Part shown: positions 1 to 38,408 of the stretch, one piece after another
Layout: each line of letters begins with the position of its first letter
How positions within the stretch are numbered: position 1 is the first letter of the stretch
DNA from: Shinella pollutisoli
Lineage (GTDB): Bacteria > Pseudomonadota > Alphaproteobacteria > Rhizobiales > Rhizobiaceae
Reading direction: 5' to 3'
Assembly: GCF_024609765.1 (NCBI RefSeq)
Contig: NZ_JANFDG010000039.1
Location: 1-38,408, forward strand
DNA: 38,408 bases
Notes under the pieces: model-generated
Database searches by the model: none
The model's input: only the letters and a program-made list of their open reading frames with translations
Told to the model about the DNA's origin: nothing
Position numbers and translations under genes: made by a program

Positions 1-654
1 CTCGGCATTCCTCGCCCTGGCAGCCGCAAAGATATGGCTGCCATACTTTGTCAACAGGACCTAGCAGGGCTCTGCCCCTGCGATCATTCCTGCACACGAG
101 ACTCATCCCGAAACCAGGGCAGCCTCGAAATCCGAACACGACACTTCCGGTCATCCTTCGCTATCCGGGCGATGGGGTTCCTGCTCGACCCTGCAAGGGG
201 TTTTGTTCCGGCACTGAGGCAAAGGGGGCACTGGCGAAAAAGAAGAAGAGCGAAGCGACCCGTGAAACTCGAGACTCGATATCTCGAAACCGAGAATCCT
301 GACCCTTTAGAACACAGTTCTGATTTCAAGAATTCAGCTAACGGGACTAAGAGTCTTAACACTGTCGGCTCTAGACAACGAATTGAAACACTGGTTTCTC
401 AGGCGATTGAGAAATGTTTTTCGGTTGAAAACGTAAAACCTTCAAAATTTGCAACCACATCCTCATAATAATTCTCACTATTCTCCTAAAGCCTCCCCCT
501 AACATTATTAACACTGTCAGGCTTAGTCCGCAGACAAGAAACCTTGTTATTCAGGCGGGCGAGATAGATTTTCTGGTTGAAAGCGTAAAAAACTTGTCAG
601 CTATATTGCGCTCTGCACATTCTCGCTGAACCATAATGTTCAGGGAGACTGCAA
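1..654. other. Non-coding region upstream of the replication initiator
   Basis: No convincing gene is seen. Open frames here, such as 34 to 468, have no recognisable domain and improbable composition. The first 250 bases are GC-rich; from about 300 to 640 the sequence becomes clearly AT-rich, unlike the coding parts of the element. A short inverted repeat (tcgaga/tctcga around 269 to 287) and the paired 152-bp-offset repeats described separately lie here. An AT-rich repeat region directly before a Rep_3-type gene is what an iteron-type replication origin and rep promoter would look like, but no DnaA box was identified with confidence. Confidence 0.45.
356..592 (+). repeat. Two diverged direct repeat copies with a fixed 152-bp offset
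   Basis: Copy A (about 356 to 440) and copy B (about 508 to 592) align without any gap. Both begin ttaacactgtc (356 and 508), share tcaggcg (399 and 551), and share ggttgaaa-cgtaaaa (423 and 575), every match being offset by exactly 152. Identity between these blocks is lower but above chance. They lie directly upstream of the replication initiator, so they are candidate initiator-binding sites or duplicated control elements. The function is inferred from position only. Confidence 0.7.
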
Positions 655-2067
655 ATGCAATATCGCAACGCCATCGGACAGCTTGCCTGGTCGTCGAGAA
701 ACGAAGAAGTAGCGCATCGTGCGAGGGATCGTCGTGGCATCCGCGCCGGCGACCTTGTTTGCGAAGCCGTGGCCGACAACGATGTGTCGAACCCTCGTGT
801 CGAAATCCCCTTTGCCCTGACGAAGGGGACGACATTCCGCGTCGTCGAAGGCACCGAAGTTGCCGACAGGCTTACCTCAACGGACCAGGCACTCTGGTAT
901 TATCTGTTCACCCGGGCGAAGGTCGATATCAACAGCCTCGCGAAAGTTGGCAGCGACGGAGGGTTCCGCGACCGCGAAGCCTACCGCGGTGAGGCTCGGG
1001 TGCACAAAGTCACCGTCGGGGACATGCTGGCCTATCTCGGTCTGAAGAACCCGGCGCGGCTGCGAGAGAGCCTGGAGCGCATTGCCGAGACAATGGCGCG
1101 GTACGATATCCGATATCGCGGCACCCGACTGACGAAACCGGTGCCGTACCTGACCGTCCATTCGATGCCGGAGAGGCTTCGGAGCCGGGACGAGATCGGT
1201 TTCGAGCTTCACCCCGAGGTCCGCGTCTGCATGCTCCTCAGCAGAAAATACGTGACCGTCGACCTGAATGCATTGCCGACGTTCAAGAGCCGCTACAGCG
1301 CCCGCCTGTTCGTGAAGCTATCGTACCTGGCGGCTCGTCATCAGGCACTGCTTCGTTCGAAGAAGGACAAGGACGGAAAGGTCGGACCGAACAAAACGTT
1401 CTGGGTGATCGATCCCGAAGCGTTAGCGGCGGAGCTGGGATACCCAGTGCCGACATACCGTGCGTCGACGTTTGCGGCGGCGATGACCAAAGCCATCGCC
1501 GAGATTCAGGCGCTGCCAAAACTGAATCAGAGGTTCGATGTCCTGGCCGTTTTGCCAACGGCAAGGGTTCCGCGCTTCAGCTTCGCCGTGACCGAGGCGC
1601 GAAAGTCGGTCTTCGACGTTCACCGTGCATGGCTCAAACGCGCGGCGTTCTATCACGCTACGGCGCATACCCAGCCACTCAAAAGGGAGAAGATCAACAT
1701 GAAGGACAATCAGTTCGTACATGTGTCCCGGATCGCTCAGGCTGAGGCATTCACGGGTTATGACGGCCTGCGGATTTCAATGGCCTGGCAAGACGATATC
1801 GAAGAGGCGAACGCAGGAATTCGAGACGCGATCGCCGGATGGACGGCCGCCGAGTTCCTGGAGCGGATCGATCGCTTCGGCGTGGACCCGATGTTTGCGT
1901 CATGGCTGGAGCACAAGGTCGCGGCATGGAATATTCCGGAGATTCCACTGGAGCCCGCCGTCGTGGCCGAGGAGGACGCGGTTCATTATTCCTACGGCGA
2001 TGAAGACGAGGAAGATACACGCTGCGGTGACGAGTGGGGTGATATCGGATACGCCGACGCTGCATGA
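655..2067 (+). CDS. Replication initiator protein, Rep_3/RepB-like
   Basis: The 470-residue product resembles Rep_3-type plasmid initiators, which bind iterons through two winged-helix domains and recruit host replication proteins. A first winged-helix region fits residues about 73 to 165, beginning LTSTDQALWYYLF. A second fits about 185 to 305 and contains FKSRYSARLFVKLSYLAARH, like the conserved K-S-x-Y-S-x-R-L-Y helix of the family. The C-terminal third (after about 345) is extra and ends in an acidic tail of about 35 residues. The ATG at 655 has a good Shine-Dalgarno (AGGGAG, 642 to 647, 7 nt spacing). It stands alone, with 192 bp before the next gene. The family call rests on motif recognition and not on a search; a phage-type replication protein is the main alternative. 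Confidence 0.65.
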   Translation: MQYRNAIGQLAWSSRNEEVAHRARDRRGIRAGDLVCEAVADNDVSNPRVEIPFALTKGTTFRVVEGTEVADRLTSTDQALWYYLFTRAKVDINSLAKVGSDGGFRDREAYRGEARVHKVTVGDMLAYLGLKNPARLRESLERIAETMARYDIRYRGTRLTKPVPYLTVHSMPERLRSRDEIGFELHPEVRVCMLLSRKYVTVDLNALPTFKSRYSARLFVKLSYLAARHQALLRSKKDKDGKVGPNKTFWVIDPEALAAELGYPVPTYRASTFAAAMTKAIAEIQALPKLNQRFDVLAVLPTARVPRFSFAVTEARKSVFDVHRAWLKRAAFYHATAHTQPLKREKINMKDNQFVHVSRIAQAEAFTGYDGLRISMAWQDDIEEANAGIRDAIAGWTAAEFLERIDRFGVDPMFASWLEHKVAAWNIPEIPLEPAVVAEEDAVHYSYGDEDEEDTRCGDEWGDIGYADAA

Positions 2068-2211
2068 CGATCGCACTCCGTTAACCGGAACGAAGAAATC
2101 CCGGATGCCGCGTTGACGCCTCCGATCATACGCGGCATGGTTGCGAAGAATTGGAAACCTGAGGTCATGACGAAAGCACTGCGAATAGCCGCCTGAACAC
2201 GAAGATCGCCA

Positions 2212-2223
2212 CCAACCGGTTGG
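2212..2223. promoter_or_regulatory. 12-bp perfect palindrome upstream of the protease operon
   Basis: CCAACCGGTTGG is a perfect palindrome 36 bp before the start codon of the AAA+/M41 protein, in the 192-bp gap after the rep gene. Position suggests an operator for the operon 2260 to 5700. No second copy was noticed in the window, so this is a weak candidate. Confidence 0.35.
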
Positions 2224-2259
2224 CGAGATGTTCAGTTCTGTCTGCAGGAGTTACCCGTC

Positions 2260-4257
2260 ATGGCCGGCAAGCCCAAGCTCTCGTTCGAGCGCGAAATCTC
2301 CCGTCTCCACGTCGCGAAGTTTTTCGCCGACCTCGGCCCCGATCCGAAGGGTGCTCACCTCGTTCTCATCCCCCTGAACGCATCGATGACGCACTGGTAT
2401 CGCGCCGCCGAGGAGTACGTCCGCGAGGCCAAGAAGACTAGCGCGGACAGCCCGAAGCAGACGCAGATGACAGGGACCGTAGAAGACCTGATCGTTGACG
2501 ACGCGGAGTTCGACTTCACGGGCGAACGGCTGTCTTCGCCCTTCGCCGTCGATGTCCAGCTCCTCGGTAATAGCGGCCTCGACGACCGGTTCGAGTTCGG
2601 GGCATGCAACGTGATCCTCTCCGCCGCCGAGAACGAAAACCTGGACCACCCCTCGCTGTTGCTCGTGGACAGCCGCACGGCGGTAGAGCTGGACATCGAC
2701 CTGATCGTTCAGGCGGCGACCACCTGCGGCCGACCGGTCACTCGTGTCGAGGCCTGCCGCCTTTCGCGCATGCCGCACCGTCGTCGCGCCGTTGCGTTCC
2801 GTTCGCCGCGTGCGATTGGCAAGAGCCACGCCCTCCAGGTCGAAGCCGCCAAGCTCGAACGCGAGAAAAAGGAAATCGAGCGTCAGGAGCGTGAAGAGGC
2901 CGCGAAAGCAAAGCGCCGCCCGGCTGATGAGCGCGTCGTTCCCGCCGACACGCCGTATCTCGAAGACATGCACGGCTATGGCCCCGCTGCCGATTGGGGT
3001 CACGAACTCGCGCAGGATATGGAAGACTGGCGCCGCGGCAATATTCGCTGGAACGATGTCGATGGCGGTATTCTCCTGAGCGGCCCTCCGGGGTGCGGCA
3101 AGACGACCTTTGCGAAGTCGCTGGCGCGGTCGCTGGACGCGCATCTCGTCGTTGGCAGCTATTCGGCATGGCTCGGGACGGGTGAAGGTCATCAGGGCAA
3201 TCTTCTGCTGGCAATGCGGGCGGCGTTCGCGGAGGCCATGAAGCATGCGCCGAGCGTCCTTTTGATCGATGAAATCGACAACTTCGTTGCCCGTGGCTCA
3301 ATCGGCAACGGACGCTCGGATGAGTGGAACCGCGGCGTGGTCAATGGCCTCTTGGAGTGCCTGGACGGCGCTGTCGAGCGCGAGGGCGTGGTCGTCGTAG
3401 GCGCGACCAATGATCCGTCGGGCATCGACACGGCGCTCCGCCGTCCGGGTCGCCTCGACCGCCACATCGAAATCCCGCTTCCCGATGCCAAGGCGCGTTC
3501 CGCGATCCTGCGTCAGCACCTCGACGCTAACATTGACGTGACTTGCCTCGACCGTGAGACGGAAGGCATGTCGGGTGCAGACCTCGAACGTGTGGCTCGC
3601 GACGCACGCCGCCGCGCACGCCGTGAGCGTGTCGATGTCGGTATCCACCATGTCCGCGCTTCGCTTCCGGTTCGCCAGAGCCGAACGCCCGCATATCGCC
3701 GTCATATCGCCGTCCACGAAATCGGCCACGCGGTCGTCGCTGTCGCAACCGGCAGCCGTGTGCGCGAGGTTTTTGTGGAACCCGACTTCGTCGCGGACCA
3801 GCCGAGCCACATCGCTGGCGCGGCGGTGGTCAGCATGCGCGAGGGTATCCAGGACTACCAGTGGCATATGGACCGCGTCGCGCACTGCCTCGGCGGTCTG
3901 GCCGCGGAGAAAATGATCTATGGCAGCCACAGCGACAGCGTCTCCGTCGATCTGGTCAATGCGACGAATGCCGCGCGCAACGCCCTTGCGAGCTACGGCA
4001 TGGGCGGCTCGCTGTACTCCCACGGTGTCGCGGGTATGACTGACCTCGCTCGTGCGCAGGATTTCGATCCGGGTCTGCGTCAAAGCATCGACGGCATCCT
4101 GCACGATCAGGCAGCGCGTGCGCGCGCCATTCTCGAGGAACACCGCGAGGCGGTTGCGGAACTCGTCGAGATGCTCCTGCAGCATCACCGCCTGGACGGT
4201 GCGGTCGTGCATGAAGTCGTCGCACGCCCGCGCCGTCAGTTGGCCCTTGCGATCTAA
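2260..4257 (+). CDS. Soluble FtsH-like AAA+ ATPase with M41 zinc metalloprotease domain
   Basis: The 665-residue protein combines an AAA+ unfoldase with an M41-type peptidase. Walker A is GPPGCGKT (275 to 282), Walker B LLIDEID (334 to 340), and the second region of homology runs about 382 to 401 with RRPGRLDR. The zinc motif HEIGH is at 486 to 490, and D564 in a VDLVNAT context matches the third zinc ligand of FtsH. FtsH itself is membrane-anchored; here no transmembrane segment is seen. Instead there is an unrecognised N-terminal domain of about 190 residues and a charged, probably coiled-coil linker (about 195 to 222). It should therefore act as a cytoplasmic ATP-dependent protease. The ATG has AGGAG upstream. 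It heads a four-gene set with very short gaps or overlaps. Substrate and benefit to the element are unknown. Confidence 0.85.
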   Translation: MAGKPKLSFEREISRLHVAKFFADLGPDPKGAHLVLIPLNASMTHWYRAAEEYVREAKKTSADSPKQTQMTGTVEDLIVDDAEFDFTGERLSSPFAVDVQLLGNSGLDDRFEFGACNVILSAAENENLDHPSLLLVDSRTAVELDIDLIVQAATTCGRPVTRVEACRLSRMPHRRRAVAFRSPRAIGKSHALQVEAAKLEREKKEIERQEREEAAKAKRRPADERVVPADTPYLEDMHGYGPAADWGHELAQDMEDWRRGNIRWNDVDGGILLSGPPGCGKTTFAKSLARSLDAHLVVGSYSAWLGTGEGHQGNLLLAMRAAFAEAMKHAPSVLLIDEIDNFVARGSIGNGRSDEWNRGVVNGLLECLDGAVEREGVVVVGATNDPSGIDTALRRPGRLDRHIEIPLPDAKARSAILRQHLDANIDVTCLDRETEGMSGADLERVARDARRRARRERVDVGIHHVRASLPVRQSRTPAYRRHIAVHEIGHAVVAVATGSRVREVFVEPDFVADQPSHIAGAAVVSMREGIQDYQWHMDRVAHCLGGLAAEKMIYGSHSDSVSVDLVNATNAARNALASYGMGGSLYSHGVAGMTDLARAQDFDPGLRQSIDGILHDQAARARAILEEHREAVAELVEMLLQHHRLDGAVVHEVVARPRRQLALAI

Positions 4258-4268
4258 GGGAGGGTCAG

Positions 4269-4805
4269 ATGTTCGTGAAAAAGTTCTACGTCAGCGACAC
4301 CCACTTCGGCCACGCTCTCATGCTGACGTCGGGAGACCGGCCGTTCCGCTCAACGGACGAGATGGACGAAGCAATGATCCACCGCTGGAACACCGCTGTC
4401 GGCGATAATGACATTGTGTATCACCTCGGTGACTTCTCCATGGCTCTCGGCATCGAGGATCGCGTTCGCGGGATTTTCCACCGGTTGCGCGGGCGCAAGT
4501 ACCTGATCCTCGGAAACCACGACTACCGCAAGCCGAATGTCGTCCACCCGACGCTGGCGGGGCTGGAATGGGCCGCGCCGCCGACCCCGGCGCTGGAAAC
4601 GACCGACGAGGGCCATCGCGTCTTTCTGAGCCACTACGCTCATCGTGTATGGCCGGGATCGCATAAAGGTTCGTTCCACTTTTTCGGTCATTCTCACGGT
4701 GCGCTACCACCTCTAGGTCGCAGTCGCGATGTGGGCGTGGATTGCCGTGACGTGGCCTTCAATCCGAAGACATTCGCGGAGCTGACGAAAGGGATGAGGA
4801 AATGA
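4269..4805 (+). CDS. Calcineurin-like metallophosphoesterase
   Basis: The 178-residue protein has the complete two-metal phosphoesterase motif set: D10-x-H12 in SDTHFGH, D55 in HLGDF, N83-H84-D85 in GNHD, H122 in LSHY, and H141-x-H143 in GHSH. Such compact proteins are common in phages and mobile elements and hydrolyse phosphomono- or phosphodiesters; the substrate cannot be read from the sequence. The start has a strong Shine-Dalgarno (GGGAGGG) placed in the 11 bases after the stop of the protease gene. Its stop codon overlaps the next start in ATGA, so translation of the two is probably coupled. A role in nucleic acid end processing or nucleotide signalling is possible but not shown. Confidence 0.88.
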   Translation: MFVKKFYVSDTHFGHALMLTSGDRPFRSTDEMDEAMIHRWNTAVGDNDIVYHLGDFSMALGIEDRVRGIFHRLRGRKYLILGNHDYRKPNVVHPTLAGLEWAAPPTPALETTDEGHRVFLSHYAHRVWPGSHKGSFHFFGHSHGALPPLGRSRDVGVDCRDVAFNPKTFAELTKGMRK

Positions 4806-5089
4806 CCGGCGAAGAACTGAACAACATCTACGGCAATATCATCATGCCGGATGCGACGGTCGCGGTGCCTGCTCAGTGGATGCCTGCCGTCCACGAGGCC
4901 TTGCAGGCGCTGCATGACCTTCCGGGCAGCGTGCGTGCATTCCTCATCGTCACGGGTTTCGGCGAAGAGAACGGCCATCTGGTCGTCGAGATGGTCGCGT
5001 CGACGCAATACATTTCCGCCGACGGCATGGCCGCGATCGCATCGATCGTGGAGAGGGCGCAGGCCGCCGTCCTCGCGCGGAGGCACTGA
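4802..5089 (+). CDS. Small hypothetical protein of the protease operon
   Basis: This 95-residue protein is not recognised. It is mixed alpha/beta in appearance: a hydrophobic strand SVRAFLIVTGF near residues 43 to 53, then a second strand HLVVEMVAST, then a helical end. There is no signal peptide, membrane segment or cysteine cluster. It overlaps the metallophosphoesterase by four bases (ATGA) and shares one base with the next start (TGATG). This strongly supports it as a genuine translated member of the operon despite its size. Confidence 0.65.
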   Translation: MTGEELNNIYGNIIMPDATVAVPAQWMPAVHEALQALHDLPGSVRAFLIVTGFGEENGHLVVEMVASTQYISADGMAAIASIVERAQAAVLARRH

Positions 5090-5700
5090 TGCGCTTGGAA
5101 TACGATCTCGAAATCCGAGACCTGTCGTGCGGCATTGTTCGCGATGGCCTCGGGATGGATATCGGCGACGGTTGGCGTGAGATTGCGGTTGATGCCATCG
5201 GTCGCCTGGCGGAGGTGTCTCACGGCCGCGTGGAGGTGGAGAAGGTCGGCGAAAAGTGGGGCCTCCTCGACATCCGTCCTGGTGTTCGGGGTCTCGACAT
5301 CGACACGATCCGCGCCGTCTTCGACATCGCGTCACAGGCCCGATCGAGGTCGGCGGATATCTGCGAACTCTGCGGTCGGTTCGGCGAAATCCGCCGTGCC
5401 GGTTGGCACCGCGTCCGTTGTGACGACTGCGAAGCTGAACACGTCCGACGTCATGAGTTTGTCGGATGGAACCGGAAGGATATCGCCGAGGCCGCTGCCT
5501 ACTACATCGGCGTATGCCTGGAGCACGGCAGGCTTTTTCCTGTCGGGAATATCATAATCCAGCTCTGGCCTGACGACATCGATCGCCGCCATTTTGTCGA
5601 TGAGGTCAACTTCACTGTCGCCTGGTGGCGGGCTGGATCGATGATCGTTGGTGTCTCCGACGACCTGCGCGAGGCCTTCCGCAAGCTCCGTTTCCGATAG
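5089..5700 (+). CDS. Zinc-finger protein, first of two paralogues
   Basis: The 203-residue protein has one four-cysteine zinc-binding site, C92-x2-C95-x15-C111-x2-C114 (CELCG...CDDC). An N-terminal part contains GDGWREIAVDAI (27 to 37) and VEVEKVGEKWGLLDI (48 to 62). This order (GW helix, a K-WG strand, then CxxC...CxxC) matches a class of small uncharacterised proteins common in phages and mobile elements. The C-terminal 85 residues have no recognised fold. The start overlaps the previous stop by one base. Its stop codon lies inside the left arm of a perfect inverted repeat that reaches the next gene. The gene at 5738 is a diverged paralogue with identical cysteine spacing. Function unknown. 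Confidence 0.75.
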   Translation: MRLEYDLEIRDLSCGIVRDGLGMDIGDGWREIAVDAIGRLAEVSHGRVEVEKVGEKWGLLDIRPGVRGLDIDTIRAVFDIASQARSRSADICELCGRFGEIRRAGWHRVRCDDCEAEHVRRHEFVGWNRKDIAEAAAYYIGVCLEHGRLFPVGNIIIQLWPDDIDRRHFVDEVNFTVAWWRAGSMIVGVSDDLREAFRKLRFR

Positions 5701-5738
5701 CGGTTGTTACTGAATCCAGGAAATAGGAACAACCGCTA
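5698..5738 (+). promoter_or_regulatory. 11-bp perfect inverted repeat joining stop and start codons
   Basis: Arms TAGCGGTTGTT (5698 to 5708) and AACAACCGCTA (5728 to 5738) are perfect reverse complements around a 19-base loop. The left arm starts with the TAG stop of the first zinc-finger gene, and the right arm ends with the A of the ATG of the second. The ribosome-binding candidate (AGGAA, 5725 to 5729) falls in the loop and the start of the right arm. In mRNA this could make translation of the second gene depend on ribosomes reaching the upstream stop; alternatively it is an operator. There is no T-tract, so it is not a standard terminator. Confidence 0.6.
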
Positions 5739-6547
5739 TGGAAGACTGGCTGACAAACCTGCGCCGCAGATATCAGATCAACGAAGACGCCGAGTTTTCG
5801 GTCCGGCACGGATGGCGTGGCATCGTCGAGCGATTTTACGACGAGGCCGCGGCGACCGTCGGCGATCCTGCGAAGATGTTCACGCTTCAGGTCAAACAGA
5901 AGTTGGCACGCCTGGACATCCATGTCCGCGTCGCCGACGAACACCGCACAATGATCAATTGGTACATCAAGGCCGCCGAGGAAGAGGCATCGCGGACATG
6001 CGAGCACTGCGGGTCGCCGAACGGATCGCAGACGGTACGACAGCACATCATCGAGTGCGACGACTGCCGCGACTTCGATCTCGCGCTCGACCAGCGCGGC
6101 CGCCGCGCGACCGAAATCAAAGCCGCCGCCCGCAGGTATGTTCGCGACTGCGCGCATGCCGGAAAAGTCCTCGACATCCGAGAATGGGCCGAGCGTCGTT
6201 GGCGGAAGGATAGTCCGCCGAAGCGGAACGCGATGACCGCCGCTCTCCGTGAGGAAATCCGACTGGGCGTTGCCGTCGTCGACATTTGGCGGCGCTTCGA
6301 GGTCGGAGGGAAGATCGCTCTCGAACTAATCGGAGCAAAGACCTACGCCGACCTGTACCGGATTCTCCGCGACAAGGAATTGGCCCCCGGCTTTCGACCT
6401 GGGGAGGTCGTCCAGTGGGTTGCTGACGGGAAAATGGATAGTCACCGCGTCGGCGAGATTTTCGGGATTGCCGACGACGAGGTCGAGGCATTCGTGTCGG
6501 CGTGGCTTGCCAATGAAGGCACCCCAAAAGGCGACGAGGAGCCGTAA
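5738..6547 (+). CDS. Zinc-finger protein, second paralogue with C-terminal extension
   Basis: The 269-residue protein repeats the plan of the gene before it: HGWRGIVERFY (24 to 34), QVKQKLARLDI (51 to 61), then C88-x2-C91-x15-C107-x2-C110 (CEHCG...CDDC). The x15 spacing is the same, and the distance from the GW pair to the first cysteine is nearly the same (62 against 63). It differs by a longer C-terminal part (about 115 to 269). That part is helical, basic near 150, and contains VDIWRRFEVGGKIALELIG and VQWVADGKM, which could be helix-turn-helix-like DNA-binding segments. The gene is bounded on both sides by inverted repeats starting at stop codons. A regulatory or DNA-binding role is plausible but unproven. 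Confidence 0.7.
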   Translation: MEDWLTNLRRRYQINEDAEFSVRHGWRGIVERFYDEAAATVGDPAKMFTLQVKQKLARLDIHVRVADEHRTMINWYIKAAEEEASRTCEHCGSPNGSQTVRQHIIECDDCRDFDLALDQRGRRATEIKAAARRYVRDCAHAGKVLDIREWAERRWRKDSPPKRNAMTAALREEIRLGVAVVDIWRRFEVGGKIALELIGAKTYADLYRILRDKELAPGFRPGEVVQWVADGKMDSHRVGEIFGIADDEVEAFVSAWLANEGTPKGDEEP

Positions 6548-6592
6548 TTCAAGAACTCGAAGCATACGCGTATTGGTTGAGTTCTTGAATTA
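6545..6592. promoter_or_regulatory. 48-bp nested palindrome after the second zinc-finger gene
   Basis: Arms TAATTCAAGAACTC (6545 to 6558) and GAGTTCTTGAATTA (6579 to 6592) are perfect 14-bp reverse complements. Centred on exactly the same point (6568.5) is a second perfect palindrome, ATACGCGTAT (6564 to 6573). The left arm begins with the TAA stop codon. The stem is AT-rich and no T-run follows, so a rho-independent terminator is unlikely. A concentric dyad suggests a binding site for a symmetric protein complex. The half-site ATTCAAGA recurs nearby at about 6635 (aattcaagactcc), and a related ttcaagaattc lies at about 324 to 334 before the rep gene. Confidence 0.65.
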
Positions 6593-6817
6593 TGAGACGA
6601 TAGGAGCTCCAGTTTGAAATAAATTTCAAAGAAGAATTCAAGACTCCGTTAAATCACTGTTTTCAATTTGTAAGTTTCGCATGCAGAAGCAGCCGCGCGA
6701 CATTCTGGCATCGGAACCACCGTCAAGGAATTAATTATCCCCGGTTGTTATTCAGTTGTTGACGAGATGCCGTCATTCGTGATTTTTGCACCGACGAAAA
6801 ACGTGGAAGGTCGTATG
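6593..6817. other. AT-rich intergenic region before the excisionase/integrase pair
   Basis: No gene is seen. The stretch is AT-rich relative to its surroundings and contains another copy of the half-site aattcaaga (about 6634). It presumably holds the promoter for the excisionase-like gene and the integrase, and may include recombination directionality sites. No clear -35/-10 pair stands out. Confidence 0.4.
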
Positions 6818-7387
6818 ATGAGCGCTAACGATGATGACGATTGGATGTCCCTGGACATGTCCGGTCTGTCCCGCCGACTGGTAGCCGACATGGAGGAGCT
6901 GATCGTTGACCTTGATGTGTCATCTCAGCGGAACTTGGAGCAGTTGGCGGAAATCGAGCGGGGGCAGATTCCGCTTCACGCTCCCGACGATATGGCATTG
7001 CCGCTCGCGCGCATCATCTGTCATCCGGCATTCGGTGGACATCTGGCTGCCGACCCCGCTTGGGACATACCAGGCGCCACTCTCACCGTGGACAAACTCA
7101 GAGAGGCGATCAAACGCGGGCATCTTAAGGACTGCCCTGTTGATCTGAAAAACCGATACACGACCGTAGCGAATATCAAGGAGTGGCTGGCAGAATGGCC
7201 CGACGTCGAGAACCCCCGCGAATTGAACTCCAGGCCGAACGCAAGCATCGCAATGGCAGCGTCGAAAAAGCCGTCTGGGTCATCAAACATTTCGACGAGG
7301 GAAAAGGACGCCAAGCTGTCATCAGCACAGGCTTCGGCGCTGATGAAGGCGCAGACGCTCAGAAATACTTTGCGCAGTGGCTCGTAG
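6818..7387 (+). CDS. Excisionase-like DNA-binding protein
   Basis: The frame from the chosen ATG encodes 189 residues. Residues about 89 to 127 (LTVDKLREAIKRGHL...YTTVANIKEWLAEW) look like the MerR/excisionase winged-helix fold, in which a helix-turn-helix sets a residue at the N-terminus of the helix and the wing precedes a final helix. Such proteins control the direction of site-specific recombination, and this one sits directly before the integrase. ATG 6818 is preferred over 6767 or 6815 because GGAAGG (6805 to 6810) is 7 bases upstream. The last 63 codons overlap the integrase in another frame and are low in complexity (Ser, Ala, Lys rich), so the functional protein may effectively end near the overlap. 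Family call is from pattern only. Confidence 0.6.
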   Translation: MSANDDDDWMSLDMSGLSRRLVADMEELIVDLDVSSQRNLEQLAEIERGQIPLHAPDDMALPLARIICHPAFGGHLAADPAWDIPGATLTVDKLREAIKRGHLKDCPVDLKNRYTTVANIKEWLAEWPDVENPRELNSRPNASIAMAASKKPSGSSNISTREKDAKLSSAQASALMKAQTLRNTLRSGS

Positions 7388-8532
7388 AAAAGACATCCGA
7401 CCAGCCGGTTGCACGTAACCGCGACGCGGGCGACGTTCCCGTTGCCGAAGTCCTCGACTATTTCATCGAAGAGAGGATCAAGTTGAAGGTGGGCAGTTCC
7501 CATCGACCGCTCGCGCGGCCGCAAGAGGTTCTCGCCTATGTCATTGACCTCCTCAACTGGTGGGGAAAGAAGACGGTGGCGGAGGTCACGCGACAAAACT
7601 GCCAGCGCTACGCCGAACACTGCTCGACGCCGACAGCGGGGCGCAACAGGCTCGAATATCTTCGGCGAGCGATCAACCTGGCGCAGGACGATGGCATCCT
7701 TGTCGTGGCGCCGAAGGTGCACCTCCCGCCGAAGCCGGCTGCCCGGGATGAGGTGTTCGAGCGAGATGACATCGCCAAGCTTATGCGCCACTGCCTTCGC
7801 CGAGGGACGTACACCTACGGTGAGGCCAAGTCCAAAGGAACAGGCAAGGTCGGCCAGGTCCGGGAGACGAAGCGCCGCCCGCATCGGCATCTCATGTCTT
7901 ACATCCTCATGGCGACATATACCGGAACGCGTTCAAACAGGATGTTCACGGCATCATTCGTCCGGGAGGCAGGTCGTCCGTGGATCGATTTGAAACGCGG
8001 CATCTACCATCGGGCAGCCCCGAAGGAGGATGTTGCACCCAACAAGGGAGCGCCAACGTGTAAAATTCCGAAGAGGCTCCTGCGGCACATGCGACGCTGG
8101 TACATGCTCGGCCGCCGTTACCCGATCGAGTACAACGGCAAGCCGATTAAATCGAGCAAAGGTCTCCGAAAGATCATCCGCGAGCTGTTCCCCGACAAGG
8201 ATCTCGTACCCCACTCCTTCCGTCACACCGCGGCGACTTGGCTGATGCGCCGTTCCGAGTTGTCGGTCCATGACATCTCCGGTTTCCTCGGGATGTCGCT
8301 GGAAATCCTGGACCGCACGTACGGACACCATCGGGTATCGCACCAATCAGCGATTGACGATGCAATCTCCAGTGGAGGTATCGGCAAGATCGAGAAAGAC
8401 GATCCGCTTGAAGATGAGTTCAATTATGGCGACATCACACCATTGGATACCATGAGAAACAACTCGAACCAAGGTAAATCAACTCGGACCAAACGGAACG
8501 GAAACACTGAAAAGTCAAGGGATGCAGCCTGA
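7195..8532 (+). CDS. Tyrosine recombinase/integrase
   Basis: The 445-residue protein has an N-terminal SAM-like core-binding region (about 85 to 170) and a C-terminal catalytic domain. Catalytic residues are recognisable: R246 in TGTR, H340-x-x-R343 in HSFRHT, and the nucleophile Y376 in LDRTYGHH. The usual second histidine (LGH) is Met367 in FLGM, a replacement seen in some integrases. ATG 7195 is chosen because AAGGAG precedes it by about 11 bases; a GTG at 7183 would add four residues. It overlaps the excisionase-like frame by 193 bases. The gene ends 21 bases before the tRNA-Pro fragment, the expected layout of integrase beside its attachment site. It should catalyse integration and excision at tRNA-Pro(CGG). 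Confidence 0.93.
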   Translation: MARRREPPRIELQAERKHRNGSVEKAVWVIKHFDEGKGRQAVISTGFGADEGADAQKYFAQWLVEKTSDQPVARNRDAGDVPVAEVLDYFIEERIKLKVGSSHRPLARPQEVLAYVIDLLNWWGKKTVAEVTRQNCQRYAEHCSTPTAGRNRLEYLRRAINLAQDDGILVVAPKVHLPPKPAARDEVFERDDIAKLMRHCLRRGTYTYGEAKSKGTGKVGQVRETKRRPHRHLMSYILMATYTGTRSNRMFTASFVREAGRPWIDLKRGIYHRAAPKEDVAPNKGAPTCKIPKRLLRHMRRWYMLGRRYPIEYNGKPIKSSKGLRKIIRELFPDKDLVPHSFRHTAATWLMRRSELSVHDISGFLGMSLEILDRTYGHHRVSHQSAIDDAISSGGIGKIEKDDPLEDEFNYGDITPLDTMRNNSNQGKSTRTKRNGNTEKSRDAA

Positions 8533-8553
8533 CTAGAACTCTGATCAACAGAT

Positions 8554-8598
8554 TTCGGGACGTGGGGGTCGCGTGTTCGAATCACGCCACTCCGACCA
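8554..8598 (+). tRNA. 3' fragment of tRNA-Pro(CGG): attachment site (att)
   Basis: From the anticodon loop onward this is a tRNA: loop TTCGGGA with anticodon CGG (8556 to 8558), variable loop gggtc, T stem gcgtg/cacgc (8571 to 8575 and 8583 to 8587) around TTCGAAT, acceptor strand cactccg (8588 to 8594), discriminator A and encoded CCA (8596 to 8598). The 5' strand of the anticodon stem is absent: upstream bases do not pair with cgtgg. So this is not a functional tRNA but the part duplicated by integration. A crossover core somewhere within these about 45 bases is expected. Loop and variable-region pattern match bacterial tRNA-Pro(CGG). Confidence 0.9.
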
Positions 8599-8601
8599 GC
8601 C

Positions 8602-8625
8602 AAATCCTTGCAGAGCAAGGATTTT
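8602..8625 (+). terminator. Rho-independent-like terminator after the tRNA fragment
   Basis: AAATCCTTGC (8602 to 8611) and GCAAGGATTT (8615 to 8624) pair perfectly around loop AGA, and the stem ends in a short T run. It lies 3 bases after the CCA, where a tRNA terminator belongs. It therefore is probably the native tRNA-Pro terminator and marks return to the original chromosome. The rest of the gap to 8837 shows no gene. Confidence 0.75.
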
Positions 8626-8837
8626 CAGCCACCCGAAGGGCGCTTTCTCCTCTTCCCGCGAAACTGACAGAAACCTTTTGTCTGCACGTTAGGGGTCGGC
8701 CCGGGCGGCTGCTGCGAAGAGGGTCTTTTCAGGTCAGCAAGCCTGTCCGGAAACGGGATGCCGTCACCCGTCGCGGCCGAGCGGCGGCACAGGATGCGAC
8801 CCGGGAGTGTCCATGAAACGCGGGGCTATCCCATCCC

Positions 8838-9785
8838 CTATTTCGCCTCCGCCAGCAGCTCCGCCAACGGGGCGCAGACGACGAGATGGTCGACAAACCC
8901 GCCTTTCAGGGCCGCGAGGGCGGCATCGCGCTTGAAATTCCCGCTCACGACGAGCAGCCCCTCCATCGAGCGCAGGAGATCGTGATCGACACCGATTATC
9001 TTCCCGTCGAGATCGCCGAGCACCGCCTGCCCGTCCCGGTCGATGAAGCGGCCGGCGATGATGCCGACGGCGCCGCGGCGGCTGTAGTCCTCGATGTCGG
9101 CGGCGGTCGCGATCTTGAACTGCACGACATGCGTATCGGGCGTGCAGGGGCTGAGGGAATAGATCGCCTTGTTGCACTTGCGCAGGCCTTCGAGCTGCTC
9201 GCGGATGATCGGCTCCCGCTTCAGCGCATCCGCAAGCGCCGCGGTGGAACAGACGGCCGGCGCGTTGAAATTGATGCAGTAGGCGTCGAGCCGCCGCGCG
9301 ATCTCGGTGGTGCAGCTTTCCGACGTGCTGAGAAGCGGGTTGGCGATGGAGCCGATCAGCTGGCGCACGGTCAATCCCTCGATCGGCCAGTCGGGAACAT
9401 ATTCGGAGACGAAGGAGACGGTCTGCCCCCAGGAGACCCCGAGCACGTCCTCCGGCTTGAGCAGATTGGGCAGATAGTGCGCGGCCACCTCGCAGACGGT
9501 CCGGGCGAGCGCCTCGCCCTGCGCGCCTTCGTCCGGCACAACATGGACCGAGTTCAATGCGAACTTCTCCCGCAACGCGTCCGCGAGGGCATTGATGCGA
9601 TAGTGCTCCGGCGCGATGCGGATGCAGACGATGTTCCTGTCCTTCGCCGCCTTCAGGTAGCTGATGACCGTCGGGCGGGAGAGCGAGAGCGCGTCGGCGA
9701 TCTCGCCCTGGTTGAGGCCGCGGACATAGTACATCCACGCGACCTCGGCGACGATCTTGCTGGACGGCTGCTGGTGGCGACTCAT
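8838..9785 (-). CDS. SorC/DeoR-family sugar-responsive transcriptional regulator
   Basis: The 315-residue protein has an N-terminal helix-turn-helix (about 10 to 45; YYVRGLNQGEIADALSLSRPTVISYLKAA). A sugar-binding SorC domain fills the rest, with typical LGVSWGQTV (about 106 to 115) and GRFIDRDGQAV (about 240) segments. Members bind phosphorylated sugar or polyol intermediates and control the operon they lie in. It is the last gene of the polyol operon, 28 bases after the aldolase. A SorC-type regulator at the end of a kinase/GlpD-like operon recalls the rhizobial erythritol locus, where EryD has this role, but orthology is not claimed. The likely target is the palindrome beside the operon promoter near 18261. 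Confidence 0.9.
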   Translation of the reverse strand: MSRHQQPSSKIVAEVAWMYYVRGLNQGEIADALSLSRPTVISYLKAAKDRNIVCIRIAPEHYRINALADALREKFALNSVHVVPDEGAQGEALARTVCEVAAHYLPNLLKPEDVLGVSWGQTVSFVSEYVPDWPIEGLTVRQLIGSIANPLLSTSESCTTEIARRLDAYCINFNAPAVCSTAALADALKREPIIREQLEGLRKCNKAIYSLSPCTPDTHVVQFKIATAADIEDYSRRGAVGIIAGRFIDRDGQAVLGDLDGKIIGVDHDLLRSMEGLLVVSGNFKRDAALAALKGGFVDHLVVCAPLAELLAEAK

Positions 9786-9813
9786 AGAGGATCCGTTCTC
9801 CCGCGCGGCCGGC

Positions 9814-10821
9814 TCAACGACCCGGATGCGCTTCCGCTTTCAGTACGTCTTCGGATATGACGAGATCGTCGTCAATCGAACGGTCCGGAGAAAGCCCGCG
9901 CTTTTGCAGATCGGCATGATAGCCGCGCACGGCATCGCGCGGCGTCGCATCGCCGTCGGCGACGGCCCGCATCCAGGCAACGAAGGCGGGCTGGTGTTCC
10001 GCCATGTTGATCTTGCGGCCGAAGAGCGCAAGGCGCGCGCCGAACCGCTCGGCCTGGCTGACGAGCTCGAACGTGTCGAGATGCGTTCCCTGACCGCCGC
10101 CCAGAACGCCGACGACGACGGAGGAGTCGTGCGCGGCAAGCTCCTCCAGCGCGGCGGGCCCGTTATAGGCCACCTTGAGGAATTCCGGCCGTTCGCCCCT
10201 GGTGAGCCCGGCCAGCGTGCGGACGATGCAGTCGTTCACATACATGCCGGTCTCCGCCGCCGAGAAGCCGAGGTCGATGTTGGGGTTGAAGACCTCGAGA
10301 AAGTGCGCCTTGCCCGCCGCCCGCGCGTCCGCCCGGAAGGCACGATAGGCTTCCAGGGTCCGCATGTCCGCGGCAGCGTCGTTGTTGAACGTCACCGAGT
10401 AAAGGCAGAGGCCTGCGCCGGCGAGCGCGAGATCGGTCGCCCGGAAAGGCAGGGAGGGCGTCTCCCGGTAGCGCCCTCCCCTGACGATGCCCCAGACATC
10501 GGTCGTGTCGTTGGCCCGGAAGGCGGGCATGACGCGCGAGCCCGCAAAGACGCCCTCCTCGCCGAGCGCCTCGATATTCGATGTCGAGGCCAGCATGATG
10601 TCGACGACATCCTGCCGGACGAGCGCCCGGATTTCGGCCAGGAATTCCTGGCGGCTGCGGTTGCCGATCACCCTTCCCGCGCCGTCCCGGCGCTGGCCGG
10701 TGGTGAGGATGCCGCCGGAAAGATCGGCATCCTTGGCGTCCGCGATCATGAAGTCGCCCTTGCGGTATCCGCCGGCGCGGATGCGTTCGATTTTCTCTTC
10801 GTAGCGGGTCTGCTTGGTCAT
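9814..10821 (-). CDS. Class I aldolase-like (beta/alpha)8-barrel protein
   Basis: The 335-residue protein resembles the DeoC/FbaB/LacD-type class I aldolase superfamily. Support comes from its barrel-like strand pattern (DIMLASTSNIEALG, FLEVFNPNI, EFLKVAYNGP) and a glycine-rich C-terminal phosphate-binding segment VVVGVLGGGQGTHL (about 250 to 265). K216 or so in FLKVAYNGP is the best candidate for a Schiff-base lysine. In context, after a kinase and a GlpD-type dehydrogenase, the expected job is cleavage of a ketose phosphate into dihydroxyacetone phosphate and an aldehyde. ATG 10821 is preferred; upstream extension of this frame runs through the ATPase gene and is not real. The exact substrate is not deducible, and a non-aldolase barrel enzyme remains possible. 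Confidence 0.7.
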   Translation of the reverse strand: MTKQTRYEEKIERIRAGGYRKGDFMIADAKDADLSGGILTTGQRRDGAGRVIGNRSRQEFLAEIRALVRQDVVDIMLASTSNIEALGEEGVFAGSRVMPAFRANDTTDVWGIVRGGRYRETPSLPFRATDLALAGAGLCLYSVTFNNDAAADMRTLEAYRAFRADARAAGKAHFLEVFNPNIDLGFSAAETGMYVNDCIVRTLAGLTRGERPEFLKVAYNGPAALEELAAHDSSVVVGVLGGGQGTHLDTFELVSQAERFGARLALFGRKINMAEHQPAFVAWMRAVADGDATPRDAVRGYHADLQKRGLSPDRSIDDDLVISEDVLKAEAHPGR

Positions 10822-10844
10822 GTTGCGTTCCGATCGGTCTGGGT

Positions 10845-11936
10845 TCAGGCGGCTTTGCGGAGCGAACGCCCGGTTCGCTTCGAGAAAAGGTGGATGCTGT
10901 CGGCATCGATCGCGAAGGTCACGGGGGAGCCGCTCGAAAGGCTGCGGAAGGCTTTCGTCACGAGAGACATGTCGCGGCCGTCGACATCGACGACGACCTG
11001 CCCTTCGCTGCCCATGTTCTCCACGAGGACGACGCGGCCGGTTATCGCGTTGTGCGCCCCGTCTCCGGCGACATCCATCTTCGAGGGGCGCAGGCCCACT
11101 TCGACGATCGTGCCGTCCGCAAGCGGCTCGAAATCCGCCGCCGGGACCTCCAGATGCAGCGAGCCGGAGGAGAGCTCGACGACCTCGCCGCGGTTGGCGA
11201 CCGTGCAATCGCGGAAATTCATCGCCGGCGAGCCTATGAAGTCGGCCACGAAACGCGTCGCCGGCCTGTCGAATATCTCCGACGGCGTGCCTTGCTGCTC
11301 GATGGCGCCGGCCTTCATCAGGACGATGCGGTCGGCGATCGTCATCGCCTCCAGCTGGTCGTGCGTGACGAAGATGGTCGTCGTCTTGAGATCGAGGTGG
11401 ATGCGGCGGATCTCGGTGCGCAGCTTCTCGCGCAGCTTGGCGTCGAGATTGGAGAGCGGCTCGTCGAACAGGAAGAGCTTCGGCGTCTTGATCATGGCGC
11501 GCGCCATGGCGACGCGCTGCTGCTGGCCGCCGGAAAGGTTCCTCGGCTTGCGCTCGAGGAGCTGCTCGAGCCCGAGCAGGCCGGAGACCTGCTTCACCCG
11601 CGCCGCGATTTCCGTCTCTGCCACCTTCTGCCGCCGGAGCCCGAAGGCGATGTTGTCGTAGACGCTCATATGGGGATAGAGGGCATAGGACTGGAAGACC
11701 ATCGCGACGCCCCGCGCGCCGGGCGGAAGGCGGGTGACGTCGCGCTCCCCGATCTCGACCGTGCCGCCGGAAATCTCCTCCAGTCCGGCGATCATGCGCA
11801 GCATGGTCGACTTTCCGCAGCCCGAGGGGCCGAGGAAGACGACGAACTCGTGATCCGGAATATCGAGATTGAGATCCTCGATGACGGTAACGCTGCCGTA
11901 GGACTTGCGGATATTGGTGCACTTGATGTTTGCCAT
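10845..11936 (-). CDS. ABC transporter ATP-binding protein, CUT1/UgpC type
   Basis: The 363-residue ATPase has Walker A GPSGCGKST (36 to 44), signature LSGGQQQR (134 to 141), Walker B LFLFDEP (154 to 160) and the switch histidine in VTHDQ. A C-terminal regulatory OB-fold (TOBE/MalK-like, about 235 to 363) follows. This is the single homodimer-forming ATPase expected for a CUT1 sugar/polyol importer. AGGAAC lies 7 bases before the ATG. It is 11 bases after the MalG-type permease and 23 bases before the aldolase. Glycerol importers of rhizobia use two different ATPase genes; only one is present here. Confidence 0.95.
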   Translation of the reverse strand: MANIKCTNIRKSYGSVTVIEDLNLDIPDHEFVVFLGPSGCGKSTMLRMIAGLEEISGGTVEIGERDVTRLPPGARGVAMVFQSYALYPHMSVYDNIAFGLRRQKVAETEIAARVKQVSGLLGLEQLLERKPRNLSGGQQQRVAMARAMIKTPKLFLFDEPLSNLDAKLREKLRTEIRRIHLDLKTTTIFVTHDQLEAMTIADRIVLMKAGAIEQQGTPSEIFDRPATRFVADFIGSPAMNFRDCTVANRGEVVELSSGSLHLEVPAADFEPLADGTIVEVGLRPSKMDVAGDGAHNAITGRVVLVENMGSEGQVVVDVDGRDMSLVTKAFRSLSSGSPVTFAIDADSIHLFSKRTGRSLRKAA

Positions 11937-11947
11937 GGGGATTGTTC

Positions 11948-12763
11948 CTACTTCCGGCCCGGGGCGACCATGCGGTTGATGAAGCCCATCAGGAGGCCGA
12001 TGAAGACGAGGGGCGGCAGGACGAGGATCACGGTGGCGGCGTTGATGACGCCCCAGGGAACTTCCTTGCCGAGCGAGGTGATGGAGGCGGCGACGACCGG
12101 CAGCGTCCCGTTTTCCGCGGCGAGCGTCAGCGCCAGGAGGAGCTCGTTCCAGACGAGGACGAAGGTGAAGACAAGCGCGCCGAACAGGGAGGGCGCGGCG
12201 ATCGGCAGCGAGAACCTCAGGAATATCTCGCCAAGCGAGCACCCTTCCATGGCGGCCGCCTCCTCGATCTCGCGCGGCACGCGCTCGAAGGCCGGGACCG
12301 ACAGCCAGATCACGGTCGAGACGGTCGTCACGAGATAGACGAGGATCAGGCCGAGCAGCGTGTCGTAGATGCCGAGATCGAGGTAGATGACGATAAACGG
12401 GATGGCGATCGCCACCGGCGGCATGAAGCGCAGGGAGAGCACGAAGAACTGCATCTCGCCTTTCGCGCGGGCGGGAAGCCGCGCGAGCCCGAAAGCGGCG
12501 GGAACGCCGAGCAGCGCGCCGACGAAAACCGATACGCCGACCACGACGACCGAATTGTAGAGACCGTCGCGGATGGACGGGTTGAGCAGGATCGTCGCGA
12601 AATTCTCCAGCGTCGGCGTGAAGACGAATTTCGGCACCGGCGTGACGATGTCGCGCAGCTTCTTGAACGCGCTGAGGATGGTCCAGAGGATCGGCGCCAG
12701 CGCGACGAGAAGCAGAAGCGCGAGCAGCGTCCTGGAAAGAGTGCGGCTGATCAGGCGGCCCAT
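11948..12763 (-). CDS. ABC transporter permease, MalG type
   Basis: The 271-residue integral membrane protein has about six hydrophobic segments, starting with LLALLLLVALAPILWTILSA. The EAA coupling motif EEAAAMEGCSLGEIFLRFSLP lies at about 190 to 210. It forms the inner-membrane channel with the neighbouring permease. Its start codon overlaps the stop region of that gene by 13 bases. Part of the polyol importer. Confidence 0.93.
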   Translation of the reverse strand: MGRLISRTLSRTLLALLLLVALAPILWTILSAFKKLRDIVTPVPKFVFTPTLENFATILLNPSIRDGLYNSVVVVGVSVFVGALLGVPAAFGLARLPARAKGEMQFFVLSLRFMPPVAIAIPFIVIYLDLGIYDTLLGLILVYLVTTVSTVIWLSVPAFERVPREIEEAAAMEGCSLGEIFLRFSLPIAAPSLFGALVFTFVLVWNELLLALTLAAENGTLPVVAASITSLGKEVPWGVINAATVILVLPPLVFIGLLMGFINRMVAPGRK

Positions 12764-13623
12764 TTGCGGATACCTCTCCAGACGAGCGTGAAGATGACGA
12801 TGGTGATGAGGAGCAGGAGGATCGACATCGCCGAAGCGTAGGAGACGCGGCCGCCGAGATTGATGCCCATCTGGTAGGCGTAGAGGTCGAGCGTCTCGGT
12901 TGCCGTGCCGGGCCCGCCGCCGGTCATGACGAAGATGAGATCGAAGGAACGCAGCGATTCCACCGCCTTCACGAGGGCGAGGCTGATGATCGGCGCCCGC
13001 AGCATCGGCAAGGTGACATAGGCGTGGATTTCCCAGGTGCGGGCATTGTCGAGCTGCGCGGCCTCGATCGGCTCCTTCGGCAAGGTCTCGAGGAGCTTCA
13101 GAAGGATGACCGTGAAAAACAGCCCCCATTGCCAGATATCGACCGCCGCGACCGAGAAGAGCGCCAGCGAGGGGCTCGCGAGAAACTCGACCTGGCCGAG
13201 CCCGACGAGCTCGCAGACGTAGTTGATCAGGCCGAGCGTCGGCGAATAGAGGAAGCGCCAGATGAAGGCCGCGGCGACGCGCGGCAGGAGCACCGGGGCG
13301 AGAAAGGCGAGGCAGATCAGGTTGCGCGCCGTCGCCGACCGCGTGTTCTCGAAAAGGAACACCGACAGCAGGACCGCCACCAGCAGCGAGCCGGCGACGG
13401 TGATGATTTCCCAGAGCGCGGATATCTTCAGGGCGTTGAGAAAGCGCCGGTCCCCGAACAGGCGCTCGAAATTGTAGAGCCCCACGAAGTCGTAGTCGGG
13501 ATAGCGCAGCGACCTGTCCATCACCGAGAAATACAGCGCGCCGGCGATCGAGATCAGCGCAAGCGCGGCGAGCAGGCCGAAGGCCGGCGCCAGCGTCCAG
13601 AAAATGAAGCGTCTTGGTTGCAT
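12751..13623 (-). CDS. ABC transporter permease, MalF type
   Basis: The 290-residue protein has six predicted membrane helices. The EAA loop reads IEAAQLDNARTWEIHAYVTLP (about 190 to 210), with the usual E-A-A-x-x-D/G-A pattern. The first helix is near residues 8 to 32. It pairs with the MalG-type permease that overlaps its 3' end by 13 bases. A GC-rich hairpin separates it from the upstream binding-protein gene. Confidence 0.93.
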   Translation of the reverse strand: MQPRRFIFWTLAPAFGLLAALALISIAGALYFSVMDRSLRYPDYDFVGLYNFERLFGDRRFLNALKISALWEIITVAGSLLVAVLLSVFLFENTRSATARNLICLAFLAPVLLPRVAAAFIWRFLYSPTLGLINYVCELVGLGQVEFLASPSLALFSVAAVDIWQWGLFFTVILLKLLETLPKEPIEAAQLDNARTWEIHAYVTLPMLRAPIISLALVKAVESLRSFDLIFVMTGGGPGTATETLDLYAYQMGINLGGRVSYASAMSILLLLITIVIFTLVWRGIRKWAA

Positions 13624-13651
13624 CCCTTTACCCTTCGAAAAGGCGTGTGAT

Positions 13652-13676
13652 GGCCGGACGGTCGCGCCGTCCGGCC
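13652..13676 (-). terminator. GC-rich stem-loop after the binding-protein gene
   Basis: GGCCGGACGG (13652 to 13661) and CCGTCCGGCC (13667 to 13676) form a perfect 10-bp stem with a 5-base loop, 20 bases downstream of the binding-protein stop on the minus strand. No U-tract follows. It could be a partial terminator or an mRNA-stabilising structure that keeps binding-protein transcript in excess over the permeases, as known for maltose-type operons. Confidence 0.65.
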
Positions 13677-13695
13677 GGTCTTCGATTGACGGGGC

Positions 13696-14976
13696 CTACT
13701 TCTTCGCGCGGCGCAGGGCGTCTTCGGCGGAGAAGGCGGCCTCGTCGAGAGCGCCCTGGATGTCGGTCTTCGTGCCGGTGAAGACCTCCTCCAGCGCAAG
13801 GCCGAGCTCGTCGCCGATCTCGGGCCAAACCGGGCTTGCCATGATGAGGAGGCTGGTGCGCGGGCCGGTCGCCAGGAGCGCGTCGATATACTCGGCCGGA
13901 ACCGCCTTGCGGAAAGCGTCGCTTTCCAGCGTCGAGCGACGGCCGATGTCGGACGCGATGCCTTCCTCCAGCCGGCGGGCCTCCATCTCCTTGGAGGTCG
14001 CCCAGCCGACGAAATCGCCGCTGATCTTCTTCACGCAATCGTCCTTGGCGCCCACGGCCGAGACCGCGAAGCCGTGCGCCCAGCCGGCAGAGCCGAGCGG
14101 TTCGGGCGGCGGCGCATAACCGACCTTCCCCTTCACGACGGACTTTTCCGGATCCTCCATCCAGGGGCCGAAGACGTCGGATTCGATGAGGTAGACGACC
14201 TGGCCGCCGCGGAACGCCTCGACGGAATCCGACCAGTTGAAGGTGCCGACGCCGGGCGGGGCATATTTCATTAGGTCGACATAGAGCTCCGTCGCCTTCA
14301 CGCCGACGTCCGAATTGAAGGCCGGGCGATCGCCGTCGAGCCATTCGCCGCCGAGACCGCGAAAGAAGGGCGTCCAGCGCCAGACGTTCATGCCCGATCC
14401 GCGCTGGCCGCGGGCCGCCCAGCCGTAGAGCTTGCCTGCGGGATCGTTGACGGCCTTCACGCCCGCCACCAGCTCGTCCAGCGTGCTCGGAACGGAAAGG
14501 CCTTTCTCCTCCAGAACATCCTTGCGGTAGATCAGGATGTCGCCGCCGCCGACGAAGGGGGCGAAATACTGCTTGCCGTCGAAGCTCGCGACGTTCGAGA
14601 GATCGACGCGAAAATCGGCGATGTCGTATTCGGCCGGCAGGACGTCAGCGAGCGGATAGACCCAGCCCGCCGTGGCGTATTCGGCGATATTGGCCTCATC
14701 CACATAGAGCACCTGGTAGGCGCCGGCGCCGGTGGAGGCGTCGAGACGCGCCTTGGCGCGCCGTTCGTTCTCGCCGAGAAGGGTGATCTTGACCGTGGTC
14801 TTCCATTTTTCGTTGAACTCGCCGAGATATTTGTCGAGCGCGGTCACCGAGGGCATGCCCTGCCCGATGACGTTGATCGTCGGCACCTTGCCGACGCAGG
14901 CGTCGGCCTGCGCGAGGGCGGCGGCAGGCATGGCCAGCAGGCAGGCCGAGCCCAGCAGAAATGTCCTTATCTTCAT
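13696..14976 (-). CDS. ABC transporter periplasmic solute-binding protein, family 1
   Basis: The 426-residue protein has a signal peptide (residues 1 to about 22, ending AALAQA) and the layout of SBP_bac_1 proteins such as MalE and UgpB. Visible segments include TVKITLLGENERR near the N-terminal lobe, a GGGDILIYRKDVLEEKG hinge segment, and a C-terminal helical end. It captures the substrate of the importer in the periplasm. The gene lies 24 bases after the kinase gene. Its company (GlpD-type dehydrogenase and FGGY kinase) suggests a polyol or similar sugar alcohol as ligand; this is inference. Confidence 0.92.
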   Translation of the reverse strand: MKIRTFLLGSACLLAMPAAALAQADACVGKVPTINVIGQGMPSVTALDKYLGEFNEKWKTTVKITLLGENERRAKARLDASTGAGAYQVLYVDEANIAEYATAGWVYPLADVLPAEYDIADFRVDLSNVASFDGKQYFAPFVGGGDILIYRKDVLEEKGLSVPSTLDELVAGVKAVNDPAGKLYGWAARGQRGSGMNVWRWTPFFRGLGGEWLDGDRPAFNSDVGVKATELYVDLMKYAPPGVGTFNWSDSVEAFRGGQVVYLIESDVFGPWMEDPEKSVVKGKVGYAPPPEPLGSAGWAHGFAVSAVGAKDDCVKKISGDFVGWATSKEMEARRLEEGIASDIGRRSTLESDAFRKAVPAEYIDALLATGPRTSLLIMASPVWPEIGDELGLALEEVFTGTKTDIQGALDEAAFSAEDALRRAKK

Positions 14977-15000
14977 GTCACTCCTCCTCTTGAAGAACTG

Positions 15001-16494
15001 TCAGTCGCCTTGCCGGGCCGGCTCTTCGAACAGCCCGGAAAGTGTCTCGTCGATCGTCAGGAACTGGCGGTATCGCTCCTCGTAGAGGTCCCGCAGCGCC
15101 GGGTCCGGCTCGCTCGACCGGGTCACGCGGCACATGGCCCGCACGGCCGTCGGAAGGTCGCGGTGCAGGCCGGCGGCGACCGACGCGCAGATCGCCGTGC
15201 CGAGCGCGCCGAGCTCGTCGCCCTCGCACACCTCCACCGGCATGCCGCACACGTCGGCGAATATCTGCGTCCATGCCCGGCTCTTGGACGCCCCGCCGGC
15301 AAGGCGGATGACCTTCGGCCGGCGCGGCGCGACGAAGGCGGCGACCTCTTCCCCGTGCCGGCGGTGCCGGAAGGCGACGCCCTCGTAGATCGCCCGCAGC
15401 ATCGAGCCGCGATCGTCCGAATTGACGAGCCCCACGAAGGCGCCGCGGCGCGGCTGGGGGCCGTTGACATAGGGAAGGAAATGGCAGCGCCTCCCGGCGA
15501 CCCCGCTTGCGGCCACCAGCCGGTTGGCCTCCTCGAAGGTCACGCCGCCGCCCGCCGCGCGGGAGAGATACCATGTGAGGTTTCCCGCCGATGTGGGGCT
15601 TCCGGCCGCCAGCAGCCGGCAGGCGCGGTCGCGGTGCAGCATGTTGAGAATGGGCGGGCGCCCCTCGGCCCGGCCGTCCGCCTCGACGGCATTGATCGAC
15701 CAGGTCCCGGCGATCATCGTCAAGACATCGTCGCCGATGGCGCCGGAGCCGAGGACGCAGGCGCTCACGTCCATCATGCCCGCGACGACGGGCGTCCCTT
15801 CGAGAAGCCCCGTTTCCGCCGCCGCGGCCCGGCTCACCGTCCCGGCGACCGCCGAGTTCTCCACGACGGGCGGCAGGCGTTCGAAGAATTCCGGAATGCC
15901 GAGCCGCCCGAACAGGTCCGGATCGTAGCCGCCCGCCTCGAGGTTGAACAATCCGCCGCCGCTGGCGTCCGTCGGATCCGTTGCCGCGACGCCGGTCAGG
16001 CGCATGCGCAGGAAATCCTTGCAGGGCAGCGCGAAGCGCGTCCGCCGGACCGTTTCCGGCTCGTGGCGGGCGAGCCATGCGAGCTGCATAACCGTCTGCC
16101 CGCCCCACAGGCGATGGCCGGTGACGGCTTCGATTTCACCGGCCGTTCCGTCCTCGACCAGCGCATCGACGAGAGGCTGGGCGCGATGGTCGACGGAAAC
16201 GATGCCGTCCCGCGTCGGCCTGCCGTCCGCGTCGACGAGGAAAACGCCGTTGCCGAAGCCCGTGCAGCCGACGATCGCGATCCTCTCGGCCGGGATGACG
16301 CTTGCGGTGAGCTCGCGGATGGCGCGCGCGGTTCCCTGCCAGAAGGGTTCCGCCTCCCGTTCCACCCAGCCGTTCGGGCGATGCAACGTGGCGACGTCGA
16401 TCGCTTTCAGGGCCACCAGCCGGCCCTCGCCGTCGAAAACCGCGGCCTTGACCGCCGTGCCGCCCGCGTCGATCGAAAGGAAGAGATCACGCAT
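15001..16494 (-). CDS. FGGY-family carbohydrate kinase (polyol or ketose kinase)
   Basis: The 497-residue protein has the two-domain actin-like fold of FGGY kinases: the phosphate-1 motif DAGGTAVKAAVFD (9 to 21), WVEREAEPFW (43 to 52) and the likely catalytic Asp242 in AGMMDVSA. A C-terminal nucleotide-binding glycine motif reads RLAGGASKSRAW. Overall it is closer in pattern to L-xylulokinase-type members than to glycerol kinase. It phosphorylates a polyol or ketose with ATP in the cytoplasm. Its start overlaps the 3' end of the GlpD-family gene by 8 bases, so the two enzymes are translationally coupled. This supports the order kinase then dehydrogenase on one intermediate. The exact substrate is unknown. 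Confidence 0.88.
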   Translation of the reverse strand: MRDLFLSIDAGGTAVKAAVFDGEGRLVALKAIDVATLHRPNGWVEREAEPFWQGTARAIRELTASVIPAERIAIVGCTGFGNGVFLVDADGRPTRDGIVSVDHRAQPLVDALVEDGTAGEIEAVTGHRLWGGQTVMQLAWLARHEPETVRRTRFALPCKDFLRMRLTGVAATDPTDASGGGLFNLEAGGYDPDLFGRLGIPEFFERLPPVVENSAVAGTVSRAAAAETGLLEGTPVVAGMMDVSACVLGSGAIGDDVLTMIAGTWSINAVEADGRAEGRPPILNMLHRDRACRLLAAGSPTSAGNLTWYLSRAAGGGVTFEEANRLVAASGVAGRRCHFLPYVNGPQPRRGAFVGLVNSDDRGSMLRAIYEGVAFRHRRHGEEVAAFVAPRRPKVIRLAGGASKSRAWTQIFADVCGMPVEVCEGDELGALGTAICASVAAGLHRDLPTAVRAMCRVTRSSEPDPALRDLYEERYRQFLTIDETLSGLFEEPARQGD

Positions 16495-18178
16495 GCCGGA
16501 CCTCCCGCACGACTTCGTCTGCCGGGGGATGGAACAGGATGGTGCGGAGCCCGAGGCAGGCGTCGACCTGCGCCTGCGCCCAGGCGGCATCCAGTCCGCG
16601 CGCGGCGGCGAGAACGGCGCCGAGCTCGCCGATCACCGCCGGCGTGCAGCGGCCTTCGGCCACGATCTGCATGCGGCGGAGGACGAGATCGTCGAGAAAC
16701 AGCGCCGCCCGCCTCGAGACGAGCCATTCGACCTCCCGCCTCGTGTAGTCCTGAAGGGTCGAAAGCGGCGCGTCCGCCTGCGCGGCGCAGAAGTCGGCAA
16801 CCTCCCGCGCGAGCGCTCCGTAACGTTCCAGCAGCGTCGAGGCCCGCCCCGGCGGCAGGTCGGCGCGGGCGAGGAGACGAACGCGCACGGCGTCGAGACC
16901 GGACGCGCCGGGATAGAGCCGCCGGCGCGTATCGACGATGCGACGGCGGGAAAGCCGATCGAGAATTCGGTCGGCAGCCTGCTCTCCGAACGCGCGGAAC
17001 GTCGTCCACTTGCCGCCGATCAGCGAAAGGACCGGCGTTCCGGTACCGGCGATCCGGTCTTCGGCGATGAGATGGTCGCGGTTGGCCCGGTTGGCGTTCG
17101 CGTGCCCGCCGGCCTGCAGCGGTCGGATGCCGGTGGTCACGGCGGCGATATGGGTTTCATCCACCGCGATATCGTCGAAGAGCTGCGAAATCGCCTGCAG
17201 CAGATAGGCGGTCTCGGACTGCCCGACGGTGTCGTCGTCGGGGTCGTTCACCGGGATCTCGGTCGTGCCGAGGAGCACGGTGCCGTCGAGCGGATAGGAG
17301 ATGACCATCCGTCCCGTCCCGTCGTCGAAATAGAAGGCCCTGCCCGCCATGCGCTCGAAGAGCGCGTCATGGCGCAGAAGCAGGTGCGCGCCCTTGACCG
17401 GGCGGATATAGGCGGTTTCGAGACCGAGGCTCCGGTTGACGGCGTCCACCCACGCGCCTGCGGCATTGACGATCAGCCCGGGACGGACATCGAACGAGGC
17501 TCCCGTCACCGGATCGGCGACGGTGACCAGCCCGTCGGGAGCGCAGGACCAGGAGACGTGGTTGAGGCAGGCGGCCTGCCCGCTGGCGGACAGGGCGTCC
17601 TCGATCATCTCCAGCACCAGTCCTTCCGGATTGCGGATGCGGGCGTCGTAATAGCGGACAAGCGCCTTGTAGCGGGACGCCAGGGCGCGCGGAAAACCGC
17701 TCCGCGACAGGCCGAGGCTATGGGAAGGCAGCACCTTTTCGACGCGGCCCAGGAACTCGTAGAGCAAAAGCGCGCCTTCGAGCGCCACCGCGCTCAGGCG
17801 GGCGTCTTTCGACGGCAGCCCCAGGAAGCGGCGGATCGAGCCGCCGAGGCCGCGCAGATAGTGGGCAAGCGGCACCGCGATTTCCAGCGGAGCCGTGACG
17901 TGCGGGGCGTGCTTGAGCAGGCGGTTGCGCTCGCGCACGGATTCGGCGACGAGCTTGAATTCGCGGTTTTCGAGGTAGCGCAAGCCGCCATGCGCCATGC
18001 GCGAGGACGCGCCGCTGGCCCCCATGCAGAAGTCGGCCCGGTCGACGAGGACCGCGCCGACGGCGTTGAGGGCGAGTTCGCGCAGGACCGCGACCCCGTT
18101 CACGCCGCCGCCGATCACAAGCACGTCGACAGGCATCCCCGACGCCAGGCGCCGGAGGCTTTCCTCCCGGATATTCAT
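16487..18178 (-). CDS. GlpD-family FAD-dependent polyol-phosphate dehydrogenase
   Basis: The 563-residue protein has the FAD-binding Rossmann motif VIGGGVNG (21 to 28) and the GlpD signature SSRMAHGGLRYLE (about 58 to 70). A C-terminal helical domain of about 130 residues is present, as in aerobic glycerol-3-phosphate dehydrogenase. It oxidises a polyol phosphate to a keto phosphate, passing electrons to quinone at the membrane. ATG 18178 has GGGAG 9 bases upstream; a GTG at 18181 is the alternative. First gene of the polyol operon, with promoter and palindrome just upstream. The kinase partner is not typical glycerol kinase and an aldolase is present, so the substrate may be a longer polyol, as for erythritol-phosphate dehydrogenases of this family. 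Confidence 0.88.
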   Translation of the reverse strand: MNIREESLRRLASGMPVDVLVIGGGVNGVAVLRELALNAVGAVLVDRADFCMGASGASSRMAHGGLRYLENREFKLVAESVRERNRLLKHAPHVTAPLEIAVPLAHYLRGLGGSIRRFLGLPSKDARLSAVALEGALLLYEFLGRVEKVLPSHSLGLSRSGFPRALASRYKALVRYYDARIRNPEGLVLEMIEDALSASGQAACLNHVSWSCAPDGLVTVADPVTGASFDVRPGLIVNAAGAWVDAVNRSLGLETAYIRPVKGAHLLLRHDALFERMAGRAFYFDDGTGRMVISYPLDGTVLLGTTEIPVNDPDDDTVGQSETAYLLQAISQLFDDIAVDETHIAAVTTGIRPLQAGGHANANRANRDHLIAEDRIAGTGTPVLSLIGGKWTTFRAFGEQAADRILDRLSRRRIVDTRRRLYPGASGLDAVRVRLLARADLPPGRASTLLERYGALAREVADFCAAQADAPLSTLQDYTRREVEWLVSRRAALFLDDLVLRRMQIVAEGRCTPAVIGELGAVLAAARGLDAAWAQAQVDACLGLRTILFHPPADEVVREVRHA

Positions 18179-18227
18179 CACAATTCGCTCCCGCCCGGCA
18201 GAGGCAAACAGCTCCGCCGCTGCGGCC

Positions 18228-18278
18228 TATATCCCGCAACTATTTATTTTTGTCAATGGTACTTTATTTTTATAAAGT
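18228..18278 (-). promoter_or_regulatory. Promoter and palindromic operator of the polyol operon
   Basis: On the minus strand a perfect -35 box TTGACA (18256 to 18251) is followed after 17 bases by GATATA (18233 to 18228), a fair -10 match. Five bases upstream of the -35 lies the palindrome ACTTTAT-tttt-ATAAAGT (18261 to 18278, 7-bp arms, 4-base spacer). The first gene starts about 50 bases downstream of the -10. The palindrome is a good candidate operator for the SorC-type regulator encoded at the end of the operon. Confidence 0.7.
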
Positions 18279-18358
18279 CAGAAACGTCGGAAATGCACCA
18301 AGCGCCTCTCCTTGTGTGCCATATGGCAAGGCGTTGAAAGGGATCGAATCGCGGACAT

Positions 18359-18380
18359 GCCGCTCGCGGTGGCGAGCGGC
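18359..18380 (-). terminator. Stem-loop downstream of the dehydrogenase relic
   Basis: GCCGCTCGC (18359 to 18367) and GCGAGCGGC (18372 to 18380) form a perfect 9-bp stem with loop ggtg. It lies about 70 bases beyond the relic's stop on the minus strand and upstream of the next operon's promoter. It fits an end-of-operon structure, but no U-run follows. No gene is seen between 18279 and 18448. Confidence 0.5.
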
Positions 18381-18448
18381 GCGACCCTGCTGCCGTCCAT
18401 TTCCATGAAGCAATGCCGGCGCCGGCGGATCAGCCGATTGGCTTCGCG

Positions 18449-18834
18449 CTAGGCCAGCGTGTAGGCGGTCTTGACGGTTGTGTGGAACTCTGCGGCATGG
18501 CGGCCCTGCTCGCGCGGGCCGTGGGAGGAGCCCTTGCGGCCGCCGAAGGGCACGTGGAAGTCGACGCCGGCCGTCGGCAGGTTGACCACCACCATGCCGG
18601 CCTCCGCGTTGCACTTGAAATGCGTGGCATGCTTCAGGCTCGTCGTGGCGATGCCCGACGAAAGCCCGAACGGCGTGTCGTTGGCGACCGCCAGCGCTTC
18701 GTCATAGTCCCTGACCCGGATCACCGCGGCGACCGGCCCGAAGATCTCCTCGCGGGCGATCCGCATCGCGTTCGTCGCCTCGCCGCATCGCTGCCGACCC
18801 ATTCACCGGCAATCAGGTTCCGGTGGATGGTCAT
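18449..18834 (-). pseudogene. Ketoglutarate semialdehyde dehydrogenase relic, internally deleted
   Basis: The start of an aldehyde dehydrogenase, MTIHRNLIAGEWVGSDA (18834 to about 18784), is joined out of frame to its C-terminal about 110 codons. The latter include ATNAMRIAREEIFGPVAAVI, GLSSGIATTSLKHATHF and FGGRKGSSHGPREQG, with end VKTAYTLA. These segments match alpha-ketoglutarate semialdehyde dehydrogenases, which are about 480 residues long. So roughly 350 residues are missing, including the catalytic Cys and NAD-binding core. The deletion also shifts the frame near 18780 to 18800. It lies just downstream of kdgD, its usual functional partner. Product cannot be active. Confidence 0.9.
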
Positions 18835-18897
18835 GGACGCTCCCCGGTCACGCATCTGGTTGGGAGCCGCCCCCGGCCGGAGGCGGCCCCTCCTTCC

Positions 18898-19875
<978 letters not shown>

Positions 19876-21081
19876 TCAGGCGGCCAGCGAACCGACCATC
19901 GCCGCCAGCCGCTCGCAAGCGCCTGCCAGTTCCCGGTCCGACGCGGCGATCGACAGGCGGATGAAGCCCGGCGCGCCGAATGCCGCGCCCGGCACGCTCG
20001 ACACGCCGAACGCATGCAGCAGACGGGAGGCGAAAGCCGTGTCGTCGGCGATCACCTCGCCTGCCGCGGTCCTGCGGCCGAGCAGCTTCTGCACGCCGAT
20101 AAAGGCGTAGAAGGCGCCATCGGGCGGCGTGAATCCGAGCTCGGGGATTACCGCCAGCCGATCGGCGACGATCTTCGCCCGCGCGGCGAAGGTGCCGGAT
20201 GCCCGGCGCACGAAGGCCTGGTCGCCGGTCAGAGCCGCGAGTGCTGCGGCCTGCGCCACGGTGGAGACGGAGCTGACGCTTTGCGACTGCATCTTGCCGA
20301 GTGCCGATATCAGCGCCTTCGGCCCGGCGGCATAGCCGACCCGCCAGCCGGTCATGGCATAGGCCTTGGAGACGCCGTTGACGATCAGGGTCCGCTCGCG
20401 CAGTTCAGGGCAAGCCTCGCCGAAGGAGACGAAGGGCGCGGCCCCCAGCAGGATGTGCTCGTAGATCTCGTCGGAGACCACCAGCACGTCCGGATGGCGC
20501 GCCAGCACGGCGGCGATGGCGCGGTATTCCTCGGCCGAATAGATCGCGCCGGTCGGGTTCGACGGCGAATTCAGCATCAGCCAGCGCGTCCTCGGCGTGA
20601 TCGACGCCTCCAGCCGCTCCGCGCTGATCTTGAAACCCGCCTCCGGACCGCAGGCGACATAGACCGGTTTGCCGCCGTGCAGGGCAACGATATCGCCGTA
20701 GGACACCCAGCAGGGCGTCGGGACGACGACTTCGTCGCCCGACTCGAGCGTGGCAAGGAAGACGTCGAACAGGATCTGCTTGGCGCCGTTCGCCACCATC
20801 ACCTCGTCGACGGCATAATGGAGCCGGTTCTCGACCCTGAACTTCTCGACGATCGCCTGACGTAGGCTCTCCATGCCGGCCGGTACGCCGTAGCGGATCC
20901 GGCCCTTGCGGATGGCCGCGCAGGCGGCGTCGGCGACGTGGGCGGGCGGCTCGAAATCGGGCTCGCCGAGCGACAGGTCGATGATATCGCGCCCTTCCGC
21001 AGCCAGTTTCCGCGCCGCCATGGCAATCGCCATGCTCGCAGAGGATTCGATGGCCGCCGCGCGCTTGTTCTCGAACGTCAT
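19876..21081 (-). CDS. Class I PLP-dependent aminotransferase (aspartate aminotransferase-like)
   Basis: The 401-residue protein is a fold-type I aminotransferase of the aspartate/aromatic group. PLP Lys239 lies in GVSKAYAMTGWRVGY, the NPTG motif at 175 to 178, Asp204 and Tyr207 in VVSDEIYEH, and the carboxylate-binding Arg in FIRLSIA near the C-terminus. The length is standard. It moves an amino group between an amino acid and a 2-oxo acid in the cytoplasm. The gene follows hyuB by 72 bases and precedes kdgD by 69, all on one strand. A role in deaminating the amino acid released by the hydantoinase-type enzyme is plausible. Substrate choice cannot be read from the sequence. Confidence 0.92.
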   Translation of the reverse strand: MTFENKRAAAIESSASMAIAMAARKLAAEGRDIIDLSLGEPDFEPPAHVADAACAAIRKGRIRYGVPAGMESLRQAIVEKFRVENRLHYAVDEVMVANGAKQILFDVFLATLESGDEVVVPTPCWVSYGDIVALHGGKPVYVACGPEAGFKISAERLEASITPRTRWLMLNSPSNPTGAIYSAEEYRAIAAVLARHPDVLVVSDEIYEHILLGAAPFVSFGEACPELRERTLIVNGVSKAYAMTGWRVGYAAGPKALISALGKMQSQSVSSVSTVAQAAALAALTGDQAFVRRASGTFAARAKIVADRLAVIPELGFTPPDGAFYAFIGVQKLLGRRTAAGEVIADDTAFASRLLHAFGVSSVPGAAFGAPGFIRLSIAASDRELAGACERLAAMVGSLAA

Positions 21082-21153
21082 CTTCTCTTTCCTTCGAAGA
21101 CCGGGGGATCGAGCCCGGACGGCGCTTCCGCGCCGCCCGGCCTCGGGGAGGAA

Positions 21154-22791
21154 CTACTTCGCCGGGACGTAGTCGAATTCGACGTCCCGCCTGGCGGCCG
21201 CCGCGTCGCGCTGGTCGGCCGGACCGTACCCGCCGCCGCCGGGAAGCTGCAGGATCAGCCTGCGGCCTGCCGGAACGTGCTGGCGTCCCTTGGTGGCGAG
21301 CCTGGTGCCGTCATCCAGAAGCACCGCCCCGGCCGCACCGTTCTCGCCGCCCTCGCGGCCGCGCGGCGGGTGCTCGACACGGTCGAACATGGCGTTGAAG
21401 TGCATCTCATGCCCCTCGGTCGGCGAGATCTCGACGACCTGGCCGAGGCCGCCGCGGAACTTGCCGGCGCCGCCGGAACCGTCCCGCAGCTCCTTGCGCC
21501 AGAAGATGACCGGGCCGACATGCTCCGTCGCCTCGATCGACATCGAATGCACGCCGCTCGGGAACGCCGTGGCGCTGAGGCCGTCGAGCGTGGAGCGGGC
21601 GCCGGCGCCGCCGCTGTTGAACAGCAGCACCTCGGCCCGCTGGCCGCCATCGGCCGGGGCCTTCTCGCCCGGCAGCGGACGGACGCTGACATGCAGGTTC
21701 CACAGGGCCCCCGCCCCTTCGGCCGGCACCTTGCCCGGCAGCATCTTGTGCACGGCGCCGAGCACGGCGTCGGGCACGAGGTGGCCGAGCACGTGGCGCA
21801 CGGAGACCGGGGCCGGATGCTGCGCGTTGAGGATGCAGTCCTTCGGCGCCGTCACGCGGAACGGCAAGAGGGACGCATGGTTGTTGGGGATCTCCGGCGC
21901 GATCGAGCATTTCATGCCGTAGCAGGCATAGGCCGCCGAATAGATGATCGGGCAATTGATGCCCTTCGGGCTCGGCGGCGACGTGCCCTCGAAATCGGCG
22001 AGGATATGGTCGCCGGCAACGTCGAGGCGCACGACGATGTCGATCGGAGAACCATAGCCGTCGACGCGCATGGTGTTGGAGTAGGAGCCCTTCGGCAGCG
22101 CGGCGATGCGCTCGATCGTGGCATCATAGCTGCGCTTGAAGACGAACTCGCCCAGCGTCTCCAGGTCGTCGAGCCCGAACTCCTCCATCATGTCCATCAG
22201 GCGGCGATGGCCGATCTCGTTGCAGGCCGCCAGCGAATAGACGTCGCCGACCACCTGGTGGCTTTCGCGCACGTTGTTGTGCAGGATGTTGACCAGGTCC
22301 CTGTTGACCTTGCCGCGCTCGGCAAACTTCATGATCGGGACGAAGATGCCTTCCTCGTAGACCTCGTTCGCATCCGGGCCGAAGCCGCGACCGCCGACAT
22401 CCACCACATGCGCCGTGCAGGCGAAGTAGCCGACGAGCCGGCCATTGCGGAAGCTCGGGGAAACGACCGTGAAGTCGTGGAGATGACCGGTGCCCTTCCA
22501 CGGATCGTTGGTGATGTAGACGTCGCCTTCGAAGATGTTCCCGGGACCGATGTCGCGGATAAAATGGCCGACGGCCTCGGCCATCGCGTTGACGTGGCCC
22601 GGCGTGCCGGTAACCGCCTGGGCGATCATCAGGCCGCCGCGGTTGAAGACGCCGGCGGACAGGTCCCCCGATTCGCGAACGCTGGTGGAAAAGGCGGTGC
22701 GGATGAGGGTGACGGCCTGTTCCTCGACGACGGAGATCAGCCGGTTCCACATTATCTGCATGCGGACGTCGGAAAGTGCGTTGGTTTTCAT
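21154..22791 (-). CDS. Hydantoinase/oxoprolinase family protein, subunit B
   Basis: The 545-residue product has hallmarks of HyuB-type subunits: IMWNRLISVVEEQAVTLIRT near the start, SVRESGDLSAGVF, VYITNDPWKGTGHLHDF, and a C-terminal region rich in glycine with GGAGKFRGGLGQVVEI. These proteins work with HyuA in ATP-dependent opening of hydantoin or lactam rings (N-methylhydantoinase, 5-oxoprolinase) or in acetone/acetophenone-type carboxylation. ATG 22791 is chosen because GGAGGA lies just upstream; a TTG at 22809 would overlap the hyuA stop. The four bases after the hyuA stop hold its ribosome site, so the subunits are coupled. Confidence 0.9.
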   Translation of the reverse strand: MKTNALSDVRMQIMWNRLISVVEEQAVTLIRTAFSTSVRESGDLSAGVFNRGGLMIAQAVTGTPGHVNAMAEAVGHFIRDIGPGNIFEGDVYITNDPWKGTGHLHDFTVVSPSFRNGRLVGYFACTAHVVDVGGRGFGPDANEVYEEGIFVPIMKFAERGKVNRDLVNILHNNVRESHQVVGDVYSLAACNEIGHRRLMDMMEEFGLDDLETLGEFVFKRSYDATIERIAALPKGSYSNTMRVDGYGSPIDIVVRLDVAGDHILADFEGTSPPSPKGINCPIIYSAAYACYGMKCSIAPEIPNNHASLLPFRVTAPKDCILNAQHPAPVSVRHVLGHLVPDAVLGAVHKMLPGKVPAEGAGALWNLHVSVRPLPGEKAPADGGQRAEVLLFNSGGAGARSTLDGLSATAFPSGVHSMSIEATEHVGPVIFWRKELRDGSGGAGKFRGGLGQVVEISPTEGHEMHFNAMFDRVEHPPRGREGGENGAAGAVLLDDGTRLATKGRQHVPAGRRLILQLPGGGGYGPADQRDAAAARRDVEFDYVPAK

Positions 22792-22805
22792 GGGTTGTCC
22801 TCCGT

Positions 22806-24896
22806 TCAAGCCCTTTGCTTGACGCGTACGAGCAGGCAGCCGTCGGCCTGCATGACGACTTCTCGGCTCGCAGTGATGATGGTCGAGGTTTCGCGTTCGG
22901 TGATGACGGCGGGACCGGAAACGAAATCGCCCGGCTTCATGTCGGCGCGCGCGACGATCGACGCCGTCTGGAAGCCGCCGACCTGCACGTCGAAGATCTC
23001 ACGGGTGCCGCGGATGTCTGCCTTGCGGACCTTTGCCGTCCTGCCGATCCTCTCCGGCGGCGCGACCTTCGAGGTGGCGCGCAGCGACCAGCTGACGATC
23101 TCGACGTCGAGACCGTCGATGACGCGCCCGAAGAAGCGCTCGTATTGCTCGTCGAACAGCTTGCGGAACAGCGCGCCGTCGCCATCGGCGTAGTCGCGCA
23201 CGTCGATGGCGACCGGCACTTCCCAGCCCTGGCCGACATAGCGCATGTAGGCCGTGCATTCGAGGTCGGGATCGGCATCCGGCGCGCCGGAGCGCACGAA
23301 GGAGGTCGCCTCCGCGATCAGGTCCGATATCGTCCGGTTGATCGCATGCGCGTCGAAGCGGCTGAGGCGGCTGTAGGCGCTGCGAACGCTCTCGAAGCCG
23401 AAGGGGGCCCGCAGGAAACCGATCGCCGAACCGACGCCGGCGCCCGGCGGGATCAGCAGCTCCGACATGCCGAGCTTCTCGCAAAGGCGGGCGGCATGGA
23501 TCGGGGCCGCGCCGCCGAAGGCGATCATGGTGAACTCGGAGAGTTCCTTGCCGTTTTCCACCGCGTGCATGCGGGCGGCGTTGCTCATGTTCTCGTCGAC
23601 CACCTCGCTGAGGCCGAAGGCGGCGGTCGCGACGTCCGTTTCGAGCTTCGATGCGAGATCCGCATCGATGGCCGCGTCGGATGCCGGGCGGTCGAGCTTC
23701 ATCGTGCCGCCGGCGAACTCGTCGGCGTCCAGGCGTCCGAGGACGAGGTCGGCGTCGGTCACCGTCGGGTTCGCGCCGCCGCGGCCGTAGCAGGCCGGGC
23801 CGGGCTCGGAGCCGGCGCTGTGCGGGCCGACGCGGATCTGGCGCATGCTGTCGACCGTCGCGATCGAGCCGCCGCCGGCACCGATCTCGACCATCTCGAT
23901 GACCGGGATGGAGATCGGCATGCCGCTGCCCTTCTTGAAGCGCCAGGTGCGCGCCACCTCGAACGTCTTGGAAGTCTTCGGCGTCTGCTTCTCGATCAGG
24001 CAGATCTTCGCGGTCGTGCCGCCCATGTCATAGGAAAGCACCTGGTCGAGGCCGTAGCTGCTGGCGATATGCGCCGCGAAGATGGCGCCGCCCGCCGGCC
24101 CGGATTCGAGCAGGCGAACCGGGAATTCGACGGCGCTTTCGACGCTGATGATGCCGCCGCCCGAATGGATCATGAAGACCGGGCAGCGCGTGCCCTCCTC
24201 TGTCAAGCGGCCGACGAGGCGATTGAGGTAGGACGCCATCAGCGGCTTCACGAAGGCATTGGCGCAGACGGTGTTGAAGCGCTGGAACTCGCGCATCTGC
24301 GGCGACACTTCCGACGAGATCGAGACCGCGATGTCGGCCTTCTTCGCGAGGAGGCGGTCACGGACGGCCTTCTCGTGCGCGGCGTTCAGATAGGAGTGGA
24401 TGAAGCCGATGGCGACGCTTTCGTAACCGGCTGCGATGATGCGATCGCAGAGCGCGTCGACTTCGGCGGGATCCAGCGCCTTCAGCACCGATCCGTCCGC
24501 GGCGATGCGCTCGTCGACGACGAAGCGCTCGTTGCGCGGCACGAGCGGCGCCGGCAGCACGATGTCCAGGTCATACTGTTCGAAGCGGCTCTCGGTGCGC
24601 ATCTCGATGACGTCGCGGAAGCCCTTCGTGGTGACGAAGGCGGTTTTCGCGCCGCGCCGCTCGATCAGCGCGTTCGTGGCGAGCGTGGTGCCGTGGATGA
24701 TCGTGTCGATTTCGGAAAGCCGGACACCGGCGACGTCCGCCACCTGGCGGATGCCCTTGACGATCGCGTTCTCGGGATAGGAATAATCGGTCAGTACCTT
24801 GATCGAATGGAGCGTGACGCCTACCTCCATCGCAACGTCGGTGAAGGTGCCGCCGATATCGACACCGACCCTGATCTGCTTGCCATCTTTCGCCAT
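22806..24896 (-). CDS. Hydantoinase/oxoprolinase family protein, subunit A
   Basis: The 696-residue protein begins with an actin-like ATP-binding segment VGVDIGGTFTDVA (about 8 to 20), followed by HGTTLATNALIERRG. It continues with the HyuA catalytic region containing SYDMGGTTAKICLI and GAGGGSIA. Length fits HyuA and the N-terminal half of 5-oxoprolinase. It uses ATP to activate a cyclic amide or imide together with subunit B. The Shine-Dalgarno is poor (GAGTTAGAAA) and a 171-base gap with a strong hairpin separates it from the upstream binding-protein gene. This suggests lower expression than the transporter. The substrate may be a lactam or hydantoin of an amino acid, given the amino-acid importer upstream. 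Confidence 0.9.
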   Translation of the reverse strand: MAKDGKQIRVGVDIGGTFTDVAMEVGVTLHSIKVLTDYSYPENAIVKGIRQVADVAGVRLSEIDTIIHGTTLATNALIERRGAKTAFVTTKGFRDVIEMRTESRFEQYDLDIVLPAPLVPRNERFVVDERIAADGSVLKALDPAEVDALCDRIIAAGYESVAIGFIHSYLNAAHEKAVRDRLLAKKADIAVSISSEVSPQMREFQRFNTVCANAFVKPLMASYLNRLVGRLTEEGTRCPVFMIHSGGGIISVESAVEFPVRLLESGPAGGAIFAAHIASSYGLDQVLSYDMGGTTAKICLIEKQTPKTSKTFEVARTWRFKKGSGMPISIPVIEMVEIGAGGGSIATVDSMRQIRVGPHSAGSEPGPACYGRGGANPTVTDADLVLGRLDADEFAGGTMKLDRPASDAAIDADLASKLETDVATAAFGLSEVVDENMSNAARMHAVENGKELSEFTMIAFGGAAPIHAARLCEKLGMSELLIPPGAGVGSAIGFLRAPFGFESVRSAYSRLSRFDAHAINRTISDLIAEATSFVRSGAPDADPDLECTAYMRYVGQGWEVPVAIDVRDYADGDGALFRKLFDEQYERFFGRVIDGLDVEIVSWSLRATSKVAPPERIGRTAKVRKADIRGTREIFDVQVGGFQTASIVARADMKPGDFVSGPAVITERETSTIITASREVVMQADGCLLVRVKQRA

Positions 24897-25028
24897 TTTC
24901 TAACTCATGCTCCGTAAGCGAGCTGCCATTGCGCCTTGCCCGAAAGGTTCCAATTTCGGCGTGCAGAGGCCTGCCCCCCGCCCGCACGGGCGGAGGCCAA
25001 AAGCTCTTCGGTTGTTGATGTTTCTGGT

Positions 25029-25060
25029 GTCCTGCGCGGCGGCTGGCGGTCGCGCAGGAC
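25029..25060 (-). terminator. GC-rich stem-loop after the amino acid binding protein gene
   Basis: GTCCTGCGCG (25029 to 25038) pairs perfectly with CGCGCAGGAC (25051 to 25060) across a 12-base loop, beginning 8 bases after the binding-protein stop on the minus strand. No U-tract follows. It probably limits read-through into hyuA or protects the 3' end of the binding-protein mRNA, as in other ABC operons. The remainder of the gap 24897 to 25067 shows no gene. Confidence 0.65.
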
Positions 25061-25067
25061 TCAAGCG

Positions 25068-25913
25068 TTACTGCTTGCCGGTAAAGTCGACGCCCGGAAG
25101 CGTCGTCGGCAGCTTGGGACGGTCGACGCCGATCCATTTCTTGTAGAGGGCATCCAGCGTGCCGTCCGCCGTGTGGCGGGTCACGAAGTCGGTGAGGAAA
25201 TCGAGCATCTCCTGGTCGCCCTTGCGCACGGCCATGCCCTGGAAATTGTCCGCGACCTTGTACTTGCGCTCGTAGGCGTCGCCGTGGCCGGTCTGGCTGA
25301 TGACGAGGCCGTAGGTGACGCTGCCCAGGATGGCATCGACCTGGCCGGACAGGAGCGCCTGTACGGTCGTGGCGTCATCGTCGAAACGCTTGATCTGCGT
25401 TTCCGGCGGGGCGACCTTGACCAGCAGCGGCTCGAAAGAGCTGCCGCGGTTGACGCCGATCACGTATTTGCCGAGATCCTCGTTGCCCTTGATGTCGGCG
25501 TCGGTCTTGCCCCACACGGTGATGTCGTTGGACGAATACGGGATGACGTACTGGATGACCTTGGCGCGCTCCTCGGTGATGGTCATCGACGGCACGAGGA
25601 AATCCACATTGCCGTTGACCAGCAGCGGGATGCGGTTCTGCCCGGTGACGCGCTCGAACTTGACGTCGACGCCGAGCTCCTCGGCGATCAGCTTGGCGAT
25701 CTCGATATCGAAGCCGTCGTTCTGGCCGTTCTGGTCGATGAAGCCCCAGGGGAACTGATCCATCTGCACGCCGATGGTGGCGGTGCCCCTGGCCTTGATC
25801 TCTTCCGGCGTCACGGCCAGCGCGGCCGTCGCGAAGGAGGTCGCGGCCAGAAGCATGGCGGCGAGACCGCCCAGAACTTTCGAACGCGAAAGGGTCGATG
25901 CTGTCTTGAACAT
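25068..25913 (-). CDS. Periplasmic amino acid-binding protein, SBP family 3
   Basis: The 281-residue protein has a signal peptide of about 33 residues with cleavage after ATAALA. An SBP_bac_3 fold follows: IGVQMDQFPWGFIDQNGQNDGFDIEIAKLIAEELG near the start, then DFLVPSMTITEERA and YVIGVNRGSSFE. The Arg/Asp pattern in these segments is that used to bind amino acid alpha-carboxyl and amino groups. It feeds the two permeases and ATPase encoded upstream. GAGGTGA precedes the start. Ligand unknown; the downstream hydantoinase genes suggest an amino acid or cyclic derivative. Confidence 0.93.
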   Translation of the reverse strand: MFKTASTLSRSKVLGGLAAMLLAATSFATAALAVTPEEIKARGTATIGVQMDQFPWGFIDQNGQNDGFDIEIAKLIAEELGVDVKFERVTGQNRIPLLVNGNVDFLVPSMTITEERAKVIQYVIPYSSNDITVWGKTDADIKGNEDLGKYVIGVNRGSSFEPLLVKVAPPETQIKRFDDDATTVQALLSGQVDAILGSVTYGLVISQTGHGDAYERKYKVADNFQGMAVRKGDQEMLDFLTDFVTRHTADGTLDALYKKWIGVDRPKLPTTLPGVDFTGKQ

Positions 25914-25952
25914 GTGGTCACCTCTGGTTGATTTTTGGCATGCGTTCTTGTT

Positions 25953-26603
25953 TTACCGAGCGGCGTTGAGGCGTCGTTCGATCCGTGCGCTGCAGTAGGT
26001 CAGGGGTACGCAGATGAAGAAGTAGATCAGTGCGACCGCGCCATAGACCTGCAGCGGCTGAAAGGTGATGTTGGCCATCAGCTGGCCCGAACGGGTGAGC
26101 TCCGTCAGGCCGAGCAGGGCGGCGAGCGCGGTCCCCTTGATCAGATTGACGAGGAAGCTGATGGTGGCCGGCAGGCCGATGCGGAAGGCTTGCGGCAGCA
26201 CGATGTCGATCATGCGGTGGACGTAGCCGATGCCGAGCGCGCGGGCGGCCTCGCTCTGGCCATCCGGCACCGCCTGGATGCTGCCGCGCCAGATCTCGCC
26301 GAGGAAGGCGCTCGTATGCAGCGACAGGCCGATGGTCAGCGCGACCCAGATATCGACCTTGAGGCCCAGGAGCGGCAGGCCGAAATAGACGAAGAACAGC
26401 TGGATCAGGAGCGGCGTGCCCTGGAAGATCTGGATGTAGGTCGCCGTGAGGACGCGCAGCGGCTTCAACCTGCCGGTCCGGGCGAGAGCGACGGCAAGGC
26501 CGAGCGCGCCGCCGACGGTGAAGGCGAGGAGCGAGAGGACGACGGTCCAGCGCGCGCCTTCGAGCAGGAAAACGAACTCTCCCCAGCCAAATTGACGGAT
26601 CAT
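25953..26603 (-). CDS. Polar amino acid ABC transporter permease (second of pair)
   Basis: The 216-residue protein has the His/Glu/Gln/Arg permease layout: an N-terminal VFLLEGARWTVVLSLLAF helix, then YIQIFQGTPLLIQLFFVYFGLP, and the EAA loop SEAARALGIGYVHRMIDIVLPQAFR (about 135 to 160). About five helices are expected. It starts 10 bases after the stop of the first permease. It makes the channel heterodimer with that protein. Confidence 0.93.
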   Translation of the reverse strand: MIRQFGWGEFVFLLEGARWTVVLSLLAFTVGGALGLAVALARTGRLKPLRVLTATYIQIFQGTPLLIQLFFVYFGLPLLGLKVDIWVALTIGLSLHTSAFLGEIWRGSIQAVPDGQSEAARALGIGYVHRMIDIVLPQAFRIGLPATISFLVNLIKGTALAALLGLTELTRSGQLMANITFQPLQVYGAVALIYFFICVPLTYCSARIERRLNAAR

Positions 26604-26612
26604 CGCACGGCC

Positions 26613-27281
26613 TCACTTTGTCGGATAGGAGAAGTAGACCCTGCCGATCATGCTCAGGGCGGCAGAGAAGAACTGGGATAGCACGAGATAGATGACGCCG
26701 AGCGTCAGATAGATCTCGAAGCTGCGGAAGGTCTGCGAGTCCAGCGTCTGCGCGAAGTAGGTCAGCTCTTCCGCCGAAACGGAGGACACCAGACTGGAAT
26801 TGAGCATCATCAGGATGAACTGGCTGCAGAGCGCCGGATAGACGGCCCGGATGGCGGGACGGAAGACGATGAAGCGATAGATGTCGGCCGTGTGCAGTCC
26901 CAGCGCCCTGCCCGCCTCGATCTGGCCCGGCCGGATGGATTGCACGCCGCCGCGCACGATCTCCGCCGCATAGGCCCCGCAGTTGAGCGTCATCGCCAGG
27001 ATCGCCGCCTGTTCCCCGCTCAGGCGGAGGCCGATCGCCGGCATGCCGAAGAAGACGAAGAAGACCTGGACGAGGATCGGCGTATTGCGGATGAGCTCGA
27101 TATAGCCGATGGCGATGGTGCGCAGCACCGGCTGCCTGCTCATCCGCATCATCATGAAGACGATGCCGAGCGTCAGGCCGAAGACCATGGAGAGCGAAGA
27201 CATCCTGAGCGTGCCGAGGATACCTTCCAGCAGCATCGGCCATGCGGCGAGGACAGGCGTAAAATCGAAGGAATAGTTCAT
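26613..27281 (-). CDS. Polar amino acid ABC transporter permease (first of pair)
   Basis: The 222-residue protein shows the family segments TLRMSSLSMVFGLTLGIVF, YIELIRNTPILVQVFFVFFG and the EAA loop IEAGRALGLHTADIYRFIVFRPAIR. It lies 11 bases after the ATPase gene. The spacing and matching length with the next gene indicate a paired channel. Confidence 0.93.
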   Translation of the reverse strand: MNYSFDFTPVLAAWPMLLEGILGTLRMSSLSMVFGLTLGIVFMMMRMSRQPVLRTIAIGYIELIRNTPILVQVFFVFFGMPAIGLRLSGEQAAILAMTLNCGAYAAEIVRGGVQSIRPGQIEAGRALGLHTADIYRFIVFRPAIRAVYPALCSQFILMMLNSSLVSSVSAEELTYFAQTLDSQTFRSFEIYLTLGVIYLVLSQFFSAALSMIGRVYFSYPTK

Positions 27282-27291
27282 CTGCCGCTCC

Positions 27292-28044
27292 TCAGTGGTT
27301 GAGGATCTGGCTGAGGAACGCCCTGGTGCGCTCGTGGCTCGGATTGCTGAAGAACGCGTCCGGCTTGGCGCTTTCGATGATCTCGCCGCGATCCATGAAG
27401 ATCACCCGATGGGCGACCGCCCGGGCAAAGCCCATTTCATGGGTCACGCAGATCATGGTGATGCCGCCGTCGGCAAGCGAGATCATCGTGTCGAGCACTT
27501 CCTTGACCATTTCCGGATCGAGCGCGGAGGTCGGCTCGTCGAACAGCATGATCTTCGGATCCATGCAGAGCGCGCGGGCGATCGCCACGCGCTGCTGCTG
27601 GCCTCCGGACAGCTGGGCCGGATATTTCTGCGCCTGCTCGGCGATGTGGACGCGCTCCAGATGGCGCATCGCCTTGTCCTTCGCTTCGGCGGCGGACGTC
27701 TTGCGCACCCGGCGCTGGGCCAGCATGCAGTTCTCGAGGACGGTCAGGTGCGGGAAGAGGTTGAACTGCTGGAAGACCATGCCGACGTCGCGGCGGATAT
27801 GATCGGCGTTCGTGCCCTTCTGGCTGAGCTCGGTGCCGTTGACCGAGATCCTGCCCTGCTGGATCTCCTCCAGGTGGTTGATGCAGCGGATCAGGGTGGA
27901 CTTTCCCGAACCGGACGGGCCGCAAAGCACGATGTGCTCGCCGCGCGAGACGTCCAGATCGATGCCCTTCAGGACCTGAAGCGGGCCATACCATTTGTTG
28001 ACGCCGACCATTTCGATGGCCTTCTGGCTGCTGTTCACGCTCAT
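27292..28044 (-). CDS. Polar amino acid ABC transporter ATP-binding protein
   Basis: The 250-residue ATPase has Walker [10 protein letters not shown] (42 to 50), Q-loop [10 protein letters not shown] (90 to 99), signature LSGGQQQR (145 to 152), Walker B IMLFDEP (165 to 171) and a switch His in CVTHEMGFA. Size and motifs are those of GlnQ/HisP-type proteins without a C-terminal regulatory domain. It powers the importer and might also serve the second amino-acid importer at 29866 to 32213, which lacks an ATPase gene. It lies 24 bases after the RidA-like gene. Confidence 0.95.
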
Positions 28045-28068
28045 GGCGCACTCCCCTTCCTGTTATCT

Positions 28069-28542
28069 TCAGGATTTCGCTGTAACTTCGAACACGGCGT
28101 CGACCTCCACCGAGGAGCCGCGCGGCAGCGACCCCGCGCCGAGGGCCGTGCGGACATGTCGCCCCTTGTCGCCGAGGAGCTCGACGAGAAGGTCGGAGGC
28201 GCCGTCGATCACCGCCGCATGGCCCCTGAATTCCGCCGGCGCGTTGACGAAGCCGCGAACCTGGACGCAAGCCCGCACCCGATCAAGATCGCCATCCAGC
28301 GCATCGTTGACGCGGGCGAGGAGGTTCAAGGCGCAAAGCCGCGCGGCCTGATAGCCCTCCTCGGGCGAGATGTCCCGCCCCACGACGCCGACGAAATGCT
28401 CCACGCCGTCGATCCGCGGAATCTGCCCGGACACGAAGAGGAGCTCCCCGGCGAAGCGATACGGAACGTAGTTGCCCGCCGGCGGGGCGATCGAAGGCAA
28501 TACGATGCCGAGCTCGGAGAGCCGTGCGGAGACGTCACCCAT
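28069..28542 (-). CDS. RidA/YjgF/YER057c/UK114-family protein
   Basis: The 157-residue protein has the chorismate-mutase-like Rid fold: YRFAGELLFVSGQIPRIDG near residue 30 to 45, the core around ARVNDALDGDLDRVRACVQVRGFVN, and the C-terminal GRHVRTALGAGSLPRGSSVEVDAVFEV. The Arg in HVRTALG fits the conserved substrate-carboxylate Arg of imine/enamine deaminases. It is longer at the N-terminus than canonical RidA, like several operon-specific Rid subfamilies. It probably hydrolyses a reactive enamine or imine made in the pathway. First gene of the importer/hydantoinase operon. Confidence 0.88.
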   Translation of the reverse strand: MGDVSARLSELGIVLPSIAPPAGNYVPYRFAGELLFVSGQIPRIDGVEHFVGVVGRDISPEEGYQAARLCALNLLARVNDALDGDLDRVRACVQVRGFVNAPAEFRGHAAVIDGASDLLVELLGDKGRHVRTALGAGSLPRGSSVEVDAVFEVTAKS

Positions 28543-28935
28543 AGCGGTTTTCCACCTGTTCCCGTGCGCGCCGCAAGGGCGCAGTCCTGGTTCCCGGAGC
28601 CGTTCCGGCGCATTCGCTCATGCGAGATCGCGCCGCTGGCTCACTTTTTCTGACGAGGAGATTATTGAAATAGTACCACATGTCAATATTGAATATAGAG
28701 ATATGATCACTTGCCATTTATGATGCCATCATTACAATTTATACATTTATTTCAATATCATAACTTTGATCACAATATGAGGAAATCCGAACCGTCGCTG
28801 TGGACGCGAAGAAAAATTTTTGAGGAAACATCATGCCTCTGCCGGAATACGCATGTGTCCGACGACAGAAGGCGGAGAGTGCGCACACTTCGAATGCCAA
28901 AATTCGCGTGTGAGATAGCATCACCTCGACAGGTC
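28543..28935. promoter_or_regulatory. Divergent promoter region with candidate operator
   Basis: This 393-base gap separates the RidA-headed operon (minus) from the FadR-type regulator (plus). The part from about 28655 to 28785 is strongly AT-rich. On the minus strand a perfect -35 TTGACA lies at 28686 to 28681. It is overlapped by the dyad TATTGA-N14-TCAATA (28663 to 28688). A second 10-bp inverted pair, TATTGAAATA (28663 to 28672) and TATTTCAATA (28748 to 28757), spans the region. These are candidate operators for the divergent regulator. No gene is seen here. Confidence 0.6.
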
Positions 28936-29766
28936 ATGCTACCTTGTCAAGGACGCGACAAACCCCTATCAAGCGGAAGAGCCGCAGCTCCGCGCGAAAA
29001 CCGAGCATACGGGTGGATCTTGGATACCTTGGCAAGCCGGACGATACAGGCCCTCAAGGCTCATATCGTCGAGCAACAACTGGACAACGGCCATAAGCTC
29101 GGCTCGCTGAACGAGCTGGCGCAGCAGTTCGGCGTCAGCCGCACCGTCATCCGCGAGGCGGTCGCCGCGCTTCGGTCGGAGGGCATCGTCGAGGCGCGGC
29201 ACGGCGTCGGCGTGTTCGTCCGCGAAAAGCCGAAGCAGGAAGATCCGAACAGCCATGATTCGGAACTCGTGCTGGCGCCCCTGCAGCGGCTGAAGACCTC
29301 CTTCATGGATCTTCTCGAGCTGCGGATGGCCTTCGAGGTTCACGCCGCCGGCCTGGCCGCGACGCGACGGTCGTGGGCGCAGGAATCCACTATATGGAAC
29401 GCCGCCCGCGCGTTCGAGGCCTCGCTCGATGACGAAACCGCCCTCGACCATCTCGATTTCGTCTTCCATCGCTCCATCGCGGAAGCGACGAACAACGGCG
29501 CCTTCATCGAATTCTTTCGTCTCATGAGCCTGCAGATCCTGCCGCAGCCGGCTTTCTCCAAGGAGCTGAACCCCGCGCTCATCACGCCCGAATACGTGCA
29601 GAACACGGTGGTCGAGCACCGGGCGATCTGCGAGGCGATCAGCACCGGCAATCCGGAGCAGGCGCGCGAGGCGATGCGCGCGCATCTGAACCGGAGCCAC
29701 CTGCGCTATCGCGGTTTCTCGGACGGCGGGAACTCGCCGCTGAGCAACGTGGCGAGAGAGGCCTGA
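28936..29766 (+). CDS. GntR-family transcriptional regulator, FadR/FCD subfamily
   Basis: The protein (about 276 residues from ATG 28936) has a winged helix-turn-helix, LNELAQQFGVSRTVIREAVAALRSEGIVEARHGVG. It is followed by an all-helical FCD domain with likely metal/ligand residues in DFVFHRSIAEATN, VEHRAICEAI and HLNRSH. The true start is uncertain: ATG 28936 lacks a good ribosome site and adds about 28 residues before the conserved start. TTG 29020 would give a more typical N-terminus. It is transcribed away from the RidA/importer/hydantoinase operon and so probably represses it until a carboxylic acid inducer binds. It could also affect the second importer, whose genes converge on it. Confidence 0.9.
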   Translation: MLPCQGRDKPLSSGRAAAPRENRAYGWILDTLASRTIQALKAHIVEQQLDNGHKLGSLNELAQQFGVSRTVIREAVAALRSEGIVEARHGVGVFVREKPKQEDPNSHDSELVLAPLQRLKTSFMDLLELRMAFEVHAAGLAATRRSWAQESTIWNAARAFEASLDDETALDHLDFVFHRSIAEATNNGAFIEFFRLMSLQILPQPAFSKELNPALITPEYVQNTVVEHRAICEAISTGNPEQAREAMRAHLNRSHLRYRGFSDGGNSPLSNVAREA

Positions 29767-29865
29767 AGCCGCAGACGCCCGGCATCGATATCCGTTGCTG
29801 TGGATATATGGGTCACACGGCCGGCGAACTCGCCCGCCGCATCGGCGTGGCGCAGGTCCCGCGCC

Positions 29866-30585
29866 TCAGCCGGTGCTTCGCGCGCGCAGGAAGCGGAGCA
29901 GCCCGCGGCGTCCCCCGTCGCCCGGCGCCTGCCGGTCCAGCCGGTATTCGAGATAGCGCCCGAGGAGCATCAGCGGGTAGCAGATGCAGAAGAAGGCGGC
30001 CATCACCGTCAGCATGATCGGGAGCGAATAGGCGTTGCCCTCGCTGAAGAGCAGGCGCGCGACGGACCGGTGGCTCTGCTCGATGATGTCCGCAGCACCG
30101 ATGAGGGAGGCGATCGTGCTGCCCTGGATGATGGCCGCCGCCAGCCCGAAGGAAGGCGGGATGATCCGGCGGAAGGCCTGCGGGGCGATCACCAGGTACA
30201 TCTGCTGCAGCCAGCTGAGGCCGAGCGCGGTGGCCGCCTCCCGCTGCCCGGCATGGATCGACCTGATGCCGCCCCTCACCAGCTCGGCGAAATTGGCGCT
30301 GCCCCACAGGCTGAGGCCGATTATGCCCGAGATGACGGGGCCGATGTTAACGCCCGTCTGGGGAAGGATGAAGAAGACCATGAACATGGTGATGAGCTGC
30401 GGCAGCCCGCGCCAGATCTCGATATAGGCCCGCGTCAGCCACTGGACGATCCTGACGTCGGTGCTCGCCGGCACCCCGACCAGCATTCCGGCGACATAGC
30501 TTATGACAAGGGAGGCGCCCGAGATCTGGAGGGTGACCAGAAAGCCCTGCCACAGGAGCCCCTGCGCCCCGCCGAGGAAATCCAT
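29866..30585 (-). CDS. Amino acid-type ABC transporter permease (second importer, distal)
   Basis: The 239-residue protein shows the polar amino acid permease features ASLVISYVAGMLVGV, YIEIWRGLPQLITMFMVFFILP and the EAA loop REAATALGLSWLQQMYLVIAPQAFR. Its C-terminal 25 residues are basic and unusual in length. It lies 3 bases from the next permease. No ATPase gene follows; the convergent regulator gene lies immediately beyond. Confidence 0.92.
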   Translation of the reverse strand: MDFLGGAQGLLWQGFLVTLQISGASLVISYVAGMLVGVPASTDVRIVQWLTRAYIEIWRGLPQLITMFMVFFILPQTGVNIGPVISGIIGLSLWGSANFAELVRGGIRSIHAGQREAATALGLSWLQQMYLVIAPQAFRRIIPPSFGLAAAIIQGSTIASLIGAADIIEQSHRSVARLLFSEGNAYSLPIMLTVMAAFFCICYPLMLLGRYLEYRLDRQAPGDGGRRGLLRFLRARSTG

Positions 30586-30588
30586 GTC

Positions 30589-31248
30589 CTACACCCCCGC
30601 GACGTGGACGCGCTGCGCCAGGCGGCGGGCGGCGTAGGAAATGAGCGTCGAGATGCTGAGATAGATCACCGCCAGGCTTATGAGCATCTCCGAGATCCGG
30701 AACGTCTGATAGATCAGGTTGGTCGCGGCATAGGTGAGCTCGTGGAACCCGATGCCGATCATCAGCGACGACGACTTGAAGATCGAGATGGAGATATTGG
30801 TGACCGACGGGATCGAGATCCGGAAGGCGAGCGGCAGGATGATCAGCCGCATCGTCTTCAGGCGGTCGAAGCCCAGCGCCGACGACGCCTCGCTCAGGCC
30901 CGGCGGCACGGCGATCATGCCGGCCCTGATGTTCTCGGTATTGTAGGCACCGCCCCACAGCGTCAGGGCGATGCAGGCGGCCACGTCCGAGTTGAACCGG
31001 ATTCCGAGCGAGGGCAGCCCGAAATAGATCAGGTAGGCCTGGGCCAGGATCGGCGTGCTCCGGAACAGCTCGACATAGCCGTAGACGATCCACGTCAGCA
31101 CGGGAACGCGTTCATGGCGTATCCACGCGCAGACGGCCCCGAGCAGGAAGGCCAGGGCTATGCTGCCTGCGCTCACGGCAAGCGTGCGAGCAAGGCCGGC
31201 ACCGAGAACGGGCCAACTCTCGATCAGGAACGACAGGCTGAAGTCCAT
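30589..31248 (-). CDS. Amino acid-type ABC transporter permease (second importer, proximal)
   Basis: The 219-residue protein has YVELFRSTPILAQAYLIYFGLPSLG and the EAA loop SEASSALGFDRLKTMRLIILPLAFR. ATG 31248 begins the conserved sequence MDFSLSFLIESWPVL; the same frame stays open upstream through the binding-protein gene but that is not coding. It partners with the distal permease and lies 41 bases after the binding-protein stop. Confidence 0.92.
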   Translation of the reverse strand: MDFSLSFLIESWPVLGAGLARTLAVSAGSIALAFLLGAVCAWIRHERVPVLTWIVYGYVELFRSTPILAQAYLIYFGLPSLGIRFNSDVAACIALTLWGGAYNTENIRAGMIAVPPGLSEASSALGFDRLKTMRLIILPLAFRISIPSVTNISISIFKSSSLMIGIGFHELTYAATNLIYQTFRISEMLISLAVIYLSISTLISYAARRLAQRVHVAGV

Positions 31249-31289
31249 ATCCGCAAAGCCTTCCGCGGGAATCCGTCGAGATAAGCGCG

Positions 31290-32213
31290 TTACTTGCTCG
31301 GGATGAAATCGCAGCTCGCGTCGGGGCTGACCTCGGCGGATGCGATCGGCATGTCGTGTCCGGGATAGGCGAGCGCGCCCTTGAGGGCGGCCTGGGCCTC
31401 CGGCTTGCTCTCGTTGCGGGCGAGCGACTTCACGTAGAAGTCGGAATTGTTGAGCGCGACGACGGCCTCGTTGAGCCAGGTCGTCAGGTCGCCGCTGCCC
31501 GGCCGGACGGCCATGCCGATGTAGCCCGGGGCGACGTGATCGGTCGAGAGCTTGTTGCCCTGGGTCCGGGCGAGAATGCCCGGCAGGACGGTGTTGTCGT
31601 GGGCGATGGCGATCGACCGCCCCTGGGCGAACGCCTCGAAGGCCTGGTCCACGGTGCTGAATCCCAGCACGTTCACGTCCGGCATGCATTTCTCGAACCA
31701 GGGCTCGTAGACGCCGCCCATGACGGTCGACACGGTCTGGCCCTTGAGGGCGGCGAAATCCGCGGGACCGTCCGCCGTCGTCATGAACTCGATATAGTAC
31801 GTGTAGTACAATTGCGGGATATACTCGACGGTCTTGCTCCGCTCCTCCGTATAGCCCATGCTGGCGATGAGGATATCGACCTTCGAGGTGATCAGGTTCG
31901 GAATGCGGTTGGCTGACGTCACGCAGGTATAGTTGACCTTCGAAGCATCCCCGAACGCGTAATAGGCAAGCGCCTTCGCCAGGTCGATCTCGATCCCGAC
32001 GTTCTTGCCCTCCGCATCGATATAGCCGAACGGCGGATAGTCGCAGCGCACGCCGATGTTGAACGCGCCGGCGCTCGCGGCCTCCGCCGGCAGCTGAACG
32101 GAGAAGTCCGGCTTGGCCGGGATCGTGCTCTCGAAGGTTTCCGCCTTCGCGCTCGCCGCCACAAGACCGCCGGCAATGGCCAGGGCTACAGAAAAACCGT
32201 TTCGGATATGCAT
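31290..32213 (-). CDS. Periplasmic binding protein, SBP family 3 (second importer)
   Basis: The 307-residue protein has a signal peptide (about 24 residues, ending ASAKAE) and SBP_bac_3 segments FNIGVRCDYPPFGYIDAEGKNVGIEIDLAKALAYY, DILIASMGYTEERS and AALKGQTVSTVMG. Aromatic residues near the binding site, such as the YTYYIE stretch, could suit a quaternary-ammonium or cyclic amino acid ligand, but that is speculative. GGGAA lies before the ATG. The 204-base upstream gap holds an 8-bp inverted repeat and the probable promoter. Confidence 0.9.
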   Translation of the reverse strand: MHIRNGFSVALAIAGGLVAASAKAETFESTIPAKPDFSVQLPAEAASAGAFNIGVRCDYPPFGYIDAEGKNVGIEIDLAKALAYYAFGDASKVNYTCVTSANRIPNLITSKVDILIASMGYTEERSKTVEYIPQLYYTYYIEFMTTADGPADFAALKGQTVSTVMGGVYEPWFEKCMPDVNVLGFSTVDQAFEAFAQGRSIAIAHDNTVLPGILARTQGNKLSTDHVAPGYIGMAVRPGSGDLTTWLNEAVVALNNSDFYVKSLARNESKPEAQAALKGALAYPGHDMPIASAEVSPDASCDFIPSK

Positions 32214-32278
32214 CTCGTTCCCTTTTCTCGTCGGCTGGAAAACCAGCGTGTTGCTTATCAGCCGAAAAATGATGCGAC

Positions 32279-32318
32279 GCTCGCCACCCGATAACCAACG
32301 AGAAATAGGCTGGCGAGC
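32279..32318. promoter_or_regulatory. Inverted repeat in the promoter region of the second importer
   Basis: GCTCGCCA (32279 to 32286) and TGGCGAGC (32311 to 32318) are perfect 8-bp reverse complements 24 bases apart, between the demethylase stop and the binding-protein start. The distance between centres (32 bp) is close to three helical turns, which would suit two dimers or a dyad operator. No other gene-like content is seen in 32214 to 32417. Confidence 0.4.
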
Positions 32319-32417
32319 TATGAGCCCAGTTAATATCAGCCGGTATGCGCCCGTCTTTCAAGCCGGTAAAACGCTTCACGCTAAGCGACGCGCCCGGGCA
32401 CGCCCGGCATCGGCCTC

Positions 32418-34454
32418 CTAGATCGCCGCCATGAAGCGCTGCCCGTCATATATGGCGGCGTGGATGTTGCGGCTGGCGACCGCGTCGCCGATCCTGAACA
32501 GCTGGAAGCGCCCGTCGCCGTTCCTGACCTTCTGCTGCGGGCGGATCGCGACGAGCGCCCTGTAATCGACCTCGCCGCCGTTCCTCGACATCGGCCGGAG
32601 AGCGAAGTAGACGTCCTCGTTCGGTTTCGTGCCGTTCTCGACGACGACCTGGTCGACGACCTTCTCGGAGTAGCGCTTGGTGTAGTCGTCGAGAAAGACG
32701 GCGGCGATCTTGTTGCCGCGGCGCTCGAGGCGCTCGATGCGAAGGTTGAGGGTGACCGCCGCGTTCCCCTCCTTCAGCGCCTTGAAATAGGCGGGATAGG
32801 TGGTCGCGCCGACGTCCTGCGCCAGTATCCTGGTCGCCGCGACCACGTCCAGTTCCGCGCCGGCGTCCAGGATGAACTCGGCCGCGCTCATCGCGACATG
32901 GGTGCCGGCGTCGTCATAGAGCAGGACCGACTTCCCGACCGGAACGATACCGCTCAGGATGTCCCAGGTGGTGGTCGCCAGGTCCTGGCCCTCGTACAGA
33001 CAGCCGAGGTTGGGCAGCCCTCCCGTGGCGACGACGACGACGTCCGGATTCTCGGCGATCACGTCGGTCTCGTCGACGTAGCGGTTGTACTCGATGTCGA
33101 CGCCGAGCCGCTCGCATTCGGCCAGGCGCCAGTCGACGATGCCGATTATCTCGCGCCGGCGCCTGAGCGCGGCGGCGACGAGTATCTGGCCGCCGGCCTT
33201 CGGGCCCGCCTCGAAGAGCTTCACGCGATGCCCGCGCGCCGCGGCGACCCGCGCCGCCTCGAGGCCGGCGGGACCGGCGCCGACGACGACGACGTTGCGC
33301 AGGGGACCGGTGGTCCTGGCGATCTCGTGGGACAATGTCGCCTCGCGGCCCGTCGCCGCATTGTGCGCGCAGGTCGCCTGGCCCGGATAGATCGAGTCGA
33401 TGCAGTAGCCCATGCCGACGCAGGGCCGGATCTGGTCCTCGCGCCCCTCGATGATCTTCCGCGTGATGTAGGGGTCGGCGATATGGGCGCGGGTCAGGGC
33501 GACCATGTCCAGCTTTCCGCTGGCGATCGCGTGGCGCGCGGTGGCCACGTCCTGGATCTTCGCCGCATGGAAGGTCGGCAGGCCGATCGCCTTGCGGACC
33601 TCGCCGGCGAAATCGAGGTGCGGTGCGGACGGCTTGCCCATGCTGGGGATGACATGGCTCAGCCCCTCGTCCTTCGAGGTATGGCCGCGCACGACGTTGA
33701 CGAAATCGATCAGGCCGCTCGCGGACAGCCGCCGGGCGATCTCGACGCCCTCGACGGCGTCCAGGCCCCTGGGCATGGCCTCGTCGCAGACCATCCGGAC
33801 CCCGACGATGTAGTCGATGCCGATGCGCTCGCGGATGGCCGCAAGGATCTCCATGACCAACCGCATCCGGTTTTCCAGGGAGCCGCCGTATTCGTCCTCG
33901 CGCCTGTTCGTCGCCGGGGACCAGGAATGGGCGATCAGGTGCGACGTGCAGTTCAGCTCGAAGCCGTCGAGGCCGGACGCCTTCACGCGCTCGGCCGCAT
34001 CGGCGAAGGCGGCCGTCACGCGCTCGTAGTCCCAGTCCTCCATCGCCTTGGGAAAGGCCCGGTGCACCGGCTCCTGGATGGGAGACGCATCGATCATCGG
34101 AAGCCAGTCGGCCTTGTTCCAGCTGGTGCGGCTGCCGAGATGGGTCATCTGGATCATGACGGCGGCGCCGTGGGAGTGGACGTCGTCGGCAAGCTCGCTG
34201 AGCCACTTCACGACCTCGTCCCTGTGAAGCTGGATGTTCCCGAACGCCTGCGGGCTGTCGATGTCGACGACCGCCGATCCGCCGATCATGGTCAGCGCCA
34301 GCCCGCCCTTCGCCTTCTCCGCATGGTAGAGGCGATAGCGCTCCTTCGGCATGCCGTCTTCCGTGTAGGCCGGCTCGTGCGCGGTCGACATGATGCGGTT
34401 GCGGAGCGTCAGGTGCTTCAGCTGGAACGGTTGCAGGAGGGGATCGTTCGACAT
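32418..34454 (-). CDS. FMN/FAD NADH:flavin oxidoreductase, N-methylproline demethylase-like
   Basis: The 678-residue protein has an N-terminal old-yellow-enzyme/trimethylamine dehydrogenase-type FMN barrel (1 to about 340). A C-terminal FAD/NAD-like domain starts at VGAGPAG (391 to 397). Length and plan match StcD of rhizobia, which demethylates N-methylproline from stachydrine. The iron-sulfur segment reads C345-VGM348-GY-C351...C362: the second of the four classical cluster cysteines is Met. A substitution here may be common to this subfamily. Such enzymes release formaldehyde and pass electrons to ETF. GGGAG lies 9 bases before the ATG. It follows the MLE-type gene after an 80-base gap with a hairpin. 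The precise N-methylated substrate is inferred from family and context only. Confidence 0.8.
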   Translation of the reverse strand: MSNDPLLQPFQLKHLTLRNRIMSTAHEPAYTEDGMPKERYRLYHAEKAKGGLALTMIGGSAVVDIDSPQAFGNIQLHRDEVVKWLSELADDVHSHGAAVMIQMTHLGSRTSWNKADWLPMIDASPIQEPVHRAFPKAMEDWDYERVTAAFADAAERVKASGLDGFELNCTSHLIAHSWSPATNRREDEYGGSLENRMRLVMEILAAIRERIGIDYIVGVRMVCDEAMPRGLDAVEGVEIARRLSASGLIDFVNVVRGHTSKDEGLSHVIPSMGKPSAPHLDFAGEVRKAIGLPTFHAAKIQDVATARHAIASGKLDMVALTRAHIADPYITRKIIEGREDQIRPCVGMGYCIDSIYPGQATCAHNAATGREATLSHEIARTTGPLRNVVVVGAGPAGLEAARVAAARGHRVKLFEAGPKAGGQILVAAALRRRREIIGIVDWRLAECERLGVDIEYNRYVDETDVIAENPDVVVVATGGLPNLGCLYEGQDLATTTWDILSGIVPVGKSVLLYDDAGTHVAMSAAEFILDAGAELDVVAATRILAQDVGATTYPAYFKALKEGNAAVTLNLRIERLERRGNKIAAVFLDDYTKRYSEKVVDQVVVENGTKPNEDVYFALRPMSRNGGEVDYRALVAIRPQQKVRNGDGRFQLFRIGDAVASRNIHAAIYDGQRFMAAI

Positions 34455-34501
34455 TCGGCTAACTCCCGATCAGGCGCCGCTTCCGGCGGACGCATTGGAA
34501 C

Positions 34502-34519
34502 GCCCCGCGACCGCGGGGC
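34502..34519 (-). terminator. GC-rich stem-loop between enolase-superfamily gene and demethylase gene
   Basis: GCCCCGC (34502 to 34508) and GCGGGGC (34513 to 34519) pair perfectly around loop gacc, 16 bases beyond the stop of the enolase-superfamily gene on the minus strand. It is followed there only by a very short U run, so it may act as a weak terminator or processing site within the operon. Confidence 0.5.
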
Positions 34520-34534
34520 TTGGACGGCGCGGCG

Positions 34535-35638
34535 TCAGCCGATGCGGTAGCGCCCGACCGCGTCCCAGTCGACCTCGACGCCGAAGCCCGGCCCCTGCGG
34601 AACCAGCAGATCGCCGTTCTCGAACGTCAGCGGAGACCTGACGAGGTCGTCCTCCATCAGGAAGTTCGGGCAATAGTAGTCGCTGCCGTATTTGACGGCC
34701 GGCGTGGAGCAGGCGAAGTGCAGGTGGGCGGCGACGCCGATGCCCGATTCCCACATCGCCCCGCCGTAGCACGGCATCCCCGCCGCCTCGCAGGCGGCCG
34801 CGACCTTCTTGCCGCGGTAGATGCCGCCGGTCTTGGCGAGCTTGATGCTGATGATGTCGGCAGCAGCGCGCTTGATGACCTGCAGGCCCTGCTCCCAGCT
34901 CAGGACGCTTTCGTCCGCCATGACGGGCGTATCGATCGCGCGGGTGATCTCCGCCATGCCGTCGAGGTCCCAGCCCTTGACCGGCTGCTCGATGAATGTC
35001 GGCTGGAAGTCCTCCAGGCGCCGGCACAGGCGCAGGACCTGCTCCCGCCTGCCGCCCTGGTTGAAGTCGATGCGCAGGTCGAAGTCGTCGCCGACGAGCT
35101 TGCGCAGGGCCTCGATGCGCCTGACCTCGACCCTCTCCGAGAGCACGCCGGTCTTGATCTTCAGGACCTTGAAGCCCTGGTCGACCAGCCATCGCGTCTC
35201 GTCGAGGTCCTTCTCGATATCCTGGTTAGTGACGGAATAGCTGAGATTGATGCGGTCGCGGACGAGTCCGCCGACAAGATTGTAGACGGGCTGTTCGAGC
35301 GTCCTGCCGAGCGCGTCGAGCACGGCCAGTTCCATCCCGGCCTTGGCGAACGGCGCGCCGTAATGGGCGGCGTCCATGGCCAGCAGGACGGCCTCGACGT
35401 CAAACACCGACTTCCCGATGACGGCCGGCGCCAGGTAGTGTTCGATCGTCGCCTTGATGCCGAAGGCGTTCTCGGCGAAGACCGCCCAGGGGGAACATTC
35501 GCCGACGCCGACGACGCCCGCCTCGGTCTCGAGCCTGACCAGGACGAGATCGATCTCCTCCAGCGCCCCGACACCCAGTTGCCCGGAGTGGCGGATCGGA
35601 AGGCGGCAGATCGTCGTTTCGATGGCAGAGATTTTCAT
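34535..35638 (-). CDS. Enolase superfamily enzyme, MLE subgroup (racemase/epimerase-like)
   Basis: The 367-residue protein has the capping domain and barrel of mandelate racemase/muconate lactonizing enzymes. Visible active-site residues are K160-x-K162 (KIK), metal ligands D191 (DFN), E217 (EQP) and D242 (ADE), and the opposite lysine K266 in SIKLAKTGG. Lysines on both faces are the MLE-subgroup arrangement used for 1,1-proton transfer by epimerases, including hydroxyproline-betaine 2-epimerase (HpbD), and for cycloisomerisation. Next to an N-methylproline-demethylase-like gene, an amino acid or betaine epimerase role is the best guess. ATG 35638 lies 19 bases after the cyclodeaminase-family stop. 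Other MLE functions, such as N-succinylamino acid racemase, remain possible. Confidence 0.82.
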   Translation of the reverse strand: MKISAIETTICRLPIRHSGQLGVGALEEIDLVLVRLETEAGVVGVGECSPWAVFAENAFGIKATIEHYLAPAVIGKSVFDVEAVLLAMDAAHYGAPFAKAGMELAVLDALGRTLEQPVYNLVGGLVRDRINLSYSVTNQDIEKDLDETRWLVDQGFKVLKIKTGVLSERVEVRRIEALRKLVGDDFDLRIDFNQGGRREQVLRLCRRLEDFQPTFIEQPVKGWDLDGMAEITRAIDTPVMADESVLSWEQGLQVIKRAAADIISIKLAKTGGIYRGKKVAAACEAAGMPCYGGAMWESGIGVAAHLHFACSTPAVKYGSDYYCPNFLMEDDLVRSPLTFENGDLLVPQGPGFGVEVDWDAVGRYRIG

Positions 35639-35657
35639 AGGTCGTCGCTCCACATTC

Positions 35658-36635
35658 TCAGGCCTCGAGCCGGAGCCCGATGTTGCGCTGCCTGGCGATC
35701 TCGTAGATTTCCTTCGCCGTGGCGACATCCTCGACGGAGACGCCCATGTTGGCCACGATAACGCGATCGTCCGCGCTTTGGCGACCCGGGGCGAGGCCCG
35801 CCGCGATCGAGCCGATCTCGATGTCCGGCGTCCTCGACCCGACGAAATAGCCGTATTCCCTGATATGCTCGATCTGGCCGATGTCGTCGGTCGCCAGGAT
35901 GTCGGCGGAGGACAGCGTCTCCGGCTTGAAATAGCAGTCGTAGTCGATGGCGATGGCGGTGTGGCCGGGGTGCAGCCAGTCCGGCTCGATCTCCCGGCCC
36001 TGGTCGGGCGTGATGGGGCCGCTGGTGATCAGGACCCGGGACGCCTCGACGGCGGCGCGGGCGGACGTCTCCACCTTGGCCTCGAATCCCTCGGACCTCA
36101 CGAAGGCGGCGAAGCGCTCGGCGGCCTTCGGATTGATGTCGTAGACATGCACCGTGCTGAGCGCCGGCATGACCAGGCGCAGCGCCTCGAAATGGCTGAA
36201 GCCCTGGACGCCCGATCCGAGGATGGAGTAGCTCGTCTCGCCGGCGCGGGCGAGATGCTTCACGGCGACGGCCGACGCGGCGGCCGTGCGCTGCTGGGTG
36301 ATCCACGTCGAATCCATGATCGCGTCGACCGTCCCGTCCTTCAGCGAGTTCAGGAACAGCATGCCGGTGAGATAGGGCAGGCCCCGCGCGTAGTTCTCGT
36401 CCGAGCCGCTCTGCCACTTCATCGCGGCATAGCCGATCTTCGGCACGATGCTGGACATCCCGCCGAACCACCGGTTCGCGTCGCGCTCCATCCAATGCTT
36501 GGCGGGCATCTGGACGCGGCCGTGCGCCTTTTCGATCAGCGCGTCCTCGATGACCTCGACGATGCGCTCCATCGGCAGGGCGATCTCTTCCACAGTCTTC
36601 CGGTTCAGGAACAGCACGTCATAGCTGAAGGTCAT
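35658..36635 (-). CDS. Ornithine cyclodeaminase/mu-crystallin family protein
   Basis: The 325-residue protein has the substrate Lys in AAMKWQSG, the Arg in ITQQRTAAASAVAVKHLAR and the NAD(P)-binding motif ILGSGVQGFSHFEAL. An Asp-rich segment IAIDYDCYF stands where the family's catalytic Asp region lies. Family members include ornithine cyclodeaminase and reductases of cyclic imino acids such as pyrroline-2-carboxylate. The latter would suit a proline- or hydroxyproline-type pathway. The second ATG (36635) is chosen because GGAG is 7 bases upstream; the ATG at 36641 is too close to it. Probably first gene of an operon with the MLE-type and demethylase genes. Confidence 0.85.
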   Translation of the reverse strand: MTFSYDVLFLNRKTVEEIALPMERIVEVIEDALIEKAHGRVQMPAKHWMERDANRWFGGMSSIVPKIGYAAMKWQSGSDENYARGLPYLTGMLFLNSLKDGTVDAIMDSTWITQQRTAAASAVAVKHLARAGETSYSILGSGVQGFSHFEALRLVMPALSTVHVYDINPKAAERFAAFVRSEGFEAKVETSARAAVEASRVLITSGPITPDQGREIEPDWLHPGHTAIAIDYDCYFKPETLSSADILATDDIGQIEHIREYGYFVGSRTPDIEIGSIAAGLAPGRQSADDRVIVANMGVSVEDVATAKEIYEIARQRNIGLRLEA

Positions 36636-36816
36636 CGACATTCTCCGATTGCGAGGATGCCACCACGTTACTGCGCTGGTTCGGCCCCACCATCGAGAAA
36701 ACGCGCCGCGCGCTATGATTCCAGCTCATAGGTGGATCCGCCCATAGCGGCGCGGCGATAATCTCGCCTGTCAGCCCGCGCGGCGCATGGCCGGCTTCGG
36801 CGACAGGAGACGGACC

Positions 36817-37005
36817 ATGCCGACCGTCATGATCGAGATGCTGCCGGGGAGATCCCCGGAACAGAAGGAAAGGCTCGTGCGGAAGGTCGCGAGGGAGCAC
36901 CGGGCCATCGCCGGCCGCCTGCTCTCCGCTCCCCGGGACGACGAGACCGCCGGCATGCGGGCCTGGAGCATTTCCGGTGAGATCCGGGTCACCGAAATGC
37001 TCTAG
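36817..37005 (+). pseudogene. 4-oxalocrotonate tautomerase-family fragment
   Basis: The frame begins MPTVMIEMLPGRSPEQKERL, typical of the tautomerase family, with the catalytic Pro1 after Met and AGGAG upstream. Similarity fades after about residue 30. The frame then runs into a mosaic intergenic repeat whose CTCTAG end supplies the stop codon, giving 62 residues. The later family segments (VRVIIHEV-like) are absent. It is most likely truncated or decayed by insertion of the repeat. A short functional protein is possible but less likely. Confidence 0.7.
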
Positions 37006-37068
37006 ATTCTTGTTTTTTCCGCATTATCCGACGCCGAAGCGATCCCGCTTCGGCTGGAAATGCTCTAG
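36966..37068. repeat. RIME-like mosaic intergenic repeat with two hairpins
   Basis: Hairpin 1: GAGCATTTCCGGTGA (36966 to 36980) against TCACCGAAATGCTC (36989 to 37002), with one bulged base. Hairpin 2: GCCGAAGCG (37033 to 37041) against CGCTTCGGC (37046 to 37054), perfect, loop atcc. Between them is tagattcttgttttttccgc and the whole ends GGAAATGCTCTAG. The GAGCATTTCC ends, T-rich middle and GCGAAGCG-type stem are characteristic of the palindromic mosaic repeats of Rhizobiaceae genomes. It lies between the convergent tautomerase fragment and LysR gene and provides both their stop codons. Confidence 0.8.
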
Positions 37069-37985
37069 TCGGATTGCGGATCCTCCGCCGAGAGGCTGAA
37101 GATCCATTCGCGGAATTTCCTGACCGTCTCCCTGCGCAGCGCTTCCGGCGTGGCGCAGAAGTAATATCCTATGCCGTCGTCCGCCTCGATCGGAGAAAGC
37201 TGGACCAGGCGCCCCATGGCAAGCGCCTCGCGCACCAGCGAGCGGCGCGCGATGGCGATCCCCTGCCCGGCTTCCGCCGCTTCGATCATCATGACGGTCT
37301 CCGAGAAGCGGACATTGCGGTGGTGGCCCTTGATGGCGACGTTGGAGCGCTGGGTCCATACCTCCCAATAGGGCCTCTCCATGTAGTGAAGGAGGGGGGC
37401 CTTCTCGGCCAGCGCGACGACATCGGTGGTGCCGGCCTGGCCGATGAGGTCGGGAGAGGCGATGGGGAACAGGGGGTCGTCCTCGATCTTCTCGCCCGTC
37501 ACGTCGGACCAGCGCCCGTCTCCCACGCGGATGGCCGCGTCGGACTCGTTTCGCGCGAGGTCGACGAGATAGCGGTGCCCGTCGACGATCAGATCGATCC
37601 AGGGATGGCGATTGACGAAGCTCGATACGCGATGGCTCAGGATGCGCGTGGCGTAGGACCGCGCCGCGGCGATGCGCAGGCTCTGCCGCGTCCGGACGCC
37701 GGAAATCATGCTGACGCCGTCGCGCAGCTCGCGGAACGCCAGCAGGCAATGGTTGCGCAGGATGTCCCCGGCCTCCGTGAGGTCGAGGCCGCGCGGCAGG
37801 CGCACGAACAATTCCGCCCCGAGATGGTCCTCGAGCTGCTTGATCTGGCGGCTGAGCGCCCCCTGCGTCAGGCCGAGCTCCTCGGCCGCCCGCACGAGGT
37901 TCAGGTGCCGCGCCGCGGCGTCGAAGATGAACAGGGCGCGCAGCGACGGCAAGCGCGCGAGGACGGCCGGATCACCTTGTTTCAT
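37065..37985 (-). CDS. LysR-family transcriptional regulator, GcvA-like
   Basis: The 306-residue protein has the N-terminal winged helix-turn-helix (about 10 to 70; NLVRAAEELGLTQGALSRQIKQLEDHLG). A periplasmic-binding-like effector domain follows, with the GcvA-type segments LFPIASPDLI and GIAIARRSLV. ATG 37985 is preceded by GGGGTGGG and begins the conserved region; the longer open frame above it covers a decayed oxidoreductase and is rejected. Its stop codon lies inside the RIME-like repeat, so the C-terminus (EDPQSD) may be altered from the ancestral one. It may regulate the cyclodeaminase/MLE/demethylase genes. Confidence 0.92.
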   Translation of the reverse strand: MKQGDPAVLARLPSLRALFIFDAAARHLNLVRAAEELGLTQGALSRQIKQLEDHLGAELFVRLPRGLDLTEAGDILRNHCLLAFRELRDGVSMISGVRTRQSLRIAAARSYATRILSHRVSSFVNRHPWIDLIVDGHRYLVDLARNESDAAIRVGDGRWSDVTGEKIEDDPLFPIASPDLIGQAGTTDVVALAEKAPLLHYMERPYWEVWTQRSNVAIKGHHRNVRFSETVMMIEAAEAGQGIAIARRSLVREALAMGRLVQLSPIEADDGIGYYFCATPEALRRETVRKFREWIFSLSAEDPQSD

Positions 37986-38224
37986 GCTGCCCACCCCGGT
38001 TCGAATGCGACCTCGGCGCCGGTCGCGACCGCGCGGGTGCGATTGACGCGAGCTCCGGCCTGCCCGGCCGTGTGTACGACATTCTATGCCAGCCGTCTTC
38101 GGCCCGGCGCAAGCCGAAAAGCCGCCGGTGTGCGCCGGTCGATGCGCGGCATGGCCCCGCCCCTCCCCGGCCTGGCGGCACGGCACGCCGGGCTCACCGA
38201 GGCCGCCCGGGACGGGGCCGGCGC

Positions 38225-38344
38225 GCATATCGACCGCGCCCTTCTCCGGCGCGACGACCGTGAGGTCCGGATTGACCTGCTTCAGCCGGATCGCCGCCGC
38301 AGACCCGCAGGCCCCGCGCCGACGATCACCACGTCGAATTCCAT
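38225..38344 (-). pseudogene. ETF-ubiquinone oxidoreductase-like N-terminal remnant, frameshifted
   Basis: From ATG 38344 the frame reads MEFDVVIVGAGPAGL, a Rossmann FAD motif, then stops after five aberrant codons (TGA near 38284). Shifting by one base near 38299 restores AAAIRLKQVNPDLTVV and EKG. This matches the start of electron transfer flavoprotein-ubiquinone oxidoreductase. A missing G in a CGG run explains the shift. Similarity ends after about 40 codons, and the rest of the roughly 550-residue protein is absent, replaced by the LysR upstream region. It starts 4 bases after the EtfA-like stop, the arrangement of an etf operon. Confidence 0.8.
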
Positions 38345-38348
38345 GTCC

Positions 38349-38408
38349 TCAGAGCGCCTTCTCGAGCTCCGGGAGCGCCTCGAAGATGTCGGCGACGAGG
38401 CCGTAGTC
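38349..38408 (-). CDS. Electron transfer flavoprotein alpha-subunit-like C-terminus (partial)
   Basis: The last 19 codons before the window edge on the minus strand read DYGLVADIFEALPELEKAL then TGA. This is the typical C-terminal helix of ETF alpha (EtfA/FixB), which carries electrons from flavoprotein dehydrogenases to ETF-ubiquinone oxidoreductase. The remainder lies beyond position 38408. An ETF next to a StcD/trimethylamine-dehydrogenase-like demethylase fits as its electron acceptor. The identification rests on a short segment. Confidence 0.65.
   Translation of the reverse strand, partial: DYGLVADIFEALPELEKAL

Follow-up and report, generated by a model that had tools for sequence, protein, structure and literature searches.

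Proteases of the M41 family are familiar as membrane proteins. FtsH relatives perform quality control, host FtsH degrades lambda CII, and AAA+ proteases elsewhere degrade plasmid and phage initiators. ImmA cleaves ImmR, and in the IetAS anti-phage system a AAA ATPase is coupled to proteolysis. FtsH homologues are also carried on mobile DNA, by jumbo phages and by an island of Pseudomonas clone C (FtsH2), and the protease discussed here resembles them in being an M41 enzyme on a mobile element. Unlike our protease, the island FtsH2 is inner-membrane associated (PMC10850787). The gene lies in the window, by which we mean the whole 38,408-nt stretch analysed, a contig of Shinella pollutisoli (NZ_JANFDG010000039.1). 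It appears to encode a soluble member of the M41 group borne by a lineage of temperate phages and their relatives, and among the papers listed from the open-licence PMC literature none describes such a soluble M41 protease from a phage.

The gene (2260..4257, forward strand) encodes a 665-aa protein that Pfam domains, motifs, relatives and structure matches mark as a soluble AAA+/M41 metalloprotease. Like FtsH/HflB (TIGR01241, M41), it has an AAA+ core, a lid and an M41 domain with HExxH and a distal Asp, and solved FtsH structures match it across the whole AAA-M41 part. The AAA core (residues 271-407, 3070..3480; PF00004, E 2.3e-29) holds Walker A, GPPGCGKT, at residue 275 and IDEID at 336, and the peptidase domain (residues 478-652, 3691..4215; PF01434, Peptidase_M41, 58.3 bits, cut-off 29.9, E 1.2e-15) holds HEIGH at 486-490 (3715-3729) and D564, the D of SVDL (3949-3951). 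A first-pass annotation made from the sequence had described a complete AAA+ module and an M41 zinc site, and we find both exactly as claimed, with Pfam scores above the cut-offs. All 29 aligned relatives keep H486, E487, H490 and D564 unchanged. The gene is under purifying selection throughout (dN/dS 0.22 in comparison with its IMG/VR relative L183; by domain, 0.28 for the N-domain, 0.12 for AAA and 0.24 for M41), and we infer that the product is an active enzyme. Its AAA+ ring would unfold substrates and thread them into the M41 chamber. The protein also departs from FtsH: it scores 180.5 bits against an NCBIfam equivalog cut-off of 600, it has a pore-loop Trp (AWLGTG) at the position where FtsH has Phe, it has a different N-domain, and no FtsH extracellular or anchor domain is present among the 25 of its 29 Pfam matches that were listed. 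Its maximum 19-residue hydropathy is 1.14, whereas the host's other two M41 proteins, which we assumed to be membrane FtsH, reach 2.36 and 2.40 at their N-termini. No transmembrane segment is predicted, which agrees with the membrane-free protease first proposed.

The N-domain takes the place of the FtsH membrane anchor and would likely be the part that binds substrates or adaptors. It covers residues 9-181 (2284..2802, forward strand), or about 180 residues instead of the roughly 190 annotated before, and is followed in the AlphaFold2 model by a long helix on the same strand (residues 186-218, to nt 2913). The modelled N-domain (pLDDT 84) runs alpha-beta-alpha-beta-beta-beta, short helices and three helices before reaching that long helix. 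Among the family matches listed (up to 25 per list), none within residues 1-230 rises above its cut-off; the sole listed match inside this region spans 18 residues (Pfam, E 0.023, below cut-off), and two PHROG matches (E 0.005-0.007) extend back to residues 189-193. In Foldseek searches of the PDB, the best 50 of 463 matches (E <= 10) are all AAA+ ATPase entries or AAA+-containing complexes; matched entries, assigned by entry title, include the proteasome, YjoB, RuvB, p97 and spastin, and the matches are weak (E at least 0.065, TM about 0.3). Many of the best 50 matches listed from a viral structure library are AAA or clamp-loader proteins, the rest being helicases or unnamed. Profile comparison with hhalign pairs the N-domain with the family's own AAA domain at E 2e-4 to 8e-4 (probability 25-50%), against control values of 0.34-0.39 for the N-domain with M41, 0.029 for M41 with AAA and 0.56-0.9 for six column shuffles. 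This moderate evidence from AlphaFold2, Foldseek and hhalign suggests that the N-domain is probably a P-loop-less AAA-like module. By sequence and hydropathy it is not an FtsH-type anchor; the novelty first attributed to it is weakened, as it is shared across a family and probably has an AAA-like fold.

That family became visible with an N-domain profile iterated from the window's clade. Soluble M41 relatives in Rhizobiaceae genomes and phages supplied 67 N-termini, those with a P-loop pattern among 72 family sequences, and the profile recovers 66 of them. It gives a single match in 1108 controls (neighbour proteins and shuffles), namely a split relative's AAA core. For L260 and L261, two of the ten phage proteases, there was no N-domain match at 1e-4. 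A hydropathy of 1.6 is passed by 20 of 102 N-termini (duplicates included), and these higher values may reflect strand hydrophobicity. With no more than 15 candidates per genome scored, the profile is present in 49 of 199 sampled Rhizobiaceae genomes versus 2 of 190 in a class-wide sample, one of the two being the window's own genome. By these sequence criteria we place the protease in a soluble M41 family that has its centre in Rhizobiaceae. Its members occur in phages, on islands, on plasmids of Shinella and, in some cases, close to Tn7-like transposition genes; two Shinella plasmids hold full-length relatives at 62-63%. Among 50,697 phage records, 35 match the protease, at 25-32% identity and over parts of residues 234-656, and none covers 80% of it. 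The phage family phrog_30773 (666 positions), annotated as of unknown function, matches residues 267-656 (E 2.4e-40) and leaves the N-domain outside the match.

In the window the protease sits in an early operon read from the forward strand, in the order Rep initiator, protease, metallophosphoesterase, small gene, zinc-finger genes and integrase. The first gene encodes a Rep3-like replication initiator (655..2067, 470 aa; Rep3_N E 0.0093, below cut-off). Its 532-aa relative in locus L034 exceeds the Rep3_N cut-off, and in relatives a Rep-profile gene precedes the protease or the metallophosphoesterase. An 11-bp gap (4258-4268) separates the protease from a calcineurin-like metallophosphoesterase (MPE; 4269..4805, 178 aa; phrog_547, E 2.4e-40), whose metal motifs, with D10, H12, D55, N83, H84, H122, H141 and H143, are unchanged across all 15 aligned sequences. 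Next come a conserved 95-aa protein (4802..5089), whose gene also follows the MPE in L034, L035, L036 and L104, and a 203-aa zinc-finger-like protein (5089..5700), whose CxxC...CxxC was read from the sequence and which is present in module loci. A second zinc-finger-like protein of 269 aa (5738..6547), which clusters with the first, has a weak C-terminal excisionase-like match (TIGR01764, E 0.0017, below cut-off), and the last gene encodes a 449-aa tyrosine integrase (7183..8532; phrog_1, E 3.9e-26). The first-pass annotation had the protease leading an overlapping set of four genes. The initiator gene precedes it, the conserved set is larger and ends in the integrase, and genes truly overlap only further on, at 4802-4805 and at base 5089.

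An attachment-site copy of 46 bp (8554..8599, forward strand) marks the right boundary of the element. It corresponds to the 3' end of tRNA-Pro(CGG) and is 96% identical to that end of the intact gene on contig C50, and DNA identity with the phage relative L035 spans 195-8599, ending exactly at this copy. Integrase, tRNA attachment site, Rep and MPE stand together in the window's element; the attachment copy, the integrase and the phage relatives bear out the earlier suggestion of a mobile element. At 45..64, near the contig break, lie 20 bp that form the end of a repeated insertion sequence, which we take to be IS481. In the host genome the same 20 bp recur close to each end of contig C52 and close to the end of C50, and from these shared ends we infer that C50, C52 and the window are one element. 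C52 carries an AbiEii-like nucleotidyltransferase 73% identical to the gene of L183, with a PcfJ-like neighbour just below cut-off, and further genes of such elements. In AbiE toxin-antitoxin systems the AbiEii nucleotidyltransferase is paired with an AbiEi antitoxin.

The relatives of this element are phages. The lambda-type portal phrog_21 is found in all seven IMG/VR contigs first identified with the protease, and ten genes scanned on four protease contigs, two of them from contig G200, match terminase, portal, head, tail or endolysin families. We set the G200 structural genes aside as proof for the closest phage relative: a second integrase directly follows the attachment core there, so the structural genes may belong to a tandem neighbour. 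Two prophages are delimited by repeats, a perfect one of 54 bp at tRNA-Pro(CGG) in G203 (7869-55566, 47.7 kb) and one of 49 bp at tRNA-Pro(TGG) in G205 (3381-54258, 50.9 kb), and one ORF in each matches the module's integrase profile. Phages of this kind typically carry an AbiEii-like gene and C2, a small gene next to rep, on one strand; on the opposite strand follow Rep, an optional 313-347-aa gene, the protease, the MPE, the 95-aa gene, the zinc-finger genes and the integrase, with losses in single loci. Judged by gene content, the element is integrated at tRNA-Pro and related to temperate phages with a lambda-type portal; the window would hold the early arm of a Rhizobiaceae lineage of temperate phages that integrate at tRNA-Pro. 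Neither phrog_21 nor the phrog_15 terminase is matched anywhere in the window's genome, and four phrog_2 terminase-like matches lie on its other contigs. Since portal and phrog_15 terminase have no match, the window's copy is apparently a capsid-less, insertion-broken relative or remnant. Loci in Shinella H4-D48 and Xaviernesmea, with gene starts read by eye, retain the module together with genes that also occur at the phage right end. A capsid scan confined to phrog_21 detected no portal near either locus, each genome's only match lying elsewhere, and these loci may be satellite-like or simply decayed prophages. Capsid-less phage-related islands (phage satellites) likewise combine an integrase with their own replication initiator.

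Phages with the same operon differ in whether they carry the protease. A scan with the MPE gave 39 IMG/VR loci, of which the best 19 (>= 53% identity) all have a Rep-profile gene upstream and phrog_21 on the contig; the 20 weaker matches (L264-L283, <= 46% identity), whose flanks showed no Rep or protease matches, were left out, and as L257/L258 and L259/L263 look alike in gene layout, the 19 are not all independent. The protease is present on 10 of these Rep-MPE contigs, before the MPE in five and after it in five, and was not found on the other nine in whole-contig searches at E 1e-5, on contigs that can be fragments. In L244, 176 bp separate Rep from MPE, and no protease lies between them. 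Because the protease is present in some of these phages, not found in others, and located on either side of the MPE, it is an accessory gene. We had considered an inseparable protease-MPE pair and rejected it, as the MPE occurs without the protease on nine contigs and hence does not need it. The same counts bear on the main rival to the reading we favour below, namely that the protease degrades a phage regulator and thereby triggers induction or integration, serving as a protease of the lysis-lysogeny decision or of element control. This idea has biological precedent, as FtsH control of a phage decision is established (PMC1838920), and the operon starts at the divergent rep/C2 region and ends in integrase. 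Yet nine of 19 sibling contigs with the same operon showed no protease, and the protease co-diverges only weakly with C2 (rho 0.30, below), so that we consider regulator turnover unlikely, albeit the strongest competitor on grounds of precedent.

Co-divergence gives a clearer view of what the protease travels with. We compared pairwise divergence across 18 module loci (the window, L034, L183, L036, L037, L102-L108, L184-L188 and L042), expressed as rho with 500 permutations; L109, with an initiator-like match at -1 and no MPE found, was left out. Genes outside annotated records were called by script, and the MPEs of L037, L102 and L105 come from annotation or tblastn. The MPE adjoins the protease in 17 of the 18 loci and lies within three genes in all of them, which supports the earlier suggestion that the protease is carried with partners of its own; the MPE of L187 belongs to a different family. 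The AAA-M41 part co-diverges with the MPE at rho 0.71 (17 loci) and the N-domain at rho 0.68, neither value being reached in 500 permutations. Against Rep, by contrast, rho is -0.01 for AAA-M41 (15 loci, 281/500 permutations) and 0.02 for the N-domain (183/500). A second measure over the 15 loci gives 0.03 for the N-domain and 0.00 for the catalytic part, and global alignment gives 0.17 and 0.13 (partial 0.11, 250/2000 permutations). The contrast between MPE and Rep persists in four sets with clades omitted or thinned. Of the remaining genes, the integrase shows no such relation to AAA-M41 (rho -0.23, 10 loci, 434/500), C2 relates to it at rho 0.30 (3/500) while tracking Rep at 0.66 (0/500), and the AbiEii-like gene relates to AAA-M41 at 0.74 (11 loci, 0/500) and to the MPE at 0.13 (78/500). 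Individual pairs illustrate the exchange. Between the window and L034, identity is complete over about 3301-5100 (150-bp windows), a stretch that comprises the rear of the AAA region, M41, the MPE and most of the 95-aa gene, whereas it falls to 70% for the N-domains and 27% for the Reps; L184 and L186 have N-domains 71% and Reps 29% identical; and the window and L186 show the reverse, with Reps at 64% and N-domains at 26%. Protease divergence follows the MPE and is independent of the initiator. Adjacency alone could cause part of the protease-MPE co-divergence, yet the equally close Rep shows none.

These comparisons address a second possibility, raised in the first-pass annotation, that the protease controls the element's own initiator or copy number. 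Its gene is close to that of the initiator, and initiators are AAA+ protease substrates elsewhere, as noted above. Across three measures, however, rho with Rep stays at 0.0 to 0.2, neither the N-domain nor the catalytic part correlating with it over 15 loci, and the Rep profile detects no gene at L103, L106 and L042. As Rep is swapped freely against the protease while the MPE co-diverges, the protease is not tuned to the initiator. On the distance comparison and the loci lacking a Rep-profile gene we rejected initiator control as the main reading and regard it as very improbable.

We tentatively favour another role, that of a cytosolic conflict factor, working either in takeover and counter-defence or in prophage defence, and we hold this to be possible but somewhat short of probable. 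We arrive at it because the gene is optional, its product is predicted to be cytosolic, it follows the MPE and not the initiator, and relatives occur on plasmids and islands and near Tn7-like genes. In outline, the phage family would optionally carry a cytosolic ATP-dependent metalloprotease within its Rep-MPE-zinc-finger-integrase operon; the enzyme would act early; and its job would be conflict, not a core replication or lysogeny step, such that it removes host or rival-phage proteins or protects the lysogen. Optional carriage is compatible with both of these branches. Against a conflict role, accessory genes can serve stress or fitness roles too, and the element is broken in the window's genome, where the role may be lost. 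A general cytosolic quality-control enzyme, or a chaperone-protease aiding assembly of phage or element proteins, would be in keeping with what FtsH relatives do, and a mobile FtsH xenolog is known in Pseudomonas aeruginosa clone C (PMC6629908). The optional presence of the protease and the narrow spread of the N-domain, which is largely confined to the Rhizobiaceae sample, make a housekeeping function of this sort quite improbable.

Within the conflict reading, one variant is prophage-encoded defence, in which superinfecting phages are killed or blocked by the protease alone or with the MPE. Consistent with it, the family extends from phages to islands, Shinella plasmids and the vicinity of Tn7-like genes, and its partners in the wider family include a 330-aa protein with what is presumably a PD-(D/E)xK-like (nuclease-like) motif and an MPE of another family that matches the PADLOC candidate PDC-S10 (E 1.1e-15). 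Such partners are common: in 38 of 49 soluble M41 loci outside the phage module, an MPE, a 205-aa protein, the 330-aa protein or DUF6634 lies within three genes, the MPE doing so in 11 of 49 (the 49 passed a motif filter; loci whose protease failed it and eight module loci were excluded). On the other hand, the protease has no named-system match beyond what ordinary FtsH gives, and its locus is a rep-integrase operon and not a recognised lysogeny-expressed locus; we consider this variant, one branch of the conflict reading, rather unlikely taken by itself. Kinship to IetA was weighed as a sign of defence and rejected, since host FtsH scores better (2.8e-37 versus 1.9e-21). The protease further differs from IetAS in scoring 77 bits against an IetA equivalog cut-off of 510 and in bearing M41 in the same chain, and no S8 protease partner matched among the operon proteins scanned. 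It is also conceivable, if doubtful, that the family represents a class of soluble, partner-bearing M41 machines, split forms included, of which the phage form would be a counter-defence cassette for early destruction of host or rival defence proteins, with the MPE removing a phosphorylated or nucleotide signal.

Whatever its role, the family would constitute a soluble M41 branch with a different N-domain, carried by phages, plasmids and islands. Since phages with and without the protease beside the same genes exist, they allow a clean genetic comparison of the benefit that an AAA+ protease of its own brings to a phage. Separately, we observed that in the split relatives the AAA core and the lid-plus-M41 part are encoded by two genes; such a split of an AAA+ module between large subdomain and lid is unusual in nature.

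A stretch of the cassette of about 1.8 kb (3301-5100) is 100% identical between the window and the IMG/VR phage relative L034, while the flanks on both sides are mostly 70-90% identical, and the initiators of the two differ. To judge from this pattern of sequence identity, the tract reflects recent recombination inside the cassette. The 203-aa and 269-aa genes (5089-6547) fall into the same sequence cluster, each product carrying a CxxC...CxxC zinc-finger-like pair, and they are probably paralogues. Across host contig C52 (locus L208) and the module loci, two genes diverge along with others: the divergence of C2, the small gene adjoining rep, tracks that of Rep (rho 0.66), and the divergence of the AbiEii-like nucleotidyltransferase tracks that of the protease (rho 0.74, 11 loci), even though these last two genes lie 4-5 genes apart.

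A 20-bp insertion-sequence end is common to contig ends of the window's genome (window 1-64, the end of L101 and both ends of L208), so the prophage remnant appears to have been broken up by insertions of a single element. In the IMG/VR relative L183 (contig G200), the tRNA-Pro core is followed directly by the start of another integrase gene, encoded on the opposite strand (11385-12647), and this att site probably holds two elements in tandem.

Soluble M41 proteases also occur in divided form. Eight of the 16 AAA-only relatives that we examined (L218-L223, L225 and L232, from other Rhizobiaceae genomes, one of them of the window's genus) have the AAA core encoded first, and a separate gene of 250-312 aa behind it supplies the lid together with an HExxH-bearing M41 domain; in L223 one small gene lies between, and in L218 the second gene scores above the Pfam cut-off for both AAA_lid_3 and M41. 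Soluble M41 loci L039-L097 have two recurring partners of ~330 aa (e.g., L043:10543-11529) and ~205 aa (e.g., L039:6782-7420), mostly directly upstream of the protease. The ~330-aa partner carries yxPDL...DVKRSL, which we take to be a nuclease-like motif, and TniQ or Mu-type transposition genes lie close to some of these partner loci. The Shinella sumterensis plasmid NZ_CP132305.1 carries, besides a module relative, an ATP-binding protein adjoining an S8 family peptidase (131754-135183), a pair that by annotation resembles the anti-phage system IetAS.
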